Assembly (NCBI RefSeq): GCF_021353295.2
Contig: NZ_CP120635.1
Location: 1,530,001-1,594,000 of the forward strand
Origin: Pseudodesulfovibrio thermohalotolerans
GTDB lineage: Bacteria; Desulfobacterota; Desulfovibrionia; Desulfovibrionales; Desulfovibrionaceae
Length of the DNA: 64,000 nt
Reading direction: 5' to 3'
Position numbers and translations under genes: made by a program. This document shows, in pieces, positions 1 through 64,000 of this stretch. How positions within the stretch are numbered: position 1 is the first letter of the stretch; the number at the start of each line of letters is the position of its first letter. Under the pieces are notes generated by a model that saw nothing but the letters and a program-made list of their open reading frames with translations, was not told the origin of the DNA and did not search any database.

Positions 1-1172
1 ATGCACGGAATCTGGACGTAGCCTCCCACCGGGTCGCAGGTCAGTCCCAGATGGTGCTCCAGGGCGATCTCGGCGGCGTTTTCCGTGACCTGGAATCGGT
101 ATCCCCGGGCATAGGCGATCATGGCCGCGGCCATGGTCGAGGCCACGCCCACCTCGCCCTGGCAGCCCACTTCGGCCCCGGAGATGGATGCGTTGTGCTT
201 GCACAGGAATCCGATGGCGCAGGCGGCCAGCAGTCCCTCGCGCAGTTCGGTCTGCAAGGCGCCCGTGTGCCGTTTGAGCATGAAAATGATGGCCGGGATG
301 ACGCCCGCCGCCCCGCAGGTGGGGGCCGTGACCACGCAGTGTCCTGCGGCGTTTTCCTCGGAGGCGGCCAGGGCATAGGCGTTGAGCGCCTTGATGAAGC
401 CCGGACCCTGGAAATATTCCTGTCTGGCCCTGTCGTACATGGCCGCCGCCTTGCGTTGCAGCCCGATGGGGCCGGGCAGCACCCCAGAGGTCTGGATGCC
501 GTTTTCCACGGCCTGCTCCATGACCGCGATGATGTGGTCCAGCCCCATGTATATCTCGTCCTCCGTGGAGCCGGTGATGGACATCTCGTTGGCCAGGATA
601 AGTTCGTGCAGGCGAATGGAATGCTTCCGCAGGTGCGTCTTCAGTTCGGCCATGGTCGAGTACGGGTAGACCGGCTCGCCGCGGAAGGGCTCTTCCCATC
701 CTTCCCAACGCAGGAAGCCGCCGCCAACGGAATAGTAGATTCGTTCCAGCAGGACGGTTTCTCCGGCCTTGAGCCGGAAACTCATGGTGTTGGGATGGGC
801 GTGGTCATGCTGGACGGCATCCAAGATGATTTGGTCCGGGGCGAAGGACAGGAACTTGACGCCCAGGTCGAGTTCGAAGGGGGTGCTTCCATCCGCGAAT
901 CGCTCAAGGGTGTCGGCTCCGCAGGTGTCGGGCTGGGAGCCGAGCAGGCCGGACATGACCGCCTTGGGGGTGCCGTGCCCTTCGCCCGTGGCGGACAGGG
1001 AGCCGAACAGCCTGATTTCGAGATCGTCGGCGGCCAGCCTGTCCTTTTCCGGCAGTTCGCGGATCAGGCGCATGAAGTCGTATCCGGCCTTCATGGGGCC
1101 GATGGTGTGCGAACTGGATGGACCGGGACCTATCTTGAGCAGTTCGAATATGGATGTGGTCACGGGCATCAT
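1..1172 (-). CDS. sdaA: L-serine dehydratase, single-chain iron-sulfur type (3' end outside window)
   Basis: Converts L-serine to pyruvate and ammonia in the cytoplasm using a [4Fe-4S] cluster. The N-terminus carries the family signature [14 protein letters not shown] near residues 15-28, and later the Cys-containing stretches [18 protein letters not shown] and GLTCDPVGG that fit cluster ligands. About 390 residues are visible; the C-terminus runs off the left edge. Two ATGs are adjacent at 1172 and 1169; AGGAG lies about 8 bases before the first, so 1172 is chosen. The gene starts 5 bases after the end of malate synthase, so the two are very probably cotranscribed. Confidence 0.9.
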
Positions 1173-1177
1173 GCTCG

Positions 1178-3376
1178 TTACTCCTGGTTTGCTGTTGCGT
1201 CGGCCGCCTTGACCATGCGGCGCATGGTGTGAAGGATCGGTTCCGTGTAGCCGTTGGGTTGGTCCGCGCCTTCGAAGATAAGGGCGCGGGCGGCCCGGAA
1301 GGCAAAGCTCTGGTCGAAATGCGGGGCCATGGGGCGATAGGCCGGGTCGCCCTGGTTCTGGCGGTCCACTACCTCGGCCATGGCCTTGAGGGTGTCGAGG
1401 ACGGCTTCTTCCGTGCAGATTCCGTGTCGCAGCCAGTTGGCCAGGTGTTGGCTCGATATGCGCAGGGTCGCCCGGTCTTCCATGAGGCCCACGCCGTTGA
1501 TGTCCGGGACCTTGGAGCAGCCCACTCCCTGGTCAACCCAGCGGACCACGTAGCCGAGGATGGACTGGGCGTTGTTGGCCAGCTCGCGGGCGATCTCGTC
1601 CGCCGAGGGATGTTCGCCCCGCATGAGAGGCAGGGTGGTCAGGGTTTCCAGGGTGGCGCGTGATTTTCCGGCCAGCGCGCGCTGCCGCTCGAAAACGTCC
1701 ACTTGGTGATAGTGCAGGGCGTGCAGGGTCGCAGCCGTGGGCGAGGGAACCCAGGCGCAGTTGGCCCCGGCCATGGGGTGCGCCCCCTTGGTCTCGACCA
1801 TCTCCCGCATCATGTCCGGCTTGGGCCACATGCCCTTGCCGATCTGGGCCTTGCCCGAAAATCCGCAGGCCAGCCCCACATCCACGTTCCAATCCTCATA
1901 GGCCGCTATCCACGGCTCGTCCTTGATCGCCGCCTTGCGGACCATGGGCCCGGCCTCCATATCCGTATGGATTTCATCGCCCGTTCGGTCGAGGAAGCCG
2001 GTGTTGATGAAGATGACCCGGTCTTTAGCGGCCCGGATGCATTCCTTGAGATTCAGGGTGGTCCGCCGCTCCTCGTCCATGATGCCCACCTTGAGGGTCA
2101 GCGGGGGCATGTCGAGGGCCTTTTCCACGGCCGCGAACAGATCGCAGGTGAAGGCTACCTCCTGGGGACCGTGCAGCTTGGGCTTGACGATATACACGCT
2201 GCCGGTCCTGCTGTTTCGCCAGCGGCCACGGCCATTGATATCGTGCAGGAAGACGAGCCCGGCGAGCAGGGTGTCCAAGATACCCTCGGGAACTTCCTCG
2301 TTCCTGCCGAAGCCGTCCACGAGCACGGCGTCGGTGGTCATGAGATGGCCCACGGTGCGGACCAGCATCATGCTTCGGCCCGGCAGCGTCAGGAGAGCGC
2401 CGTTGGGCGTGGTGTAGGTTCGGTCGTCCGCGAGCGTCCGTGTCACGGTTCCGCCGTCTTTTTCGAAGCTCGTCTCAAGGTCGCCCATGACCAGGCCGAA
2501 CAGATTCAGGAAGGCCTGCGCCTTGTCCGCGCCGTCCACTACGGCCACGGAGTCCTCGCAGTCGAGGATGGTCGATACGGCGGACTCCAGGACCACATCC
2601 TTGATGCCCGCGGGGTGGTCGCGGCCAACCGGATGTTCGGGGTCGAATTGCAGCTCTATGTGCAGGCCGTTTTTGGTGAAGAGCAGGGACTGGAGCCCGT
2701 CCTCGTCCACGTAGCCGGCGAACTGGGCGGGGTCGCGCAGGAAGGTGGCGTTGCCGTTGAGCAGGGTGACGACGACGTTCTTGCCCGAGGGGCCGTCCGT
2801 CAGGTCGAATCCTATCGCGTCACGGTGGGACCCGTTGGCCAGGGGCACGGCGGCGTCCAGGTGCGCGGCGGCCCAGGCCATGACCTTTTGTCCGCGCGCC
2901 GGATCGTATCCCTTGGCCGGGATGCCGTCTCTTTCGATCACGTCGGAGCCGTACAGGGCGTCGTAAAGGCTGCCCCAGCGGGCGTTGGCCGCGTTCAGGG
3001 CGAACCGGGCGTTGGTGACGGGGACCACGAGCTGCGGCCCGGCTATCTTGGCGATCTCCGGGTCAACGTTCTCTGTGACGATGGAGAAGTCCCCGCCTTC
3101 GGGCGACAGATAGCCTATCTCGCGCAGGAAGGCGTGGTAGGTCTTTTTGTCACCGGGCTGGCCGGGGTGCGCCTGATGCCATTCGTCCATGGCCGCCTGG
3201 ATGCGGTCCCGTTCGGCCAGCAGTTCCTGGTTGCGCTGGGCGAAATCCCTGAATACGGATTCGGCTCCGCCCCAGAAAGTTGCTTCATTGAGGCCGGTTC
3301 CGTTCAAGATGGTCCTGACGGCTTCGGCGAGTTCCTTGTGGATCGACAGGGCGCCCATGAGAAGTCTTTGCGTCAT
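1178..3376 (-). CDS. glcB: malate synthase G
   Basis: Condenses glyoxylate and acetyl-CoA to malate. The 732-residue length matches the long monomeric G form (about 720), not the shorter A form. Similarity runs along the whole chain, including [19 protein letters not shown] and the C-terminal [36 protein letters not shown] region characteristic of the family. ATG at 3376 is preceded by AGGAG at good spacing. It is first in a two-gene unit with serine dehydratase, suggesting joint use of glyoxylate/glycine-derived and serine carbon; no isocitrate lyase gene is visible nearby. Confidence 0.93.
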
Positions 3377-3635
3377 GCCTGCTCCTGATAAGGTTGATTA
3401 TTGGTGTGCGGTTTCCACGGAATTCATCATTGCAGAATGCCCTGACTCGGGGAGCAATGCAACCACAACCGATTCTTATGACATCAAGTTTTCCATGGCT
3501 GCCGGTTTGTTCCTCGAATGCGCGGGGCATTTATGCTGGAACGGAACTTGTAAAGGTTTCCGATCGGTACGGTATTTTGACGAACGCGGCGCGGCCGGTA
3601 CTCGGGCGGGCCGCATCAACAGCACGGAGCAAGCC

Positions 3636-5261
3636 TTGCGGGATTATCTTTCCTTTGGGACCATCGGTCATAACCATCTTCTGGGTGGAGCGCAGAAGGC
3701 CTTTGGTCAGGCTGGTTCCGCCAAGCCTGGCGACCGGCCCGGGCTGGTCGCCCTTGGGTCCCGGCTTTTCGCCATGGCTTGGGCCGAGTTCCCTTTGAAT
3801 GGCCCTTTGGCCGCCGAGCTTCCGCGTTTGGCCGCTTCGTTTCCCAACCCCGCCATGACCGGGGAGGGGGTTCGTCTGGCACGGAGGTTGGCGCGATCCC
3901 TTGCGGCGGATGCGCCAGCCGAACCCGGCCGAATGTTCGCACAGGGGAATTTTTCTCGTATGGCGGCCTGGTTCGAAAGCGAGGCTGCCAAGGGCGCGGG
4001 ACTTCCCCTGGTGGCTCAGGCGGTTCAGTTGCAAGGGCTGCTTTCGCAATGGGATTGGCTGGTCGATTTTCTTGAACGGCATGTGGTTCCGGCGGACCCG
4101 GAGGTGGGACGGCTGTTGCTTGCGGACGTCTGTTTGGCCGGGGGACGATACGACCGGGCCGTGGCGGAATTGGAGAGGGCCGTCGCGTTGTATGGGTTGG
4201 CTGGATGGGGATTGCGCCTGGCATCGGCCCGGGCCGCAGCGGGTAATACAGACGGTGCCGTGCGGTTGCTCGGCAGGGTTTTGGAGGATTTTCCGGAACA
4301 CGTCACGGCCTTGCTGTATTTTGACAGCCTGGTTTTCCCGCCCGGCCGCAACGGCAGGCTGGATGGCAAGTGCGCGGTCTCCATATATTCCTATAACAAA
4401 GCTGAAGAACTGGGGCGGACTCTGGAGAGCGTGCTGGCTTCGAATCTCGGTCCCGAGGTCGGCGACGTCACCGTGCGTGTGTTGGTCAACGGGAGTACCG
4501 ACGACAGCCGGGCCGTGGCCGAGGCCGCGCGCGACAGGTTCGGCGGCAACATGGAGATCGTCGCCCTGCCCGTGAATGTGGGCGCGCCCGCTGCGCGCAA
4601 TTGGCTGCTGGACGCGGCCCGCCGCGACGGGGCGCGTTGGATCGTCTACCTGGACGACGATGTGCTCGTGCCGTGCGACTGGTTGGCTGGGCTGGCCGCG
4701 GGCGTGAAGGATTTTCCCGAAGCCGGAGTGTGGGGATGCCGTGTCGCGGACGTGCGGTCGCCGAGTCTCGTTCAGCACGGCGACGGCTTCCTGCTTCCGC
4801 CGGATGAGGCGGCGCGCAGGGGAGGACGGGTCTCACTACAGGAACCCTGCGTGGAGGTCATGGCCGAGTCGCTGCTGGGCTATCGTCGCTATGCGGCCTC
4901 GGTAACCGGCTGCTGCCATCTCTTCGAAACGGATTCCCTGGCCGGGAGCGGCGGTTTCGATCTGCTTTTCTCTCCCAGCCAGTTCGATGACCTAGATCTC
5001 GACCTGCGCAGGCTCCGCCAGGGCAAGCTCGCCGCCTATCTGGGCGATGTCCGCATCACTCATTTGCGGGAGTCCACGCATTTCCTGAAGTTGTCGGAAG
5101 GCGCGGCCGCCCGGAGCGAAATGCACCGTCATATCCTAGAGGAACGCCATGCGCCCGTCCTGCCCGAACTGTGCGCGATACAACGCGCTTCGGTGCGGGC
5201 GGATTTGGCGGCGAGACGCGAACGGTTTCAGGAATCCGGATTGTTGCCCGACAATTCGTAG
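3636..5261 (+). CDS. glycosyltransferase family 2 with long N-terminal region
   Basis: Probable GT-A glycosyltransferase for a surface or secreted glycan. The GT2 domain occupies roughly residues 245-480: a start strand AVSIYSYNKAEELGRTLESV, VLVNGSTDDSR for nucleotide binding, and the DXD-type metal site YLDDDVLVP. The first ~230 residues are Ala/Leu-rich and helical and may be TPR-like (LLLADVCLAGGRYDRAVAELERAV). The reading frame stays open upstream into glcB, so the start is uncertain: TTG at 3636 has GGAG 6 bases before it; ATG at 3774 is an alternative. Its 3' end overlaps the convergent glycosyltransferase by 34 bases. Acceptor and sugar cannot be told. Confidence 0.7.
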   Translation: MRDYLSFGTIGHNHLLGGAQKAFGQAGSAKPGDRPGLVALGSRLFAMAWAEFPLNGPLAAELPRLAASFPNPAMTGEGVRLARRLARSLAADAPAEPGRMFAQGNFSRMAAWFESEAAKGAGLPLVAQAVQLQGLLSQWDWLVDFLERHVVPADPEVGRLLLADVCLAGGRYDRAVAELERAVALYGLAGWGLRLASARAAAGNTDGAVRLLGRVLEDFPEHVTALLYFDSLVFPPGRNGRLDGKCAVSIYSYNKAEELGRTLESVLASNLGPEVGDVTVRVLVNGSTDDSRAVAEAARDRFGGNMEIVALPVNVGAPAARNWLLDAARRDGARWIVYLDDDVLVPCDWLAGLAAGVKDFPEAGVWGCRVADVRSPSLVQHGDGFLLPPDEAARRGGRVSLQEPCVEVMAESLLGYRRYAASVTGCCHLFETDSLAGSGGFDLLFSPSQFDDLDLDLRRLRQGKLAAYLGDVRITHLRESTHFLKLSEGAAARSEMHRHILEERHAPVLPELCAIQRASVRADLAARRERFQESGLLPDNS

Positions 5262-6253
5262 CACAGAGCGAGCAATTCGCTAGGCGTGTCGTCGGCCAAG
5301 GCATGGTCGGACAGGACTTCCTCCTGTGCGCTGTACGCCATCCGGGTCCGCGCTCCGGGGTTCTCGATCAGGGTTTTCAGACCGTCAAGCCATGTCCGGG
5401 GCGAGTTGGCCAGCAGGCCGGTCCGGCCGTGGCGCACACAGGCGTAGGGCGGCAGGTCGCTGAAAACGCCCGCGATTCCGCGTACCGCGTATTCCATCCA
5501 TTTCACATGGCTCCCGGCCCGGTTGAACAGGGAGTCCTCCAGTGGAGCGAGGCCGATGTCGAAGGAAAGCTTATTCATGGCTTCGGCATAGGCCGCGTAA
5601 TTTTCGGTCGGGGGCAGGATGCGCACTTCGGCCAGTCGTTCAATGGAGGGGGAAGAGCAGCCGAACAGAGTCAGCTCGACGGCCTCTCCGTACTTGTCCA
5701 GCAGGCGGGACAGGGGAGCCCGCAGGGTTTCGAGGTCGGCCGAATGGGTGGGAGTGCCTGCATAGAGGATTCGGACGGGCGTTCCATCCTGCCTTGGTTC
5801 CGAGGGGGCCCACAGAGTCGTGTCCAGTCTGTTGGGCGTGACCGCCACGCGGGCGTTACGGCGTTTGAAGGCCGTCGCCAGGGCACGGGTGGGGACGGAG
5901 ATGGCCGCGAAGCGGTGTGCGATCTTGTCCAGTGTCCGCAAGGTGCGGCGGGCGAGGTCGTGTTGCGGGTTCTCCTCGGGTATGGCCTGGAGCAGGTCGT
6001 CCGTCTCGTAGATGACCGGCTTTCCGCTGTTGAAGCAGGCGTCGAGCAGTTCCTCGGTAAAGTCCAGGGGAAAGAATTTTTGCACCAGGATGACGTCGGC
6101 CTTGAGCAGAGCGTCGTGATTCACGGCGTGATCCTCACCCTGTTTGCGAACGGCCCAGTTCACCTTCACGGATTCATGGCGAAGTGGTGCCAGGACCCGG
6201 TATCGGGCACAGGCGGAATCCGGGCTGTCGAAAGTCAAAACGGCTATATTCAA
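5228..6253 (-). CDS. glycosyltransferase, GT4/GT-B-like
   Basis: A 341-residue cytoplasmic protein with a GT-B style layout: an N-terminal Rossmann-like half (MNIAVLTFDSPDSACARYRVL; later KPVIYETDDLL) and a C-terminal half with RILYAGTPTHSADLETLRAPLSRLL and GLAPLEDSLFNRAGSHVKWMEY, the usual nucleotide-sugar-binding end of family 4-like enzymes. It is somewhat short for GT4. The start codon is TTG at 6253 with GGAG 6 bases upstream. It is convergent with, and overlaps, the GT2 gene, so the pair probably belongs to one glycan function transcribed from two sides. Donor sugar unknown. Confidence 0.72.
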   Translation of the reverse strand: MNIAVLTFDSPDSACARYRVLAPLRHESVKVNWAVRKQGEDHAVNHDALLKADVILVQKFFPLDFTEELLDACFNSGKPVIYETDDLLQAIPEENPQHDLARRTLRTLDKIAHRFAAISVPTRALATAFKRRNARVAVTPNRLDTTLWAPSEPRQDGTPVRILYAGTPTHSADLETLRAPLSRLLDKYGEAVELTLFGCSSPSIERLAEVRILPPTENYAAYAEAMNKLSFDIGLAPLEDSLFNRAGSHVKWMEYAVRGIAGVFSDLPPYACVRHGRTGLLANSPRTWLDGLKTLIENPGARTRMAYSAQEEVLSDHALADDTPSELLALCYELSGNNPDS

Positions 6254-6370
6254 GAGAACTCCATGGCCGGGGGCTGCTGTGCATCCCTTGGCCTATCTTT
6301 CTATATTCTTCTTCTTTTGGGTGGTTCGTGCCCATGGCGGTCGGTTCGGGCGGGTTTTTGCCCGGCATTC

Positions 6371-6754
6371 CTACGCTCGTATGGCGTCCTGGATGCGTTC
6401 CCATAGCTGTTCCAGCGGAACGGGCTTGAGCAGGTAGTCGAAGGCCCCCGCTTCGAGAGACTGCATGTGCCGGTTCATGTCGCCTTCTCCCGTGAGCACG
6501 ATGACCTTGGCGCGGGGAAAGTTCTTGCGAATGATCTTGAGGGTCTCCAGTCCATTCAGGTCGGGCATGTTCATGTCCAGCAGGACCACGTCCACGGGGG
6601 AGGACTCCAGCACGGCATAGGCGTCGACACCGCTCGCGGCCGTGGCCGCCCGCGCTCCGAGGTGAGCCAGCCGTTTGGCCAGCGTGGACGCGAAGTCGGG
6701 CTCGTCGTCGACGATCAGGATGTGAATTGTTGCGGTCTTGGTGTCTTTTATCAC
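6371..6754 (-). CDS. stand-alone response regulator receiver domain
   Basis: 127 residues consisting of a single CheY-like receiver: acidic pair VDDE near the N-terminus, phospho-acceptor Asp in VVLLDMNMPDLNG, switch Thr in IVLTGEG and Lys in YLLKPVP. There is no output domain, so it must act through protein contacts or phosphotransfer. The start is GTG at 6754 behind AAGGAGAAGAAC. It is divergent from the sensor kinase that starts at 7309, and closely resembles the three receivers encoded just beyond that kinase, so it is probably part of the same signalling network. Confidence 0.88.
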   Translation of the reverse strand: MIKDTKTATIHILIVDDEPDFASTLAKRLAHLGARAATAASGVDAYAVLESSPVDVVLLDMNMPDLNGLETLKIIRKNFPRAKVIVLTGEGDMNRHMQSLEAGAFDYLLKPVPLEQLWERIQDAIRA

Positions 6755-7308
6755 GTTCTTCTCCTTACAATGAACATGCCAGCGACTGAAAGCCCAACAC
6801 GTCTTGATACTTTTTTCTCCACTTGTCGAGGTTAAAAGAAGGACAGTAATTTCATATAATTAAATACTTATGGTACGTAAGTAACCAGTTTGTTCCAATT
6901 GGGACATGCAAAAAAATACCTAGGCTATTCAGGGGAATGTTTGAAAAAGTGGGGCGTTTTTACCCATCGTGTGCTATGGAGGTGGCAGGCGTTCCCTCAT
7001 ACGGGGGCTTGAGAGGAGGAAAGGGGTATTGGTTCATTATGTACCACTGGGGCAAAATGTACCGCTTTTGTGGTGTATGCCATGGATGAAGGTATTAAAC
7101 GGCTGTTGGGTTTCGCTCGAAGGCGGAGAAAGTCGCTATGGGATGGTGTGTATAAAAAGTATATATTTCGGTTAATAAGAGCGATTTGGCGTTCTCGGGC
7201 CGTCCGTCTTTGTTTGATTCTGGATGGCACACGGTTTGCTCATGGGCACCATGGAGAGGCCGTGAGGTACGGCCGGGAAGCCGGAAGTTGCAATCGGGAG
7301 TTGAGGGA
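6755..7308. promoter_or_regulatory. divergent control region with two dyads
   Basis: A 554-base gap between the lone receiver gene and the sensor kinase, more AT-rich than its surroundings. It contains two dyads: arms TACTTA/TAAGTA at 6865-6883 and the near-perfect palindrome GTTCCAATTGGGAC at 6892-6905. They lie about 320-360 bases upstream of the sigma-54 promoter at 7225, a distance workable for enhancer sites of an NtrC-type activator. That role is inference; no convincing gene was seen here. Confidence 0.45.
7225..7240 (+). promoter_or_regulatory. sigma-54 promoter upstream of the sensor kinase operon
   Basis: TGGCACACGGTTTGCT matches the -24/-12 consensus TGGCACG-N4-TTGCW at all key positions with exact spacing between GG and GC. 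Transcription would begin near 7252, giving a leader of about 57 bases before the kinase start at 7309. The sigma-54 activator encoded at 13894 in the same cluster is the obvious candidate to drive it. Confidence 0.7.
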
Positions 7309-9024
7309 ATGCATCCTGAGAAGAAGTCATCATACGACAACCTGTCGCGAAATCTATCGCTGACAGTTATCACGGTGTCCTTCGCCCCCCTCATTTTGGT
7401 GGGCGGCCTTCTCTTCCACCAGTTCCGCTCCATATATACTGAGAAGGTTTTTGCCCATCTGGCCGAGGTTGTGGACAAACACGCGGCCAACATCAATACG
7501 TTTCTTCGGGACAAGCTCACCGAGGTCCAATACATCAGCCGGACCTCCTCCTTCGAAGACCTGACAGCCCCGGGCCGTCTGGAAAAGGCCCTGCGCGGGA
7601 TGCAGCAGCAATACGGCCGCATCTTCGTGGATTTGGGCATAGTCGACAGCCAGGGCCGTCAAGTGGCCTATGCCGGGCCGTTCAGCCTGTACGGCGCGGA
7701 CTATTCAGAAGCCGACTGGTTTCGCAACTCCAAGGAACGCGACGCCATCATCAGCGACGTTTTCGAGGGCTTGCGCCAGTCTCCCCACTTCATCATCTCC
7801 ATCAGCCAGGGGAAGGGCGAAGACCGCTGGACCCTGCGCGCGACCATCGATTTTCTGTCCTTCAGTTCCCTGGTGCGCAACCTCCACATCGGCGAGACCG
7901 GGTTCGCCTACATCGTCAACAGCCGGGGCGTGTATCAGACCCGCCCCAAGGACAAGCGTAACCAGGACCTGGAATTGACTCCGCGTCGCGAACTCACCCG
8001 GCTGGAATCCCTTGCCGGCGTTTCCATCTATGAATCCTTTGACGGCGAGGGCGATAACTATATCACCGTGTCCGCGCCCATCAAGGGCGGGGGATGGGAG
8101 CTGATCTATCAGCAGAAGGCTTCCGACGCCTTCTCGGCCATGACCCGCACCGAGTTCGTCACCCTGATTATTTTCCTCATCGGCGGCGTGAGCATCGTGG
8201 CCATGGCTCTGATTATCTCCCGCAAGCTCGTGCTTCGGTTCCAGGCCATAGACCAGGAGTCCGAACTCATGAGCAAGCAGATCGTCGAGACCGGCAAGTT
8301 GGCGGCCATCGGCGAGCTGGCCGCGGGCATCGCTCACGAGATCAACAATCCCGTGGCCATCATGATCGAGGAAGCGGGCTGGGTCGGCGATCTCATGGAG
8401 GACGAGGGCCGTGAACTGCCGTCCTATGCCGAGATACGGCGGGCGCTCACCCAGGTCGGCAACCAGGGGCGGCGGTGCAAGGACATCACCCACAAGCTCT
8501 TGAGTTTCGCCAGGCAGACCGACTCCCGCGTGATCGAGATGTCCGTGCCCGAATTTATCCGCGAGGTGGTCGAAATTTCCATGCAGCAGGCCCGGTTCGC
8601 CCAGGTTGAGTTCGACCTCGATCTGGACGAGTCCATGCCCCGCATCAGCACGTCGGCCACCGAGCTGCAACAGGTGCTGCTCAATCTGGTGAACAACGCC
8701 ATCCAGGCCATGGAGCCCGAGGGCGGCAAGCTGTCCATCTCCTGCTTCATGGAGACGGGCCAGGCGGTCATCACGGTGGGGGATACCGGTCCCGGCATCC
8801 CCGCCGCGAATCTGGGCCGGATTTTTGATCCGTTCTTCACCACGAAGCCCGTAGGCAAGGGGAGCGGCCTGGGATTGTCCATATGTTTCGGAATAATCCA
8901 CCAGATGGGTGGTGAGATAGATGTGGAAAGCACAGTGGGCGTGGGAACGCGGTTTACCATCCGGCTGCCGATGCCGTCGCCCTCATGGCAACCTGAAACG
9001 CGACAGGAGAATCAAGATGACTGA
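7309..9024 (+). CDS. membrane sensor histidine kinase with extracytoplasmic Cache-like domain
   Basis: 571 residues. A transmembrane helix near residues 16-36 and a second near 282-305 enclose a ~240-residue periplasmic domain of Cache type (YAGPFSLYGADYSEADWF, TGFAYIVNSRGVYQT), which usually binds small ligands. The cytoplasmic part has the H-box AHEINNP near residue 343 and an HATPase domain with GDTGPGIP and GSGLGLSI. The start ATG at 7309 follows GGGAGTTGAGGGA; the frame is open further upstream but without a better start. The gene overlaps the first receiver gene by 8 bases. It is probably driven by the sigma-54 promoter at 7225. Confidence 0.88.
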   Translation: MHPEKKSSYDNLSRNLSLTVITVSFAPLILVGGLLFHQFRSIYTEKVFAHLAEVVDKHAANINTFLRDKLTEVQYISRTSSFEDLTAPGRLEKALRGMQQQYGRIFVDLGIVDSQGRQVAYAGPFSLYGADYSEADWFRNSKERDAIISDVFEGLRQSPHFIISISQGKGEDRWTLRATIDFLSFSSLVRNLHIGETGFAYIVNSRGVYQTRPKDKRNQDLELTPRRELTRLESLAGVSIYESFDGEGDNYITVSAPIKGGGWELIYQQKASDAFSAMTRTEFVTLIIFLIGGVSIVAMALIISRKLVLRFQAIDQESELMSKQIVETGKLAAIGELAAGIAHEINNPVAIMIEEAGWVGDLMEDEGRELPSYAEIRRALTQVGNQGRRCKDITHKLLSFARQTDSRVIEMSVPEFIREVVEISMQQARFAQVEFDLDLDESMPRISTSATELQQVLLNLVNNAIQAMEPEGGKLSISCFMETGQAVITVGDTGPGIPAANLGRIFDPFFTTKPVGKGSGLGLSICFGIIHQMGGEIDVESTVGVGTRFTIRLPMPSPSWQPETRQENQDD

Positions 9025-9448
9025 TGCCACTGTTTTGATCGTGGACGACGAGCGGGGGTTCGTCGAGACCATGGCCAAGCGGCTCGAAAAGCGCAACATG
9101 ACCGTTTTTCAGGCTTTCAACGGTGACGAGGCCATGGTCCGGCTGGCGGACCATCCGAACATCCAGGTGGTTATCCTGGACATGAAGATGCCCGGCAAGG
9201 ACGGCTTGGTGGTCCTGCAGGAGATCAAGGAGGCGCACCCCCTGGTCGAGGTCATCATGTTGACCGGCCATGCCACGGTCCCCTCGGCGGTCGAGGGCAT
9301 CCAGCACGGGGCCTTTGATTATCTGATGAAGCCGTGCAGCTTCGAGGATCTGAATCAGAAGATCGCCGAAGCCGTGGAGCTCAAGAACGAGCGCGAGGAA
9401 GAGGCCGTCGAGGCCCGGCTAAGCAACATCGCCGGGCGCATGGGGTAA
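9017..9448 (+). CDS. response regulator receiver protein (first of three in tandem)
   Basis: 143 residues: one receiver domain with VDDE, phospho-Asp in VVILDMKMPGKDG, Thr in VIMLTGHAT and Lys in YLMKPCS, then a charged helical tail of about 25 residues (EAVELKNEREEEAVEARLSN). No DNA-binding domain. ATG at 9017 overlaps the kinase stop by 8 bases, so translation is coupled and the kinase at 7309 is its likely phosphodonor. Confidence 0.87.
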   Translation: MTDATVLIVDDERGFVETMAKRLEKRNMTVFQAFNGDEAMVRLADHPNIQVVILDMKMPGKDGLVVLQEIKEAHPLVEVIMLTGHATVPSAVEGIQHGAFDYLMKPCSFEDLNQKIAEAVELKNEREEEAVEARLSNIAGRMG

Positions 9449-9451
9449 GCC

Positions 9452-9862
9452 GTGGACAAGGCCAAGAACACCGAAAACGGCGTCAGCCGGGACATGCGCC
9501 TGCTCATCGTGGACGATGAGACCGGGTTTGCCGAGGTCCTGTGCAAACGGATGCGCCGGCGCGGTGTGGACGCCGCTTCGGCGTCCAGCGGCGACGAGGC
9601 GGTGCGCCTGCTTCGTCGCGAGGAGTTCGACGCGGCCATTGTGGATCTCAAGCTCCAGGGCATGAGCGGTATCGAGATTCTCAAGGTGTTCCGGCTGATG
9701 GCTCCGGAAATGCCTGTGGTCATGCTGACCGGCCACGGTAGCGAAGAGGCGCGCGACGAGTGTATCAAGCTCGGCGCGGCGGGCTATCTCTCCAAGCCCG
9801 TTGATTTCGACAGACTGCTCGCCAAGGCGCTGGAAGTGTGCGCGGGGAGGGTGCGGGCGTGA
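9452..9862 (+). CDS. response regulator receiver protein (second of three)
   Basis: 136 residues with a single receiver: VDDE, phospho-Asp in AAIVDLKLQGMSG, Thr in VVMLTGHG, Lys in YLSKPVD. A GTG start at 9452 is 3 bases after the preceding stop; an internal ATG at 9494 (MRLLIVDDE) is possible. It has no output domain. Three successive receivers without effectors suggest a relay or sink in which one kinase phosphorylates several receivers. Confidence 0.86.
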   Translation: MDKAKNTENGVSRDMRLLIVDDETGFAEVLCKRMRRRGVDAASASSGDEAVRLLRREEFDAAIVDLKLQGMSGIEILKVFRLMAPEMPVVMLTGHGSEEARDECIKLGAAGYLSKPVDFDRLLAKALEVCAGRVRA

Positions 9863-10242
9863 ACCGGATCAGGGTGCTGCTCATTGACGACGAGGCCGGG
9901 TACACCGATGCCCTGGCCAAGCGGCTGGATCGTCGCGGACTGTCGGTGACGACGGCCGGCGGCGGGGCGGAAGCCCTGGAGATTATGGGCTCGAAGGCAT
10001 TCGACGTGGTCCTGCTCGATGTCAGGATGGCGGGCATGGACGGCATCAAGACCCTGAGCGCCATCAAGCGGCAGCATCCGGACGTGGAAGTGGTCATGCT
10101 GACCGCCCACGCCAATACGGACATTGTCATTTCAAGTCTGGCCATGGGGGCGTTCGACTACCTCATGAAGCCGGCGGATGTGGAGGAACTGGTTCGCAAG
10201 ATCGAAGATGCGGCCATGAGAAAAAGAAGTAATTCGAAGTGA
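9859..10242 (+). CDS. response regulator receiver protein (third of three)
   Basis: 127 residues with IDDE, phospho-Asp in VVLLDVRMAGMDG, Thr in VMLTAHAN and Lys in YLMKPAD. GTG at 9859 overlaps the previous stop as GTGA, with GGGGAGGG upstream. It is followed after 60 bases by the TauE-type permease gene. Single-domain; the partner is unknown. Confidence 0.86.
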   Translation: MNRIRVLLIDDEAGYTDALAKRLDRRGLSVTTAGGGAEALEIMGSKAFDVVLLDVRMAGMDGIKTLSAIKRQHPDVEVVMLTAHANTDIVISSLAMGAFDYLMKPADVEELVRKIEDAAMRKRSNSK

Positions 10243-10302
10243 TCGGCCCGTGGGTGGGTGCTTCGGACAGGTAGAACAAAACAAGAGGAAGCGAGGATAA
10301 TC

Positions 10303-11580
10303 ATGCGATTTTTCAAGCAATGGGGTAATTTCATGATGGCTGGGGCAGGCGCCCTTGCCCAATGGGAGATCGAAAACGCCAAGTCCATCGTGAGCAGCCG
10401 GAAAAAACTCCTGCTCATCGGGCTGATGATAATTCCCATCATCCTGATCGGCGTGGCCTTCGCCGATGACATCGGCCCGGCCCTGCCCGACCTGCTCGGC
10501 GGAAAGAAAGCCTACAGCCCGGCATTCTACAGCCTGGGCATTTTCCTGATTTCCATCGCCATCGGCGTTGGCGCGGGCCTCATTACCGGCTGCATCGGCG
10601 CGGGCGGCGGCTTCATCATCGCCCCGGCGCTCATGTCGGCGGGCATCAAGGGCATCCTGGCCGTTGGTACCGACCTGTTCCACATTTTCGCCAAGGCGAT
10701 TATGGGCAGCGTCATTCACCGCAAACTCGGCAACGTGTCCGTGTCCCTGGCCGTTGTCTTCCTGGTGGGCGCCGTGTTGGGGGCCACGGCAGGCGGTGTT
10801 ATCAACCGCGTGCTGTATGAGATCAACCCGATTCTGAGTGACGCCTTCATCACCACCGTCTACTCCTTGATGCTCGGCTTCCTGGGCTTCTACGCCCTGA
10901 CCGACTTCCTGCGTTCGCGCAAGTCCGCCCACGGCGGCGATGCTCACGGCGGCGCGGAAGGGGCCGAACTCGGTGCGATTTGCCGCAACCTGCAGGACGT
11001 CAAGTGCCCGCCCATGATCAAGTTCGACCAAGACCTGGTCGCCGGCGGCCGTCAGATCTCCTGGATATTCCTGGTCCTGTCCGGCGCTCTGGTCGGCCTG
11101 GCCGCTGGTATCATGGGCGTTGGCGGCGGCTTCCTGACCTTCCCGATCTTCGTCTACGTGCTCGGCGTGTCCTCCATGACCACGGTTGGCACCGACATCT
11201 TCCAGATCGTGTTTACCGCCGGTTTCGCGTCCATCACCCAGTACGCCATCTACGGCTTCATCTTCTACACCCTGGCCATGGGTATGCTCATCGGCTCGCT
11301 GCTGGGCATCCAGATTGGCGCCCTGGTGACCAAGATCGTGCCCGGCATCACCATTCGAGGCTTCTACGCCATGGCGGTGCTGGCCGGTTTCATGAACCGT
11401 ATCTTCGCGCTGCCGGGCAAGCTGGCCGAAATGGAGGTTATCTCCCTTTCGCCGGGAACGGGCGATATACTCAACACCATCGGCATCTGGGCGTTCTTCA
11501 TCGTCATCGGCGGGTTCTCCGTCTGGGTGGTGGGGACATTCCTGATGAATATTTCCAAGCTCAAGAGAAAGGAGGCCTAA
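10303..11580 (+). CDS. TauE/SafE-family membrane permease
   Basis: 425 residues, strongly hydrophobic. Two related halves each carry the glycine-rich family motif: GLITGCIGAGGGFIIAPAL near residue 95 and GIMGVGGGFLTFPIFVYVLG near residue 270. Members export or import sulfite, sulfoacetate or related organosulfonates. An N-terminal extension of about 60 residues contains a further membrane segment, and a cytosolic or periplasmic loop of ~60 residues separates the halves. ATG at 10303 follows GCGAGGA. Its place between receivers and a small membrane protein suggests the signalling system senses or controls the substrate; which anion is not visible. Confidence 0.83.
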   Translation: MRFFKQWGNFMMAGAGALAQWEIENAKSIVSSRKKLLLIGLMIIPIILIGVAFADDIGPALPDLLGGKKAYSPAFYSLGIFLISIAIGVGAGLITGCIGAGGGFIIAPALMSAGIKGILAVGTDLFHIFAKAIMGSVIHRKLGNVSVSLAVVFLVGAVLGATAGGVINRVLYEINPILSDAFITTVYSLMLGFLGFYALTDFLRSRKSAHGGDAHGGAEGAELGAICRNLQDVKCPPMIKFDQDLVAGGRQISWIFLVLSGALVGLAAGIMGVGGGFLTFPIFVYVLGVSSMTTVGTDIFQIVFTAGFASITQYAIYGFIFYTLAMGMLIGSLLGIQIGALVTKIVPGITIRGFYAMAVLAGFMNRIFALPGKLAEMEVISLSPGTGDILNTIGIWAFFIVIGGFSVWVVGTFLMNISKLKRKEA

Positions 11581-11584
11581 CGCC

Positions 11585-12271
11585 ATGATCTACAATAAGA
11601 AGGAATTCTATGGGGGCGCCGCCCTGCTGGCGGTCTTCTTCGTCATTTTGTTCATGATGTTCCAGCCCATTTATCATGGGCATAACGCCATGCAGTTCCT
11701 GGATCACCTGTACAACTCCATCTCCAAGGGCTCCATTGACTACTCGGGGCAGTTGAAGACGGAAACAGCGCCTTATAAAGACAAAAGCGTTGACCTGATA
11801 CTGCCGTACAAGACCGAGGCGGAAGCTTCGCAGTCGGCGGCCCTGTTCACTCAGGCCGGGGCTACGGCCGCCCTTGAAGGCTCGACCCTGCATGTTACCG
11901 GCTCCCTGGGCGCCATTCTCGACGCAAGCCTGGACGATGCCAAGCTCATGTACGACAACGACGGCGACGCCATGAAGGCCAAGTACCCCATTGATCCGCG
12001 CCGCGCGCTGTTCAACTGGTGGACTTCCCTGAAGCTGATGGACAAGGTCCTCAAGGCGCAGGGCGAGTTCGAAGCGGCCAAGATGGCCGGTACGGTTCAG
12101 ACCAAGGCCATCGAGGCATCCTACAACTATTACGGCATAGACGCTCAGCATATCACGGAGGATCTGGCTCTGGTTTCCTTCTCCCTGATCTTCTATGTGC
12201 TCTATACCCTGTGGTACGGGTTCGCGATCCTCTTCCTCTTTGAGGGGTGGGGGCTCAAGCTCAGCCACTAG
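11585..12271 (+). CDS. unknown membrane protein with large extracytoplasmic loop
   Basis: 228 residues, no recognised family. One membrane helix near residues 9-27 and one near 200-222 enclose a ~170-residue soluble segment, probably periplasmic. It starts 4 bases after the permease stop with AAAGGAGG in the 3' end of that gene, so the two are coupled. A role as accessory subunit of the permease, or as sensor bridging to the kinases, is inference from position only. Confidence 0.75.
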   Translation: MIYNKKEFYGGAALLAVFFVILFMMFQPIYHGHNAMQFLDHLYNSISKGSIDYSGQLKTETAPYKDKSVDLILPYKTEAEASQSAALFTQAGATAALEGSTLHVTGSLGAILDASLDDAKLMYDNDGDAMKAKYPIDPRRALFNWWTSLKLMDKVLKAQGEFEAAKMAGTVQTKAIEASYNYYGIDAQHITEDLALVSFSLIFYVLYTLWYGFAILFLFEGWGLKLSH

Positions 12272-12301
12272 GTCTCGGAATGCGCAACATACCCTAGCCC
12301 A

Positions 12302-12337
12302 GCGCGGTCCGGCGGTTTCCCGGCCGTCGGACCGCGC
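12302..12337 (+). terminator. GC-rich intercistronic hairpin
   Basis: GCGCGGTCCGGCGG pairs with CCGTCGGACCGCGC across a short loop. There is no T-tract, so it may act as an RNA-stability or attenuation hairpin between the permease pair and the downstream kinase gene rather than as a full terminator. Confidence 0.5.
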
Positions 12338-12403
12338 CCTGATATACGAAAGGATTTACTTCTGACCGAAATGATTGTATTTTCTCTGAATGAGGACTCG
12401 TGC

Positions 12404-13894
12404 ATGAATCTCCAGAATTACTATGAAACCGTCATGGAGCTGACCCACGGCATCGTGGTCACGCTCGACCTCGACGGGGGGATCATTCACGGCAACTCCG
12501 AACTGGAACAGCTTTCCGGGTATAACCTACGGGAATTGGCCGGAAGGGACTGGTTCGAGGTTTTCATACCCAGGAACGAGCGCGAGATGGCACGCCGCGC
12601 CCTGTTCGAAAGCGCGGCGGGGCCGGGCAGGGGCATCACCGCTTTTGCCGGTCGCATCCGGGCCAAGGACGGCGACACGGTTTACGTCAACTGGAACCTC
12701 AAGCCGCTGACCGACTCCAACGGGGAGATAATCAGCCTGCTGTGCGTTGGGCAGGACGTGACCGACCTGGTCCTGCGCGAGAAGGGGCTCCTGCGCGAGC
12801 GGTTCACCCTGCTCGAACGCAACAAGGAGTTGAGCTGCCTCTATTCCTTGAGCCAGCTTATGGGCGAGATTCATCGGTCCATGGATGATCTCCTGCGGCA
12901 GGTGGTGGACCTGCTTCCCTCGGCCTTCCAGAATCCCGAAATGACCTATGCCCGTCTTCGGCTCGGACACAAGATTTACGAGACTCCGGGCTATGAGGAC
13001 AGCGACCACATGCTCAAGTCCGACCTCGTGGTAAACAACGAGAAGCGGGGCTCCCTGAGCGTGGCCGTGCGCGATGACGCCGCCAGGCCCGGCTTCATAG
13101 AGGACGAGCGCGACCTTTTCTCCACCGTGGTTCAGCAGGTGATGATCCTCGTGTCCAAGCGGGAGACCCGGCTGGCCAAACAGGAACTCGAACGGCAGTT
13201 GCGGCAGTCCGACAGGCTGGCCAAGATCGGGCAGTTCTCGGCCGGTGTGGCCCATGAGATCAACGAGCCCCTTGCCAATATTCTCGGGTTCGCCGAGCTT
13301 GCCCTGCAGACTCCGAAGCTGCCCGGGCAGGTGGTCACCGATCTGAATAATATTGTGGATTCCTCCCTCCATGCGCGGGAGATCATCCGCAAGCTCATGT
13401 TTTTCGGGCGTCAGTTGCCGCCCCAGCCGACTTTCATCGACCTGAACGATACCGTGGAGCAGGCCCTGCGCATCACCGAGTCCGGGGCCAGGCGCGGGGA
13501 CATAGAAATCGTTCGGGATTTTGACCGGACATTGCCCAGAATCCTGGCCGACCCGCAACACATGAAGCAGGTTGTGGTCAATCTGGTCGTCAACGCCATT
13601 CAGGCCATGACCGAGGGTGGAACCGTGACCATTCGGACGGTCAGTCACGATGGCGACGCCTATCTCATAGTGGAGGACACCGGACCGGGCATGACCCCGG
13701 ACGTGCTCAAAATGATCTTCACTCCGTTTTTCACCACCAAGGACGTGGACAAGGGATCGGGTCTGGGACTGTCCGTGATACACGGCATAGTCAAGGCCCA
13801 TGGCGGGTTGATACAGGTGGAAAGCGCGCCCGACGCCGGTACCAGGGTGGAGGTGGCATTGCCTTGCCATCTGTGCTGCACGGAGGATGATTGA
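12404..13894 (+). CDS. PAS-domain sensor histidine kinase (soluble)
   Basis: 496 residues without membrane segments. An N-terminal PAS domain (GGIIHGNSELEQLSGYNLRELAG) is followed by a GAF-like or linker region, the H-box AHEINEP near residue 283, and an HATPase domain with EDTGPGMTP and GSGLGLSV. ATG at 12404 has GAGGA 8 bases upstream; an earlier in-frame ATG at 12371 lacks a nearby ribosome site. Its stop overlaps the start of the NtrC-type gene (TGATG), making it the likely cognate kinase. Confidence 0.86.
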   Translation: MNLQNYYETVMELTHGIVVTLDLDGGIIHGNSELEQLSGYNLRELAGRDWFEVFIPRNEREMARRALFESAAGPGRGITAFAGRIRAKDGDTVYVNWNLKPLTDSNGEIISLLCVGQDVTDLVLREKGLLRERFTLLERNKELSCLYSLSQLMGEIHRSMDDLLRQVVDLLPSAFQNPEMTYARLRLGHKIYETPGYEDSDHMLKSDLVVNNEKRGSLSVAVRDDAARPGFIEDERDLFSTVVQQVMILVSKRETRLAKQELERQLRQSDRLAKIGQFSAGVAHEINEPLANILGFAELALQTPKLPGQVVTDLNNIVDSSLHAREIIRKLMFFGRQLPPQPTFIDLNDTVEQALRITESGARRGDIEIVRDFDRTLPRILADPQHMKQVVVNLVVNAIQAMTEGGTVTIRTVSHDGDAYLIVEDTGPGMTPDVLKMIFTPFFTTKDVDKGSGLGLSVIHGIVKAHGGLIQVESAPDAGTRVEVALPCHLCCTEDD

Positions 13895-15240
13895 TGAATA
13901 AACGTATCCGCATTCTGGCGGTGGACGACAGCAAGTCCACCCTTGAGGTTCTCAAGCGCAACCTCGAACCTGCGGGTTACGAGGTCTTTACCTGCGGCAG
14001 GGTGGACGAGGCCGTGGCCCTGCTTGAGGATATCGTCATAGATCTGGTCATTACCGACTATCGTATGCCCGTCGCCTCCGGGCTCGACCTTATCAAGCAC
14101 GTGCGGGCCAATCTGCCGGACGTGGAAATCATGATGATAACCGGCTATCCGTCCATTCCTGGAGCGGTGGAAGCCATCAAGGACGGCGCCGGGGAGTACC
14201 TGGCCAAGCCGTTCACCACCGAGGAGCTGCTCTCGTCGGTGGGGCGCATCGTGGAGCGGCTCCAGCGCAGGCGGGTGCTCGCATCGGCGGATACGCCGCC
14301 CGACAACTTCGGGATCATCGGCACCTCCCCGGAAATGGAGCACGTGTTCCAGCGCATCGGCAAAGCCGCGGCCTCGGACGCCAACGTGCTCATTATCGGC
14401 GAGTCCGGCACCGGCAAGGAACTGGTCGCCCGCGCCGTACACTACAACAGTGACCGTCGGACGGCTTCCTTCGTGCCGGTCAATTGCACGGCCATTCCCG
14501 ACAGCCTCGTTGAGAGCGAGCTTTTTGGTCACGTCAAGGGCGCGTTCACCGGGGCCAAGGAGTCCAGGGCGGGCTTTTTCGAGATCGCCAACGGCGGCTC
14601 CATCTTCCTGGACGAGATAGGCGACGCCAGCCCGACCATGCAGGCAAAGCTGCTGCGCGTCCTCCAGTCCAAGGAATTTTGCAAGGTCGGGTCGAGCATC
14701 GTCAAGACCGTGGATGTGCGCATCCTGGCCGCCACCCACAAGGACCTTCGGCGTATGGTGAAGGAGGGCTCCTTCCGCGAGGACCTCTTCTACCGGATCA
14801 ATGTCATTGACATCAATGTGCCGCCCCTGTCGGAGCGCGGGGATGACATGCTCGTGCTCATAAATCACTTCCTGGCCGAGTTTTCCAGCGCCATGCACCG
14901 CGAGCCGCCGACCCTCTCCGACGAGGCGTTACAGGCCCTGCGTCGGCACGATTGGCCCGGCAATGTCCGCGAGCTTGAGAATCTCATCCAGCGGCTCGTG
15001 GTCATCGTGGATCACGATACCATCGAGATCACCGATCTGCCCGATACCATGCGTTTCAGCCTGCCGCGGGAAGGCAGCGTCAACCGGACTTTGGAGGAGG
15101 TTGAACTCGAACATATCCGCAACGTCCTGGTCATGACCGGCCACAACAAGACCAGAGCTGCCGAAATTCTCGGCATAAATCGCAAGACCCTGCGAGAAAA
15201 GCTCAAGCGTGTCGAGGAGATGCCCAAGTCGGAACGGTAG
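13894..15240 (+). CDS. sigma-54-dependent response regulator, NtrC type
   Basis: 448 residues in the usual order: receiver (residues ~1-120, phospho-Asp in LVITDYRMPVASG), AAA+ sigma-54 activation domain (Walker A GESGTGKE near 168, GAFTGA loop near 215, LFLDEIGD-type Walker B), and a C-terminal Fis-type helix-turn-helix (NKTRAAEILGINRKTLREKL). ATG at 13894 follows GGAGG at good spacing and overlaps the kinase stop by one base; a TTG at 13891 is less likely. It is a candidate activator of the sigma-54 promoter at 7225, which would make the cluster self-regulating. Confidence 0.92.
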   Translation: MNKRIRILAVDDSKSTLEVLKRNLEPAGYEVFTCGRVDEAVALLEDIVIDLVITDYRMPVASGLDLIKHVRANLPDVEIMMITGYPSIPGAVEAIKDGAGEYLAKPFTTEELLSSVGRIVERLQRRRVLASADTPPDNFGIIGTSPEMEHVFQRIGKAAASDANVLIIGESGTGKELVARAVHYNSDRRTASFVPVNCTAIPDSLVESELFGHVKGAFTGAKESRAGFFEIANGGSIFLDEIGDASPTMQAKLLRVLQSKEFCKVGSSIVKTVDVRILAATHKDLRRMVKEGSFREDLFYRINVIDINVPPLSERGDDMLVLINHFLAEFSSAMHREPPTLSDEALQALRRHDWPGNVRELENLIQRLVVIVDHDTIEITDLPDTMRFSLPREGSVNRTLEEVELEHIRNVLVMTGHNKTRAAEILGINRKTLREKLKRVEEMPKSER

Positions 15241-15361
15241 TTTTTCCGGTGTGAACCTTTGGGGTTGACCCGAGCCGGTCCATATGCGAAAGGGCCGGTC
15301 GGTGTCGATCTGTCCGTTTGGGCGGGCAAGGCCGACAATGAACCCTTTCCCCAGGGGCACT

Positions 15362-16405
15362 ATGGCTCTCAGCTTAAGAAAAATCATCAGCAGTCATGTC
15401 CGGCACGGAATGAAGGTCGGCCTGGCCAGCGTCCTGGCCTATGTGGTCTCCGGCTGGTCCGGCGTACCTTACGCGTACTGGGCGGTCATCACCACGGTCA
15501 TCGTCATGCAGATGCACGTGGCCGATTCCATAAACATGTGCCTGTACCGGTTTACCGGCACGGCCATCGGCGCGGGCATGGGCATCCTGATGATCCTCAT
15601 CTTTCCGCCCACCCCGATCTATACCCTTATCGCAATATTCCTGGGCACGGGCACCTGCGCCTACCTGACGCGCTATGATGCGCGCTACCGCATGGCGGCC
15701 ATCACCATGGCCATCGTCTTCCTGTCCGGCCTGTTCGAGGAGCATCGCATCGAATACACCCTGTTCCGGGTGGCGGAGATCGGCATCGGTGTGCTCTGCG
15801 CTTTCGTTGTTTCGGTGGTCGTGTGGCCCAACAGAACCGCATCGGTCCTGCTTGAGCGGCTGCGCACCCAATACGATCAGGTGGCCGACAATTTCTTGCT
15901 GCTCGTGGACAATTTCCTGCATCAACAGCGCAAGACCGATCCGGACCTGTTCTTTGATCTGGCCCGCGAGGTTCAGGCCAACCGGGAGTTGTACAACAAA
16001 ATTTACGCCACCGAACGGCGCGTCTTCCGCGCTGACATCGATCTGCTCGGCCTTCAGGTCAACACGCTCAACTCCGTGGTCGAACGGATTCAGTCCGCGC
16101 CCAATCTGCTCAACGAAGTGGAGGGCGACGGTTTTGACATCATCATGGCCCCGGAGCTTACCCGGCTGGGCCAGGACATCGCCGACGCCCTGCGCGCCAT
16201 CGGCCGGGGCGAGAAATACGATTCCCATCATCTGGCCCGGTCCGTGGATGCGGTGGAGAAGCGGTTCATCGAGCTGCGCGAGGAAGGCGTCATCGAGCGA
16301 TTCGACGTTCGCCGCTACTTCCAGGTCATGAGCTTCATCAACACGGCCCAGCACCTCGGCGAATTCCTTTTGCTGGTCCTGAACAAGCAGCAGTTACCCG
16401 AGTAA
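15362..16405 (+). CDS. FUSC-family membrane protein (aromatic acid exporter-like)
   Basis: 347 residues: an N-terminal membrane half with several helices (GLASVLAYVVSGWSGVPYAYWAVITTVIVMQ; GIGVLCAFVVSVVVW) and a soluble helical C-terminal half. This is the layout of FUSC/YccS-like efflux proteins. ATG at 15362 is preceded by AGGGG; ATG at 15338 is an alternative start. It lies 121 bases after the NtrC-type gene and ends in a clear terminator, so it may be the last gene of the signalling cluster. Substrate unknown. Confidence 0.75.
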   Translation: MALSLRKIISSHVRHGMKVGLASVLAYVVSGWSGVPYAYWAVITTVIVMQMHVADSINMCLYRFTGTAIGAGMGILMILIFPPTPIYTLIAIFLGTGTCAYLTRYDARYRMAAITMAIVFLSGLFEEHRIEYTLFRVAEIGIGVLCAFVVSVVVWPNRTASVLLERLRTQYDQVADNFLLLVDNFLHQQRKTDPDLFFDLAREVQANRELYNKIYATERRVFRADIDLLGLQVNTLNSVVERIQSAPNLLNEVEGDGFDIIMAPELTRLGQDIADALRAIGRGEKYDSHHLARSVDAVEKRFIELREEGVIERFDVRRYFQVMSFINTAQHLGEFLLLVLNKQQLPE

Positions 16406-16431
16406 TCGAGCCAACTAGCCGAAGTTGGAAA

Positions 16432-16465
16432 GGGGTATGCGGAGCTTTCCGCATACTCCTTTTTT
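16432..16465 (+). terminator. intrinsic terminator after the FUSC gene
   Basis: GGGGTATGCGGA pairs with TCCGCATACTCC (12 pairs, one G-U) around a short loop, followed by six T. It closes the rightward signalling cluster. Confidence 0.9.
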
Positions 16466-17040
16466 GTGGTCTGAGGCAGTCTGGAGCGTCCGCGATCGTT
16501 TCGTCTAGGGATAGGGTAGGCGACAGGCGGAATATGTTCGATCCGTTCGGGAAATGGCCAGTTTATTTCGCGCAATGAGTTCGATTTCATGGTTGCGTGA
16601 TACGTGACTCAGCCTCCGACATCCGGGCGGATCGTCCGATAATGGGTATATTTTTTCAATATAGTGGTACGGTGTACCGATATATGGATCATGGGAGTGG
16701 CGAAGCCTTGCGCAAAGTGGCGAAGAGCCATGTGCTCCGGCATTTCAGCGTGGTTTGGTTGCTCTCCGCCGGGTTGAAAAATTCAAGGATTCAACAGGTT
16801 GTTGCACGATTACGTGCAATGGGTTGTCGATGCCTCTTGCAAATAAATAGTTTTGTATTTCAATGTATTAATTGAATGAGTCAGTCTGCGGTCACTCGTT
16901 GGTTTCGTGGCATGTTTCCTGCTTTTTGGATTTTGATTGATTAATCAATTCAGGGCCGAGAGAGCGGGATTTCCTGAAAAGGGCGGAAGAACGCCGTCGA
17001 ATAGGGCTTGAAACCATTTATCCGAACGGGGATTGACCAG
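16466..17040. promoter_or_regulatory. control region upstream of the Rnf operon
   Basis: About 575 bases without a convincing gene. Visible dyads: GGTAC/GTACC at 16666-16678, a perfect 7-bp-arm dyad TTGCACG-ATTA-CGTGCAA at 16802-16819, and the 12-bp palindrome TTGATTAATCAA at 16937-16948, about 90 bases before the cytochrome start. These look like regulator sites; no regulator can be named. Confidence 0.45.
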
Positions 17041-17517
17041 TTGCAAAACAGATACTTCATGATTTCCACAGTGGTTGCGCTCCTGTTTGCGGGCGCGGTG
17101 GCCGGGTATGCCATTCCCGTGGAAAAACGGGAGACGCCCACCCGGTGCATTCTGGACAACACTGGCGGCCGGGTCATTTTCACGCACGGGGTCCATGCCG
17201 AGGACTACGGCTTGGACTGCGACGACTGCCATCACGATGACGTCGAGGGCCAAGCTCGTCTGGAATGCGGGGGATGCCATCCGGCGGAGTTCGGCGAGGA
17301 GTTTCGCCTCGGCCATGCCAAGGCGTTTTTCGGCCGGGAGACCTGTCCCCGCTGCCATGTTGACGTTCCTGACGGGCCACCCCCTTTAGACGAGTTGCCG
17401 GACGTGGAATTCATTCCCGTCAGAGGCGATGCCTTTCATACTCAATGCCGAGGGTGCCACGAGTCGAACGGCGGCCCCTTTGACGAAGATTCCTGCACCC
17501 GGTGTCACGCGAGGTAA
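17041..17517 (+). CDS. multihaem c-type cytochrome of the Rnf cluster
   Basis: 158 residues: a short N-terminal membrane helix or uncleaved signal (ISTVVALLFAGAVAGYA) and a periplasmic domain with five CXXCH haem sites: CDDCH, CGGCH, CPRCH, CRGCH, CTRCH. Spare histidines (FTHGVH, GHAK, FHTQ) can serve as sixth ligands, as in class III cytochromes c. In Desulfovibrio a cytochrome gene precedes rnfC and is thought to pass electrons between the periplasmic c3 pool and Rnf; the order here fits. The start is unclear: TTG at 17041 has GGGGA upstream; ATG at 17059 and TTG at 17008 are alternatives. It ends 3 bases before rnfC. Confidence 0.85.
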   Translation: MQNRYFMISTVVALLFAGAVAGYAIPVEKRETPTRCILDNTGGRVIFTHGVHAEDYGLDCDDCHHDDVEGQARLECGGCHPAEFGEEFRLGHAKAFFGRETCPRCHVDVPDGPPPLDELPDVEFIPVRGDAFHTQCRGCHESNGGPFDEDSCTRCHAR

Positions 17518-17520
17518 TCC

Positions 17521-18666
17521 ATGCTCAAGATTCGCTATCCACTTGATTCCGAGCTGGCCAATTCCATCCGGGAAATGCGGCCCCCCAAGGAGCTGCATGT
17601 CAATGTGCGCAACCTCGTCCTGAAGGTCGGCAAGGGAGCCGTGCTGCGTAAGGGTGATATCGTCGCCGAACATCCGTCCAAGGGCGTCGGCGCGTTCCAC
17701 GCGTCGGCGTGCGGCAAGGTCTCGGGCGTCAACTACCACAGCCTGACCGTCAAATGCTCGGGTGGGGAAGAGACCGTCGACCCGGTGAACGTGGAGACCA
17801 TGGGCAAGGGCTTGGAGCTTCTGCGCGCCTTGCAGGGGCTCGGCGTGGATGCGGCCCTGTTCAAGGGCGGGGCCGAAGTCCTGGTGGTCAACGGCCAGAA
17901 CCCGGAACCCGGCATTTCCGTGGCTCAGCAGCTCCTGCGCGACGGACGCGAAGAGATTCATGCCGGGCTGCAAATGGCGCGCAGGCTGCTTTCTCCGGGC
18001 CGGACCGTGTTGGCCGTGCCCAAGGGCGAGGAGACCTCCATCCCCGGCGCAGAGACCGTGGGCGTCAAGGCGAAGTATCCCTATTCCCTGGACGCATTGG
18101 TGGTCCGGGCCGTCACCGGCAGGGAATTCCCCGAGGACGTCAGGGTCGTCAACGTCATGGATCTGTATGATCTCGGCAAAGTGGTCCTGACCGGGTTGCC
18201 TATCACCGAGACCCTCATGAGCATAGCCGGTCACAACTATCGAGTGCCCATCGGCACGCCCGTCAGGCACATCCTGGACGCCCTGCACATGGCCGCCGGC
18301 CCCGGCGACATAGTCGTGTTGGGCGGGCCGTTTAGGGGCGAGGCGATCTACAGCCTGGACCAGGGGGTGAAGAAGGGCGACCACGGCCTGTTCATCACCT
18401 CTTCGGACTCCATCCCGGCGGTGCAGGATGCGGCGTGCATCAACTGCGGCGAATGCGTTCTGCAATGCCCCGCCAGGATTCAGCCGCATCTCATCAGTCG
18501 TTGCGCGGAGTACGAGCGGTTCGATGAGGCTGTTCGATACGGCCTGAACAGTTGTTTCGAGTGCGGCCTGTGCGCCTTCAACTGTTTCGCCAGGCGGCCG
18601 CTGCTCCAGTACATCCGTTTCGCAAAGGCGCAGATTCTGGCCAAGGGACGGGAGACGCGGTCCTAG
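17521..18666 (+). CDS. rnfC: Rnf complex subunit C
   Basis: 381 residues. Cytoplasmic subunit of the Rnf ferredoxin:NAD oxidoreductase, which couples electron flow to ion pumping. The C-terminal part carries two [4Fe-4S] motifs, CINCGECVLQCP and CFECGLCAFNC. The N-terminal region resembles the flavin/NADH-handling domain of RnfC but is short: the GxGxxG-type loop near the N-terminus is not obvious. That fits the shorter form in sulfate reducers, where a cytochrome may replace NADH as partner. ATG at 17521 is 3 bases after the cytochrome stop. Confidence 0.93.
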   Translation: MLKIRYPLDSELANSIREMRPPKELHVNVRNLVLKVGKGAVLRKGDIVAEHPSKGVGAFHASACGKVSGVNYHSLTVKCSGGEETVDPVNVETMGKGLELLRALQGLGVDAALFKGGAEVLVVNGQNPEPGISVAQQLLRDGREEIHAGLQMARRLLSPGRTVLAVPKGEETSIPGAETVGVKAKYPYSLDALVVRAVTGREFPEDVRVVNVMDLYDLGKVVLTGLPITETLMSIAGHNYRVPIGTPVRHILDALHMAAGPGDIVVLGGPFRGEAIYSLDQGVKKGDHGLFITSSDSIPAVQDAACINCGECVLQCPARIQPHLISRCAEYERFDEAVRYGLNSCFECGLCAFNCFARRPLLQYIRFAKAQILAKGRETRS

Positions 18667-18713
18667 CCGGTTCCGCCGCGGACAAGATGTTCGATCAAAC
18701 AAGGAAGAAGCAT

Positions 18714-19685
18714 ATGAATCCTCCCATACTCAAAGCGATGTCCGACATCTCCCTTCGGCTGACGGTTTCACCGCCGCCCCATTGGCGGAGCGGGCGGACC
18801 ATCCAGGGCATGATGCAGGCCCATTTGCTGGCCCTGATTCCGGCTGCCGCCATGGCGGCCGTCATGTACGGCTGGCGGGCGTTGTCCGTGGTCGGCATGG
18901 CCGGAACCGCCGCCGTGCTCACCGAGGTGGCGTGTCTGCGCCTTCAGAAGCGGGATGTGGACGTGGACAATTATTCGGCACTGTACGCCGGGGTGCTGTT
19001 CGCCTTCCTGCTCCCGGCCACCGCGGCGTGGTGGCTGGCGGCCATGGGCGGCGCATTGACCATAGCCCTGGGCCGGGCCGTGTTCGGCGGGTTCGGGTGC
19101 AACCCTGTCTGCGCTCCGCTGGTGGCATGGGCCGTGTGCCGTTTTTCCTGGCCCGAGGCCATGGACATAGACCTGAACCTGGCCGGATTCATGGCCAATA
19201 GCCCGGTGGACCAGCTCATGTACTTCGGGGTCGGCAGCCTCGGCCAGTTCGACTACATGGACCTGTTCATGGGACGGCAGCTCGGCGGGCTCGGCTCTTC
19301 CCAGGTCGCGGCCGTGGCCGTCGGCGGCCTCTTTCTTCTCGCCGCCCGCTGGATTCGCCTGTTCATCCCGTTCGGCTTCCTTGCCGGGGTTGCGGGCACG
19401 GCGGCCGTGTACCGGCTGATCGATCCCACTGTCTACGCCGACCCGGTGTTTCACCTGCTGGCGGGCAGCACCATGTTCGGGGCGTTTTTCCTGGCCACGG
19501 ACACCGCGTCCAGCCCGGTCGGCAAGATTCCCCAGATCGTCTTCGGGCTTATTGCCGGAGCCATGGTCGTGGTCATCCGCGCCCACGGGGTATACCCCGA
19601 CGGCGTGCCCTTCGCGATCATGGTGGCGAACCTGCTCAGTCCGCTGCTGGAACGCCTTCGTCCCAAATACTTCGGAGTCAGATAG
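18714..19685 (+). CDS. rnfD: Rnf complex subunit D
   Basis: 323-residue membrane protein of the RnfD/NqrB family with about nine hydrophobic segments. The family carries covalently bound FMN at a Thr; the C-terminal stretch TDTASSPVGK matches that area. ATG at 18714 follows AAGGAAGAAG; an earlier in-frame ATG at 18687 is less well placed. Between rnfC and rnfG in the standard C-D-G-E-A-B order. Confidence 0.93.
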   Translation: MNPPILKAMSDISLRLTVSPPPHWRSGRTIQGMMQAHLLALIPAAAMAAVMYGWRALSVVGMAGTAAVLTEVACLRLQKRDVDVDNYSALYAGVLFAFLLPATAAWWLAAMGGALTIALGRAVFGGFGCNPVCAPLVAWAVCRFSWPEAMDIDLNLAGFMANSPVDQLMYFGVGSLGQFDYMDLFMGRQLGGLGSSQVAAVAVGGLFLLAARWIRLFIPFGFLAGVAGTAAVYRLIDPTVYADPVFHLLAGSTMFGAFFLATDTASSPVGKIPQIVFGLIAGAMVVVIRAHGVYPDGVPFAIMVANLLSPLLERLRPKYFGVR

Positions 19686-19687
19686 CC

Positions 19688-20257
19688 ATGCGAGAAATAG
19701 TTAATATGGTCGTGGTCCTGTCGCTCATCTGCGCCGCTTCCGGCACTCTGCTGGTCAACCTGAAGCAGGCCACCCGGGAGAGGATAGAGCAGCAGGTGCT
19801 CGTCAATGTCCAGGGACCGGCCCTCATGGCCGTGCTCGAAGGGTGCGATAACGACCCCATAGCCGAACGGCGGACCGTGGGCGGCGTCACCGTGTTTCCG
19901 GCCCGGCGCGAAGGCAGGCTGGTGGGCGTGGCCTTCGAGACCTTCGCTTCAGGTTATTCCGGGGACATCGGGGTCATGACCGGGTTCGACCTTGGCGCGG
20001 ATCGGCTCATCGGCATCGGGGTCACCACCCAGACCGAGACGCCGGGCGTGGGCACCCGGATCATGAAGCCCGCCTTCCTCAAGCAGTTCAGGGGCCACGG
20101 GCTTGACGCCATGGCGCTGAGTTCGAGGGACGGCGACATCGACGCCGTGGCCGGGGCGACCTTCTCGTCCTCCGGCGCGGTGGACGCCGTGCGCAAGGCG
20201 CTCGACGTCTACAGGGACATCAAGCCTCAAATCGCCGACCTCTGGCCGACGTCCTAA
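19688..20257 (+). CDS. rnfG: Rnf complex subunit G
   Basis: 189 residues: one N-terminal membrane helix (MVVVLSLICAASGTLLV) and a periplasmic FMN-binding domain. The flavinylation motif appears as AGATFSS near residue 157; the Thr is the expected FMN attachment site, added by ApbE. No apbE gene is seen in this window, so it must be supplied elsewhere. It starts 2 bases after the rnfD stop. Confidence 0.92.
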   Translation: MREIVNMVVVLSLICAASGTLLVNLKQATRERIEQQVLVNVQGPALMAVLEGCDNDPIAERRTVGGVTVFPARREGRLVGVAFETFASGYSGDIGVMTGFDLGADRLIGIGVTTQTETPGVGTRIMKPAFLKQFRGHGLDAMALSSRDGDIDAVAGATFSSSGAVDAVRKALDVYRDIKPQIADLWPTS

Positions 20258-20267
20258 GGAGCGAGAC

Positions 20268-20957
20268 ATGAGTTCCATCAAAAAGGAATTTCTCAAGGGG
20301 TTGTGGGACGAGCTGCCGCCGTTCAGGGTGGTGCTCGGGCTGTGTCCCACGCTGGCCGTCACTTCCACGGCGGAGAACGGTTTCGGCATGGGCGTGGCCG
20401 TGCTCTTCGTCCTGACTCTGTCCAACGCCATCATCTCGGCGATGCGGAAGGTCATTCCGGCCAAGGTGCGCATCGCCTGCTTCATCGTCATCGCGGCATC
20501 CCTGGTGGTGGCCGTGGAGTTGCTCATGCAGGCGTACACATACTCCCTGTACCAGAAGCTGGGCATCTTCGTGCCGCTCATCGTGGTCAACTGCATCATC
20601 CTGGGACGGGCCGAGGCGTTCGCTTCCAAGAATCCGGTACTGCCGTCCATCGCCGACGGGCTCGGCATGGGCCTTGGCTTCACGCTGTCGCTGACCATTC
20701 TCGGCGCGCTGCGCGAGGGGCTCGGCAGCGGCACCGTCTTTGGCGTCCCGGTGGTTTGGGAGACATTCAGGCCCGCACATTTCCTGGTGATGGCTCCGGG
20801 CGCGTTCGTCTGCCTGGGCGTGATCCTGGCGGGCATGAACGCCCTCAACCGCCACTTGAGCCGCAGGAAGGGCGAACCGGCCGCCGAGCCGCAGAACGCG
20901 GCCTGCGCCTCCTGCGCGTCGTGCAACCTCTGCATAACGGCCAAGAGGGAGGAGTAG
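20268..20957 (+). CDS. rnfE: Rnf complex subunit E with cysteine-rich tail
   Basis: 229-residue integral membrane protein of the RnfA/RnfE family (about six helices). The last 20 residues form a tail with four cysteines in CXXCXXCXXC spacing (C213, C216, C219, C222), which I do not recognise as a standard part of RnfE and which could hold an extra metal site. ATG at 20268 is preceded by AAGGAGCGAGAC. The stop is 3 bases before rnfA. Confidence 0.92.
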   Translation: MSSIKKEFLKGLWDELPPFRVVLGLCPTLAVTSTAENGFGMGVAVLFVLTLSNAIISAMRKVIPAKVRIACFIVIAASLVVAVELLMQAYTYSLYQKLGIFVPLIVVNCIILGRAEAFASKNPVLPSIADGLGMGLGFTLSLTILGALREGLGSGTVFGVPVVWETFRPAHFLVMAPGAFVCLGVILAGMNALNRHLSRRKGEPAAEPQNAACASCASCNLCITAKREE

Positions 20958-20960
20958 GCC

Positions 20961-21536
20961 ATGGAATACTTCATGCTGTTCATCTCGGCCATCTTCATCA
21001 ACAACATCGTTCTGGTTCAATATCTCGGTACCTGTCCGTTCATGGGCACGTCCAAATCCACGGACGTGGCTTTCGGCATGGGCGCGGCGGTCATCTTCGT
21101 CATGCTCATGGCCACGGCATTCACCTGGCCCCTGCAACGGTATGTGCTGACGCCCTTCGGCATCGGCTACCTGCAAACCATCGTCTTCATCCTGGTCATC
21201 GCTTCCCTGGTTCAGTTCGTGGAGATGTTCCTGAAGAAGGCCGTGCCGCCGCTGCACGCCTCCCTCGGGCTATTCCTGCCTCTGATAACCACCAACTGCG
21301 CGGTCATGGGCGTGGCCATCATGGTCCAGCGCAACCAGTACTCGTTCGTCAAGGCGATGGCTTTTTCCCTGGCTTCGGGGATCGGTTTTCTCATCGCCCT
21401 GATAATCGTCTCCGCCATCCGGGAGCGGCTGGACCTCTCCCCGGTGCCCGTCGTCTTCCGGGGCATTCCTGTGGCCCTGGTCACGGCGGGTGTCATGTCC
21501 CTGGTCTTTCTCGCCTTTCAAGGCATGGCCGCATAA
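20961..21536 (+). CDS. rnfA: Rnf complex subunit A
   Basis: 191-residue integral membrane protein, about six helices, paralogue of RnfE. Signatures: SAIFINNIVLVQYLGTCPFMG near the N-terminus and PLITTNCAVMGVA in the middle; the conserved Cys in each half probably binds the membrane [2Fe-2S] cluster shared with RnfE. ATG at 20961 follows GGGAGGAG. Confidence 0.95.
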   Translation: MEYFMLFISAIFINNIVLVQYLGTCPFMGTSKSTDVAFGMGAAVIFVMLMATAFTWPLQRYVLTPFGIGYLQTIVFILVIASLVQFVEMFLKKAVPPLHASLGLFLPLITTNCAVMGVAIMVQRNQYSFVKAMAFSLASGIGFLIALIIVSAIRERLDLSPVPVVFRGIPVALVTAGVMSLVFLAFQGMAA

Positions 21537-21560
21537 ACGAACAAGCTCAAGGACGCGATT

Positions 21561-23675
21561 ATGGTACCCTCATCCATACTGGTTCTGTTTTTCCTGGGGT
21601 TCTCGGCCGCTTCCATTCTGGCCGTCGCTTCCCGAATCCTCCGCGTGGAGGAGGACCCTCGCGTGGCCCGGGTGGAAGCCTGCCTGCCAGGGGCCAACTG
21701 CGGCGGGTGCGGCTACCCCGGCTGTTCCGCCGCTGCGGCCGCAATAGTCAACGGCCAGGCACCGCCCGAGGTCTGCGTGGCGGCCAATCAGGAGGTTTCG
21801 GCGCGCATCGCCGGGATCATCGGTTCCGAGGTGAGCTTCAAGGAGCCCAAGGTCGCCACGAATATCTGTAGCGGCGGCTCCCGGGCCAACCTGCTTTTCG
21901 ATTACAAGGGCGTGGAGGACTGCCGCGCCGAGGCCCTGCTCTACGGAGGCGAAAAGTCGTGCGGCCTCGGTTGTATCGGGCTTGGCACCTGCGTGAAGGT
22001 CTGCGCGTTCAACGCCATCCGTTTGAGCGGCGCGGGGCTGCCCGTGGTGGACTGGAACGCCTGCCGGTCCTGCGGCAAGTGCGCCGAGGCGTGTCCCACC
22101 GGGGCCATCCGCATATCCAGCGTGACCAGCGTATTGCTTCACCTTAACCAGACCGACGACTGCCTCGCTCCGTGTATGCAGAAGTGTCCGGCTCAGATCA
22201 ATGTGCGCCGCTATATCCAGCAGCTTCGGCAGGGCGACATGCGCGGCGCGCTTCTGACCATCAAGGAGCACAATCCGCTGCCCCTGGCGGCTGGCCGCAT
22301 CTGTCCGGCCCCGTGCGAGAACATCTGCCGCCGCAAGATCGTGGACGAGGGCGTGGCCATCCATACCCTGCAACGGTTCGCTGCGGACTGGGAAATGCGG
22401 TCGGGCATTCGCGTGCCCCTGCACTGCAATCCCCCGAGCGGCCACAGGGTGGCGATCATCGGCGGCGGTCCGGCCGGACTGTCCTGCGCCTATTTTCTGC
22501 GCCGTGTGGGGCATGAGCCGGTCATTTTCGAGAAGCGCGCCCATATCGGCGGCATGATGCGCGGCGTTATCCCCGAATACCGCCTACCCAAGAAGGTGGT
22601 GGATTGGGAGGTTCAGACCATTCTCAACCTCGGCGTGGAGGCCCGCACCAACGTGGCTTTCGGCCGCGACGTGACCCTCGCCGATCTCGAAAGGGAAGGG
22701 TTCGAAGCGGTCTTCATCGCCACCGGCGCGTGGAAGGTGCCGCCGCTCGGCATCGAGAATGATGATGCCAAGGGCGTGTTGGACGCGGTCTCGTTCCTGT
22801 ACGGCGTGGGCCGCGAATACACCGACCTGCGCGGAAAGACCGTGGTGGTCGTGGGCGGCAGCAACACCGCCATGGACGTCGCCCGGTCCGCCGCACGTCT
22901 TGGTGCCGAGGTCGTGGCTCTGGTGCCGAGCATCCAGCGCAAGATGTCCGCCAACAAGGATGAGGTCCTGCGCGCTCTTGAGATCGGCGCGGATCTTCGT
23001 TACCTGACCGCGCCGCTCGGCATCGAGGCGCAAGACGGAGCCGTGCGGGGCGTGAACTATTGCGACCTGGCCTACGACGACCCGGAAAAGGCCAAGGGCG
23101 ATCCGAAGCCCGTGGCCGGAACCCGAGCGTTCGTCGCGGCCGATCTGGTCATCGCGGCCACCGACCGCGTGGTGGACGACAGCCTTTTGCGCGACGCCGA
23201 AGGCAATCCCTTATTCAGGATGGACAGGAAGACGGGCGGAATCAGCGTGAACCCCACCACGTTGCAAACCGACATCCCCAACGTGTTCGCGGGAGGCGAA
23301 GCCCATACGGGCCGCAATATCCTGATTCATGCGGTGTCGGACGGACGCCGCGCAGCTCGTTCCATCCATTTCCATGTGACCCGGGGGACCGTGCCGGAAC
23401 CGGACAACCAGCAAGTCCAGGTCATCCCGGAGACGATCCTCAAGGATATGCGTGTGACCTATTCCATTCCCAGGGTGCAAATCCCCCTGATTAGCATGGA
23501 CGAGCGCAGGCATACCTTCAGGGAGGAAGTGGCCGGTTCCATCACCTATGAGGCGGCCAGAAAAGAGGCGAGCCGCTGCCTGCGATGCGGATTGACCTGC
23601 TATGACGCCGACGCCGGGGCCGAGTACACCCTGGACGACGACGTCAAGCTGATCTGCGCTTCGGGCAGGGAGTAG
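21561..23675 (+). CDS. rnfB: RnfB fused to a GltD-like FAD/NAD(P) oxidoreductase
   Basis: 704 residues, far longer than the usual RnfB (about 190-300). Residues 1-195 are RnfB: a membrane anchor, the C47/C50/C55/C72 cluster, then two ferredoxin-type motifs, C134-C138-C144-C148 and C168-C171-C174-C178. Residues ~200-680 match the small subunit of glutamate synthase and related flavoproteins: N-terminal Fe-S cysteines (CLAPCMQKC, CPAPCENIC), FAD loop IIGGGPAGLS near 300, NAD(P) loop VVVGGSNTAMD near 430. A last Cys motif CLRCGLTC follows. The fusion would let a pyridine-nucleotide flavoprotein exchange electrons directly with the Rnf ferredoxin-like subunit. It is the last gene of the operon. 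Confidence 0.93.
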   Translation: MVPSSILVLFFLGFSAASILAVASRILRVEEDPRVARVEACLPGANCGGCGYPGCSAAAAAIVNGQAPPEVCVAANQEVSARIAGIIGSEVSFKEPKVATNICSGGSRANLLFDYKGVEDCRAEALLYGGEKSCGLGCIGLGTCVKVCAFNAIRLSGAGLPVVDWNACRSCGKCAEACPTGAIRISSVTSVLLHLNQTDDCLAPCMQKCPAQINVRRYIQQLRQGDMRGALLTIKEHNPLPLAAGRICPAPCENICRRKIVDEGVAIHTLQRFAADWEMRSGIRVPLHCNPPSGHRVAIIGGGPAGLSCAYFLRRVGHEPVIFEKRAHIGGMMRGVIPEYRLPKKVVDWEVQTILNLGVEARTNVAFGRDVTLADLEREGFEAVFIATGAWKVPPLGIENDDAKGVLDAVSFLYGVGREYTDLRGKTVVVVGGSNTAMDVARSAARLGAEVVALVPSIQRKMSANKDEVLRALEIGADLRYLTAPLGIEAQDGAVRGVNYCDLAYDDPEKAKGDPKPVAGTRAFVAADLVIAATDRVVDDSLLRDAEGNPLFRMDRKTGGISVNPTTLQTDIPNVFAGGEAHTGRNILIHAVSDGRRAARSIHFHVTRGTVPEPDNQQVQVIPETILKDMRVTYSIPRVQIPLISMDERRHTFREEVAGSITYEAARKEASRCLRCGLTCYDADAGAEYTLDDDVKLICASGRE

Positions 23676-23823
23676 GCTGCCTTGATCGGCCGCTTGAAAG
23701 GAGCGGCGTGTGGGCTTGGCCGTGCGTCCGGTAGCAGCCAGCCGGATGTGCGAGGAGGTCAGGCCTGACGGGAATCCGGCATCCCGAACATGCCGGAAGC
23801 GCCGACTCGGGGCGCTTACAAGA

Positions 23824-23862
23824 GGGGTTGCAGCCATGCCGCTGCAACCCCTTGCCGTTTTT
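23824..23862 (+). terminator. terminator-like hairpin after rnfB
   Basis: GGGGTTGCAGC and GCTGCAACCCC (11 perfect pairs) around a 6-base loop, then TTGCCGTTTTT. It lies 150 bases after the rnfB stop and probably ends the Rnf transcript. The rest of 23676-24068 holds no convincing gene; the AT-rich stretch near 23945-23965 may contain the promoter of the FNT operon. Confidence 0.75.
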
Positions 23863-24068
23863 GCGGAGAGCCTTTTTTGCCGCGCCGCGCAGGGTGAGCG
23901 GACGGCGGGAACGCCGGTTCGGTCCGAGTGCCGTCTCATCCGCTGATATAATAGACATATTATCATATGTTCAAAAAAAGTGGTCGTGCCCTTTTGTTTG
24001 GGGTATTGTCTCAAGCAGGACTGTTGCGTCGCTCGTGTTTCGTCTCGATCATGGCAAGGGGAGGGCAT

Positions 24069-24950
24069 ATGCCGGCCAATCTCGACGAATTGGTGGTACG
24101 CGTCGCCGATATCTGCACCTACAAATGGGATATGGTGGGAAAACGCCCGCTGGCTTTCCTGATTTCCTCGTTTGCCGGCGGTGCGATGGTCGTGTTCGGC
24201 GCGACCCTGGCCCTGTCGGTCTCGGCGGGAGTGGGTGAGAATCTTGCTCCCGGGCTGGCCAATCTGCTTATGGGATTGGTTTTCATGTTCTCCCTCGTCA
24301 TCATCATGATGTCCGGCATGACCCTGGTTACGGCCGACATGTATATCGGGATCGTCGGCGTCTTTCACAAACGCATCACCTGGGGAAGCTTCATGTGGGG
24401 CATCCTCCTCGGGTACATCGGCAATTTTATCGGCTCCATGTTTTTCATGTGGCTCATCGGCAAAAGCGGCGCCTATGCGGCCTGGCCTTGGATGGCCAAG
24501 TCACACGCCATAGCCGTGGCCAAGACGGGATACGGAGCGATCGAAATTTTCGTCATGGGCATCGTCTGTACCTGGATGCTCCAGACCGCGGCCATTCTGT
24601 TCGTCAAAGCCGAGGGGGACATGGCCAGGATCGCCATGGCCGCCTATGGTCCGCTGGCCTTCGTGGCGGGCATGACCGAGCACTGCATCGCCAACATAGG
24701 CTTCCTGGCCCTGCCTCTGTTTCAGCAGGAAGCCTTTCTGGAAGCCGCCGGGCGGATGGGGCTGGCCGCGCCCGTGATCCTGCATTGGGGATTCGGCCAA
24801 TACGGATGGGCGCACAACCAGTTGTACACACTCCTCGGCAACATCGTGGGCGGGATTCTGTTTGTGGGCATCCCGTTTCAGTTGGTGTCCAATCCGAAGC
24901 GAGTCGAGATGATATACAGGAGCAAAACCTCATTTATGGGGAAGTTGTGA
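24069..24950 (+). CDS. formate/nitrite transporter (FNT) family channel
   Basis: 294 residues with six predicted membrane helices and FNT family features (LNFIGS-type YIGNFIGSMF; FVAGMTEHCIANIGF). FNT pentamers carry small monovalent anions such as formate, nitrite or hydrosulfide. ATG at 24069 has GGGAGG directly upstream; earlier in-frame starts have none. It is translationally coupled (TGATG) to a tiny membrane protein and then to a molybdopterin enzyme, so the channel probably feeds or drains that enzyme. Confidence 0.88.
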   Translation: MPANLDELVVRVADICTYKWDMVGKRPLAFLISSFAGGAMVVFGATLALSVSAGVGENLAPGLANLLMGLVFMFSLVIIMMSGMTLVTADMYIGIVGVFHKRITWGSFMWGILLGYIGNFIGSMFFMWLIGKSGAYAAWPWMAKSHAIAVAKTGYGAIEIFVMGIVCTWMLQTAAILFVKAEGDMARIAMAAYGPLAFVAGMTEHCIANIGFLALPLFQQEAFLEAAGRMGLAAPVILHWGFGQYGWAHNQLYTLLGNIVGGILFVGIPFQLVSNPKRVEMIYRSKTSFMGKL

Positions 24951-25087
24951 TGATGGATTATTCTCCCTTCAACCCCGTGGTATGGGGGCTGTTTCTGGCT
25001 TTTGTCGTCAGCGTATGGATTGTCGTGCGCCTGTTCGCGCGGCGATATCCCGGTTATCCGGGAAATATGCCGGAGAAGCTCGAATAG
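24950..25087 (+). CDS. 45-residue single-helix membrane protein
   Basis: MMDYSPFNPVVWGLFLAF begins a single transmembrane helix (residues ~9-28) followed by a basic then acidic tail (RLFARRYPGYPGNMPEKLE). It starts inside the FNT stop codon, so it is coupled to the channel gene. Such microproteins often stabilise or regulate a membrane partner; here that would be the FNT channel or a membrane attachment point for the enzyme encoded downstream. No family recognised. Confidence 0.7.
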   Translation: MMDYSPFNPVVWGLFLAFVVSVWIVVRLFARRYPGYPGNMPEKLE

Positions 25088-25171
25088 GGCTCGCCGGGCA
25101 TATGGTTATACCAATGGGTTGCTCTGCCTGAGGGGATACCCTGACAGAGCCGCAACTCAAGGAGGCTCACC

Positions 25172-27304
25172 ATGGTACAGGACGGATGGCATCCCACTGT
25201 CTGCTATCAATGCAAGGCGGAATGCGCCATTCTGGCGAAAGTTCAGGATGGACGGGTCACCGAGGTCAAAGGAAATCCGAAATACGGCGGCAAAGCCTGC
25301 GTCAAGGGGATGGCCGGGGTCACTCTCCAGTACGCGAAGGACCGTCTGACAAAACCCCTGAAACGGGTCGGCGAGCGGGGGGAAGGCCGGTTCGAGGAGA
25401 TTTCCTGGAACGAGGCGTTCGACATTATCGAGGAGAAGCTGCGTAGTTTGTACGATCGGGGCGAAGGGCACAAGCTCACCTACAGCTTCTTTCCCCATTC
25501 GCTGACCGACCCGAAATGGCACTTCCTCAACGCTTATGGCGGCTACATCAATACCGGCCTGCCGCACTGCGATTCGGGCAAGATCGTCTCGGAGATCAAA
25601 TGTTGGGGCGGCATTCCCAATCACCACATCCCGCCCGCCTGGTTCACCATGCCCAAGGACGGCATAATCCTGCTGGTGGGCCGTCACGCCTTCGGCTGCC
25701 TGGATGACGCCTGCGTTCCCAGGGATATTATGGAGGCCATGGACCGGGGAGCCAAGCTCATCGTGGTGGACCCGATCTTCAGTCCGGATGCGGCCAAGGC
25801 GGATTGGTGGATTCCCATTCGCCCGTCCGGCGACACCGCGCTTTTCCTGGGCATGATACATCACATCATTGAAAACGATCTCTACGATAAGAAGTTCGTG
25901 GAAGAGTGGGTGCGCGAGGGCGACTTCGACAAGGTCAAGGCGCACGTCAAGGACATGACCCCCGAGGCCATGAGCGCGATTTGCGACGTCCCGGCGGACG
26001 ACATCAGGAGACTGGCCGTCATGTGCGCCGAGGCCCCGGCCGTGGGGGTGGACGGCTTCAAGTCCATCATGCTCGGCCAGGCGCTCGATTTCGGCCACGC
26101 GTGGTCCATTTTCCTGGCTATCACCGGCAATCTGGACAACCCCGGCGGCCAGCCCATACCGGAACTGACTCCGCTCAGCCCGGTGGAGCCCCAGCCGCCC
26201 GGCCCGCCGCCCCTCAACGAGATGGGCTTCCACCGCACCGGGCCGAATCGCGATGCCTTCAGAAATTACAGCTTCATCATGGAACCGACCTGGTACGAGG
26301 CGCAGGCCATCAAGGACGGCAGCCTCAAAATCCTTCTCGTCACCGAAGCCAATCCGGCCCTGACCGAAATGGGCAGCAAGGAGTGGCAGAAGGCCGTGTG
26401 CATGAAGGACGCGAACGGCGAATACATGCTGGAATTCCTGCTGAACACGGACATCATGCTTTCCGAAACCGCCAAATACGCCGACCTGGTGCTGCCCGAC
26501 CAGACTCATTTCGAGCGTTACGAGCTTCTGTACATGCCGTGGTGGTATAATTTCGGCCACGGCGTGCTTCTCCGCCAACCCCTGGTGAAGGCACCGGGCG
26601 AGGCCATGCATTCCAATCTCGTGTTCATCGAAATAGGCAAGCGCATGTTCCCGGAATACTTCCAGTTCAAGGACGACGTCGAGTATTACGACATTCAGCT
26701 CAAGGGGCTCGGCCTGTCCGTGGAAAAGCTCAAGGCCATGGGAGGCAAGTGGTCTCCCGGCACCATGGGCTTCCGCAAGTACAGGGACGGCGGCTTCGGG
26801 ACGCCGTCCGGCACGGTTCACCTCTACTGGGAGGATTTGGAGGAGGTCGGCCAGCAGTTGCCGCGCGCCATTCTCGCTCCGGAATACGATGCGGACGTGG
26901 AGGAGTATCCGTTCATTATGATAAGTTACCGCCGCATCCACATCAACGGAACCGGGCCGTGGTCCAGCAACAACGCCCAGTTGCGCGATCCCGCATCCGG
27001 CCAGAGCACCAACCCGGCCATTCTCAACCCGGCGGCCGCCGCCAAACTCGGAATCGGGGACGGCGACACGGTCACCATCAAGTCGCGTACGGGAGAGCTG
27101 CGAATGCCGGTCAGGCTCACCGAGCATATCCGGCCGGATTGCGTGGGCATCATGCACGGTTTCGGCGCGACTGTTGGCCGTGTGGCGGCCGGGGCGGGCC
27201 ATTGCGACAACGAACTCATCCCCGATGCCGGTTCGCACCTTGAATGGCAGGACCTCATCGGCGGCGAGGCGCACGTTTCCACCAGAGTGCGCATAACCAG
27301 ATAA
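25172..27304 (+). CDS. molybdopterin oxidoreductase, DMSO-reductase family
   Basis: 710 residues. N-terminal [4Fe-4S] site C11-X2-C14-X3-C18-X24-C43, then the molybdopterin domains and a C-terminal MGD-binding domain (PAAAAKLGIGDGDTVTIKSRTGELRMPV). Cys133 in GLPHCDSGKI sits where a Mo or W ligand is expected. There is no Tat signal, so the enzyme is cytoplasmic. The substrate cannot be told: the active-site stretch is not the Sec/Cys-His of formate dehydrogenases, despite the FNT neighbour. ATG at 25172 follows AAGGAGG. It is followed after 11 bases by its ferredoxin subunit; no quinone-linked membrane subunit is present. Confidence 0.88.
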   Translation: MVQDGWHPTVCYQCKAECAILAKVQDGRVTEVKGNPKYGGKACVKGMAGVTLQYAKDRLTKPLKRVGERGEGRFEEISWNEAFDIIEEKLRSLYDRGEGHKLTYSFFPHSLTDPKWHFLNAYGGYINTGLPHCDSGKIVSEIKCWGGIPNHHIPPAWFTMPKDGIILLVGRHAFGCLDDACVPRDIMEAMDRGAKLIVVDPIFSPDAAKADWWIPIRPSGDTALFLGMIHHIIENDLYDKKFVEEWVREGDFDKVKAHVKDMTPEAMSAICDVPADDIRRLAVMCAEAPAVGVDGFKSIMLGQALDFGHAWSIFLAITGNLDNPGGQPIPELTPLSPVEPQPPGPPPLNEMGFHRTGPNRDAFRNYSFIMEPTWYEAQAIKDGSLKILLVTEANPALTEMGSKEWQKAVCMKDANGEYMLEFLLNTDIMLSETAKYADLVLPDQTHFERYELLYMPWWYNFGHGVLLRQPLVKAPGEAMHSNLVFIEIGKRMFPEYFQFKDDVEYYDIQLKGLGLSVEKLKAMGGKWSPGTMGFRKYRDGGFGTPSGTVHLYWEDLEEVGQQLPRAILAPEYDADVEEYPFIMISYRRIHINGTGPWSSNNAQLRDPASGQSTNPAILNPAAAAKLGIGDGDTVTIKSRTGELRMPVRLTEHIRPDCVGIMHGFGATVGRVAAGAGHCDNELIPDAGSHLEWQDLIGGEAHVSTRVRITR

Positions 27305-27315
27305 GGAGGGCAACG

Positions 27316-27894
27316 ATGCATCAGCTCGGCTTGATGATAGACATGAACAAATGTATCGGCTGCAAGACGTGCGTGGTCGCCTGCCGCAACCACCACGGCA
27401 TCGTGGACCACGAAAACTGTATGCCGGGGGAGATTCCCTTTTATATCCGCGTGGAATCCCTGACCGAGGGAACCTATCCTCTTGTCTCGGAACATTGCTG
27501 GGTGGTTCCGTGTCAGCACTGCAAAAACGCGCAGTGCGTCAAGGCGTGCGCTTCGGAGGCGATCGTCAAGGACCCGCAGACCGGCATCGTCCGCATCGAT
27601 GCGGACAAGTGCGCGGGCTCAAAAGCCTGTATCGAGGCGTGCCCGTATAACGTCATCCAGTTCGACGCGGTTCGCAACAAGGCGCACAAGTGCGATCTCT
27701 GCCATGACCGCGTGGTGGCCGGGGAGATTCCGGTCTGCGCCGAGGTCTGCATGACCGACGCCATCTCGTTCGGCGAGGTGGAGATGCTCAGGCAGACGGC
27801 CCTGGATCAGGGCCGCGAGATCGACAGGAAGAAGTCAGCCATGTCGATCGTCTACCTGAAGCCGACGCCCAAAAACACGTTGGCCGGCGTTTAG
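27316..27894 (+). CDS. four-cluster ferredoxin subunit (DmsB/NrfC-like)
   Basis: 192 residues, electron-transfer partner of the molybdoenzyme. Four cluster motifs are visible: CIGCKTCVVAC (C13-C23), CQHCKNAQCVKAC, the altered CAGSKACIEACP, and CDLCHDRVVAGEIPVCAEVC. In the third, Ser102 stands where the second cysteine is expected (C99-A-G-S102-K-A-C), so that cluster would be a [3Fe-4S] or Ser-ligated [4Fe-4S]. ATG at 27316 follows AAGGAGGG. It is the last gene of the FNT unit. Confidence 0.9.
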   Translation: MHQLGLMIDMNKCIGCKTCVVACRNHHGIVDHENCMPGEIPFYIRVESLTEGTYPLVSEHCWVVPCQHCKNAQCVKACASEAIVKDPQTGIVRIDADKCAGSKACIEACPYNVIQFDAVRNKAHKCDLCHDRVVAGEIPVCAEVCMTDAISFGEVEMLRQTALDQGREIDRKKSAMSIVYLKPTPKNTLAGV

Positions 27895-27913
27895 CGGCCA
27901 GACCATGACAAAA

Positions 27914-27942
27914 GGTGCATTCCAATGGAGTGCGCCTTTTTT
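27914..27942 (+). terminator. intrinsic terminator after the FNT/molybdoenzyme operon
   Basis: GGTGCATTCC pairs with GGAGTGCGCC (two G-U pairs) with a very short loop, followed by six T. Confidence 0.85.
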
Positions 27943-28032
27943 CGTTGCGGGATGAAAGCAAGGGAGCCTCGGCAATGCCTGCGGAATGCCGGGTGGCCGT
28001 CACGCCGCGCCTCGGCGTGATCGTCGTTCACC

Positions 28033-28887
28033 CTAGCTCGCGGGCTTGAGGCCCATAATGAGGTAGGCCAATTGCGCCGAGGCGAAATCCGACGCGCGAT
28101 CCCCGTCCATGGGGGCCAGTTCGACGACATCGGCCCCGATGAGTTCCCTGTCCTGCACGGCGGCTTCGAGGAGCGTCAGGGCTTCATGCCAGCCGATGCC
28201 TCCCGGAACCGGAGTGCCGGTGGCCCGGATGACCGAAGGGTCCAGTCCGTCCACATCGAACGTGATGTAGATTCGATCCGGGAAGTCGGAAGGCAGGAGG
28301 TGCTTGGGGATGCCTTTCAGAAACAGCTCGCGCGCATCAAGATGGGGGATGTCGTTGGCCTTCCTGTATTCCACTTCCTCCGTGCACAGGGCGCGGACGC
28401 CGATCTGGAAGATGGGAAGGCCGAGGTCGTCGGCGGCGCGGCGCATGACGCATGCGTGACTGTAGAGTGAGCCTTCGTAGGAATTTCGGAGATCGGCGTG
28501 GGCGTCGAACTGGACTACGCCGAATTTCGGGTATTTTTGCTTCAATGCCCTGAGCGCGCCGAGGGTCACGGTGTGCTCGCCGCCGAGGACCAGGGGCATC
28601 GCCTCGCATTCCACGGCATACGTGACGGCGTCCTCGATCCTGTCGAGGGTTTTGGAAATGTCGCCAGAGCAATCCACGGACGCGGAAGTGTGGATTCCGT
28701 TGTTTGCGGGCACGGACTTGCCGTCCCACAGTTCCAGTTGCGTGGACGCCTCCACTATGGCCGCAGGCCCTTCAGCGGTTCCGCCGCCGTAGGAGACGGA
28801 CGATTCCAGGGGAACCGGAATGATATGGAAAGCGGCCTCTTCCGGCCGCGCGTTGTTGATCTCGCCTTCAAGAAAGTGCGAAGCCAT
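28033..28887 (-). CDS. speB: agmatinase
   Basis: 284 residues, arginase/agmatinase family. Manganese-site motifs GGEHTVTLG, DAHADLRNSYEG and DVDGLDPS are intact. Hydrolyses agmatine to putrescine and urea. ATG at 28887 has AGAGGACGCC upstream and lies 10 bases after the nspC stop; the frame runs further but would overlap nspC. It is the last gene of the polyamine operon, taking the arginine decarboxylase product. Confidence 0.92.
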   Translation of the reverse strand: MASHFLEGEINNARPEEAAFHIIPVPLESSVSYGGGTAEGPAAIVEASTQLELWDGKSVPANNGIHTSASVDCSGDISKTLDRIEDAVTYAVECEAMPLVLGGEHTVTLGALRALKQKYPKFGVVQFDAHADLRNSYEGSLYSHACVMRRAADDLGLPIFQIGVRALCTEEVEYRKANDIPHLDARELFLKGIPKHLLPSDFPDRIYITFDVDGLDPSVIRATGTPVPGGIGWHEALTLLEAAVQDRELIGADVVELAPMDGDRASDFASAQLAYLIMGLKPAS

Positions 28888-28897
28888 GGCGTCCTCT

Positions 28898-30067
28898 CTA
28901 GGAAAGTCGGTTTTTGAAATCTTCGTAGCCAAAGGAGCGGACAAGGGGAATTTCATTCGAATCGGGCCTGAAGAGATAAATCGACGGCAATTGGATACCG
29001 TTGAATGTATTGGTCTTGACCATGGAATAGATGGCCATGTCGGTGAAAACCAGGCGGTCGCCGGTCCGGGCGGGCTGATCGAACGAGTATTCCCCGGCCA
29101 CGTCGCCAGCCAGGCAGGAGGGACCGCCGATCCGGCAGGTCCATGCCTTTTCGTTGGCCTCGCCTGAACCGACGATATGCGGACGGTAGGGCATTTCGAT
29201 GACGTCGGGCATGTGGCACGGCACTGCGGAATCCATGATCGCCACGGGCATGTCGGCCTGCACCACGTCGAGGACCTCAGCGACGAGGTAGCCCGCGTTG
29301 AGCGCCACGGCCTCGCCCGGTTCCAGATAGACCTCGACGTTCCATTTCTCCTTGAAGCGGGTGATGAGGCTGACCAGTAGTTCGACGTCGTAGCCGGGCC
29401 AGGTGATGTGGTGCCCGCCGCCGAAGTTAACGTATTTCATGCGCGGCAGCACGTCGGCGAAATTCCGTTCGACGGCCTCGATGGTCCTTTCCAGGCAGTC
29501 GGCGTCCTGCTCGCACAGATTGTGCCAGTGCAGGCCCGTGATCCCGTCGAGGTTGTCGGCGTCGAACTGCGCCCGCCGAATGCCCAGCCTTGAGCCGGGA
29601 GAACAGGGGTCGTAGATGGGCGTGGCCCCTTCGGAGTGCTCGGGGTTGATGCGCAGGGCGAGTTCAATGTCGCGCCCGGCGGCTTCGGCCAGTTCCCGCA
29701 CCAGCGGACGGAAGCGGTCGAGCTGGGCAAAGGAGTTGAACACGATATGGTCGCTCGTCTCGCACAGGTCCCGGATATCCGCTTCGGAATAACCGGCGGC
29801 GAAAGTGTGCACCTCGCGCCCGAATTCCTCCCGCCCCAGCCGCGCCTCGTGAGGCGAGCTGGCGCAGATGCCGTCCAGCTTTTTCGCAAGTAAGGGGAAT
29901 ACGGCGTGCATGGCGAAGCATTTCAGCGCGAGCAGCACCTTGCATCCCGCCCGCTCCCTGACAGAGGCGAGGACCTCCAGGTTGTCTTTCAGGAGGCCCT
30001 CGTCGATGACATAGGATGGCGTCTCGACCAACTTGGGGTCGAAACGGTATTCCAGGCGGCCGTTCAC
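28898..30067 (-). CDS. nspC: carboxynorspermidine/carboxyspermidine decarboxylase
   Basis: 389 residues, PLP-dependent alanine-racemase-fold decarboxylase. The PLP lysine lies in VLLALKCFAMHAVFP; ICASSPHEARLG and GGGHHITWPGYD are typical of NspC. Converts carboxyspermidine to spermidine in the S-adenosylmethionine-independent route. The start is GTG at 30067, sharing one base with the stop of the dehydrogenase gene (TAGTG), with GGAG upstream. Confidence 0.92.
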   Translation of the reverse strand: MNGRLEYRFDPKLVETPSYVIDEGLLKDNLEVLASVRERAGCKVLLALKCFAMHAVFPLLAKKLDGICASSPHEARLGREEFGREVHTFAAGYSEADIRDLCETSDHIVFNSFAQLDRFRPLVRELAEAAGRDIELALRINPEHSEGATPIYDPCSPGSRLGIRRAQFDADNLDGITGLHWHNLCEQDADCLERTIEAVERNFADVLPRMKYVNFGGGHHITWPGYDVELLVSLITRFKEKWNVEVYLEPGEAVALNAGYLVAEVLDVVQADMPVAIMDSAVPCHMPDVIEMPYRPHIVGSGEANEKAWTCRIGGPSCLAGDVAGEYSFDQPARTGDRLVFTDMAIYSMVKTNTFNGIQLPSIYLFRPDSNEIPLVRSFGYEDFKNRLS

Positions 30068-31257
30068 TACAGCTCCGCTTCCTGCCAGGGCAGGCCGTGG
30101 CTGTTCAGGGCGGCCATGAACGGATCGGGATCGAATTGCTCCATGTGGAAGACGCCCTCGCCGGACCATTTGCCGGTGAGCATCATCATGGCGCCGATCA
30201 TGGCCGGAACGCCCGTGGTGTAGGATATGGCCTGGGAACCGACTTCTTCGTATGCGGCTTCGTGGGAGCAGATGTTGTAGATGTACATCGTCTTTTCCTT
30301 CCCGTCCTTGACGCCCTTCATGACGTTGCCGATGCAGGTGCGCCCCTTGGTCAGGGGGCCGAGGGAGCCGGGTTCGGGCAGGACCGCCTTGAGGAACTGA
30401 AGCGGCTGGATCATCTGGCCCTTGTATTCGACGGGTTCGATGGAGGTCATGCCGATGCCTTCCAGCACGCGCAGATGGTTGAGGTACGCGTCGCCGAAGG
30501 TCATCCAGAAGCGGGCGCGCTTGAGGCCCTTGATGTGCATGACCAGGGACTCCAGTTCCTCATGGTACATGAGATAGCACTTCTTCGTGCCGATGCCTTC
30601 CGGGAAATCGTAGCTCATGGACCAGGAGAGCGGATCGGTCTCGACCCACTCGCCGCGTTCCCAGTATCGTCCGCGCTGGGTGATTTCGCGGATGTTGATT
30701 TCCGGGTTGAAGTTGGTGGCGAAAGCCTGCCCGTGGTCTCCAGCGTTGCAGTCGATGATGTCGAGCACATGGATTTCGTCGAAGTGGTGCTTCATGGCGT
30801 GGGCCGCGAACACGTTGGTGACGCCCGGGTCGAACCCGGAGCCGAGCAGGGCCATGAGACCCGCTTCCTTGAAGCGTTCTTGATACGCCCACTGCCATTT
30901 GTATTCGAATTTGGCCTCGTTCGGCGGTTCGTAGTTGGCCGTGTCGAGGTAGTTGACGCCGGTTTCAAGGCACGCGTCCATGAGCGTCAAATCCTGGTAG
31001 GGGAGGGCCAGGTTGACCAGCAGATCCGGCTTGATCCTGTTGATGAGCTCCACGGTCTCGGCCACGTTGTCGGCGTCGACCTGGTAGGTGGGGACGTCGA
31101 CTCCGGTGCGCTGCTTGACCGATGCGGCAATGGCGTCGCACTTGGACTTGGTACGGCTGGCGAGGTGGATTTCGCTGAACACCTCGGGAACCTGGGCGCA
31201 CTTGTGCACCGCCACGCTGCCGACGCCTCCGGCGCCGATGATCAGAACCTTGGACAT
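30067..31257 (-). CDS. carboxynorspermidine/carboxyspermidine dehydrogenase (saccharopine dehydrogenase family)
   Basis: 396 residues. N-terminal Rossmann motif VLIIGAGGVGSVAVHKCAQ and the saccharopine-reductase-like body (LVNLALPYQDLTLMDACLETGVNYLDTANYE). Condenses putrescine (or diaminopropane) with aspartate semialdehyde to the carboxypolyamine, using NADPH. Position between arginine decarboxylase and nspC makes the assignment secure. Confidence 0.92.
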   Translation of the reverse strand: MSKVLIIGAGGVGSVAVHKCAQVPEVFSEIHLASRTKSKCDAIAASVKQRTGVDVPTYQVDADNVAETVELINRIKPDLLVNLALPYQDLTLMDACLETGVNYLDTANYEPPNEAKFEYKWQWAYQERFKEAGLMALLGSGFDPGVTNVFAAHAMKHHFDEIHVLDIIDCNAGDHGQAFATNFNPEINIREITQRGRYWERGEWVETDPLSWSMSYDFPEGIGTKKCYLMYHEELESLVMHIKGLKRARFWMTFGDAYLNHLRVLEGIGMTSIEPVEYKGQMIQPLQFLKAVLPEPGSLGPLTKGRTCIGNVMKGVKDGKEKTMYIYNICSHEAAYEEVGSQAISYTTGVPAMIGAMMMLTGKWSGEGVFHMEQFDPDPFMAALNSHGLPWQEAEL

Positions 31258-31302
31258 AGTCGTATCCTCGTAGAACGCTCTTCTGGGAGCGGTAAGAATT
31301 TC

Positions 31303-33216
31303 TTATCGTTCGAAGTAAGTGTAGCCCTGCAGGCCGTTTTTGTAGGCCTGGAGGATATCCCGTCGCTGAATGGGCGTTATCTGGCCGTGCTGAACGGCTG
31401 TCTCCGCTGTTTTGCGGAAGCGCCTGAGGAGGGCTTTGGTGTCGTATTCCACATAGGAGAGGATATCCTCCACCGTGTCGCCCTCAAGCTCGCCCACAAA
31501 AACGAACTCGCCGTTGTCACGAATCCTGACGGTGACGATGTTGGTGTCACCGAGCAGGTTGTGCAGATCGCCGAGCGTTTCCTGATATGCGCCTACAAGG
31601 AAGGCGCCGAGGTAGTACTCCTCGGAGTCCTTCAACTCATGCAGGGGCATGGTTCGCTTGACGCCCTGGCTGTCGATGAAACGGTCGATCTTGCCGTCGC
31701 AGTCGCAGGTGATGTCGGCCAGCAGTCCCTCGCGTGTCGGCGTTTCGTTGAGACGGTGCACCGGCATGATGGGGAAGAGCTGCCCTATGGCCCAGGAATC
31801 GGGAAGGGATTGGAATACGCTGAAGTTGCAGTAGTAAATGTCGGACAGAGCCTGGGTGATGCCTTCCAGCTCGTGCGGGAGCGAGGGCATGTCCTTGGCG
31901 AACCGGGCGATGCGGAAGATGGTCTCCCAGAAGACGCTGTCTCCGAGGGCGCGCTCACGGAAGGAGAGCTTGCCCTGAGAGAAGGCCTGCCGCACCTGGT
32001 CGCGGTAGTAGAGAATGTCGTTGAAGCTTTCCTGGACGTTGCGCAGGTTCAATGCTTCCAACGTGTCATAGAGATGCTGAATGTGGATGCTCGTGCCTTC
32101 TGGCAGCGTCTCTGGCAGCGTCTCGGGCTCGAAACGGGCCGTATCCAGCACGTTGAAGAGCAGCATGGAGTAGTAGGCGACCAATGCCCGGCCCGATTCG
32201 GTGATGATGATCGGATGGTCGATGTTCTGCTCGTCGAGCACGGTCATGACGCCTTCCACCACATCCACGGAATATTCGTCCACCGAGTAGTTGCGGCTGC
32301 TCATGAAGTTTGTCTGGGTGCCGTCGTAATCAACGGCCAGACCGCCGCCGAGGTCGAGGTAGCGCATACCCGCCCCCTCGGCCACAAGCCCCGCATAGAC
32401 GCGGGCCGCTTCGGCCACGGCATTGCGGATTTCGCGGATGTTCGGAATCTGCGAACCGAGATGGTAGTGGAGCAGTTGGAGGCTGCCCAGCATCTCTTCT
32501 GCCTTGAGGGTGTCGATGGCCTCGATGATTTGCGCGGCATTGAGGCCGAAGATGGAGCGGTCTCCGCCGGATTCGGCCCAGAGGCCGTTGGCCTGGGCCG
32601 AGAGCTTGACGCGCACGCCGAGGATGGGCTCGACGCCCAGGGCTCTGGACCGCTCGATGATGAGCGGCAGTTCACCCGGCATTTCGACGACCAGGACGCA
32701 TTTGAAGCCGAGCTGTGTCGCGTGAAGGCCAAGGTCGATGTATTCCTCGTCCTTGTAGCCGTTGCACACGAGAACCGCCTCGGGGTCGCGGAGCATTCCC
32801 ATCGCGGCGATCAGTTCGGCCTTGCTGCCAGCCTCAAGCCCGTGATGGTATTTCTTGCCGTGACGTGTCACGGCTTCCACCACTTGTTGCTGCTGGTTGA
32901 CCTTGATGGGGTAAGCGCCAAGATACGAGCCTCGGTAATTGAGGCTGTCGATGGCCGCCTGGAAGCTGTTGTTGAGCAGGGAAATCTGGGTGCCGAGGAT
33001 ATTCTCGATGCGCAGGAGCACGGGCATGTCCAAGCCGCGTTCCTGAATACCTTCGATAATCTCGGGAATGCTTACCGCATTGGTAAAATTGCCCGGCTCG
33101 GGGGTTACTTGCAGTTCTCCGGATTGGGAAATGCCGAAGAAGCCGGCTCCCCATTCACGGACGCCATAGAGTTCGGTGGACCGTTCAGTGGTCCATCTTT
33201 CCAGGGTAGGGGTCAC
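31303..33216 (-). CDS. speA: biosynthetic arginine decarboxylase
   Basis: 637 residues, the long PLP-dependent SpeA type. The PLP lysine is in YPIKVNQQQQVVEAV; LDLGGGLAVDYDG and the C-terminal decarboxylase half are present. Makes agmatine from arginine as the first step of the four-gene polyamine operon speA - dehydrogenase - nspC - speB. A sigma-70-like promoter lies at 33301-33329 in the upstream gap. Confidence 0.94.
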   Translation of the reverse strand: MTPTLERWTTERSTELYGVREWGAGFFGISQSGELQVTPEPGNFTNAVSIPEIIEGIQERGLDMPVLLRIENILGTQISLLNNSFQAAIDSLNYRGSYLGAYPIKVNQQQQVVEAVTRHGKKYHHGLEAGSKAELIAAMGMLRDPEAVLVCNGYKDEEYIDLGLHATQLGFKCVLVVEMPGELPLIIERSRALGVEPILGVRVKLSAQANGLWAESGGDRSIFGLNAAQIIEAIDTLKAEEMLGSLQLLHYHLGSQIPNIREIRNAVAEAARVYAGLVAEGAGMRYLDLGGGLAVDYDGTQTNFMSSRNYSVDEYSVDVVEGVMTVLDEQNIDHPIIITESGRALVAYYSMLLFNVLDTARFEPETLPETLPEGTSIHIQHLYDTLEALNLRNVQESFNDILYYRDQVRQAFSQGKLSFRERALGDSVFWETIFRIARFAKDMPSLPHELEGITQALSDIYYCNFSVFQSLPDSWAIGQLFPIMPVHRLNETPTREGLLADITCDCDGKIDRFIDSQGVKRTMPLHELKDSEEYYLGAFLVGAYQETLGDLHNLLGDTNIVTVRIRDNGEFVFVGELEGDTVEDILSYVEYDTKALLRRFRKTAETAVQHGQITPIQRRDILQAYKNGLQGYTYFER

Positions 33217-33300
33217 TCATAAATCCTCCCGCCAAGTGGATTCGGGAAAACCCGGTGTTGCGGTTCATTGATTCGAGTTAATCGTTTCAATGCGAAAACG

Positions 33301-33329
33301 GAAGTATGGGCGGGGGGCAAAAAAGTCAA
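33301..33329 (-). promoter_or_regulatory. sigma-70-like promoter of the polyamine operon
   Basis: Reading leftward: -35 TTGACT (33329-33324), a 17-base spacer, -10 TACTTC (33306-33301). The leader to speA would be about 80 bases. The -10 is weak but the spacing is ideal. Confidence 0.5.
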
Positions 33330-33616
33330 TATTAAATTTGCCCCCTGCGCGGCGCGTAGCGCGTACGCCGCCGCCTTTGCTGAATATATCCGAGGGCGTT
33401 TTTTGGGGGAACTTTTCCTGCAACTCCCTGGAGAGGAAAATCAGGCCTTGAAAGCCGCTTTGCGGCAATAGTCGGATGATTTCGCCTCCGGCGGGCAAGG
33501 GTTCGCACCCTTGCATCCCATCTATGCGCCTTCGGCGCGGGCTATATCCCGCTCAGCGTGCCCTGCCGCGAAAGGGGGTGGTGTGCTTTATTTTGATTGC
33601 CCTACTGAATACGATA

Positions 33617-33654
33617 AACAAAGCCGAGCGCGTTCATACGCACTCGGCTTTGTT
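33617..33654. terminator. 12-bp hairpin downstream of purT
   Basis: AACAAAGCCGAG and CTCGGCTTTGTT are perfectly complementary around a 14-base loop. Without a long T-tract on either side, it may stop or stabilise the purT transcript, which ends about 100 bases away. Confidence 0.55.
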
Positions 33655-33751
33655 ACGTGTAACGAACAAGTCAGATTTAAGGGACAAGAAAGGAGCGCAA
33701 ACCCTCCGCTCTACAGACTTTTATTGGTCATACGATCGGTTCAAAGTGCTA

Positions 33752-34933
33752 TTAATACGAAATAGTTATAGCAGAAGAAACTTTTTTAGCTTTCTCCACA
33801 GCACTCTCAACATCGTCGGCAAGGGCCAAGGCAACGCCAAGACGACGGACTCCAGCGCATTCGCCCTTTCCGAAAATCAGAACCTTTGTATCTGCCTCGC
33901 GAAGGGCAACATCAACGCCATCAAAGGCGGGCTTGTCTGATGTGCCATTAGATAAAATTACACTCGAAGCGGCTGTTCCGTATTGACGAATACCCGGAAT
34001 CGGCAAGCCCAAAATAGCTCTTACATGCAGAGCAAATTCACTTAAATCCTGAGAGATGACAGTCACTAATCCAGTGTCGTGAGGGCGGGGGGAAACTTCA
34101 CTGAAGATAATATCATCATCTTTTACAAAAAGTTCAACGCCAAAAATTCCACGCCCACCTAAGGCGTCTGTGATCTTGCGTGCGTATTCTTGAGCTTTCG
34201 CAAGGGCTGCTTCGCTCATGGGTTGCGGCTGCCAAGATTCACGGTAATCCCCATTCTCTTGTCGGTGCCCAATCGGCTTACAAAACGTTGTTCCATCAAC
34301 GTGGCGCACGGTTAAAAGGGTAATCTCATAATCAAAAGGTACGAATTTTTCGATGATGATACGCCCCTCACCCGTACGGCCGCCGGACTGAGAATAATCC
34401 CAGGCCTTTTGGATATCGGCCTCACTTTTCACGACGGATTGCCCTTTTCCGGAAGAACTCATGACGGGCTTGATTACGCATGGGACACCGATTTCGGCCA
34501 CTGCCGCCCGGTATTCTTCTTCTGTGTCGGCGAAACGGTAAACCGATGTGGTCAGGCCAATCTCTTCAGCAGCAAGACGCCGAATGCCTTCGCGATCCAT
34601 TGTCAGCTTAGTCGCATTGGCGGTAGGGACAACATTAAATCCCTCTTTTTCAAGCTCGACCAAGGTAGATGTGGCAATGGCCTCAATCTCAGGCACAATA
34701 TAGTCCGGCTTCTCTTCCGTAATGACTCGGCGAAGCGCGTCGCCATCCAACATGGACATGGAATAAGAGCGGTGCGCCACCTGCATGGCGGGGGTATCTT
34801 CATAGCGATCGACCACAATAACCTCAACGCCGAGACGCTGCGCTTCAATCACAACTTCCTTGCCAAGTTCGCCACCACCAAGAAGCATCATTTTCTTTGC
34901 TGATGCCGTTTTGGCTGTTCCTAATATCGTCAT
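33752..34933 (-). CDS. purT: formate-dependent phosphoribosylglycinamide formyltransferase
   Basis: 393 residues, ATP-grasp enzyme that makes formyl-GAR from GAR, formate and ATP in purine synthesis. [23 protein letters not shown] at the N-terminus, [11 protein letters not shown] in the ATP-grasp domain and [14 protein letters not shown] are typical. ATG at 34933 follows AAAGGGAT; the length equals the usual 392. Codon and base usage are clearly more AT-rich than flanking operons, suggesting acquisition from another source. Confidence 0.94.
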
Positions 34934-35032
34934 TCTAAATCCCTTTGAATTGATTAAAATCATGCTTTAGGTAGGGACTCCCTATGCCAAACTTCCCCCC
35001 AAATTGAAAGGATTTCCCTTTTCGATTAAATA

Positions 35033-35058
35033 AGGGGGCTGTACGAATACAGCCCCCT
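35033..35058 (-). terminator. terminator after the choline/betaine operon
   Basis: AGGGGGCTGT pairs with ACAGCCCCCT (10 perfect pairs, 6-base loop). Leftward it is followed by TATTTAAT, a weak T/A-rich tail; it sits about 20 bases after the binding-protein stop. Confidence 0.75.
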
Positions 35059-35080
35059 CGTGGTTGTTGTTTGTGTGAGG

Positions 35081-36034
35081 CTAGGCCTCGGAGTCGAGGT
35101 ATGCCTTGAAGGCGGCTGCACCTGGCTTGCCATTCACGGTGGTCACGCCGTCGAGCCATTTTTCGTACATGGCCGGATTGCCCTTGAGCCACTTGAGCCC
35201 GGCTTCACCCAGCTTCAGTTTCTTGTTGTTGTGCACTTCGGTCATGATCTGGTTCATCATGGAGACAGGGAAGGTCATGTTCTTGAACAGCTTGGCAACG
35301 TTGGGGTTGTCCTTTTCCAATCCTTTGCGGATGTTGGTCCAAACGGTGGCGGTACCATCATTACCGCCGAAGGTCTGATCGGTGGAGCCGGTGAGATAGG
35401 TCATATCGATGCGTTCGTTCATGCTGTGCGGAGCCCAACCGAGGAAGACGATCCACTTGTCGTTCTTGGCGAACGCCTGGACTTCGGAGAGCATGGCAAC
35501 TTCACTGGAAGCGACCAGCTTGAATTTGCCCAGGCCGAACATATCCTTGTCGATCATGTCCTGAATGATCATGTTGCCGTCGTTGCCAGGCTCGATGCCG
35601 TAGATCTTCCAGTCCAGCTTGTCGCCGAATTTGGCGATGTCGCTGAAGTCCTTGAGTCCGGCTTCGGCGCAGTAGGAAGGCACTGCCAGGGTGTATTTGG
35701 CTCCCGGCATGTTGGCCACGTATTTGATGACCGTTCCTTTGTCGAAAAATTTGTTGGCGATATTGGCCATGGAGGGCATCCAGTTGCCGAAGAACACATC
35801 GGCATCGCCGGTTGACAGGGCGGAGTATGTGATGGGCACGGAAAAGACTTTGTTTTCGGCCTTGTAACCGAGGCTTTCCAGAACGGAAACCGCGATTTCG
35901 GATTTGATGGTCACACCGGTCCAGGAAACACTGGCAACAGTGATTTTGTCGGCGGCGTGTGCGGTGATGTTGAAACAGAAAATGGTTGCGATGAGAAAGA
36001 AGGCGATTGCGGTTCGCCTAAGGCCAGAAGACAT
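35081..36034 (-). CDS. glycine betaine/choline ABC transporter substrate-binding protein
   Basis: 317 residues with a Sec signal peptide (AIAFFLIATIFCFNITAHAA) and an OpuAC/ChoX-type fold: KITVASVSWTGVTIKSEIAVSVLESLGY, GDADVFFGNWMPSM, FLGWAPHSMNERIDM; several Trp residues can form the quaternary-ammonium cage. No permease or ATPase gene is adjacent, so it must pair with a transporter encoded elsewhere. It follows betB after 74 bases, placing uptake with choline oxidation. Confidence 0.9.
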   Translation of the reverse strand: MSSGLRRTAIAFFLIATIFCFNITAHAADKITVASVSWTGVTIKSEIAVSVLESLGYKAENKVFSVPITYSALSTGDADVFFGNWMPSMANIANKFFDKGTVIKYVANMPGAKYTLAVPSYCAEAGLKDFSDIAKFGDKLDWKIYGIEPGNDGNMIIQDMIDKDMFGLGKFKLVASSEVAMLSEVQAFAKNDKWIVFLGWAPHSMNERIDMTYLTGSTDQTFGGNDGTATVWTNIRKGLEKDNPNVAKLFKNMTFPVSMMNQIMTEVHNNKKLKLGEAGLKWLKGNPAMYEKWLDGVTTVNGKPGAAAFKAYLDSEA

Positions 36035-36108
36035 TAAACCTCCTACGTTGAAATTAAAGGAGCGGTTCAGCGCAGGCTGTCTCGCTCGTTAAACGCGAAA
36101 TACGCTGG

Positions 36109-37593
36109 TTATTCGTTATCCACGCCAAACCAGTTGAAAGGCTGGGTGGCGTGGTTGCGATATATGTGTTTGACCTCGGTGTATTCTTCGAGGCCGATTT
36201 TGCCGAGTTCGCGGCCCAGGCCTGACTGCTTGTAGCCGCCCCAGGGGGCCTGGACGAAATAGACGTTGAAATCGTTGGCCCAGACCGTGCCGAAGCGAAG
36301 CGCCTTGGACACACGCTCAATGCGGTCAGGATCGCGGGTCCAGAATCCAGCAGACAGGCCGTAGATGGTGTCGTTTGCCCGTTTTATTACTTCCTCTTCC
36401 GTGCTGAACTTTTCGATCGTTATGATCGGTCCGAACACTTCCTCCTGCACGATGCGCATATTGTTTTCGCATTCCGTGAACAGGGTGGGCCTGTAAAAGT
36501 AGCCGTTTTCCAAGGCCGCGTCATCTGGGCGTTTGCCGCCCAGCACGAGCTTGGCACCTTCGTTTTTGGCGATGTTGACGTATCCTTCGACCTTGGCCAG
36601 ATGCTCGGCGGAGATGAGCGGACCCATCTGGGTCTTTTTGTCAAATCCGTTGCCGACGACGATCTTTTCCATTCGTCCTTGCAGGGCCTCCACAAAACGA
36701 TCGTGGATGCCTTTCTGCACCATGACCCGTGCTCCGGCCGAGCAGATTTGCCCGGCGTGGAAGAAAACGCCGTTAAGGGCGTAGTCCACCGCGACGTCGA
36801 AGTCGGCGTCGTCGAAGATTATGTTGGGATTTTTACCGCCCAGCTCCAAGGCGACCTTCTTCACGTTCCCGGTAGCGGCGCGCATGATGGTCTTGCCGGT
36901 GGCGATGCCGCCGGTGAAGGAGATCAGGTCCACGTCGTTGTTTTCGGACAGCTCAGCTCCCACCTCGGGGCCAGGGCCGAGGACCGTGTTGACCACGCCA
37001 GCAGGAAAGCCTGCCTCTTCGGCCAGTTCTGTCACCTTGAGGGTGGTCAGGGGCGTGATCTCGCTCGGCTTCATGACGATGGTGCAGCCTGCTGCCAGTG
37101 CCGGGGCCATCTTCCATGAAGCCTGAAGGAGCGGATAGTTCCACGGTGAAATCTGGCCGCAGACGCCCACTGGTTCGCGGATGACCATGCTGGTGGAATC
37201 CGGGTTGGGCGAGGCGATGATTTCGCCGCCGTCCTTGTCGGCCAGCCCGGCGAAGTAGCGGAAGATACCCTCGATGTCCTCCATGTCCCAGCGGCTTTCC
37301 TCAACGGTCTTGCCGGTGTCCAGGCTTTCCAGGCGGGCCAGTTCCTCGCGGTCGCGCTCAATCAGGTCGCCCAGTTTGAACAGAAGCCGTGCCCGCTCCG
37401 AGGCCGGAGTCTGGGGCCAGCCGCTTTCGTCAAAGGCCCGGCGGGCCGCCGTGATGGCTGCCCTGGTGTCTTCACGGTCGCCTTCTGCAACCGTGGCTAT
37501 GACGGACGCATCGAACGGATTGAGGATTTTTCGCTCATTGCCGGAGCGCGAATCGACCCATTGTCCATTAATATAGAGTTTCCCCGAGATCAT
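36109..37593 (-). CDS. betB: betaine aldehyde dehydrogenase
   Basis: 494 residues, NAD(P)-dependent aldehyde dehydrogenase. Catalytic Glu in VALELGGKNP and catalytic Cys in FFHAGQICSAGARV. Oxidises betaine aldehyde to glycine betaine, an osmoprotectant. The assignment to betaine aldehyde rests on its place 15 bases after the choline dehydrogenase gene. Confidence 0.92.
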   Translation of the reverse strand: MISGKLYINGQWVDSRSGNERKILNPFDASVIATVAEGDREDTRAAITAARRAFDESGWPQTPASERARLLFKLGDLIERDREELARLESLDTGKTVEESRWDMEDIEGIFRYFAGLADKDGGEIIASPNPDSTSMVIREPVGVCGQISPWNYPLLQASWKMAPALAAGCTIVMKPSEITPLTTLKVTELAEEAGFPAGVVNTVLGPGPEVGAELSENNDVDLISFTGGIATGKTIMRAATGNVKKVALELGGKNPNIIFDDADFDVAVDYALNGVFFHAGQICSAGARVMVQKGIHDRFVEALQGRMEKIVVGNGFDKKTQMGPLISAEHLAKVEGYVNIAKNEGAKLVLGGKRPDDAALENGYFYRPTLFTECENNMRIVQEEVFGPIITIEKFSTEEEVIKRANDTIYGLSAGFWTRDPDRIERVSKALRFGTVWANDFNVYFVQAPWGGYKQSGLGRELGKIGLEEYTEVKHIYRNHATQPFNWFGVDNE

Positions 37594-37608
37594 GATTTCA
37601 CCGCCATT

Positions 37609-39252
37609 TTACTTCTCGTGTTTGTAGAAGGGGACGTTTTCAGGTGCGATGGGCGTGTTGCCGAGGATGATGTCCGCAGCCTTTTCCGCGATCATCATGG
37701 TCGGGGCGTAGATATTGCCGTTGGTCACGTAAGGCATGACCGAGGCATCGACTACTCGCAACCCTTCCACGCCGTGGACGCGCAGAGCAGGATCAGTGAC
37801 CGCCATATCATGGGTGCCCATAGCGCAGGTGCAGCTCGGATGGTAGGCGGATTCGCCTTCGCGGGCCACGAAATCGAGGATTTCCTCATCGGTCTGGGCC
37901 TGCTTGCCGGGTGCCAGCTCCTTTCCACGGAATTCGTCAAAGGCGGGCTGGGTCATGATTTCACGGGTTTTGCGGATAGCCTCGACCCATTCGCGTTTTT
38001 CCTGCTCGGTGGAGAGGTAGTTGAACAGGATGCTCGGATGTTCCTTGGGGTCGGCGGACTTGATCTTCACATGCCCGCGCACGTCGGTGTTCATGGGGCC
38101 TACGTGGACCTGGTAACCGTGCCCCTCGTTGGGGGCGGAGCCATCGTAGCGGATGGCAATGGGCAGGAAGTGGTACTGGATATTGGGGTATTCCACCTGG
38201 TCGTTGCCGCGGATGAAGCCACCGGCCTCGAAGTGGTTGGTGGCAGCCTCACCCTTGCCTGCGAACAGCCACTTGGCTCCGATCCAGGGTTGGTTGTACC
38301 ACTTGAGGCAGGGAAACATGGAAACAGGCTTCTTGCATGCGTACTGGACGTAGAGTTCCAGGTGGTCCTGCAGGTTCTCGCCCACGCCGGGGAGGTCCTG
38401 AACCACGTCGATGCCAAGGGCGGACAGCTCAGAGCCGTTACCCACACCGGAAATCTGGAGCAACTGCGGGGAGTTGATGGCGCCGCCGCAGGATATAATC
38501 TCGCCACCGTATGCCTTGAAAAGCTTTTTGAGCGGGCCGCGCGTATACTCGACGCCAACGGCGCGTTTGCCTTCGAACAGGATACGGGTGGCCTGCGCCA
38601 GGCACTTGATGTCCAGGTTGCGGCGGTTTTTGACCGGGTGGACGTATGCGCGGGCTGCGTTCCAGCGACGGCCCTGGTAAGTGGTGCGGTCGAACTTGCC
38701 GAATCCTTCCTGCTGGTAGCCGTTGACGTCCTTGGTCACGGGATAGCCTGCTTCCTGAACCGCCTTGAAGAAGGCGTCGAAGAGCGGGCTCTCATTGTCT
38801 GGCTCGGTTAGGTAGAGTGGGCCGACTGCGCCCTGGTACTCATCGGCTCCGGCCGTGCGACCTTCAAAGCGTTTGAAGTAGGGCAGGCAGTGGGCATAGG
38901 ACCAGTTTTCCAGGCCGTCTTCCTTGGACCACTTTTCGTAGTCCATGGCGTTGCCGCGAATGTGGATCATGCCGTTGATGCAGCTGGAGCCGCCGAGAAC
39001 CTTGCCGCGCGGCTGGTAGATGCGGCGGTTGTTCATGTGCGGTTCGGGATCGGAATCATACCACCAATTGTAAGTCTTGCCTGCCAGTGGATAGGTCAGG
39101 GCCGCAGGCATGTGGATGCGAAAGTCGAACTTGAAATCGGGAAGTCCCGCTTCAAGAACGAGGACTTTGTTGTTCGGATTGGCACTCAGGCGGTTGGCGA
39201 GGACGGAACCGGCGGAACCGCCACCAACGATGATGTAATTGTAGTGTTTCAT
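37609..39252 (-). CDS. betA: choline dehydrogenase
   Basis: 547-residue GMC-family flavoprotein. FAD-binding YIIVGGGSAGSVLANRLS at the N-terminus, GMC signature GGSSCINGMIHIRGNAMDYEKW, and a C-terminal catalytic His region (SAYHPSCTCAMG). Oxidises choline to betaine aldehyde. It is the second gene of the operon, 21 bases after the regulator gene. Confidence 0.93.
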   Translation of the reverse strand: MKHYNYIIVGGGSAGSVLANRLSANPNNKVLVLEAGLPDFKFDFRIHMPAALTYPLAGKTYNWWYDSDPEPHMNNRRIYQPRGKVLGGSSCINGMIHIRGNAMDYEKWSKEDGLENWSYAHCLPYFKRFEGRTAGADEYQGAVGPLYLTEPDNESPLFDAFFKAVQEAGYPVTKDVNGYQQEGFGKFDRTTYQGRRWNAARAYVHPVKNRRNLDIKCLAQATRILFEGKRAVGVEYTRGPLKKLFKAYGGEIISCGGAINSPQLLQISGVGNGSELSALGIDVVQDLPGVGENLQDHLELYVQYACKKPVSMFPCLKWYNQPWIGAKWLFAGKGEAATNHFEAGGFIRGNDQVEYPNIQYHFLPIAIRYDGSAPNEGHGYQVHVGPMNTDVRGHVKIKSADPKEHPSILFNYLSTEQEKREWVEAIRKTREIMTQPAFDEFRGKELAPGKQAQTDEEILDFVAREGESAYHPSCTCAMGTHDMAVTDPALRVHGVEGLRVVDASVMPYVTNGNIYAPTMMIAEKAADIILGNTPIAPENVPFYKHEK

Positions 39253-39273
39253 GATCTGTATTCTTTCTTGTGG

Positions 39274-40056
39274 CTATTGGTTTTCGTCTTGAAGGAATTC
39301 GGCGGCCGGTTCATTGGTGGGGGCGGCCTTTTCGTCGATACATTTGCGTAGCAGCACATAGTGGTGGCCGATGAACGCGAGGGCGCGCATGAGTTCGCCG
39401 TCGGCGATGGCCTTGGCTGTGTCACTCCAGTTGGCGGCGGCCCTTTTTCGATAGGTCGGGTCTTCGTACAAAGAGTAGTCGTGGGAGCTGAACCCCATCT
39501 GCAGGGCGTGCATCACCCACTCAAAAAGAGGATTGCGAGCCATCTTGGCCAGCATGATGTTCAATTGCCGATCCAGCTCGCTGGTCGCGAGGAAGTCTGG
39601 TTCACCTTCACGAAGCATGGATTCCAGGCGAAGAGCTTCCTTGAGCAATTCCTCTTTTTCGGCCTTCTTTGCATGTGTGATGGCCAATTGGGTAATGGTT
39701 TGGTCCAGTGATTCGCGGAATTCGATCAGCTTTTCCGGATTCACAGGATGTTGCTTGAGGAACAGAGCAAGGGATTCGGACACGTTGCCCACATCCAATT
39801 GCCGGACATAAGCGCCGCCCTTGGCACCCTTTTTTACTTCAAGAAGGCCCTTTTGCTTCAGTATTTTGATTGCCTCCCGGATGACACCGCGCCCGGTGCC
39901 GAACTGGGATTGCATTTCTCGTTCACTTGGCAATCGTTCGCCGGGAGAAAGCCTGCCATCCACTATGGCGGCTTCTATCTGGAGGGCTACCTCCTCGCTG
40001 GCGCGCCCGGCCTGAACAGGAAGGAAAAGGGGTGAAATCGTGTCTAGCGCAGTCAA
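39274..40056 (-). CDS. GntR/FadR-family transcription regulator of the choline operon
   Basis: 260 residues. N-terminal winged helix (LSPGERLPSEREMQSQFGTGRGVIREAIKILKQKGLLEVKKGAKGGAYV) and an all-helical C-terminal ligand domain of FadR type. The apparent start is TTG at 40056 because an in-frame stop lies just upstream and no ATG precedes the DNA-binding domain; no good ribosome site is seen. It takes the place usually held by TetR-type BetI. A matching operator lies at 40121. Confidence 0.87.
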   Translation of the reverse strand: MTALDTISPLFLPVQAGRASEEVALQIEAAIVDGRLSPGERLPSEREMQSQFGTGRGVIREAIKILKQKGLLEVKKGAKGGAYVRQLDVGNVSESLALFLKQHPVNPEKLIEFRESLDQTITQLAITHAKKAEKEELLKEALRLESMLREGEPDFLATSELDRQLNIMLAKMARNPLFEWVMHALQMGFSSHDYSLYEDPTYRKRAAANWSDTAKAIADGELMRALAFIGHHYVLLRKCIDEKAAPTNEPAAEFLQDENQ

Positions 40057-40120
40057 AAGGTATTACCTATGATGTGAATTTTTGCGTTATTTTCGTGGAT
40101 ATGCCAATTTTTGCCACATT

Positions 40121-40131
40121 TGGTAGGACCA
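40121..40131. promoter_or_regulatory. FadR-type operator TGGTAGGACCA
   Basis: Perfect TGGT/ACCA half-sites with a 3-base centre, the pattern bound by FadR-subfamily GntR regulators. It lies 65 bases upstream of the regulator start, so autoregulation of the whole choline operon is likely. Confidence 0.65.
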
Positions 40132-40615
40132 TTTTAGGCAAGATTTGCTCAGAACGTCAAGGGTGGGGGTAACCCTTTGAATGGACGGGTGATTATTGCC
40201 GTCTCTCGAAGTCATGAAGTACGGGATCGGCCACACCGGGAAAACTGTTCGCTTCAAGAGCATGTGTGGCTTATGTGGGATGCTGAAGTTCTCCATTGGA
40301 TACCCAATGTGAGGCAGGTGATCTTCATTATGTTGTATTCGAATCTGCCATGCCAGGTGCTGCGAATTTAGAGCTTAGAGGTAAAAAATGTGTCCGGTAT
40401 ATGTCCGCTTTTTTCGCGACGCCATGCGAAAAGCGGCGACATCCCGCGTTTTCTGCACCTTTGCTCAAAAGCATTTCGAAGTGGCTTGGCGGCGATAAGT
40501 CTTTTGTTTTTGAATGGTTATTTGAGTGGTTTGGTTGAGTGCCAACGAAAATGGCATTCAAGAGGTCGTGGGTTTAATGTCTTCCGGTTTTGTCACTAAT
40601 CCCAAGAGCTAATCA
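40132..40615. other. gap between choline operon and integrase remnant
   Basis: About 480 bases with no supported gene, terminator or repeat. It marks the border between core operons and the mosaic accessory region. Confidence 0.4.
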
Positions 40616-41476
40616 TTACACAGTCTCCTTGCACAGGTCCTGTGGCTCCGTACCGATTTCCGAGATATCCAGATCGGTGACCGAGTTCATGACTTCCTGG
40701 GGGGATTCGGCGACAACTTCCTGGTAATGGCGCAAGATCATTGTGGGATCGGCGTGGCCGACGATTATTGATATGGCCTTAAGATCGCATTTTTTTCGAA
40801 GCGCTTGGGAAATGGAATGGTGTCGACAATCGTAGGGGCGAATGCGGCGGCCGATGTCAGCTCTTTTGAGCGTGCTGCCCCAGGTTGTTTTGAAGGAATC
40901 GATCGGTTTGCTTCTCCAATGGATGATGTGTTCCGTGAGGCCGTTGGCCATGTCGATCTCTCGCCATATGCGAAGGGCAACTGTCACTGCTGGCTTGAGG
41001 TCGATATCGCGGTGGGGAATGTTCGGATTTTTGTCGGCTGAATAGATGCGGATCTTGGTGCAGTCTTCTGAAACATGAGACCATCGAATGTCGAACAATT
41101 CACTCGGCCCGACACGACAGCCAGTACCGACTCCAATAACGACAACTCGCCTGACGTGATCTCGTGCGGCCTTCAGGATGCGGTTGATCTCTTCCGGAGT
41201 GGGGGCCGAAGGCTTGTTGTTCGGCCCCCGAGGAGCCTTGAAGCTGCGAATCGGATTTTCTTCGATCAACTCTGATCTACAGCTCAGTTCAGCGCAGATT
41301 TAACTATGCCGACTTTGCGGTTGATGGTGCATTGGCTACAGCCATTGAATTTGCGCTTGATTGTTTTGGTATGACGACCATTCTTGTCGAAATATACTTG
41401 GTCGATGATTTTGCTTTTACGCAGTTCTATTACGACTTCGCGCATGTCGGCCTTGCATAGTTCAGCCACAGGAATG
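40616..41476 (-). pseudogene. tyrosine recombinase (integrase) remnant
   Basis: The C-terminal catalytic part is readable (GTGCRVGPSEL, RRIRPYDCRHHS, VGHADPTMI, LRHYQEVV), and a second piece in another frame (residues INRKVGIVKSALN, 41284-41469) belongs further N-terminal. Between them a TGA replaces the expected Trp codon and the frame shifts. The N-terminal domain is cut off by the IS4-type element at 41477. It is clearly related to the intact integrase at 50063, so it marks an older, decayed integration. Confidence 0.85.
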
Positions 41477-42730
41477 TCGTGTCCGGTTTAGCTGAAAGAA
41501 AAACGTCCAAAATCTCCGGGAATTGTGTTATGATATTGGTGTCTAACCAATGAATAACAAAGGAGAATTTTGACGTAGCTCACAGTGACACAATCCTTGC
41601 TCAACTGCTATCCCTGATTCCGAGACATGTTTTTACGCAAGTCGAACGCGAGTTTCCGAGCGAACGAAAAGCCCGTGTCTTCAGCCGCTGGAATCAATTT
41701 GTCTGCCTTGCATTTATCCATATCGCGGCTCGGCATTCCATGCGCGATGGCTTGCGCAACCTCGCAGTAAACGCAAGAAAGCTTTACCACTTGGGAGCCA
41801 AGCCGGTGGCTCGCTCTACCTTTGCCGATGCCAATAGCAATCGTCCGGCAGCGTTCTTTCAGGCCCTGTTCGGTGCGGTGTACAAACAGTGCCAAGCCAT
41901 CGCTCCCAGCCACAAATTCCGTTTCAAAAACAAGCTGTTCAGCCTCGACGCATCGACTGTCAAACTGAGCCTTGACCAATTTCCTTGGGCTTCGTTTCGA
42001 GAAAACCGGGGAGGGATCAAGCTCCACGCGCTCCTGGACCATGACGGCTATATCCCGTCTTTCCTGGAGATATCCAATGCGCGAAAACACGAATCCAAAG
42101 TCGCTCAGGCACTCACATTGCCCAAGGGTTCCATCGTCGTGTTCGACCGAGGCTACGTCTGCTATCGGTGGTTCGCCGCACTCATGGAGGCGGGTGTTTT
42201 CTTCGTAACCAGACAGAAGAAAAACATGTCCTACAAGGTCCTCAAACGTCGACCCGTCAACAAAAAACAGGGCATAACTTCCGACCAGATCATTCAGGTT
42301 ATGAGTGGCGGAAAGCCGCTCAAATTGCGGCGCGTGGGGTACCGCGATGCCAAAACCGGTGAGCACTTCGTATATCTGACCAGCCATTTCTCGCTTGCAG
42401 CAAGATCGGTTGCGGAAATCTACAAGGAGCGCTGGCAGATAGAGATTTTCTTCCGGCTGATCAAACAGAATTTGAAAATCAAAAGATTCATCGGGACATC
42501 GGAAAATGCCGTGCTTTCGTAAATCTACGTGGCCATGATCATGTATCTGCTGGTGGCGTTCCTGAAATTTACGTCTAGGATCGGCTGGCCCATTCAGGAG
42601 ATGTTGCAATTGCTGCAGCTGAACGTATTCAAGCGTACAGGGCTGGAAACATTTTTCAGTCCGCCAGGAGAAATGTCAAAGATCAAAAATGATTATCCGT
42701 TGTTAGGAATGGCGAGTTAACCGGACACGA
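41477..42730 (+). mobile_element. IS4-type insertion sequence
   Basis: About 1250 bp bounded by inverted ends: TCGTGTCCGGTTTAGC on the left and, inward from the right, TCGTGTCCGGTTAACTC. It carries one transposase frame on the + strand. It is inserted in the decayed integrase; no target duplication could be made out. The transposase has lost its start codon and has a premature stop, so the copy is probably inactive. Confidence 0.85.
41575..42720 (+). pseudogene. IS4-family transposase, inactivated
   Basis: DDE transposase: first Asp in SLDASTVKLSL, second in VVFDRGYVC, and the YREK-type signature Y-KE-R-WQI-E-IFFRLI-K. The coding frame begins at GTA (41575) where ATG or GTG is expected, just after AAAGGAG. 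A TAA at 42520-42522 stands where CAA (Gln) is expected: the frame continues without gap as IYVAMIMYLLVAFLKF to 42720. Two point lesions therefore explain the loss. Confidence 0.82.
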
Positions 42731-42827
42731 TTGAGTCTGACTAGACTTTTCGCAGCTCTCAAATCAAACAACTAACGATGATGGAATGTATCCCGCCCTA
42801 AAAAGCTTGCATAGAACAGACTTTCTA

Positions 42828-42849
42828 TATATCAATAAATCTTGATATA
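42828..42849. repeat. AT-rich dyad just before the cobalamin riboswitch
   Basis: TATATCAA and TTGATATA, 8-bp perfect arms with a 6-base centre. It may be a regulator site or lie at the start of the metE transcript. Confidence 0.4.
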
Positions 42850-42855
42850 AGGATT

Positions 42856-42985
42856 TGGCAAGAAACGGAAAGCGGTGAAAAACCGCTGCGGACGCGCCGC
42901 TGTAACCGGCAAACCCGTTGATGACCACCTTTTTGGGGGAAGGGATTCAACACGATGGGGCCGGAAGCCAGAAGACGTCTTGCCA
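42856..42985 (+). promoter_or_regulatory. cobalamin riboswitch upstream of metE
   Basis: P1 stem TGGCAAG (42856-42862) with CTTGCCA (42979-42985). Inside are the conserved segments AGCGGTGAAAAACCGCTGCG, GCCGCTGTAACCGGC and the B12 box GAAGCCAGAAGAC at 42964. It precedes the cobalamin-independent methionine synthase by 130 bases. The expected logic is that adenosylcobalamin lowers metE expression when a B12-dependent enzyme can work. Confidence 0.88.
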
Positions 42986-43115
42986 GAGAGCAACCGCCTC
43001 GCGATCAGGTTAGGATGGCAGAAAACAACTCAGACCAGGATCATTCCCACGCTGTGTTTCTCTCAACCATCGCAAGGCACGCTCTACGTCTTTCACCCTG
43101 AAACATGGAGTAGAC

Positions 43116-45386
43116 ATGAACGCGCACGTATTGGGTTTCCCCAGGATGGGGAAAAATCGTGAACTCAAATGGGCCCTCGAAAAATTCTGGAGAGGGGAAA
43201 CAAACGAAGCTGAACTTATCAAGGTTGGCGAGCACCTCAAGAAGCATCACTGGGAGATCCAGGCCAAGGCGGGCATGGACCTGCTGCCAGTTGGCGACTT
43301 CTCATTTTACGACCACATCCTCGACACCATCACCATGCTCGGAGCTATTCCTCCCCGATTCCGGTGGGATGGCAAAGAAGTTGACCTTGAAACATATTTC
43401 CATATGGCACGGGGAGATGCGGAAAAGGGTATCCCGGCCATGGAGATGACCAAATGGTTCGATTCCAACTACCATTACATCGTCCCGGAATTGACCAGAG
43501 ACACGCGATTCCAAAAAACCGGCTCCCGGCTTCTCAAAGAAACCACCACTGTCAGGGACCTCGGGTATTCTCCGAAGCCCGTTCTGGTGGGGCCGATCAC
43601 CTTTCTTTCGCTCGCCAAGGAGACCGACGGCTGTAGTCGTTGGGATCACCTTGAAGGGCTAGCTGACGCTTATTGTGATATTCTCGCCGAGCTGGACGGC
43701 CAATGCTCCTGGATTCAAATCGACGAACCGATCCTCTGTACGGACATTTCAGAGGAAGCTGATGAAGCCTTCCGGCTTGTCTATGCAAAGATGAAGAAGG
43801 TCACCGTCAGCTCCCGTCTTTTGCTCACCACGTATTTCGGTGGGCTTGGCGACAATCGCGATCTCACACTGTCATTGCCCATCGACGGCATCCATTTGGA
43901 TTTGGTGCGCACCCCCGAACAACTGAAAGACATCATCCACAAGCTGCCGCCACACGTTACCCTGTCCCTCGGCCTGGTTGACGGGCGAAACGTCTGGAAG
44001 ACTGAACTCGAAACTGCCTTCAGACGTGTGAACGCGAGCAGACAGCAGTTGAAAGCAAGCCGCATAATGATCGGCTCCAGCTGTTCGTTGCTCCACTCTC
44101 CAATGGATCTCTCCGCTGAAACGGAGTTGGATGGGGAGTTGAAGCAGTGGATGGCTTTCGCTGTGCAAAAGTGCGATGAAATTGCAGCCTTGAAGCTTGC
44201 TGCGGAAGGGGCAGACAAGCCGAAGATATTCGCAGAGAACAAAGCTTCGCTTCTCGCACGAGGTGCCCACTGTCATGTCGTGGACAAGGAGACCCGAAAC
44301 CGACTTCAGACAATCACTCCCGAAATGTATGACCGGACATCCGACTTTGCTAAACGGTCTGCCATCCAGAAGAAACAGTTGAACCTCCCTCTCTTCCCGA
44401 CAACAACTATCGGTTCTTATCCGCAAACCGACGAGATCCGCAAAACGCGTCTGCAATATAAAAAGGGCGAACTGTCGAATGCCGAATACAAGGAAACCAT
44501 GAAGGGACATATCGCAGAAGTCGTGGCTCATCAGGAAGAATTGGGACTTGATGTTTTGGTCCACGGCGAACCGGAACGTAACGACATGGTCGAATACTTC
44601 GGCCAACAACTCAAGGGATTCTGCTTCACGCAAAACGGCTGGGTGCAAAGCTACGGTAGCCGCTGCGTCAAGCCGCCCATCATTTACGGTGATATATCCC
44701 GCCCGGAGCAAATGACCGTGGATTGGGCCGTGTACGCCCAGAGCCTCACGAACAAGCCCATGAAAGGGATGCTGACCGGGCCGGTTACCATCCTGTGCTG
44801 GAGCTTCGTGCGCAACGACATTCCGCGTGAAGTGGTCTGCCGCCAGATAGCCCTCGCCATACGCGACGAGGTTCTTGACCTCGAAGCCGCTGGCATCGGC
44901 ATCATCCAGATCGACGAAGCCGCGCTCCGGGAGGGTATGCCCATTCGTAAGGATCAGCAGGAAGCATATCTTCGTTGGGCCGTGGATTGTTTCAGGCTGA
45001 CTGCAGGCGGCGTACAGGATACCACTCAGATTCATTCACACATGTGCTACAGCGAATTCAACGTCATCATGAAATGGATCGCTGAAATGGACGCCGACGT
45101 CATCAGCATCGAAGCCAGCCGCAGCGGCATGGAGTTGCTCGAAGCCTTCAATGCATACGAATATCCGGCGGAAATCGGCCCCGGGGTGTATGACATACAC
45201 AGCCCGAGGATTCCCTCCGAGGATGAAATCTACTCGCTCCTTCAAAAGGCGCTGAAGGTAATCCCCGCTGAACGTCTTTGGGTTAACCCTGACTGCGGCC
45301 TCAAAACCCGTGCTTGGGTCGAGACGCTTGTCTCCCTAAAAAACATGGTTTGCGCTGCCCTCAAATTGCGTGAATCATACGCCTAA
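43116..45386 (+). CDS. metE: cobalamin-independent methionine synthase
   Basis: 756 residues, normal length. Transfers a methyl group from methyltetrahydropteroyl-polyglutamate to homocysteine. The zinc-site region is readable in the C-terminal half (TQIHSHMCYSEFN with His and Cys; the final Cys in VNPDCGLKTR); the N-terminal folate half begins HVLGFPRMGKNRELKWALEKFW. ATG at 43116 has GGAG upstream. Monocistronic, controlled by the riboswitch. Confidence 0.95.
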   Translation: MNAHVLGFPRMGKNRELKWALEKFWRGETNEAELIKVGEHLKKHHWEIQAKAGMDLLPVGDFSFYDHILDTITMLGAIPPRFRWDGKEVDLETYFHMARGDAEKGIPAMEMTKWFDSNYHYIVPELTRDTRFQKTGSRLLKETTTVRDLGYSPKPVLVGPITFLSLAKETDGCSRWDHLEGLADAYCDILAELDGQCSWIQIDEPILCTDISEEADEAFRLVYAKMKKVTVSSRLLLTTYFGGLGDNRDLTLSLPIDGIHLDLVRTPEQLKDIIHKLPPHVTLSLGLVDGRNVWKTELETAFRRVNASRQQLKASRIMIGSSCSLLHSPMDLSAETELDGELKQWMAFAVQKCDEIAALKLAAEGADKPKIFAENKASLLARGAHCHVVDKETRNRLQTITPEMYDRTSDFAKRSAIQKKQLNLPLFPTTTIGSYPQTDEIRKTRLQYKKGELSNAEYKETMKGHIAEVVAHQEELGLDVLVHGEPERNDMVEYFGQQLKGFCFTQNGWVQSYGSRCVKPPIIYGDISRPEQMTVDWAVYAQSLTNKPMKGMLTGPVTILCWSFVRNDIPREVVCRQIALAIRDEVLDLEAAGIGIIQIDEAALREGMPIRKDQQEAYLRWAVDCFRLTAGGVQDTTQIHSHMCYSEFNVIMKWIAEMDADVISIEASRSGMELLEAFNAYEYPAEIGPGVYDIHSPRIPSEDEIYSLLQKALKVIPAERLWVNPDCGLKTRAWVETLVSLKNMVCAALKLRESYA

Positions 45387-45438
45387 CCCTCTACACACAC
45401 CAAAAGGGCAGGTGTAAAGTCCCCCATCTTAGGGCCAG

Positions 45439-46281
45439 CTAGTAGTAGAGGCTTCCCGCCGTTTTTTGGTGAGAGCCCAGAGGGCAGGGGGTACCCCCTG
45501 CCCTCTGGGCTGCAAATTCCACTGGCGTCATGTCGCCTAGCGATTCATGAGGCCGATCTTCGTTGTACTCCCTGATAAATCTCTCCGTGCATTCACGCAC
45601 TTCGCTCAAGCTATCGAAGATATACAAGTCCAAGACCTCTTCCCGATAGGTCCGGTTGAAACGCTCAATATATGAGTTTTGCGTCGGCTTGCCTGGCTGT
45701 ATGAACTCCAGCCCAACACCGTGCTGATCAGCCCAGGCTGCCATGGCCGAACTGGCAAATTCAGGTCCGTTGTCCATCCTCAGCTTTTCCGGGTAACGAC
45801 CTCTTTCTTCGGCTACCCGGTCAAGTACCCTGAGCACTCTTCCGGCTGGCAGGTTGGTGTCTACTTCCACGGCAAGCACCTCTCGATTGAAATCGTCAAC
45901 AGCATTAAATGTTCTGAAAGCCCGCCCGCTGTAGAGAGTGTCACGCATGAAATCAATCGACCAACAATGGTTCGCCAGCAGCGGCTGGGCCACGGCTTTC
46001 CTTGTCCTTTGGGGGCGACGTTTCTTTGCCTTGCGTTTCAAATTCATTTTCAACAAGCAATAAACCCGCCAGACGCGTTTGTGATTCCAAGGGGTCCCCT
46101 GCTTGCGAAGCACAGCAAAAAGCTTACTGAAGCCCCATGTGGGCTTTTTCTCGGCCAGTTCAGTCAAAGCGGCGATGACGGTACTATCGTCGCGCGGATG
46201 AGGCTTGTACGCGTAGTAGCTCCGGCTGACGCCAAGAGCTGTACAAGCCTTGCGGACACTCATCTCGAACTCACAGATCAT
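45439..46281 (-). CDS. IS3-family transposase OrfB (integrase core)
   Basis: 280 residues from its own ATG. HTH_21-like N-terminus ([20 protein letters not shown]), then the DDE retroviral-integrase core: [18 protein letters not shown] and [16 protein letters not shown]. In the real product it is joined to OrfA by a -1 shift on an A8 run at 46320-46327; the joined reading gives [15 protein letters not shown]. It appears intact. Confidence 0.92.
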
Positions 46282-46313
46282 GTGCGTGACGAGCTGTTTT
46301 CGCTGAACCGGCC

Positions 46314-46580
46314 TCAGAGTTTTTTTTCGATGACATCCTTGAGAGCCATGTTTTCCAGGCTCAGATCCGCAAACATCTGCTTGAGCTTACGGTTTTCTGC
46401 CTCAAGGTCTTTCATCCGCTCTATGTCGGACGCCTCCATGCCGCCGTACTTGGACTTCCATTTGTAGTACGTAGCGTTGCTCACGCCGTGCTCTCGGCTG
46501 ACGTCCTTGACCGTCCGTCCACTTTCCACGGATTTCAAAATCCGCACGATCTGGTGCTCAGTGAATCTTGATTTGCGCAT
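46314..46580 (-). CDS. IS3-family transposase OrfA
   Basis: 88 residues: helix-turn-helix ([43 protein letters not shown]) and a leucine-zipper-like coiled coil ([26 protein letters not shown]). It ends in EKKL at the A8 slippery run. Binds the IS ends and, fused to OrfB, forms the transposase. Confidence 0.92.
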
Positions 46581-46682
46581 GTGAAACTCCTGGGCGCAGT
46601 TTGGGCCAGAAGTCTCTACTTTGCAATGGACCTACTATACGGGGACTTTACAACCAGCACGATAGGGAAAAAGGAGCCAATT

Positions 46683-47144
46683 ATGGATAATATGTTTATC
46701 GTGCGTGATGATTGGAAATTTGAACTCCACATGCCTGAAGAGCTTGGCGGAGATATGGGCGAAACCCACTACTGGGCCGTGGAGGTTTTCGAACAATCGT
46801 TCCTTTTTCACGTATATTTCTACTTTCCAGTACAGGATGAAATCGAACCTGGTGCCACCAGGAGAATACGTATGATCGTGGGCGACATAGGGGCCATCAT
46901 CGCGAGCATAAAAAGCGGCTGCATAACTGAAGCTTCTATCTTGCTTCAGTACTTTGAATGGGTAAGCCCGGATGGGAATGAAGGCATTTCCGGCCTTCAG
47001 GAAGTTATCTCGGCCACCGACAAAGCCGGGCAGCCCGCCTATCTCTACGTGTGCAAGAATGGCATGCGGTTTGTCGATTCATTGTTAACGCGATCTGAAG
47101 AAGAGCTAACTTTAGGACAAGTGATATATTCTAATGAGACCTAG
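46683..47144 (+). CDS. hypothetical protein, 153 residues
   Basis: MDNMFIVRDDWKFELHMPEEL starts a soluble acidic protein with no recognised domain. AAGGAG lies 7 bases before ATG 46683, which is 31 bases outside the right end of the IS3 element, so the IS may have removed its original promoter. Conserved-looking patches: THYWAVEVFEQSFLFHVYFYF and GQPAYLYVCKNGMRFVDSL. Confidence 0.65.
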   Translation: MDNMFIVRDDWKFELHMPEELGGDMGETHYWAVEVFEQSFLFHVYFYFPVQDEIEPGATRRIRMIVGDIGAIIASIKSGCITEASILLQYFEWVSPDGNEGISGLQEVISATDKAGQPAYLYVCKNGMRFVDSLLTRSEEELTLGQVIYSNET

Positions 47145-47185
47145 CCGCCTGATTGGGTAAATCCTGTATCCCACCGCACCTGAAA

Positions 47186-47227
47186 GGGAGCTTGACCGGC
47201 AGCCTGAAAGGCGTCGGTCAAGCTCCC
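47186..47227 (-). terminator. 13-bp hairpin, terminator of the 79-residue gene
   Basis: GGGAGCTTGACCG and CGGTCAAGCTCCC are perfectly complementary around 16 bases. It lies 7 bases beyond the stop of the leftward gene at 47234; leftward it is followed by CCTTTCAGG, a weak T-tail. Confidence 0.65.
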
Positions 47228-47233
47228 AACAAT

Positions 47234-47473
47234 CTATTTCATCCACTGCTTCAATCGTTTCTTGTTGCGCTTCCAGCAGCGGTCTCCCAAATCAGCTCGG
47301 GGAACGTCATCCCAACTATTGGGGAGATTGTTTCCCCTTCGGCTTGGACGAACGAATTCAGGATAGGCAGCAGCTTCCCGCCGCTCCTGAGTTGTCTTGG
47401 GATATTTGACGATTTGAGGCCAGCGCCAATAAAGGCCTCCGGTCCGAGGGACGGGATCTCGACGGTAAACCAT
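47234..47473 (-). CDS. small basic Trp-rich protein, phage/plasmid type
   Basis: 79 residues. The C-terminal part RRGNNLPNSWDDVPRADLGDRCWKRNKKRLKQW resembles a small protein family I associate with phages and mobile islands (pattern SWDD-R-D-GDR-WKR). The function is not known. ATG at 47473 has a strong GGAGGG ribosome site, and a hairpin follows the stop, supporting a real gene. It supports a mobile origin of the segment between the IS3 element and 49900. Confidence 0.65.
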   Translation of the reverse strand: MVYRRDPVPRTGGLYWRWPQIVKYPKTTQERREAAAYPEFVRPSRRGNNLPNSWDDVPRADLGDRCWKRNKKRLKQWMK

Positions 47474-47566
47474 AATAACCCTCCAATGTTGTTAGGCATT
47501 GCAGGGTGTCGAGAACGTGGAGTGAGAACATGCGGGTTTTCAAAAGTTGAGTAGGTTGATTGTTGG

Positions 47567-48196
47567 TTATTTGTTTTTTAGTTCGTTGCTATAATCGACG
47601 AGTTTTTCGACTAATCGGTCAACATCAGTGTAGGGATTGAGTTCGTATATTGGCTTGCCCTCGCCGACGGCTTCCCAGTGCTTTCTTATGCGCTTAGCTG
47701 CTGCGCATGCGTTGTTTTGTTTCATCTTGATGATGTCATATATGTCTATTTGGTTCTTCTCATAATTTGGAATGTTGGCTTCAAGCTGTTCTTTGATTAA
47801 TTTCTCGCACTTGGCTTTTTGTGCCGTAGTGTAGGTGAAGTGGCATAAAATCCAAAATTCGAAACAAACGCTTGAAAAAGCTATATTAAAAGAATTTGCT
47901 AGCGCTTGGTCAAACCCTTGTGCATGCATAGTATAGCCGTCTTTATCAACAACAATCCAATATTCGTCATCGACTATACCGTATCTGTTGTTCTTTTTTA
48001 ATTCCTTCGCCTCATTCACCAAACCAACAAGATTTGTCTTGTCGCTGTCTATCACTTTGACTTTTGCCAGTTCACCTGGAAAATTTAAAGAGTTGATTAA
48101 TGCTCTAAAGTAGTTTGGCTCAGTTTTTTTCCCTTCACAAAAAATGAAGATGCTAGGGAAAATCGGGCGTGTCGCTTTTTTTCTAGGCCTCGCCAT
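47567..48196 (-). CDS. rloB: RloB-like protein, TOPRIM-type nuclease candidate
   Basis: 209 residues. FIFCEGKKTEPNYFRAL (Glu21, Glu26) and YWIVVDKDGY (Asp84, Asp86) fit the catalytic acidic pattern of RloB/TOPRIM-like proteins. ATG at 48196 has AGAGG upstream and overlaps the end of the ATPase gene by 14 bases, so the two are coupled. RloA/RloB pairs occur in restriction and defence islands; the likely role is an effector activated by the ATPase. Strongly AT-rich relative to the chromosome. Confidence 0.85.
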   Translation of the reverse strand: MARPRKKATRPIFPSIFIFCEGKKTEPNYFRALINSLNFPGELAKVKVIDSDKTNLVGLVNEAKELKKNNRYGIVDDEYWIVVDKDGYTMHAQGFDQALANSFNIAFSSVCFEFWILCHFTYTTAQKAKCEKLIKEQLEANIPNYEKNQIDIYDIIKMKQNNACAAAKRIRKHWEAVGEGKPIYELNPYTDVDRLVEKLVDYSNELKNK

Positions 48197-49544
48197 TTGA
48201 AACCTCTTCTTCGTCCTCAAAGGGAATGAACAGGTTCCGGTTTATAAACGGTAATGCTCCAAATTTGCCTTTAAGATACCAACTGCCAAAATTGGTGCCC
48301 TTTCTTACGATATTTTTTCCAAATTCAAGGAGACTAAAAAGGGATGTCGCCCCGTAGTTGTCCTTTTGCGTAAACCATATTTGATCTCGTCTAAAAATAT
48401 CAGATGTAAGAGTAATAATATCGTGTGTCGAAAATATTAACTGGGCGTTAAAGGGATTTGTTTTTTTACTGTGGAAAAGACTGATTATGAACTTTGTAAT
48501 ATCTGGGTGTAGGCTGGTGCTGATCTCATCAATGATTAAGGTGGAGCCAGCTTGTAATGTTTCAATAACCGGTCCAGCTAAGTCGAATAATTGTATTGTT
48601 CCTTGTGACTCCTTCATGATGTCAAATTCTTGAACCCCAATAAGTTCTTCTCCATTGTATTTGTCATGAACGGCAAAAGGTCTACTGGCTAAATCTTTTT
48701 TAATCAATTCAAGGAATTCATCGGGTATTGCAGGGGCTCCTTCGATTTTGAGACCCTCTACACTGTCCATTTTAACTTCTTTCACTCGGATACCCTGAAT
48801 CCCTGTATCTGCGGCCTTCAAAAGCTGAGTTAGTTTTTGGGCAAAGGTATCAGAGTGTTCGCCTGTAAGTTGTCTTCTCGTGTAAGAGTCCAGTTCCATA
48901 CCACCAATTATTCCAACCGATCGGAAGCTGCTTATGCAGTCTCTAAAAAAGCGATATATTACGTTTAGAGGATGGTCTTTAGTATTTCCTGCAACCGATA
49001 AGAAAAGCTGATTGTCAAGAAGTATACTTTCAATCGTCTGCTTCTTTCCTTTGAGGTATTCCCCCCATTTTACGGGCGAATCACTTTCTCTCTTGAAAAG
49101 GGTGCTTGGTTTTGTGCTTTTAAAAATCAGTAATTCTTCAGACAAAATAAATTTTTTATTGTATGAGATGCTATAGTTGTACCGCTGATTAGTTTCTTTT
49201 TCATATAAATCAGGAGCAAGAAATTCTATTTCGAATTTTGTTGGTTTATTTTCGTATTGCTCGTCAAGACGATGCGGTTCGTAATAACTGATTATTTCAT
49301 CAATTTTATATTCCATTGATGACAATACGAGTTCTCTGAACAACAAAAGTGCTTCCAGAAGTGTCGTTTTACCCGACGCATTGGCCCCGTATATTGCCGC
49401 AGTTTTAAGAATAGCAATATCGCTGGGCTGATCTGTCGTGAGATAGTTTTCGGGATGATTATCTTTTTCGCCTTCGGCAATAAGGCTTAAAACCTGTTCG
49501 TTTTTAATCGATCTGAAGTTGTCGACTACGAATTCTATGATCAT
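48183..49544 (-). CDS. rloA: RloA-like ATPase (AAA15/ABC-type)
   Basis: 453 residues. N-terminal FVVDNFRSIKNEQVLSLIA and Walker A YGANASGKTT (53-61) mark an SMC-like/AAA15 head. Walker B is STLIIDEIS near 330, with IFSTHD following as the H-loop; a long middle insertion replaces a coiled coil. With RloB it resembles ATPase-plus-TOPRIM antiphage modules (the general design seen in OLD and PARIS-type systems), but this pair is only called by family, not by tested activity. Low GC. Confidence 0.87.
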   Translation of the reverse strand: MIIEFVVDNFRSIKNEQVLSLIAEGEKDNHPENYLTTDQPSDIAILKTAAIYGANASGKTTLLEALLLFRELVLSSMEYKIDEIISYYEPHRLDEQYENKPTKFEIEFLAPDLYEKETNQRYNYSISYNKKFILSEELLIFKSTKPSTLFKRESDSPVKWGEYLKGKKQTIESILLDNQLFLSVAGNTKDHPLNVIYRFFRDCISSFRSVGIIGGMELDSYTRRQLTGEHSDTFAQKLTQLLKAADTGIQGIRVKEVKMDSVEGLKIEGAPAIPDEFLELIKKDLASRPFAVHDKYNGEELIGVQEFDIMKESQGTIQLFDLAGPVIETLQAGSTLIIDEISTSLHPDITKFIISLFHSKKTNPFNAQLIFSTHDIITLTSDIFRRDQIWFTQKDNYGATSLFSLLEFGKNIVRKGTNFGSWYLKGKFGALPFINRNLFIPFEDEEEVSNGEA

Positions 49545-49899
49545 GGTTTTCTCCGGTTAAATTCGCTATTTTGAAAAAAGAGCACGAAAATGACTTTTTG
49601 ACAATAGTTTTGTCTTGTTTTGCGGTTGCATTACTCATGCCATGCCTAGCCGTCAAGTGGTGCTTGTCGGCTATCGTATGTTATTGGGCGGATGCCAAGG
49701 TACATGAAAGCATACGAGTTTTCGTAAGTGATTGATTTCGTATGTACTATAGATTGGTCGGGCGGCCGTATTGATTACGGATCAGATACGCTGTCGAATG
49801 CTCATTGTCGGAGCCGCCGATGTCTCACTGTATGGGTAGCAATAGGGTAGCATAAAGATAAAGGGTTTACGGAATATCTCCGTAAACCCTTAATTTTTA
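49545..49899. other. gap between rloA and the tRNA-Pro fragment
   Basis: No gene seen. A 13-bp hairpin AAGGGTTTACGGA / TCCGTAAACCCTT occupies 49861-49891 and is followed rightward by AATTTTTA; it would end leftward or rightward transcripts and probably was the original 3' flank of the tRNA gene. Confidence 0.5.
49861..49898. terminator. hairpin next to the tRNA-Pro fragment
   Basis: 13 perfect base pairs, 5-base loop; T-rich on the right side and A/T-rich on the left, so it may act in both directions. Confidence 0.7.
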
Positions 49900-49944
49900 T
49901 GGTCGGGATGAGAGGATTTGAACCTCCGATCTCTGCGTCCCGAA
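49900..49944 (-). other. attachment site: 3' half of tRNA-Pro(CGG)
   Basis: Read leftward this is the anticodon loop TTCGGGA, 3' anticodon stem CGCAG, variable bases AGATC, T-arm GGAGG-TTCAAAT-CCTCT, acceptor CATCCCG, A, CCA. Right of the loop the sequence no longer pairs with CGCAG and no D-arm or 5' acceptor follows, so only the half regenerated by integration is present. The complete tRNA should lie at the far end of the element, beyond 64000. The integrase gene follows after 118 bases. Confidence 0.85.
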
Positions 49945-50062
49945 GGCGGCGATCATCACTGTAACCATTGTTATTACAGGACTTTTTTTATCACGGTTAC
50001 ACAAAAAACAGTCTAAAATATGCCTGAAATGTAACCGGATGTGTAACCGGATGTAACCGGCA

Positions 50063-51241
50063 TCATTCCGTTGGCTCCGTAGTGTCCACGCCGTTTTTGT
50101 CTGCCAGATCCGGGATCTCGAGGTCGGGGATTTCGAGAACCGTGTCACGCATCCGCTTCGGGACGACGTGTTTGTAACGGCGCATGATCATCGTCTGGTC
50201 TGCATGGCCCATAAGCGTTGCGATCGTCTTCGGGTCGCCTCCGTAGCCGTCGTTTCCGTTTTCAAGGGCCTCGGTAGCGAACGAGTGACGGAGGTCGTAC
50301 GGGCGGATGCGGCGGGTGATGCCGGCACGTTCCAGGGTAGCTGACCAAGCCGTCTTGATCGTGTTGATCGGCTCACCTTTCCAGTGGACGATGTGCTTGA
50401 TCCCGTTCTCTTCGTCCTGCTTCCGCCAGATCTGCATCACGTCGGAGACGATCGGCTTGATCGCCAAGTCCCGGTATTGGATTTCCAGGTTCTTGTTGGC
50501 CGACCATATTCGGAGCACGTCGTTGTCGCCGTCGATAGACACGTCTTCCCACTTCATCTTGAACAACTCGCTCGGTCCAACCCTGGCTCCTGTCCCCATG
50601 CCGAGTACGACAACACGCCTGACATGTTCACTCGCCACGGCCATGATCCTGTTTGCCTCCTCGATAGAAGGGGGCGGGATGATGAGGTCTGCTCCACGGG
50701 GTGCCGAAAAGCGTATGATAGGGTTTTCGTGAATCAGTTCTTCGTCTTCCGCCCAGTTCAAGGCGGCTTTGACAATCGAGATCTTGCGGTTGATCGTGTT
50801 CTGCTTGCAACCGGGGTAATCAATCCTGATCCCCTTTTTATCCTTGTAGTCACGCAGGATGAACCTTGGTTCACGAAGAAAACGGACCACTGCCCGCATG
50901 TCGGCCTTGGTCAGCTCAGTTGCCGGGATGTGGCCGATCATCGGCCTTACGTATTTGAGGTGGAGAAGGGTGTCGCGAAGGTTCTTCTTGGAGAACCGCT
51001 TGGCTTTCAGGTAGAGGAGAAAAATGTCGTCGAAGGTCAGCGCCCCGTCGCTTTCCTCTGCGTGTTCGGTCGGTGCGAACGATGCCCTGTCGTTCTTTTT
51101 GCGCAACTTGACCTCGGCTTCCTTAAGGTCGGCCTCCTCTTTGGTTGCGAACGACTTCGACTCCCGTCCACCAGTTATTGGGTTGCGCCAATATACCAGC
51201 CACGGTTTTTGCGGCCGATTTTTTCGGTGTTGTATTGCCAC
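50063..51241 (-). CDS. site-specific tyrosine recombinase (integrase) of the element
   Basis: 392 residues: an N-terminal arm-binding part (KNRPQKPWLVYWRNPITGGRE), a core-binding SAM-like domain (~65-165), and the catalytic domain with Arg in GTGARVGPSEL, R-H in RPYDLRHSFAT, His in MGHADQTM and Tyr in IMRRYKHV. The C-terminus has a short duplication (EIPDL twice). Start GTG at 51241 behind GGAGGGAGTC. It lies next to the tRNA-Pro half-site, as usual for tRNA-targeting elements. Confidence 0.95.
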   Translation of the reverse strand: MAIQHRKNRPQKPWLVYWRNPITGGRESKSFATKEEADLKEAEVKLRKKNDRASFAPTEHAEESDGALTFDDIFLLYLKAKRFSKKNLRDTLLHLKYVRPMIGHIPATELTKADMRAVVRFLREPRFILRDYKDKKGIRIDYPGCKQNTINRKISIVKAALNWAEDEELIHENPIIRFSAPRGADLIIPPPSIEEANRIMAVASEHVRRVVVLGMGTGARVGPSELFKMKWEDVSIDGDNDVLRIWSANKNLEIQYRDLAIKPIVSDVMQIWRKQDEENGIKHIVHWKGEPINTIKTAWSATLERAGITRRIRPYDLRHSFATEALENGNDGYGGDPKTIATLMGHADQTMIMRRYKHVVPKRMRDTVLEIPDLEIPDLADKNGVDTTEPTE

Positions 51242-51287
51242 GACTCCCTCCTTGTCGCGGCAAGGTAGCTCTCTGCGCTCGGAGGCG

Positions 51288-51569
51288 TCAACTACCTGCT
51301 AACTCGTCGACAAGCTTGCTGATCGGCTGATCAAGTGCGTGTGACCGGCGTTTTTTCAGCCGTGGGTCAGGCCTCGGCGGCGGTGTCTCCCGGTGCGGTA
51401 CGGTCTTTTCCCCGGCTTCAACGATTTCTGACAGCCGCCACCGGAGACCCATGCCGCGACCAGACCCCAGGTCGGCGCACGGCTTGACCCCCCATGCCTG
51501 GAGCAACTTGCGCACAGCCCTGTCCGAGATCCTGAGGATCTCGGCCACCTCCGCCGTCGTCAAAAACAT
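51288..51569 (-). CDS. excisionase/AlpA-like helix-turn-helix protein
   Basis: 93 residues. MFLTTAEVAEILRISDRAVRKLLQAWGVKP is a MerR-like winged-helix N-terminus of the kind found in excisionases; the rest is basic and Pro-rich (PPPRPDPRLKKRRSHA). Several ATGs lie close together; 51569 is chosen because GGAG is 9 bases upstream, 51584 is the longest form. It is 46 bases upstream of the integrase and probably controls excision or the integrase promoter. Confidence 0.75.
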   Translation of the reverse strand: MFLTTAEVAEILRISDRAVRKLLQAWGVKPCADLGSGRGMGLRWRLSEIVEAGEKTVPHRETPPPRPDPRLKKRRSHALDQPISKLVDELAGS

Positions 51570-51961
51570 TTGCATCATCTCCATATCGACGGAATCGTAC
51601 CACGCCGCAAATGCAAATCAACAACTATTTCAACAAGTTGACGATTCCTTGTTTTTGCATTACGCATAAACATGTTGAAATAACTGTATATTTTCAGATT
51701 GTGCAAAATACTGCATCAAAAAAAGTTTCGCAAAGTGCAACATTTGCACCGCATGGCGCAAAAAAAGGTGGAAGCCGGCGGCCTGTTTCCAGGGAGGTTC
51801 CCGCGGCTTCCAGGAGGAAGTGAGATGAGAATGGGTTGGGGCATGGCCCCGAGGAATCCAATCATCGCTCGGCGCAATCTCAAGAGTCAAGTTTTGGCGG
51901 GAAAAAAGATTTAAAAAGAGGAAGGCCCCGAAAGGGGCCTCATGTTGCCGGTGAATGGCGA
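51570..51961. promoter_or_regulatory. AT-rich control region with paired operator-like sites
   Basis: No gene supported. Two inverted copies of a 17-base site: AACTATTTCAACAAGTT at 51623-51639 and, on the other strand, AGTTATTTCAACATGTT at 51669-51685 (14 of 17 equal, 46 bases apart). They precede the leftward excisionase-integrase genes and look like repressor or excisionase sites. Confidence 0.5.
51923..51940 (-). terminator. terminator after the 68-residue gene
   Basis: AGGCCCC-GAAA-GGGGCCT hairpin; leftward it is followed by TCCTCTTTTTAAA. Confidence 0.85.
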
Positions 51962-52168
51962 TCAGATCTCGCCCCTGGCCCTGGCCATCTCGTCGGCCTC
52001 GGCCTCGGCCAGGTCGAACCTGGAATAGTGGATTTCCCTGTTCAGTGGGCCTCCTGAGCCTCGGTCCTCTAAGAGACGGGCTGACACGGACACGTCGATC
52101 TCGTAGAGCAGGGCGGCGGTTTCGGCGTCGTCGTATTCGGTGGTGGTGTCGTAGTTGAAGTCGATCAT
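51962..52168 (-). CDS. small acidic protein, 68 residues
   Basis: MIDFNYDTTTEYDDAETAAL... is strongly acidic with no recognised fold. ATG at 52168 overlaps the stop of the nuclease-like gene (ATGA) and has GGAGG upstream, so the two are made together. A small acidic partner coupled to a nuclease candidate suggests an inhibitor or DNA mimic, but that is inference. Confidence 0.7.
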   Translation of the reverse strand: MIDFNYDTTTEYDDAETAALLYEIDVSVSARLLEDRGSGGPLNREIHYSRFDLAEAEADEMARARGEI

Positions 52169-53109
52169 GCCGTTGCCTCCAGGAGATTTGACGGGGCTGA
52201 CAGGCGGGGGACTGGGACGGTGTATGCTCCGCGGAACGTGCCGGCTGACTCAGTTGTGTCGGGGAGGTCGGATTCGTGGCAGACGCCGACGATTGTTGCG
52301 ACGAAATGGTCGTAGCCTATTTTGTCGGCTAGGATCAGGACGTAGTTGGTGTCACCGTTTCGCTCGTGCGGCCTGACGACCAGGTTGAAGCGTTCAGGGG
52401 CAGCCTTCCGCGACCTGCGAAGGGTGGTTTTGAAATCGATGCGGGAGGACCCGATCATTGCGTCAACTCCACCGTCGCCACGGTATTTGTCGGCGTTGCG
52501 GACTGTGCGCTCGTTTATGTATCTGGAGAGCCCTTCAACTGGGCCATGGAGAAATATCTGCCCGGCGAGTTCGCCGATTTGGCCGGTGAGGTTGGCTTCG
52601 AACTTGCTCTTCTTGCGGCCGTTCCCGTCCTTGATCTTGGACGGAGTGTCAAGGGTCGCTCCCCGTGCGAACTCGGCCGTCAGCTCGGCGACGCTGCCAG
52701 TTGTTTCGATAATCGGGCGGCCGCAATCGTCAACACTGACGTTGATCTCGGTTGTTCCTGCTTCCGATTGGCCTTGCAGGGCCTTCTCGGCTGCTCCTAC
52801 GGCCTCCGCTACCGTCCTGCCTGGCCTGATGGCCTGGCCGTTGAAAGCGTCGATCACGTCGCTTTCGGAGACCGTCCGGACAGGGGCTATGTTGTCGCCG
52901 CTGACCCTGACCAGGACCGTGTTCAGCGCCCGTGTCTCGACAAGACAGTCGTGTCCGAGCCGCATCAGCTCCTTGGCGATCCCGTCGGCCTCACCCTTGT
53001 CTTCGTAGATGCCGGCGCAGCCGTCGATGGTGCCGCCGTTTGTAGTCAGGACCACGTGGACTTCACGTCCTTCCCCTGCCGATCTTCCTTCTTCCGTTCT
53101 TGTGTGCAT
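52165..53109 (-). CDS. unknown protein with PD-(D/E)XK nuclease-like C-terminal region
   Basis: 314 residues. The C-terminal half has Glu180 (GQIGELAGQIF), Asp216 (GDGGVDAMIG) and Asp225-X-Lys227 (SSRIDFKTTLRRSRK), a spacing that fits the E...D...DXK core of restriction-endonuclease-like nucleases. The N-terminal ~150 residues are of unknown fold. ATG at 53109 has GGGAGGAG upstream. The best guess is a restriction-like or repair nuclease of the element; no methyltransferase gene is nearby, so a classic restriction-modification pair is not supported. Confidence 0.65.
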   Translation of the reverse strand: MHTRTEEGRSAGEGREVHVVLTTNGGTIDGCAGIYEDKGEADGIAKELMRLGHDCLVETRALNTVLVRVSGDNIAPVRTVSESDVIDAFNGQAIRPGRTVAEAVGAAEKALQGQSEAGTTEINVSVDDCGRPIIETTGSVAELTAEFARGATLDTPSKIKDGNGRKKSKFEANLTGQIGELAGQIFLHGPVEGLSRYINERTVRNADKYRGDGGVDAMIGSSRIDFKTTLRRSRKAAPERFNLVVRPHERNGDTNYVLILADKIGYDHFVATIVGVCHESDLPDTTESAGTFRGAYTVPVPRLSAPSNLLEATA

Positions 53110-53155
53110 CGCTCCTCCCAGAGCGTTTGCACACGGGCCTCCACGGCTCCGCCCT

Positions 53156-53190
53156 GGGGGCGCTGCGGCACTGTTTCCGCAGTCGCCCCC
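53156..53190 (-). terminator. GC-rich hairpin between the 128- and 314-residue genes
   Basis: GGGGGCGCTGCGG and CCGCAGTCGCCCCC pair almost fully around 8 bases. No T-tract; probably a transcript-end or processing hairpin. Confidence 0.5.
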
Positions 53191-53205
53191 AACCGCCGCG
53201 TGTCG

Positions 53206-53592
53206 TTACTGAATCAGTTCGTCGATCAACTCAATTCCGATTGCCGCGCCAGTGGCCACGAGAAGCTCTCTCGTGTGTTTGTAGATGGCCCGTTTCACGT
53301 CGTCGTCGGCGTATGGGATCAATGCGTCAATCACGTACGGCAGATACGCCGTGACCAGTGCGCTGATCTCGTCGTTACACCGTTCCCCGGTCGAGCCATC
53401 GTACGCAGACAGCGCGACGATCTGGCTATCGATGTGCGCCAGCACAGCCGCGAACGCGCAGATCGCGTCTCTCGTGTCCGTTGCGGCCTGGACCGCGCCC
53501 ATCTGATCGACGAGCAGGTACCGTCCGGCGTAGCCCGTAGCGTCGAGCGACAGGCCATCTTCTGTCCTGATAATTCTTCTTTTTGACCCCAT
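53206..53592 (-). CDS. hypothetical protein, 128 residues
   Basis: Soluble, acidic, largely helical (ICAFAAVLAHIDSQIVALSAYDG; NDEISALVTAYLPYVIDALI). No family recognised. ATG at 53592 directly follows AGGAGAAAAAA. A sigma-70-like promoter lies at 53726-53754. Confidence 0.65.
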   Translation of the reverse strand: MGSKRRIIRTEDGLSLDATGYAGRYLLVDQMGAVQAATDTRDAICAFAAVLAHIDSQIVALSAYDGSTGERCNDEISALVTAYLPYVIDALIPYADDDVKRAIYKHTRELLVATGAAIGIELIDELIQ

Positions 53593-53725
53593 TTTTTTCT
53601 CCTTCCTCGTTGCGGCTTTTTTATCGCATCGGCCAACCCCTTGGCCCAGGCGCTGTCGCCGTCATGAGCAGATTGGACACCCTCGAAATCCCAAAAGTCA
53701 ATGGCGCAACGCCAAGAAATCGCTT

Positions 53726-53754
53726 GATAAAGCGCTGTTTCAAGTGGTCGTCAA
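53726..53754 (-). promoter_or_regulatory. sigma-70-like promoter for the 128-residue gene
   Basis: Leftward -35 TTGACG, 17-base spacer, -10 TTTATC. A 19-bp element that is repeated upstream of another promoter lies 14 bases further upstream (53768-53786). Confidence 0.55.
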
Positions 53755-53767
53755 CATGGCGCACGGA

Positions 53768-53786
53768 AAAACCGGTGAGCGCCAGG
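53768..53786. repeat. 19-bp repeat, copy 1
   Basis: AAAACCGGTGAGCGCCAGG, identical to 57300-57318. Both copies stand upstream of leftward promoters, so this may be an activator site. Confidence 0.7.
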
Positions 53787-53851
53787 TGTTTTTCTCCGGT
53801 GACACGCCAAAAAAAGACGTGCCACCGGCGGTTTTGAGCGGATTTTTGGGC

Positions 53852-54136
53852 TTAGAAGGGCGGATCGTCGAGGGGATCCCAGTACGGCAATGGGCCGATC
53901 AGCTCGGGCTCTGGGCAAGTCAGATCGCAGCGCTCAAGGGGGCGGCGACAGCTACCGAGACGTGTCGGATCGTCATACGAAGATTCGTAGATGACATCCT
54001 CATGGCAGTCGTGATCGCGGAGGAACGCCTCGTAATACGGGAAATCGCTGGCTTGGTGCAAGGGGTGCGGGCCATAGCGGAGATCGATGAGGTCGAACCC
54101 GACCAAGAACCTGGTCATAAGGCGGCTACCGGCCAT
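53852..54136 (-). CDS. hypothetical protein, 94 residues
   Basis: Short soluble protein rich in Asp, Tyr and Pro (DFPYYEAFLRDHDCHEDVIYESSYDD; ELIGPLPYWDPLDDPPF). ATG at 54136 has AAGGTGG upstream and overlaps the preceding gene by 11 bases. No family recognised. Confidence 0.6.
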   Translation of the reverse strand: MAGSRLMTRFLVGFDLIDLRYGPHPLHQASDFPYYEAFLRDHDCHEDVIYESSYDDPTRLGSCRRPLERCDLTCPEPELIGPLPYWDPLDDPPF

Positions 54137-54593
54137 GGCTCACCACCTTTCCGCAGCGGCTATGCTGACGGATGCGCGGGGCGTTATGCCGGCGGTGTTT
54201 GGAGATGACGCAGCCGCAGGAGCCATCGTCGTGGCCGAGTTTTCCGTTTTTATAGATGACGGGAGCACGGCGGGACTTTTTGGAGTCGCAAGGAGCGAAC
54301 TCGTCGAACGCAGGCAGCAGGTCGACGAACATTTCTGGCGTAATGTCCATTTCGACGTCGATGATGCCGCTGTTGATATCGACGCAACCTGCCAAGATCA
54401 CGTTTTCGGCACCGAAGACAACTTCAGCACCAGCAAGGAGATTTCCGCCAAGCTGCTCGACGAAGATCTTGTCCTTGGTGTATTCGATGCGCTTCACGAC
54501 CCAGGATTTGAAGAGTGGGTGAAGTCGTTCGAAGTAGTTGATGTTTTTAGCTATTTCGCCATTGCCGTTCTTGGTGGTGCGGTCCTTTCCCAC
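54126..54593 (-). CDS. hypothetical protein, 155 residues
   Basis: Contains an ordered-looking middle (FVEQLGGNLLAGAEVVFGAENVILAGCVDINSGIIDVEMDITPEMFVDLLPAF) and a basic Cys/His-rich tail (GSCGCVISKHRRHNAPRIRQHSRCG). GTG at 54593 has AAGGAG upstream and is preferred over ATG 54617. Driven by the clear sigma-70 promoter at 54670-54698. Function unknown. Confidence 0.6.
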   Translation of the reverse strand: MGKDRTTKNGNGEIAKNINYFERLHPLFKSWVVKRIEYTKDKIFVEQLGGNLLAGAEVVFGAENVILAGCVDINSGIIDVEMDITPEMFVDLLPAFDEFAPCDSKKSRRAPVIYKNGKLGHDDGSCGCVISKHRRHNAPRIRQHSRCGKVVSHGR

Positions 54594-54669
54594 ACTCGCT
54601 CCTTGACGTACAGACACCCTGTATTAGGTGCAGCCTTCTCGACAGATTCTCGATCCGGGATTTTCGAAA

Positions 54670-54698
54670 CATATAGCGGACAACCTCTTTATTGTCAA
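54670..54698 (-). promoter_or_regulatory. consensus sigma-70 promoter
   Basis: Leftward TTGACA, 17-base spacer, TATATG; near-perfect. It sits 77 bases upstream of the GTG start at 54593 and drives that leftward gene pair. Confidence 0.8.
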
Positions 54699-54812
54699 GA
54701 AAAATATTTGCCGGAGTCTTTCACAATCGCTCACTCTCTGGTGCATGTCAATATAAAAAGGCATGATAAAAGCCAACCGGTTAAAGTGGGCCTCCTTACA
54801 CTTTCTTTTAAT

Positions 54813-54831
54813 AATAGTGATAATCATTTAC
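54813..54831. promoter_or_regulatory. Fur-box-like sequence
   Basis: AATAGTGATAATCATTTAC matches the 19-bp Fur consensus GATAATGATAATCATTATC at 15 of 19 positions. It lies in an AT-rich gap about 115 bases upstream of the promoter at 54698. The binding role is unproven. Confidence 0.35.
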
Positions 54832-54861
54832 GTTCGTTATGACATTTTGCAGACAAAATGA

Positions 54862-54881
54862 AAGACCCCCGAGGGGGTCTT
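54862..54881 (-). terminator. terminator after the four-helix membrane gene
   Basis: AAGACCCCC-GA-GGGGGTCTT hairpin; leftward followed by TCATTTTG. Confidence 0.8.
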
Positions 54882-54924
54882 GTGGCCATGAGGCGGGGTG
54901 GTGTTCCGCCGCTCCCAGGTAGTT

Positions 54925-55494
54925 CTATGATCTCGCCCTGCTCCCGAGCAGGACCCGACGTTCCATCGGCCGTCGCGCGAAATGCCCGACCGCAATCGCC
55001 ATCGGCAGCACGATACAAGCCGCCGCCGCAAGTGCGATCTCCTGCCCGTTCCCGGCCCCTGTCAGCCGGTCGGCCAACAAGATCGAGATGAACAGTGTCC
55101 CACAGACAACGACATCCAACACCGTCGCCGCGATGACCCTATCAAGAGCCATCTTGCGGTATGCCCCCCACGGCCTGGTCGCATTCGGCATCCGCTCGAA
55201 GATCAGCTTGTCCACGTTTCTTTGCGCGGCCAGGATCTCGAGCGACAGTTTGCCGCAGCAGACCATCCCTACCAGGGCGAACCCGAGGATCCACCAGCCA
55301 TTTTTCGTCGTCTCCGGTTCGATGTACGCCGCGATCGCGACGCACATGGCCTTGATGACGTAGCTCATGACCAAGGCCATGTTCCAGTTTTGATACGTTA
55401 CCCGATTCGCCAGCACCGCCTCGGGGGCGACCTTGACATATTCGGGGTTTCCAACGACACCGCACAGCCATGCGGTCAACTTCTCCAAACTCAT
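54925..55494 (-). CDS. membrane protein with four helices, unknown
   Basis: 189 residues with four hydrophobic stretches (near 42-60, 68-90, 120-145, 152-172). No family recognised. ATG at 55494 follows GCGAGG; GTG at 55500 is an alternative. It stands alone between terminators, as do most genes of the element. A superinfection or entry-exclusion role is possible but not shown. Confidence 0.65.
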   Translation of the reverse strand: MSLEKLTAWLCGVVGNPEYVKVAPEAVLANRVTYQNWNMALVMSYVIKAMCVAIAAYIEPETTKNGWWILGFALVGMVCCGKLSLEILAAQRNVDKLIFERMPNATRPWGAYRKMALDRVIAATVLDVVVCGTLFISILLADRLTGAGNGQEIALAAAACIVLPMAIAVGHFARRPMERRVLLGSRARS

Positions 55495-55729
55495 TTCCAC
55501 CTCGCTTTTCTGTTACTGGAAAACTGTCTCTGTATGATCAAGTTATATTCGTCACGGTCCAAGGAAAGCAAGTTTTCACGCCGCATTGCGGCAAATGTGC
55601 GCCGCCGAAAACAACTGGCGCTCACGGGTTTTTATGGGCGGCCAAAAAAAGATGGAAAAGTTGGAAAAAGATGGGCCTTGAAGGTGGGGGAAATGTGGCG
55701 TTGGAGCGATTGGCAGAGCGAGGAGCAAA

Positions 55730-55744
55730 GCCCCTGGAAGGGGC
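55730..55744 (-). terminator. short hairpin after the 124-residue membrane gene
   Basis: GCCCCT-GGA-AGGGGC, leftward followed by TTTGCTCC; weak terminator. Confidence 0.55.
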
Positions 55745-55791
55745 CTTGGGGGTTGATGGTGTGGTGGTTGAAGAAGGTTGTGTTGAACGGG

Positions 55792-56166
55792 CTACTTGAG
55801 GCGTGAAATGTCGCTCATCAGCATTGGGGACTTGATCATGAACGAGGTCAAGATCCTGGAGGAGATGCACATGCACGTGCCGAGCAAGACAGGTATGGCA
55901 TCACCAGAAGCGGCGGCAGACAGGGCTGTGAATGCGGCCATGGCCGTGCCGGAGATGCCTATCCCGGCGAGGGTCATGGGCGTGTTCCTGGGACAGTCCC
56001 AGTGGCCGAGGACGGCCCATATGTACGCCGGCAGGGTAAGCATGGTCGGGGTCATGGCATACCATATCGATGCGTCTGCCGGAGCGGCGAATCTTATCGT
56101 GAACACGGACACGAGGCCGATGGCCAGGGCCGCCCAGGCGGCGAGGTTTATGCGAGCTATCCCCAT
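55792..56166 (-). CDS. membrane protein with four helices, unknown
   Basis: 124 residues, almost entirely hydrophobic, four helices (WAALAIGLVSVFTIRFA; AMTPTMLTLPAYIWAVL; GIGISGTAMAAFTALSA; VLLGTCMCISSRILTSF). ATG at 56166 shares one base with the stop of the upstream regulator gene and has AAGGAGGAG. Function unknown; coupled to a ribbon-helix-helix-like protein. Confidence 0.65.
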   Translation of the reverse strand: MGIARINLAAWAALAIGLVSVFTIRFAAPADASIWYAMTPTMLTLPAYIWAVLGHWDCPRNTPMTLAGIGISGTAMAAFTALSAAASGDAIPVLLGTCMCISSRILTSFMIKSPMLMSDISRLK

Positions 56167-56531
56167 TATATCTCCTCCTTTTTAAGCGGCATTACGACCG
56201 ACATCTGCGTGTTCGCGCATGTTTCGACCGCTTCGGCTCCGATCTGTATGATGCGATCTGCGGCCTCCGAGCGGCTGATCTTCCATCTCTCTGCCAGGAG
56301 GTCGATGATAGCCAGGACATGCGTCGGAAGTTGGAACGTGACCCGCTCGATGTCGCCACGGGGCGTGTGGAGCGGCGACATTCCGTCGGCGTAGACGAGC
56401 CTTGCGCATGTCGCCAATGCCGCCGGGAGTGATATCCCATTTTGCTTCCAGCTCTCCAGCCGGTCCCTGGTCTCGGCGCAGAGCGTAAGGTTTACGCGTG
56501 TCCAGTTTTTTTCAAGCGATACTTTAGACAT
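56166..56531 (-). CDS. ribbon-helix-helix-like protein with two repeats
   Basis: 121 residues. Two similar segments each look like a strand-helix-helix unit: TRVNLTLCAETRDRLESWKQNGISLPAALATCARLVY and ERVTFQLPTHVLAIIDLLAERWKISRSEAADRIIQIG. A single chain with two such units could bind DNA as an internal dimer, as repressors of mobile elements do. ATG at 56531 has AAAGGAG upstream. Confidence 0.65.
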   Translation of the reverse strand: MSKVSLEKNWTRVNLTLCAETRDRLESWKQNGISLPAALATCARLVYADGMSPLHTPRGDIERVTFQLPTHVLAIIDLLAERWKISRSEAADRIIQIGAEAVETCANTQMSVVMPLKKEEI

Positions 56532-56542
56532 GTTCTTCTCCT

Positions 56543-56836
56543 TTACATGTTGTTGTCGGACTCGTCGACGTGGATTGGTTGCAAACAACTGGCATCAGAA
56601 GCGATGAGGAGCGCATCTTCGAACCCAATGTTGCCGGGGATGCCCAGCAACTTGTTGCCGTCCATATCCTCCACGGTCCAGAAGTCGTCACCTGCAGTCA
56701 TCTTGACCGGCCGACCACCGTTGCGATTGAGATCGACGATGAACCGCGTCGTGAAGCAGGACTCACAGATCTCATATACGTTGTAACGGCCAAGGTATCT
56801 CACCGCCCAAGGGTTTGTGATCAGCATTCTATTCAT
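56543..56836 (-). CDS. hypothetical protein, 97 residues
   Basis: Contains RYNVYEICESCFTTRFIVDLN and DDFWTVEDMDGNKLLGIPGNIGFEDALLIASDA; two Cys as CESC could bind metal. ATG at 56836 follows GGAGGACGAC. It lies between the 108-residue gene and the RHH-like gene with gaps of about 10 bases, so is part of one leftward operon from 57173 to 55792. Confidence 0.65.
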   Translation of the reverse strand: MNRMLITNPWAVRYLGRYNVYEICESCFTTRFIVDLNRNGGRPVKMTAGDDFWTVEDMDGNKLLGIPGNIGFEDALLIASDASCLQPIHVDESDNNM

Positions 56837-56846
56837 GTCGTCCTCC

Positions 56847-57173
56847 TTATGCTTCCAACATTATTTCGACAGCCGCGTCGGTCCAGGATGCGCTGTGGTC
56901 AGATTCGTCAGCCCAGCGGAAGCAGGGGAACAAGCGTCCGTCGATTTCGATCGTCGGTGTAGCGTTGTATGATGCGACGATCCCGGCTTCGTTTACAGCC
57001 TCGCCGTTCTTCAGGATGAATCCGGCGTTGTCGTCGAAATCTGTCCAGGCGTTCTTCATGCCAGCGCGGACATTTTCGCTATCGTGCGCCTTCATCAACT
57101 TCGCCGCGCGTTCCCAGTCAAATACCATAAATCCGCTGTTGAAGCTCTTGTCGAGTGATCCGATATGTGCCAT
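56847..57173 (-). CDS. hypothetical protein, 108 residues
   Basis: Soluble; DWERAAKLMKAHDSENVRAGMKNAWTDF and TIEIDGRLFPCFRWADESDHSASWTDAAVEIML. No family recognised. ATG at 57173 has CAAGGAG upstream. First gene of a four-gene leftward operon behind a promoter with an overlapping palindrome at 57216. Confidence 0.65.
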   Translation of the reverse strand: MAHIGSLDKSFNSGFMVFDWERAAKLMKAHDSENVRAGMKNAWTDFDDNAGFILKNGEAVNEAGIVASYNATPTIEIDGRLFPCFRWADESDHSASWTDAAVEIMLEA

Positions 57174-57215
57174 TTTCGATCTCCTTGTTTTTGTCGGCGT
57201 TCCTCTGCGCCGTTA

Positions 57216-57250
57216 GTGTGAATATTTCACACTTCAAGGCCTGAAGTCAA
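57216..57250 (-). promoter_or_regulatory. promoter with operator palindrome over the -10 box
   Basis: Leftward -35 TTGACT (57250-57245), 17-base spacer, -10 AAATAT (57227-57222). The palindrome GTGTGAATATTTCACAC (57216-57232) covers the -10, so a repressor there would block transcription of the operon 57173-55792. The half-site GTGTGAA resembles those of Rex/CRP-type regulators; the actual regulator is unknown. Confidence 0.65.
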
Positions 57251-57299
57251 GTTTTTGGGCAAAAAAAGTTGCCTTCCGGAGATATCATAACAGGTTGCG

Positions 57300-57318
57300 A
57301 AAACCGGTGAGCGCCAGG
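57300..57318. repeat. 19-bp repeat, copy 2
   Basis: AAAACCGGTGAGCGCCAGG, identical to 53768-53786; 50 bases upstream of the -35 box at 57250. Confidence 0.7.
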
Positions 57319-57368
57319 AGTTTTTAGCGACTTGTGGGGCTTGAAAGGGGAATGAAAAGAAAAAAGAA

Positions 57369-57386
57369 GCCCCGCCGAAGCGGGGC
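57369..57386 (-). terminator. terminator after the 157-residue gene
   Basis: GCCCCGCCGAAGCGGGGC hairpin, leftward followed by TTCTTTTTTC. The same 18 bases recur at 57893. Confidence 0.88.
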
Positions 57387-57393
57387 ATGGTGG

Positions 57394-57867
57394 CTAGTCG
57401 ACTCCGAATGCCTTGCGGATTTGAGATGCGATCAGGAGCGCACCGAGCGGCATGTCTTCGTCGAGGTCGTTGACGGTCTTTGCAGACAATATGAAGTCCT
57501 GGACGTTCTCGCCGTGCTTGTGAGCAACCTGTAAGAGGTGCCTGACGTTCATCGTCGTTGCTTGCGAAACACCGCCGAATGCGAATGCGTACGATATGAA
57601 TTCAAGTACGTCCTCGGTCACGTATTCGAGGTGGTACATTGCCGGGGCGCACAAGTCGAAACACTGGCGGCCGTTCTCGGTCTCCACCAGCTCCCTGATA
57701 GCCGCAACACGGGCCTTTTCAAGGTTTATGCGGTCGTCCCACCTGCTCAGCGTCTCCGTTTTTTTGTCGGCCCAGTCACAAAAAGCGTCAGTCGCCGAGT
57801 CAATGGCCCTGGCGACGAGCCGCTTTGCCGAAAAAGCAATTCTGAAAAACCAGCTTTCCTTCCCCAT
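57394..57867 (-). CDS. hypothetical protein, 157 residues
   Basis: Helical, soluble apart from an amphipathic N-terminus (ESWFFRIAFSAKRLVARAIDSATDAFCDW). No family recognised. ATG at 57867 has AAGGAG upstream. It is a single gene framed by two identical hairpin terminators. Confidence 0.65.
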   Translation of the reverse strand: MGKESWFFRIAFSAKRLVARAIDSATDAFCDWADKKTETLSRWDDRINLEKARVAAIRELVETENGRQCFDLCAPAMYHLEYVTEDVLEFISYAFAFGGVSQATTMNVRHLLQVAHKHGENVQDFILSAKTVNDLDEDMPLGALLIASQIRKAFGVD

Positions 57868-57892
57868 GATCTGTTCTCCTTATCGAAAAGTT

Positions 57893-57910
57893 GCCCCGCC
57901 GAAGCGGGGC
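57893..57910 (-). terminator. terminator after the 54-residue membrane gene
   Basis: GCCCCGCCGAAGCGGGGC, leftward followed by AACTTTTCG; identical hairpin to 57369. Confidence 0.8.
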
Positions 57911-57920
57911 GGTTGCGGTT

Positions 57921-58085
57921 CTACTTCCAACCCTTGGTCTTGACGACCGGGTAGCCGGCGCAAAACATGGACACGGCCAGGGCGGCCATGGCGATGACGA
58001 GGTTGCCGGTGACTGCGTTGATGCCGGCGACGACCGCCGAGCCGAATGCGGCGGACATGAATGAGAACTTGAGATATCTGTTCAT
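57921..58085 (-). CDS. 54-residue membrane protein
   Basis: MNRYLKFSFMSAAFGSAVVAGINAV begins a protein with two short membrane helices and a basic end (YPVVKTKGWK). ATG at 58085 has GGGAGGG upstream; an earlier in-frame start at 58118 is less good. Such two-helix peptides occur as holin-like or toxin-like proteins, but there is no further support. Copy 1 of the shared upstream element lies 50 bases before it. Confidence 0.6.
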   Translation of the reverse strand: MNRYLKFSFMSAAFGSAVVAGINAVTGNLVIAMAALAVSMFCAGYPVVKTKGWK

Positions 58086-58135
58086 CTTCCCTCCCGGGAA
58101 CGTTTCCAGCGGCCGCATCGTGCGGCCCCTAAAAC

Positions 58136-58169
58136 CTTATTCGCCGCAATGACCGCAACTCTTGCAAAA
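58136..58169 (-). promoter_or_regulatory. shared promoter-like element, copy 1
   Basis: Leftward TTTTGCAAGAG, 13 variable bases, GGCGAATAAG. The same blocks with the same 13-base gap occur at 59195 and 60183. TTGCAA and the AATA-containing block are 17-19 bases apart, like -35/-10 boxes. It precedes the 54-residue gene. Confidence 0.7.
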
Positions 58170-58260
58170 TCGGGCCAAAAAATGACGGAAAAGGAGAAAA
58201 AAATGGCCGAAGGCAGAAGAAAAAGGATCGGGAAAGGAACTGTGAATGAAATTTTGCCCC

Positions 58261-58400
58261 CCTTCACATGTGGTCGTATCCACCCTGCCTCGAGGGCGTG
58301 GGGGGAAACAAAGGATCACCTGCGGTGGGCCAAGGATCTCTGCCACCTTCACCTGTGATCGTATTCCCATGTCCACGGGGCGCGTGGGGGAAACAGCCTG
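58261..58400. repeat. two-copy imperfect repeat, 85-base period
   Basis: CCTTCACATGTGGTCGTAT at 58261 and CCTTCACCTGTGATCGTAT at 58346, each followed about 20 bases later by GCGTGGGGG(G)AAACA. Each copy can fold into a hairpin. With only two diverged copies it is not a CRISPR array; it may be a structured RNA or protein-binding region. Confidence 0.5.
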
Positions 58401-58414
58401 GATATTGCGTCGCG

Positions 58415-58606
58415 TCACCGCCGTCCGCCCCGGTGTTCGGCGTGACCGTCGAACATCGGAGGATCTTGATTGCGGCGACTGGCGAACGCCGCCAAGGCGC
58501 GGAGGAGCATCCGGTCATCGCGTCTTGGCGGCATTGCGGCGTGTTGTGGTCTTGGTTGTGCTGTGGATGGCCGGAGAAGGGTGATGATGCGGTCAATGAT
58601 CCGCAT
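58415..58606 (-). CDS. small basic protein, 63 residues (tentative)
   Basis: Starts at ATG 58606 with AGGAG 5 bases upstream, overlapping the preceding gene by 14 bases, which supports translation. Composition is Arg/Pro/Ala-rich (RPSTAQPRPQHAAMPPRRDDRMLLRALAAFASRR). No family recognised; could be spurious. Confidence 0.4.
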   Translation of the reverse strand: MRIIDRIITLLRPSTAQPRPQHAAMPPRRDDRMLLRALAAFASRRNQDPPMFDGHAEHRGGRR

Positions 58607-58937
58607 GAAATCTCCTGACGGCAGCCATGTCCACCTTCTCGTCGACTACATAGCCGAGCGGCTTGTTGTCGGCCTCCGGCTTCTGCTTAACCCGTTCGCC
58701 AATGACATAGACGTTTCCGGCTGCCTCGATGCGGCGGTCGCCGTCAAAGGAATGCGGGACTTCCCGTAGGGCAAGGGCAACGAAAAGCTTGTCCAGGACA
58801 CCGCTTTCACGGAGCCATGCGAGATCACGGACAATGACACGGTATGTCTTTCCGCTTTCCACTCGGCCCCTTGCCATCATCTCGTCGGCCATTGCGTATG
58901 GCCACTTCCAGCGCCGCTCCGGCGGAAGCATGGCCAT
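58593..58937 (-). CDS. hypothetical protein, 114 residues
   Basis: Soluble mixed alpha/beta protein; GKTYRVIVRDLAWLRESGVLDKLFVALALREVP and VYVIGERVKQKPEADNKPLGYVVDEKVD. ATG at 58937 is 2 bases after the zinc-ribbon gene stop, with GGTGGGAAG in its 3' end; the open frame further upstream overlaps that gene. Function unknown. Confidence 0.6.
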   Translation of the reverse strand: MAMLPPERRWKWPYAMADEMMARGRVESGKTYRVIVRDLAWLRESGVLDKLFVALALREVPHSFDGDRRIEAAGNVYVIGERVKQKPEADNKPLGYVVDEKVDMAAVRRFHADH

Positions 58938-58939
58938 GC

Positions 58940-59152
58940 CTACTTCCCACCCCGGTTGCGCTTCGCATTGCGCTTGAGCTGGACCGCGCACTTGTCGCAC
59001 ACCTCGACGATCTCGGCACCGACCTTGCCGTTCTTTTTCGTGTCGAGCTGGTTCAGCCTGACATACGGCTGTCCGCAAACGTAACACCTGGTCAGCTTTT
59101 CCCCATCATTGCCAACAACCATCCCGCCGTTCATGATCTTGATCTTTGCCAT
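58940..59152 (-). CDS. small zinc-ribbon protein, 70 residues
   Basis: Two CXXC pairs, CYVC and CDKC, 28 residues apart, typical of a zinc ribbon, then a basic tail (QLKRNAKRNRGGK) suited to nucleic acid binding. ATG at 59152 has CAAGGAG upstream; copy 2 of the shared element lies 43 bases before the start. Possibly a transcription or recombination accessory protein. Confidence 0.65.
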   Translation of the reverse strand: MAKIKIMNGGMVVGNDGEKLTRCYVCGQPYVRLNQLDTKKNGKVGAEIVEVCDKCAVQLKRNAKRNRGGK

Positions 59153-59194
59153 TTGATTCTCCTTGGCCGCGTTTCTTCCTGCGGCCTTTGCCTA

Positions 59195-59228
59195 CTTATT
59201 CGCCGCGAAGACCACCGCTCTTGCAAAA
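59195..59228 (-). promoter_or_regulatory. shared promoter-like element, copy 2
   Basis: TTTTGCAAGAG, 13 variable bases, GGCGAATAAG, as at 58136 and 60183; upstream of the zinc-ribbon gene. Confidence 0.7.
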
Positions 59229-59574
59229 AGGAGCATCGGATCAGCAAAAAAAATGAAAAAAAAGGAAGGAAATGGCCGCCACCCTTCATTTTTGATGCGG
59301 AAACCGGCGGGGGAAACAATGCGGCAAAGCCACATTTAATCAAAATTGACCGAAATCATCGTTTCGATCGCAAAACGCGGAAACGATCCAAAAACGCAAA
59401 AACGGTCGAATTTTGCAAAATTCGGCCATTTTCACTCCATGCGGATCCAAGGATCTTTTAAAAGATTTGTCAGATATGGGCCCAATAAAGGAAATTAAAG
59501 AGTTGTCATCAACCCCTCACGCAACCCCCGAAAAAAGCGGCCGCGGATAAACCATAAACCCACGGCCGACTTGA
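59229..59574. other. gap with long palindromes
   Basis: No gene seen. Holds the perfect 18-bp palindrome CGAATTTTGCAAAATTCG (59407-59424) and the 14-bp palindrome ATCTTTTAAAAGAT (59453-59466), embedded in AT-rich sequence with several A-runs and repeated AAACG/CGAAA words. Candidate regulator or replication site. Confidence 0.5.
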
Positions 59575-60177
59575 TCAGTGACAACTCTGTTCCCCGCGGA
59601 CAATCTCTATCCCCGCCGCCTCCAACTCCTCTGCGCTGTAGTATTCGGCTGCCGCCTCGAGATCTTCTTCCGTGACGACCTGGCGCACAGCCCTGACGCC
59701 GCCGCCCTCGTCAACAGCCGACCGTCGAATATCGCCGCGGACAGGATACGGGCAGTCGCGGAGCATATCGTACCGCCAGAGGTTGTCCTCCACCGTATCG
59801 AGCATCTGCGTGATCAGCCGGTTAGCGTATTGTCTAGAACACCGCCTCCAATACACGACGTAATCGACCGCCCCAGGCCGCCGTCCGCCGTCCTCGTCTT
59901 CGGGATATGTCCGGACGCACTCGCAATCAAGATACACGTCGAGTATCTTGCGCATCATCCGGTCCATGCCATCATCCATGATCATCTCCAGGTCGCGTCG
60001 CGTGTGGATCCGGTCTTCCGCCGACGGCCCGAACACGTCCCCGTCCGGAGTAAGCCCGAGTTCCCCGTCTGCAACACATCTCCCAGTCACTGACCCGACG
60101 GTCCCCGCCGTGTCACGCGCCGCAATAAGCCATTTCAGCGCATCCTCTGCCGATCGGAATTTCTTATCGTGTGTCAT
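59575..60177 (-). CDS. hypothetical acidic protein, 200 residues
   Basis: Soluble, acidic, with many Arg-Asp patches; EDALKWLIAARDTAG near the N-terminus and YVVYWRRCSRQYANRLITQMLDTVEDNLWRYDML in the middle, a pattern somewhat like small phage regulatory (ArpU/sigma-like) proteins, but not recognised. ATG at 60177 has no ribosome site and lies only about 6 bases after the shared element, so the mRNA may be leaderless; GTG at 60183 overlaps the element. Confidence 0.6.
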   Translation of the reverse strand: MTHDKKFRSAEDALKWLIAARDTAGTVGSVTGRCVADGELGLTPDGDVFGPSAEDRIHTRRDLEMIMDDGMDRMMRKILDVYLDCECVRTYPEDEDGGRRPGAVDYVVYWRRCSRQYANRLITQMLDTVEDNLWRYDMLRDCPYPVRGDIRRSAVDEGGGVRAVRQVVTEEDLEAAAEYYSAEELEAAGIEIVRGEQSCH

Positions 60178-60182
60178 ACCCA

Positions 60183-60216
60183 CTTATTCGCCTTATCCAC
60201 CGCCACTCTTGCAAAA
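60183..60216 (-). promoter_or_regulatory. shared promoter-like element, copy 3
   Basis: TTTTGCAAGAG, 13 variable bases, GGCGAATAAG, as in copies 1 and 2, ending 6 bases before the ATG at 60177. Confidence 0.7.
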
Positions 60217-60384
60217 ATCGCCTCCACACCCCCGGAAAAACCGTCCCGGCCGCCACGCAACTAAAAGATGAAAAAAGAATAAAAAAGAATGGTTATAGCA
60301 CAAGAAAGTGGAGAAATCTCTGGGCTCCTGCGCTGAATCGAGCGATATGGAAGGCGGAGAGGCAAAAGAAAAAAGGGGAACGAA

Positions 60385-60852
60385 ATGGGAATCGTGATTG
60401 CGATTGTCGGTGCGGTGGTGCTGTTCGGTGCTCTTGTCAGCAACGGCGGCGACGGCGGGACTGCGAGTTGGTCGGCCGGAGAGGATGGGGACGGGGACGG
60501 GTGGCAGTCGATGTTCGGCGATGATGGGATCGGGATCAGGTCTTCGGACGATATGTTCAATGATGATGACGCTGATTTGCTCTACAATGACGACATTTAC
60601 TACTCGCCTATCTACAGTCACCTTCCCTGCAATATCCACTATGATTCGTCGTCTGATTTTTTGTCGTCCGATGACGATTTTATGTCGTCGTCATCGGCGT
60701 TCGACGACGACTGGCCGAGTTCCTCTATCGACGATGATTTTTGCGGCACGTCGTCTATTGGGATTGATGATGACATTTGTGGGTGCGGGTGTTCGTCGTT
60801 TGATGATGATTTTGGCTGCGGGTGTGGAATCGGGTGCGGGTTGGACGATTGA
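60385..60852 (+). CDS. membrane-anchored Asp/Ser-rich, Cys-rich low-complexity protein
   Basis: 155 residues on the strand opposite to nearly all its neighbours. A short membrane helix (residues 3-18, IVIAIVGAVVLFGALV) is followed by ~135 residues dominated by Asp, Ser, Gly and Cys, with repeated DDD(F/I/W) and SS blocks (SSIDDDFCG, GIDDDICGCGC, FDDDFGCGCGIGCGLDD) and eight Cys, seven of them in the last 40 residues. AAGGGGAACGAA precedes the ATG, and a terminator hairpin follows at 60888, both supporting a real gene. Metal binding (acidic and Cys clusters) on the cell surface is a reasonable guess; no family recognised. Confidence 0.65.
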   Translation: MGIVIAIVGAVVLFGALVSNGGDGGTASWSAGEDGDGDGWQSMFGDDGIGIRSSDDMFNDDDADLLYNDDIYYSPIYSHLPCNIHYDSSSDFLSSDDDFMSSSSAFDDDWPSSSIDDDFCGTSSIGIDDDICGCGCSSFDDDFGCGCGIGCGLDD

Positions 60853-60887
60853 TGGCCGATGAAAAGGGAAGGAAATGAAGAAAGAAG

Positions 60888-60907
60888 AAGCCCCCTGGCG
60901 GGGGCTT
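60888..60907. terminator. bidirectional terminator between convergent genes
   Basis: AAGCCCCC-TGGC-GGGGGCTT; T-rich on both sides (TTTCTTG rightward, CTTCTTTCTTC leftward), serving the + strand acidic gene and the leftward replication gene. Confidence 0.85.
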
Positions 60908-60956
60908 TCTTGTGGTCTGTGGTCGGTGGTAGGCGAGGTGGGGATTGGTGGTGCGG

Positions 60957-62240
60957 TTAGCCCTGGGTTGCGGCGACCCACTCCATGAGGCGGTCGTAGT
61001 CTAGGCCGTCCTGTTCGCAGTACCCCCTGATCGCCTCGTCGCCGTCGTTGCAGAAGAACTTCCACAGCCTAGAGAAGGTAGATATTTCATCAGCTGTGAA
61101 TCCGTCCGCCACGCCCGAAGCCTTTGCTTCTTTACGCAACTCTTTCGCAAACAAACAGATATCCTTGTTCTTTGCAATTCCGTTAAGGAACTGCGGGAAT
61201 CCTTTCCTATTGCGCTTGCGCACGTAGTTGATGACGGCGATTGCGTCGTCGACAGACAGGCCGGACAGGTGGGAAGCTACCCCGCGGTCCTGGCGGACGG
61301 ACTCCGGGAGGGCTTCGATGACCGATGGGTCAAGCGATCCGTTGCGCTTCTGTGTCGCCTTCGGAGCCTTGGGCTTCGGAGTATCAACGGCGGTCTTGTT
61401 AGATCCTTCTCCTTTTGCAACGTCGAATGCGTTCGGCACCGCGGCTGTATCGAAAACGTACATGGCTTTGTCTGCTCTGCCGACCTTTGTTGCCGTTATT
61501 TCCCACCCTGTCTTTTCCTTGATCTCCGCAAGGCGAGGTTTGACGTATGCCGAAAATGCACGGCTGACAGGTATTTCGTTTCCCCGTTCCTCGCCGAGCC
61601 ACATCCGGCAGAACGTGCGTGACCGTATCTTAAGTTGCCCGTGAAAGAGGAACGACTGCATCAGCGCATACAGCGACGTTGCAAGGCCTCCGAGCGGAAG
61701 GATATGGCGAAGAGCGAGGTAGTGCGTCTTTGTTGTGTCGTTTTCGATCTCGTCGATATAATCTTGGGAGAAGTCGAGGCGGTACGAAGCCTTGCCTACC
61801 GGGCTGTATCCAAACAGCCGGAACTCCGTTTCCTCTGCTTGGCCCGGGCGCAAAATGCCTATGTTGAGACGGCCGTACCTTCGGATTGCCGCTCGGACTC
61901 CCTCGTAGCTGCTCTTCGCCCTTGTCAACCCTATACCGTCAACTATGTCCCTGACGTTCACGACTACGATCCTGGTTGACGGGTCGTCCATACGAGCCTT
62001 CTGCAATACACCGAGTACGTAATAGTAAACAGGGGCATCTGTCGGGAGCGGAAGCTTGTCGTCGACTGTCCGGTGTGTATACCGAGTGTCGTCGCGAAAA
62101 AACGTCTGGAGTTCGAGGTCGCCGGATGACATGGCGTTGTTGCTATTTGGGTGCAGCTCGGCGAGATACCGAAGCTCTTTTACGACGACCTTTGCTGGGT
62201 CGATCTGGAGGCTGGTTGATGTGGATTCTTCATTCTTCAT
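60957..62240 (-). CDS. probable iteron-dependent replication initiator
   Basis: 427 residues. The middle part (YYYVLGVLQKARMDD... VRDIVDGIGLTRAKSSYEGVRAAIRRYGRLNIGI and THYLALRHILPLGGLATSLYALMQSFLFHG) resembles the winged-helix cores of plasmid and phage-plasmid Rep proteins. The C-terminal third (SVDDAIAVINYVRKRNRKGFPQFLNGIAKN) is a separate helical domain. The assignment is strengthened by four iterons 110-215 bases upstream of the start. ATG at 62240 has GGAG about 10 bases before it; the frame is open through the iterons but that reading just translates the repeats. It should open the origin at 62340-62560. Confidence 0.72.
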   Translation of the reverse strand: MKNEESTSTSLQIDPAKVVVKELRYLAELHPNSNNAMSSGDLELQTFFRDDTRYTHRTVDDKLPLPTDAPVYYYVLGVLQKARMDDPSTRIVVVNVRDIVDGIGLTRAKSSYEGVRAAIRRYGRLNIGILRPGQAEETEFRLFGYSPVGKASYRLDFSQDYIDEIENDTTKTHYLALRHILPLGGLATSLYALMQSFLFHGQLKIRSRTFCRMWLGEERGNEIPVSRAFSAYVKPRLAEIKEKTGWEITATKVGRADKAMYVFDTAAVPNAFDVAKGEGSNKTAVDTPKPKAPKATQKRNGSLDPSVIEALPESVRQDRGVASHLSGLSVDDAIAVINYVRKRNRKGFPQFLNGIAKNKDICLFAKELRKEAKASGVADGFTADEISTFSRLWKFFCNDGDEAIRGYCEQDGLDYDRLMEWVAATQG

Positions 62241-62350
62241 CTTTGATACTCCGTTTGTTTTTCTGTGTGCCTCCTGCTTCACTTCTATCACCGCAAAATG
62301 AACAGAGTCAAGGGGCAGTTTGACATCGTGACCACATTTTTTCAATATTT

Positions 62351-62453
62351 TATGTGGTTCAATGCAAAAAACCAGGTATTTTATGTGGTTCAATGCAAAA
62401 TTTATGTGGTTCAATGCAAAATAACCCAAGTTTTTATGTGGTTCAATGCAAAA
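62351..62453. repeat. four iterons, probable replication origin
   Basis: TATGTGGTTCAATGCAAAA occurs four times without mismatch, at 62351, 62382, 62403 and 62435 (19 bp each; start-to-start 31, 21 and 32 bases). All are in the same orientation, directly upstream of the initiator gene, next to AT-rich sequence around 62500-62525. This is the standard layout of an iteron-type origin with Rep autoregulation. Confidence 0.9.
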
Positions 62454-62524
62454 CTTTGGCTGAAACCCCTTGGGGCGCAACGGTTTCCGCACCCCTTACA
62501 AACTCTTAATTTACAACCAATTTA

Positions 62525-62553
62525 CACAACGACGAGAAGCGGTCGTCGTTGTG
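62525..62553. repeat. 11-bp dyad beside the iterons
   Basis: CACAACGACGA and TCGTCGTTGTG with a 7-base centre. Possible part of the origin, a Rep half-site dyad, or operator of the rep or sigma-like gene. Confidence 0.6.
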
Positions 62554-62996
62554 GTTTGCATTGCTAATGAAAGGAAGAAGTGGCGATGCGCAACTCTGAA
62601 TAGTTCATCAACGCCGTCAAATCGTCCAAAAAACAGGCCGCCACGGACATTTGGCGGTTCATCGTGAACACGTCCCCATAAAAACAACAAAGAACCCGTC
62701 AGAATGGAAACCATGCCCAATTCTCGAAAAAACCGAAGCGCCCACATTCCTTTTTCATCAGCCACCCAAAAAAATCTAAGTCAGCCTCGAAATCGTCAAT
62801 CCAGTTCCCCCTTCGGGGGAACCACTGTTTTAGAGTGGGGGCGGCGCGGCGGCGGCCCCGGCGGCGCGATTTCGTCCATTTTAGCCGTAATATCTCGATA
62901 TTTCTCGCATTTCACGGCCAAAAAAGTTGCAATCCGATTTTCCGGCGTCGTAGACTCCGAGTGTGGGCGGCAAACAAAAAGGACGCAGGAGTTGAT
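62554..62996. other. gap between origin and sigma-like gene
   Basis: About 440 bases without a supported gene; contains a very GC-rich stretch (62835-62875) and presumably the promoter of the rightward genes. Confidence 0.4.
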
Positions 62997-63698
62997 ATGG
63001 CTGACAAGATCGGAGTGGAACTTGATTGGGGATTGCTCGAGCCGACGATTGCCGTCGCTGTCAGGAGGACAAGGGCGACGATGCTTGAAAAATGCGGATC
63101 AGCGCAGGACGGAGACGAGATCGCCGCAGATTTTATGGAATTCCTCTGGCTTAACCGCCACAAATACGATGCGAAAATTGCCGCGCAGAATACCTGGGCG
63201 GATGCCTTTCTTCGCAACCGGTCCATGCAACTCGTCGATGAATACCGCCGCGACGCAAACCGCTACGTGTCGCTCGACTCGATGTCCGCCGGCGGGGGCG
63301 ATACGGAATACGAGGTTCCGGACGATACCGCAGATACCCACGCCGCCGCCATGGCCTCCGCAGAGATCGAGGCCGCATTGGGCGACATGGTGCGCCGGCT
63401 AAACGGTGATCCCGTCGCCCAGCTTGTCCTCGTCGAACTCGCCGCCCCGTCGCCGGAGGTACGTGCTGCAACATCAGCATACGAGGCGCAACACAGCATC
63501 AGCGTGTCGATGACACCATGCGACGTGATCTGCGCTGTTTACAACCTGCGCCCCTTGATCGTGTCGATCGCCATGGCTCGTGTCCGCGCTGTCTTGTCCG
63601 GCCAGTCACCTGCTTCCGCCAAGTCTTCTTCCTCCGCCAATCTCCGCACCGCCCCGATCACCGTCACCAACCACATGGAGGTCTGCCGTGCCGCATAG
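62997..63698 (+). CDS. sigma-70 region-2-like protein
   Basis: 233 residues. The stretch DEIAADFMEFLWLNRHKYD...NTWADAFLRNRSMQLVDEYRRDANRYVSLDSM follows the pattern of sigma-70 region 2 (2.1 to 2.4: helical LWL-type core, W--AFLRN---D--RR, then VSLDS). The second half could be a region-4 equivalent but has no clear helix-turn-helix, and ends in a Ser/Ala-rich tail. ATG at 62997 follows AGGAG. It could give the element its own promoter recognition; the three shared elements at 58136, 59195 and 60183 are candidate targets. Coupled to the next gene by an 11-base overlap. Confidence 0.6.
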   Translation: MADKIGVELDWGLLEPTIAVAVRRTRATMLEKCGSAQDGDEIAADFMEFLWLNRHKYDAKIAAQNTWADAFLRNRSMQLVDEYRRDANRYVSLDSMSAGGGDTEYEVPDDTADTHAAAMASAEIEAALGDMVRRLNGDPVAQLVLVELAAPSPEVRAATSAYEAQHSISVSMTPCDVICAVYNLRPLIVSIAMARVRAVLSGQSPASAKSSSSANLRTAPITVTNHMEVCRAA

Positions 63699-63978
63699 CT
63701 ACAATCACAATCACAACAACAACCGCCCCGGCTGTTTCGCCTCGGCGATCTGCAACGCCAACAACGCAATCTGCGCACGATGCGCCCATCTCAAGCCGTG
63801 CCGCCGGTCGATGCCGACACCGAAATCGGCTGTCGACGGGTTCGAGGAGCTGGTCATCCCGCTTGGCGGTATCAAGACCGGTCCTGCCGAATATGAGCGG
63901 ATTGCGAAAGCCGACAAGACCGCTTCCGGCCGACGTGGCCAAGAAATCTCGAGTCCGCGCCAGGCTTCGCTTTTCTGA
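63688..63978 (+). CDS. small Cys-rich protein, 96 residues
   Basis: GTG start at 63688 with GGAGG at ideal spacing, inside the end of the sigma-like gene. N-terminal His/Asn-rich run (HSYNHNHNNN) then a cysteine cluster CFASAICNANNAICARCAHLKPC (C-X5-C-X6-C-X2-C-X5-C) that could bind zinc or an Fe-S cluster. The rest is hydrophilic. As partner of a sigma-like protein, an anti-sigma or co-regulator role is conceivable; this is inference. Confidence 0.6.
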   Translation: MPHSYNHNHNNNRPGCFASAICNANNAICARCAHLKPCRRSMPTPKSAVDGFEELVIPLGGIKTGPAEYERIAKADKTASGRRGQEISSPRQASLF

Positions 63979-64000
63979 CCGCCGCCGAATTCCTTGGCGG

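Follow-up and report, generated by a model that had tools for sequence, protein, structure and literature searches.

Promoter-like elements with a fixed and a type-specific half in related prophages of Pseudodesulfovibrio suggest a private gene regulator for each type

Introduction

What is the role of a motif of two fixed blocks that stands three times before small genes of a prophage, and what reads it? The question is raised by a stretch of 64,000 nucleotides from Pseudodesulfovibrio thermohalotolerans (NZ_CP120635.1, positions 1,530,001 to 1,594,000 of the forward strand), referred to here as the window; positions beyond its end are given in extended window coordinates. A first-pass annotation had proposed that the motif is promoter-like and defines a small regulon of the element that carries it. 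The features of the locus are collected in Table 1.

Table 1. Features of the prophage discussed in the text (window coordinates)
Feature	Position	Strand	Remarks
Integrase	50063-51241		
Putative tandem ribbon-helix-helix protein	56166..56531	-	121 aa, strands TRVNLTL and ERVTFQL; candidate trans-acting factor
Near-consensus sigma-70 promoter	57216..57250	-	TTGACT-N18-AATATT, 17-bp palindrome (7-bp arms) over -10; ~0.7 kb upstream of ribbon-helix-helix gene
Gene A	57921..58085	-	54 aa, small hydrophobic protein, membrane-like by inspection; behind site A; first base of ATG 58085; relatives in G011, G017
Stem-loop, site A	58111..58127	-	GGCCGCA-CGA-TGCGGCC, just past predicted start
Site A	58136..58169	-	blocks 58159-58169 (upstream) and 58136-58145 (downstream), with core CGAATA at 58138-58143; predicted transcription start 58130
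115-aa frame	58593-58940	-	downstream of gene B, same direction
Gene B	58940..59152	-	70 aa, zinc-ribbon-like on inspection, with two CxxC pairs; follows site B; first base of ATG 59152
Stem-loop, site B	59165..59186	-	GGCCGC-N10-GCGGCC, just past predicted start, directly before likely ribosome-binding site
Site B	59195..59228	-	blocks 59218-59228 (upstream) and 59195-59204 (downstream), with core at 59197-59202; predicted transcription start 59189
Gene C	59575..60177	-	200 aa, function unknown; relatives in P2, G022, G011, G033a, G033b, G005
Site C	60183..60216	-	blocks 60206-60216 (upstream) and 60183-60192 (downstream), with core at 60185-60190; predicted transcription start 60177, the A of the gene C ATG (leaderless)
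Iteron-like repeats	62352-62453	-	four exact 18-bp repeats TTTTGCATTGAACCACAT before 427-aa putative initiator, as in plasmids and phage-plasmids

Three copies of the motif in a temperate prophage

The motif, TTTTGCAAGAG-N13-GGCGAATAAG, was found exactly three times in the window, each time on the minus strand and at the place that the first-pass annotation had given (sites A, B and C), and was absent from all of 100 dinucleotide shuffles of the window. By itself TTTTGCAAGAG occurs in the window at the same three places only. A scan of the genome (one contig, 3,887,578 bases) that allowed up to three mismatches returned the same three copies and none in host DNA. By itself GGCGAATAAG occurs ten times in the genome (once for the reversed control), and four of these ten lie in the prophage, three in the motif copies and one at 70162 (extended). 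The annotation had described the outer blocks as identical, which they are, and the 13 inner bases as different, which holds only in part, four of the 13 inner columns being alike in all three copies. The copies do stand before leftward genes as claimed, but the distances from motif end to ATG are 50, 42 and 5 bases for the 54-, 70- and 200-residue genes, where the annotation gave 6-50. Exact matches to the pattern were absent from a named genome collection, from which genomes near the window's own may be missing, and from viral contigs.

The three copies sit in a prophage of ~49 kb of a temperate tailed phage. Its ends are taken to be the two copies, at 49927 and 99146 (extended), of an 18-bp direct repeat; the right copy lies inside a tRNA-Pro gene. 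The left arm consists of small leftward genes, and a protein of the right arm resembles phage terminase large subunits (32-36% identity among the best 20 of 356 records). The sites are near-identical, stand shortly before gene starts and are confined to the one element.

A poor match to the host consensus had also been claimed, and this was borne out by a simple sigma-70 scan of positions 56000-61000, which picked three promoters in all against 2.6 expected, among them 57250-57221 and none of the three sites. Tested against standard sigma-70 promoters (TTGACA-16/18-TATAAT-like hexamers), sites A, B and C fall outside the class. The FliA-type promoter consensus, compared by eye only, fits poorly. 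A small peptide encoded in the motif, whose blocks lie in one frame ending FCKS...GE-stop, was rejected because in copy B a stop codon lies in frame just upstream and is followed by no start codon.

Related prophages and the genes behind the sites

The pattern was also sought in relatives. A scan of 60 related genomes, the window's own included, found three sites in G022. Two are exact copies, which precede the orthologue of gene B and another gene, D, respectively; the third has two mismatches and precedes a broken gene C. Single three-mismatch matches in G009 and G053 were taken for chance, since the reversed-pattern control matched in 5 of the 60 genomes. Further elements were found by protein searches. 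The set compared with the window's prophage (el) comprised five related prophage regions (P2, G022, G011, G033a and G033b) and contig pieces of G005 and G017, with 19 sites altogether. P2 (C1:1391001-1451000) is a second related prophage of the same genome and has another type of promoter box.

Gene B has weak PHROG matches, all of function unknown. Of 345 genomes of the order, five have a match to gene C, the window's own among them, and all five belong to this genus; G017 has none, and searches of phage records found no relatives of it. Word-based scans of viral contigs likewise returned no relatives of genes B and C or of the sigma-like protein considered below. The relative of gene A in G011 has no ATG at the corresponding start. 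Several of the related elements are decaying, and gene C is broken in G022 (a stop after five codons) and in G011. Sites are kept before the broken-looking B and C genes of G011 and the B gene of G033a and are degraded before the broken genes C of G022, D of P2 and D of G033b, so that site quality does not cleanly track gene integrity.

Position of the blocks relative to the transcription start

A constant distance joins the core of the downstream block to the start codon of gene C. In all seven copies of the gene the layout is core-N7-ATG (CGAATA in six, CAAATA in the broken copy of G022), and frame E of G033b has the same arrangement. When the 19 sites, which are non-independent and include many orthologues (site D of G033b, identical to that of P2, was left out), were aligned on the core, the eighth base after it was a purine in 19/19 (A in 17, G in 2) and the seventh a pyrimidine in 17/19. 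Among the 11 leadered sites, in which the base is not dictated by a start codon, nine have A and two have G at position 8, and nine have a pyrimidine at position 7. At 10 of these 11 a stem-loop with four or more pairs begins between +2 and +8, compared with one weak 4-bp case among the eight leaderless ones, these being raw counts with no shuffle control.

Position 8 is likely to be the transcription start, +1. It follows that the upstream and downstream blocks would lie at -39 to -29 and -15 to -6, about where the first-pass annotation had placed them in relation to -35 and -10 boxes, and that genes C and E would be leaderless.

The same geometry bears on the possibility that the element is an RNA signal, such as a hairpin, an antitermination signal or a leader regulator, transcribed from further upstream. 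By eye, several sites can fold with GAATAAG in the loop and with seemingly compensating stems. Against this stand the weak predicted fold of site C of el (-7.6 kcal/mol in 61 bases) and the absence, in this part of the window, of Rfam matches at or above the gathering score; the purine start together with the leaderless layout would also place the blocks outside the transcript. An RNA signal is very improbable. The comparison of sequences supports instead the reading of the three sites as promoters.

Separate histories of the upstream and downstream blocks

The downstream block has a mean identity of 0.75-0.89 in every class of site pairs, and its core is kept in all elements. Three types were distinguished in the upstream block. 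The block is TTTTGCAAGAG in el and G022 (type 1), and the TTTTTTGCSGGAR of two sites in G033a was counted with it, although these sites score 0.45-0.73 against the other type-1 sites and are only partly type-1-like. In type 2 it is GGCCAASTTGYC, at sites A and B of G011 and A of G017; site C of G011 has a shifted block, with an ungapped identity of 0.09-0.27 to the other type-2 sites. In type 3 it is TTGTGCAAC, 15 bases before CGAATATT, at site C of P2 and sites C and E of G033b. With at most one mismatch, among 36 genomes of the genus, type 2 was found only in G011 (two) and G017 (one) and type 3 only in G033b (two) and P2 (one), with no control matches.

The upstream block goes with the type of prophage and not with the gene. 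Within a type, its identity between different genes averaged 0.75 (24 pairs); between copies of the same gene in different types it averaged 0.48 (13 pairs), whereas in the sequence further upstream the order was reversed (0.31 and 0.38, respectively). This count used 14 of 17 sites: C of G022 and D of P2 were dropped for their broken genes and C of G005 for want of an assignable type, and two T sites lay outside the set. Blast matches of el to G011 over genes A and C stop 1-2 bases past the downstream block (58147 and 60193 in el). In nine stretches compared around CGAATA, 11 pairs share a run of at least seven bases; permuted cores gave 8.2 such pairs on average and 29 at most, and the count is not significant. 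Shared runs of 9-13 bases are found in five of the 11 pairs, controls not being tabulated by run length.

The window's own genome holds two types (el and P2), as does G033 (G033a and G033b). Because two types occur within one genome, host factors do not readily explain them, and the simplest assumption is that the element itself encodes the protein that reads the block. On these sequence comparisons, an element-encoded DNA-binding factor probably reads the upstream block, and the retention of one half while the other has changed in step across related prophages suggests that each type has its own private gene regulator. The small regulon that the first-pass annotation had proposed thus draws support from the confinement of the motif to the element, from the start signature and from the concerted change of the block in relatives. 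One further site, at 70138 (extended) before the terminase genes and present also in G022, keeps the downstream block and has a different upstream block (CTCGAA), so the promoter class may exceed one factor.

Candidate readers of the upstream block

Promoters of alternative sigma factors typically have long, stringent blocks, and both blocks might be read by a phage-encoded sigma factor. A candidate is the protein at 62997-63698 (plus strand), which weakly resembles ECF-type region 2 (NCBIfam RNA polymerase sigma factor, E 0.0039; RpoE structure 2q1z in the PDB, E 0.02). It does not reach the sigma-70 family profiles, with no Pfam match and 17 bits against an NCBIfam cut-off of 353, and its structure model, like that of the ribbon-helix-helix protein below, is of low confidence. 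It was matched in one of 348 genomes of the order, its own, where it occurs in el and, as two hits in different frames, in P2. The alignments of el to G022, G033a and G033b skip the stretch. The protein was discarded as reader of the box on the ground that G022 has intact type-1 sites without a match to it; P2, moreover, carries a relative together with another box type. A phage sigma factor reading both blocks is a very unlikely explanation.

A second candidate is the 427-aa protein, regarded as a putative replication initiator from the four exact 18-bp repeats that precede its gene, and without a family match in profile searches. These repeats share TTTTGCA with the upstream block, which raises the idea that the blocks are initiator-binding sites or other non-transcriptional repeats. 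The repeats of G011 are like TTTTGCATTGAACCACAT, and those of G022 and G033 are quite different. G011, with a similar putative initiator (53-56%) and similar repeats, nevertheless has another box, and G022, with a distant initiator (31-34%) and other repeats, has the same box. The putative initiator was rejected as reader because its relatedness, el being closest to G011, contradicts the box types, and a non-transcriptional role of the blocks appears highly improbable.

Among the candidates, the putative tandem ribbon-helix-helix protein is the best one, on the strength of a correlation across three element groups. Homologues were found in 7/7 elements with an assigned type, and their divergence follows the types; searches of G005, which has no assignable type, gave no match. 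Identity to the protein of el is 88% in G022, 84% in G033a and 43% in G011, the proteins of G011 and G017 form a close pair, and those of P2 and G033b are distant. The second strand reads ERVTFQLP in el, G022 and G033a, ASVTFLLS in G011 and ETVTFLLS in G017. There are extra homologues: G011 and G017 each have a second copy, and G011 has one more at another place (3224404), where no typed site was seen. The assignment to the ribbon-helix-helix fold is tentative, with profile scores below threshold: 17.6 bits against a curated cut-off of 26 for Pfam RHH_5, 15.4 against 20.5 for RHH_1 and 17.4 against 60 for the aCcr1 family (E 0.003). A single-sequence structure model (mean pLDDT 53.6) has helix pairs at residues 16-31/35-48 and 70-83/87-107 and no strand, and a Foldseek search with this low-confidence model gave no match at E up to 0.001.

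The ribbon-helix-helix gene lies ~0.5-0.7 kb behind a palindrome-bearing promoter in el, G022, G033a, G011 and G017 (in G017 by reading). The palindrome, GTGTGAAATATTCACAC, covers the -10 of two near-consensus promoters of el, at 57216-57232 (minus strand) and 69244 (extended). It is conserved in G022 and G033a and altered in G011 and G017, and no such palindrome with up to four mismatches was found in P2 and G033b. It is perhaps a repressor operator, and the promoter at 57216-57250, which is of a different class from sites A, B and C, would express the ribbon-helix-helix factor.

Ribbon-helix-helix proteins are often repressors, and the upstream block might itself be the operator of an element-specific repressor of the immunity kind, the promoters being on by default and shut in the lysogen, and orthologous promoters differing since the elements are heteroimmune. 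Short dyads occur in the blocks, TTGCAA in those of el and G022 and CAASTTG in those of G011 and G017; the blocks also lie across the -35 region and vary by element type. In lambdoid immunity operators, too, the operator is specific to the phage type and the rest of the promoter is shared; unlike these, the prophage sites are single and stand before scattered genes (A, B, C, D and E over the elements). Pfam scans of 19 element proteins, a subset of the frames, found no CI-like repressor. The promoters are, however, far from consensus, which suits activation better, and the separate palindrome over the near-consensus promoters, nearly the same in el, G022 and G033a, looks like an ordinary operator. 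Repression at the upstream block is possible but doubtful.

Proposed mechanism and comparison with known systems

In the activator model, sites A, B and C would be promoters of three separate leftward transcription units of the prophage. The -10-recognising region of the holoenzyme would read GGCGAATAAG, and a phage-encoded DNA-binding protein would sit on TTTTGCAAGAG, standing in for the -35 box. That factor would be the tandem ribbon-helix-helix protein, made from the promoter at 57216-57250, and it would switch on a second wave of small genes, namely A, B, C and, in a relative, gene D. Transcripts A and B would open with a stem-loop before the ribosome-binding site, and transcript C would open at its AUG. 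From the comparisons above we infer that the sites function as promoters, that this protein is the factor and that it activates. Taken whole, with its three promoters, a phage factor replacing the -35 box and the tandem protein as activator, the proposal is the best supported of the readings and slightly more likely than not.

Promoters regulated by phage proteins are a known kind, of which the present case would be a variant. At the middle promoters of phage T4 a phage-specific MotA box is described as replacing the -35 element while the host holoenzyme reads the -10, a process termed sigma appropriation; the box is centred at -30, 12 +/- 1 bp from the -10, and a good -10 is demanded (PMC2988021). 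The promoters proposed here would likewise have a phage box instead of a -35, and both boxes are T-rich and contain TGC. They differ in that the prophage block is centred at -34 and lies 16 bp from a poor -10-like GAATAA, and in that the phage is temperate where T4 is lytic. Tested for a box 12 +/- 1 bp from a good sigma-70 -10, the prophage sites fall outside the T4 type. The activator Mor of phage Mu is a helix-turn-helix protein. At the Mu promoter Pm it is described as binding inverted repeats upstream of a sigma-70 promoter (PMC4390567). The Mor element is centred at -43.5, whereas the prophage block lies over -35 instead. By an unproven analogy, the system would work like the middle promoters of T4 or Mu without falling under the T4 definition as tested. 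The candidate resembles ribbon-helix-helix regulators such as AmrZ, Arc and CopG in its putative strand-helix-helix-like units, of which it would have two; it differs in carrying both units in one chain, in tandem, and in profile scores that lie below cut-off. AmrZ is reported to act both as activator and as repressor (PMC3325190).

A wider proposal is private phage transcription: recognition of the -35 would be taken over by a tandem ribbon-helix-helix protein, the box would co-evolve with the reading head, and related prophages in one cell would each drive scattered small genes, one of them through a leaderless mRNA, without cross-talk. It is advanced tentatively, the likelihood being rather against it. 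How temperate phages that are related and share a cell may keep their regulons apart can be tested on this locus, in which one half of a promoter is fixed and the other is switched, in step with a candidate regulator, at several genes. The locus would further give a natural matched set of protein and site variants for the study of DNA recognition by ribbon-helix-helix proteins. A literature search, within the portion of its sources that was accessible, found no published work on prophage promoters in Pseudodesulfovibrio.

Other features of the locus

Outside the prophage the window contains a cobalamin riboswitch at 42817-42997 (plus strand). An Asp- and Ser-rich frame of 155 residues at 60385-60852 (plus strand) has matches in all six other elements compared, those in G005 and G011 being weak and possibly compositional. 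A second repeated intergenic motif, with GTTTCCCCC / GGGGGAAAC, occurs at 58301, 58386, 59309, 68397 and 68528 (the last two extended) and is present in all seven stretches scanned.
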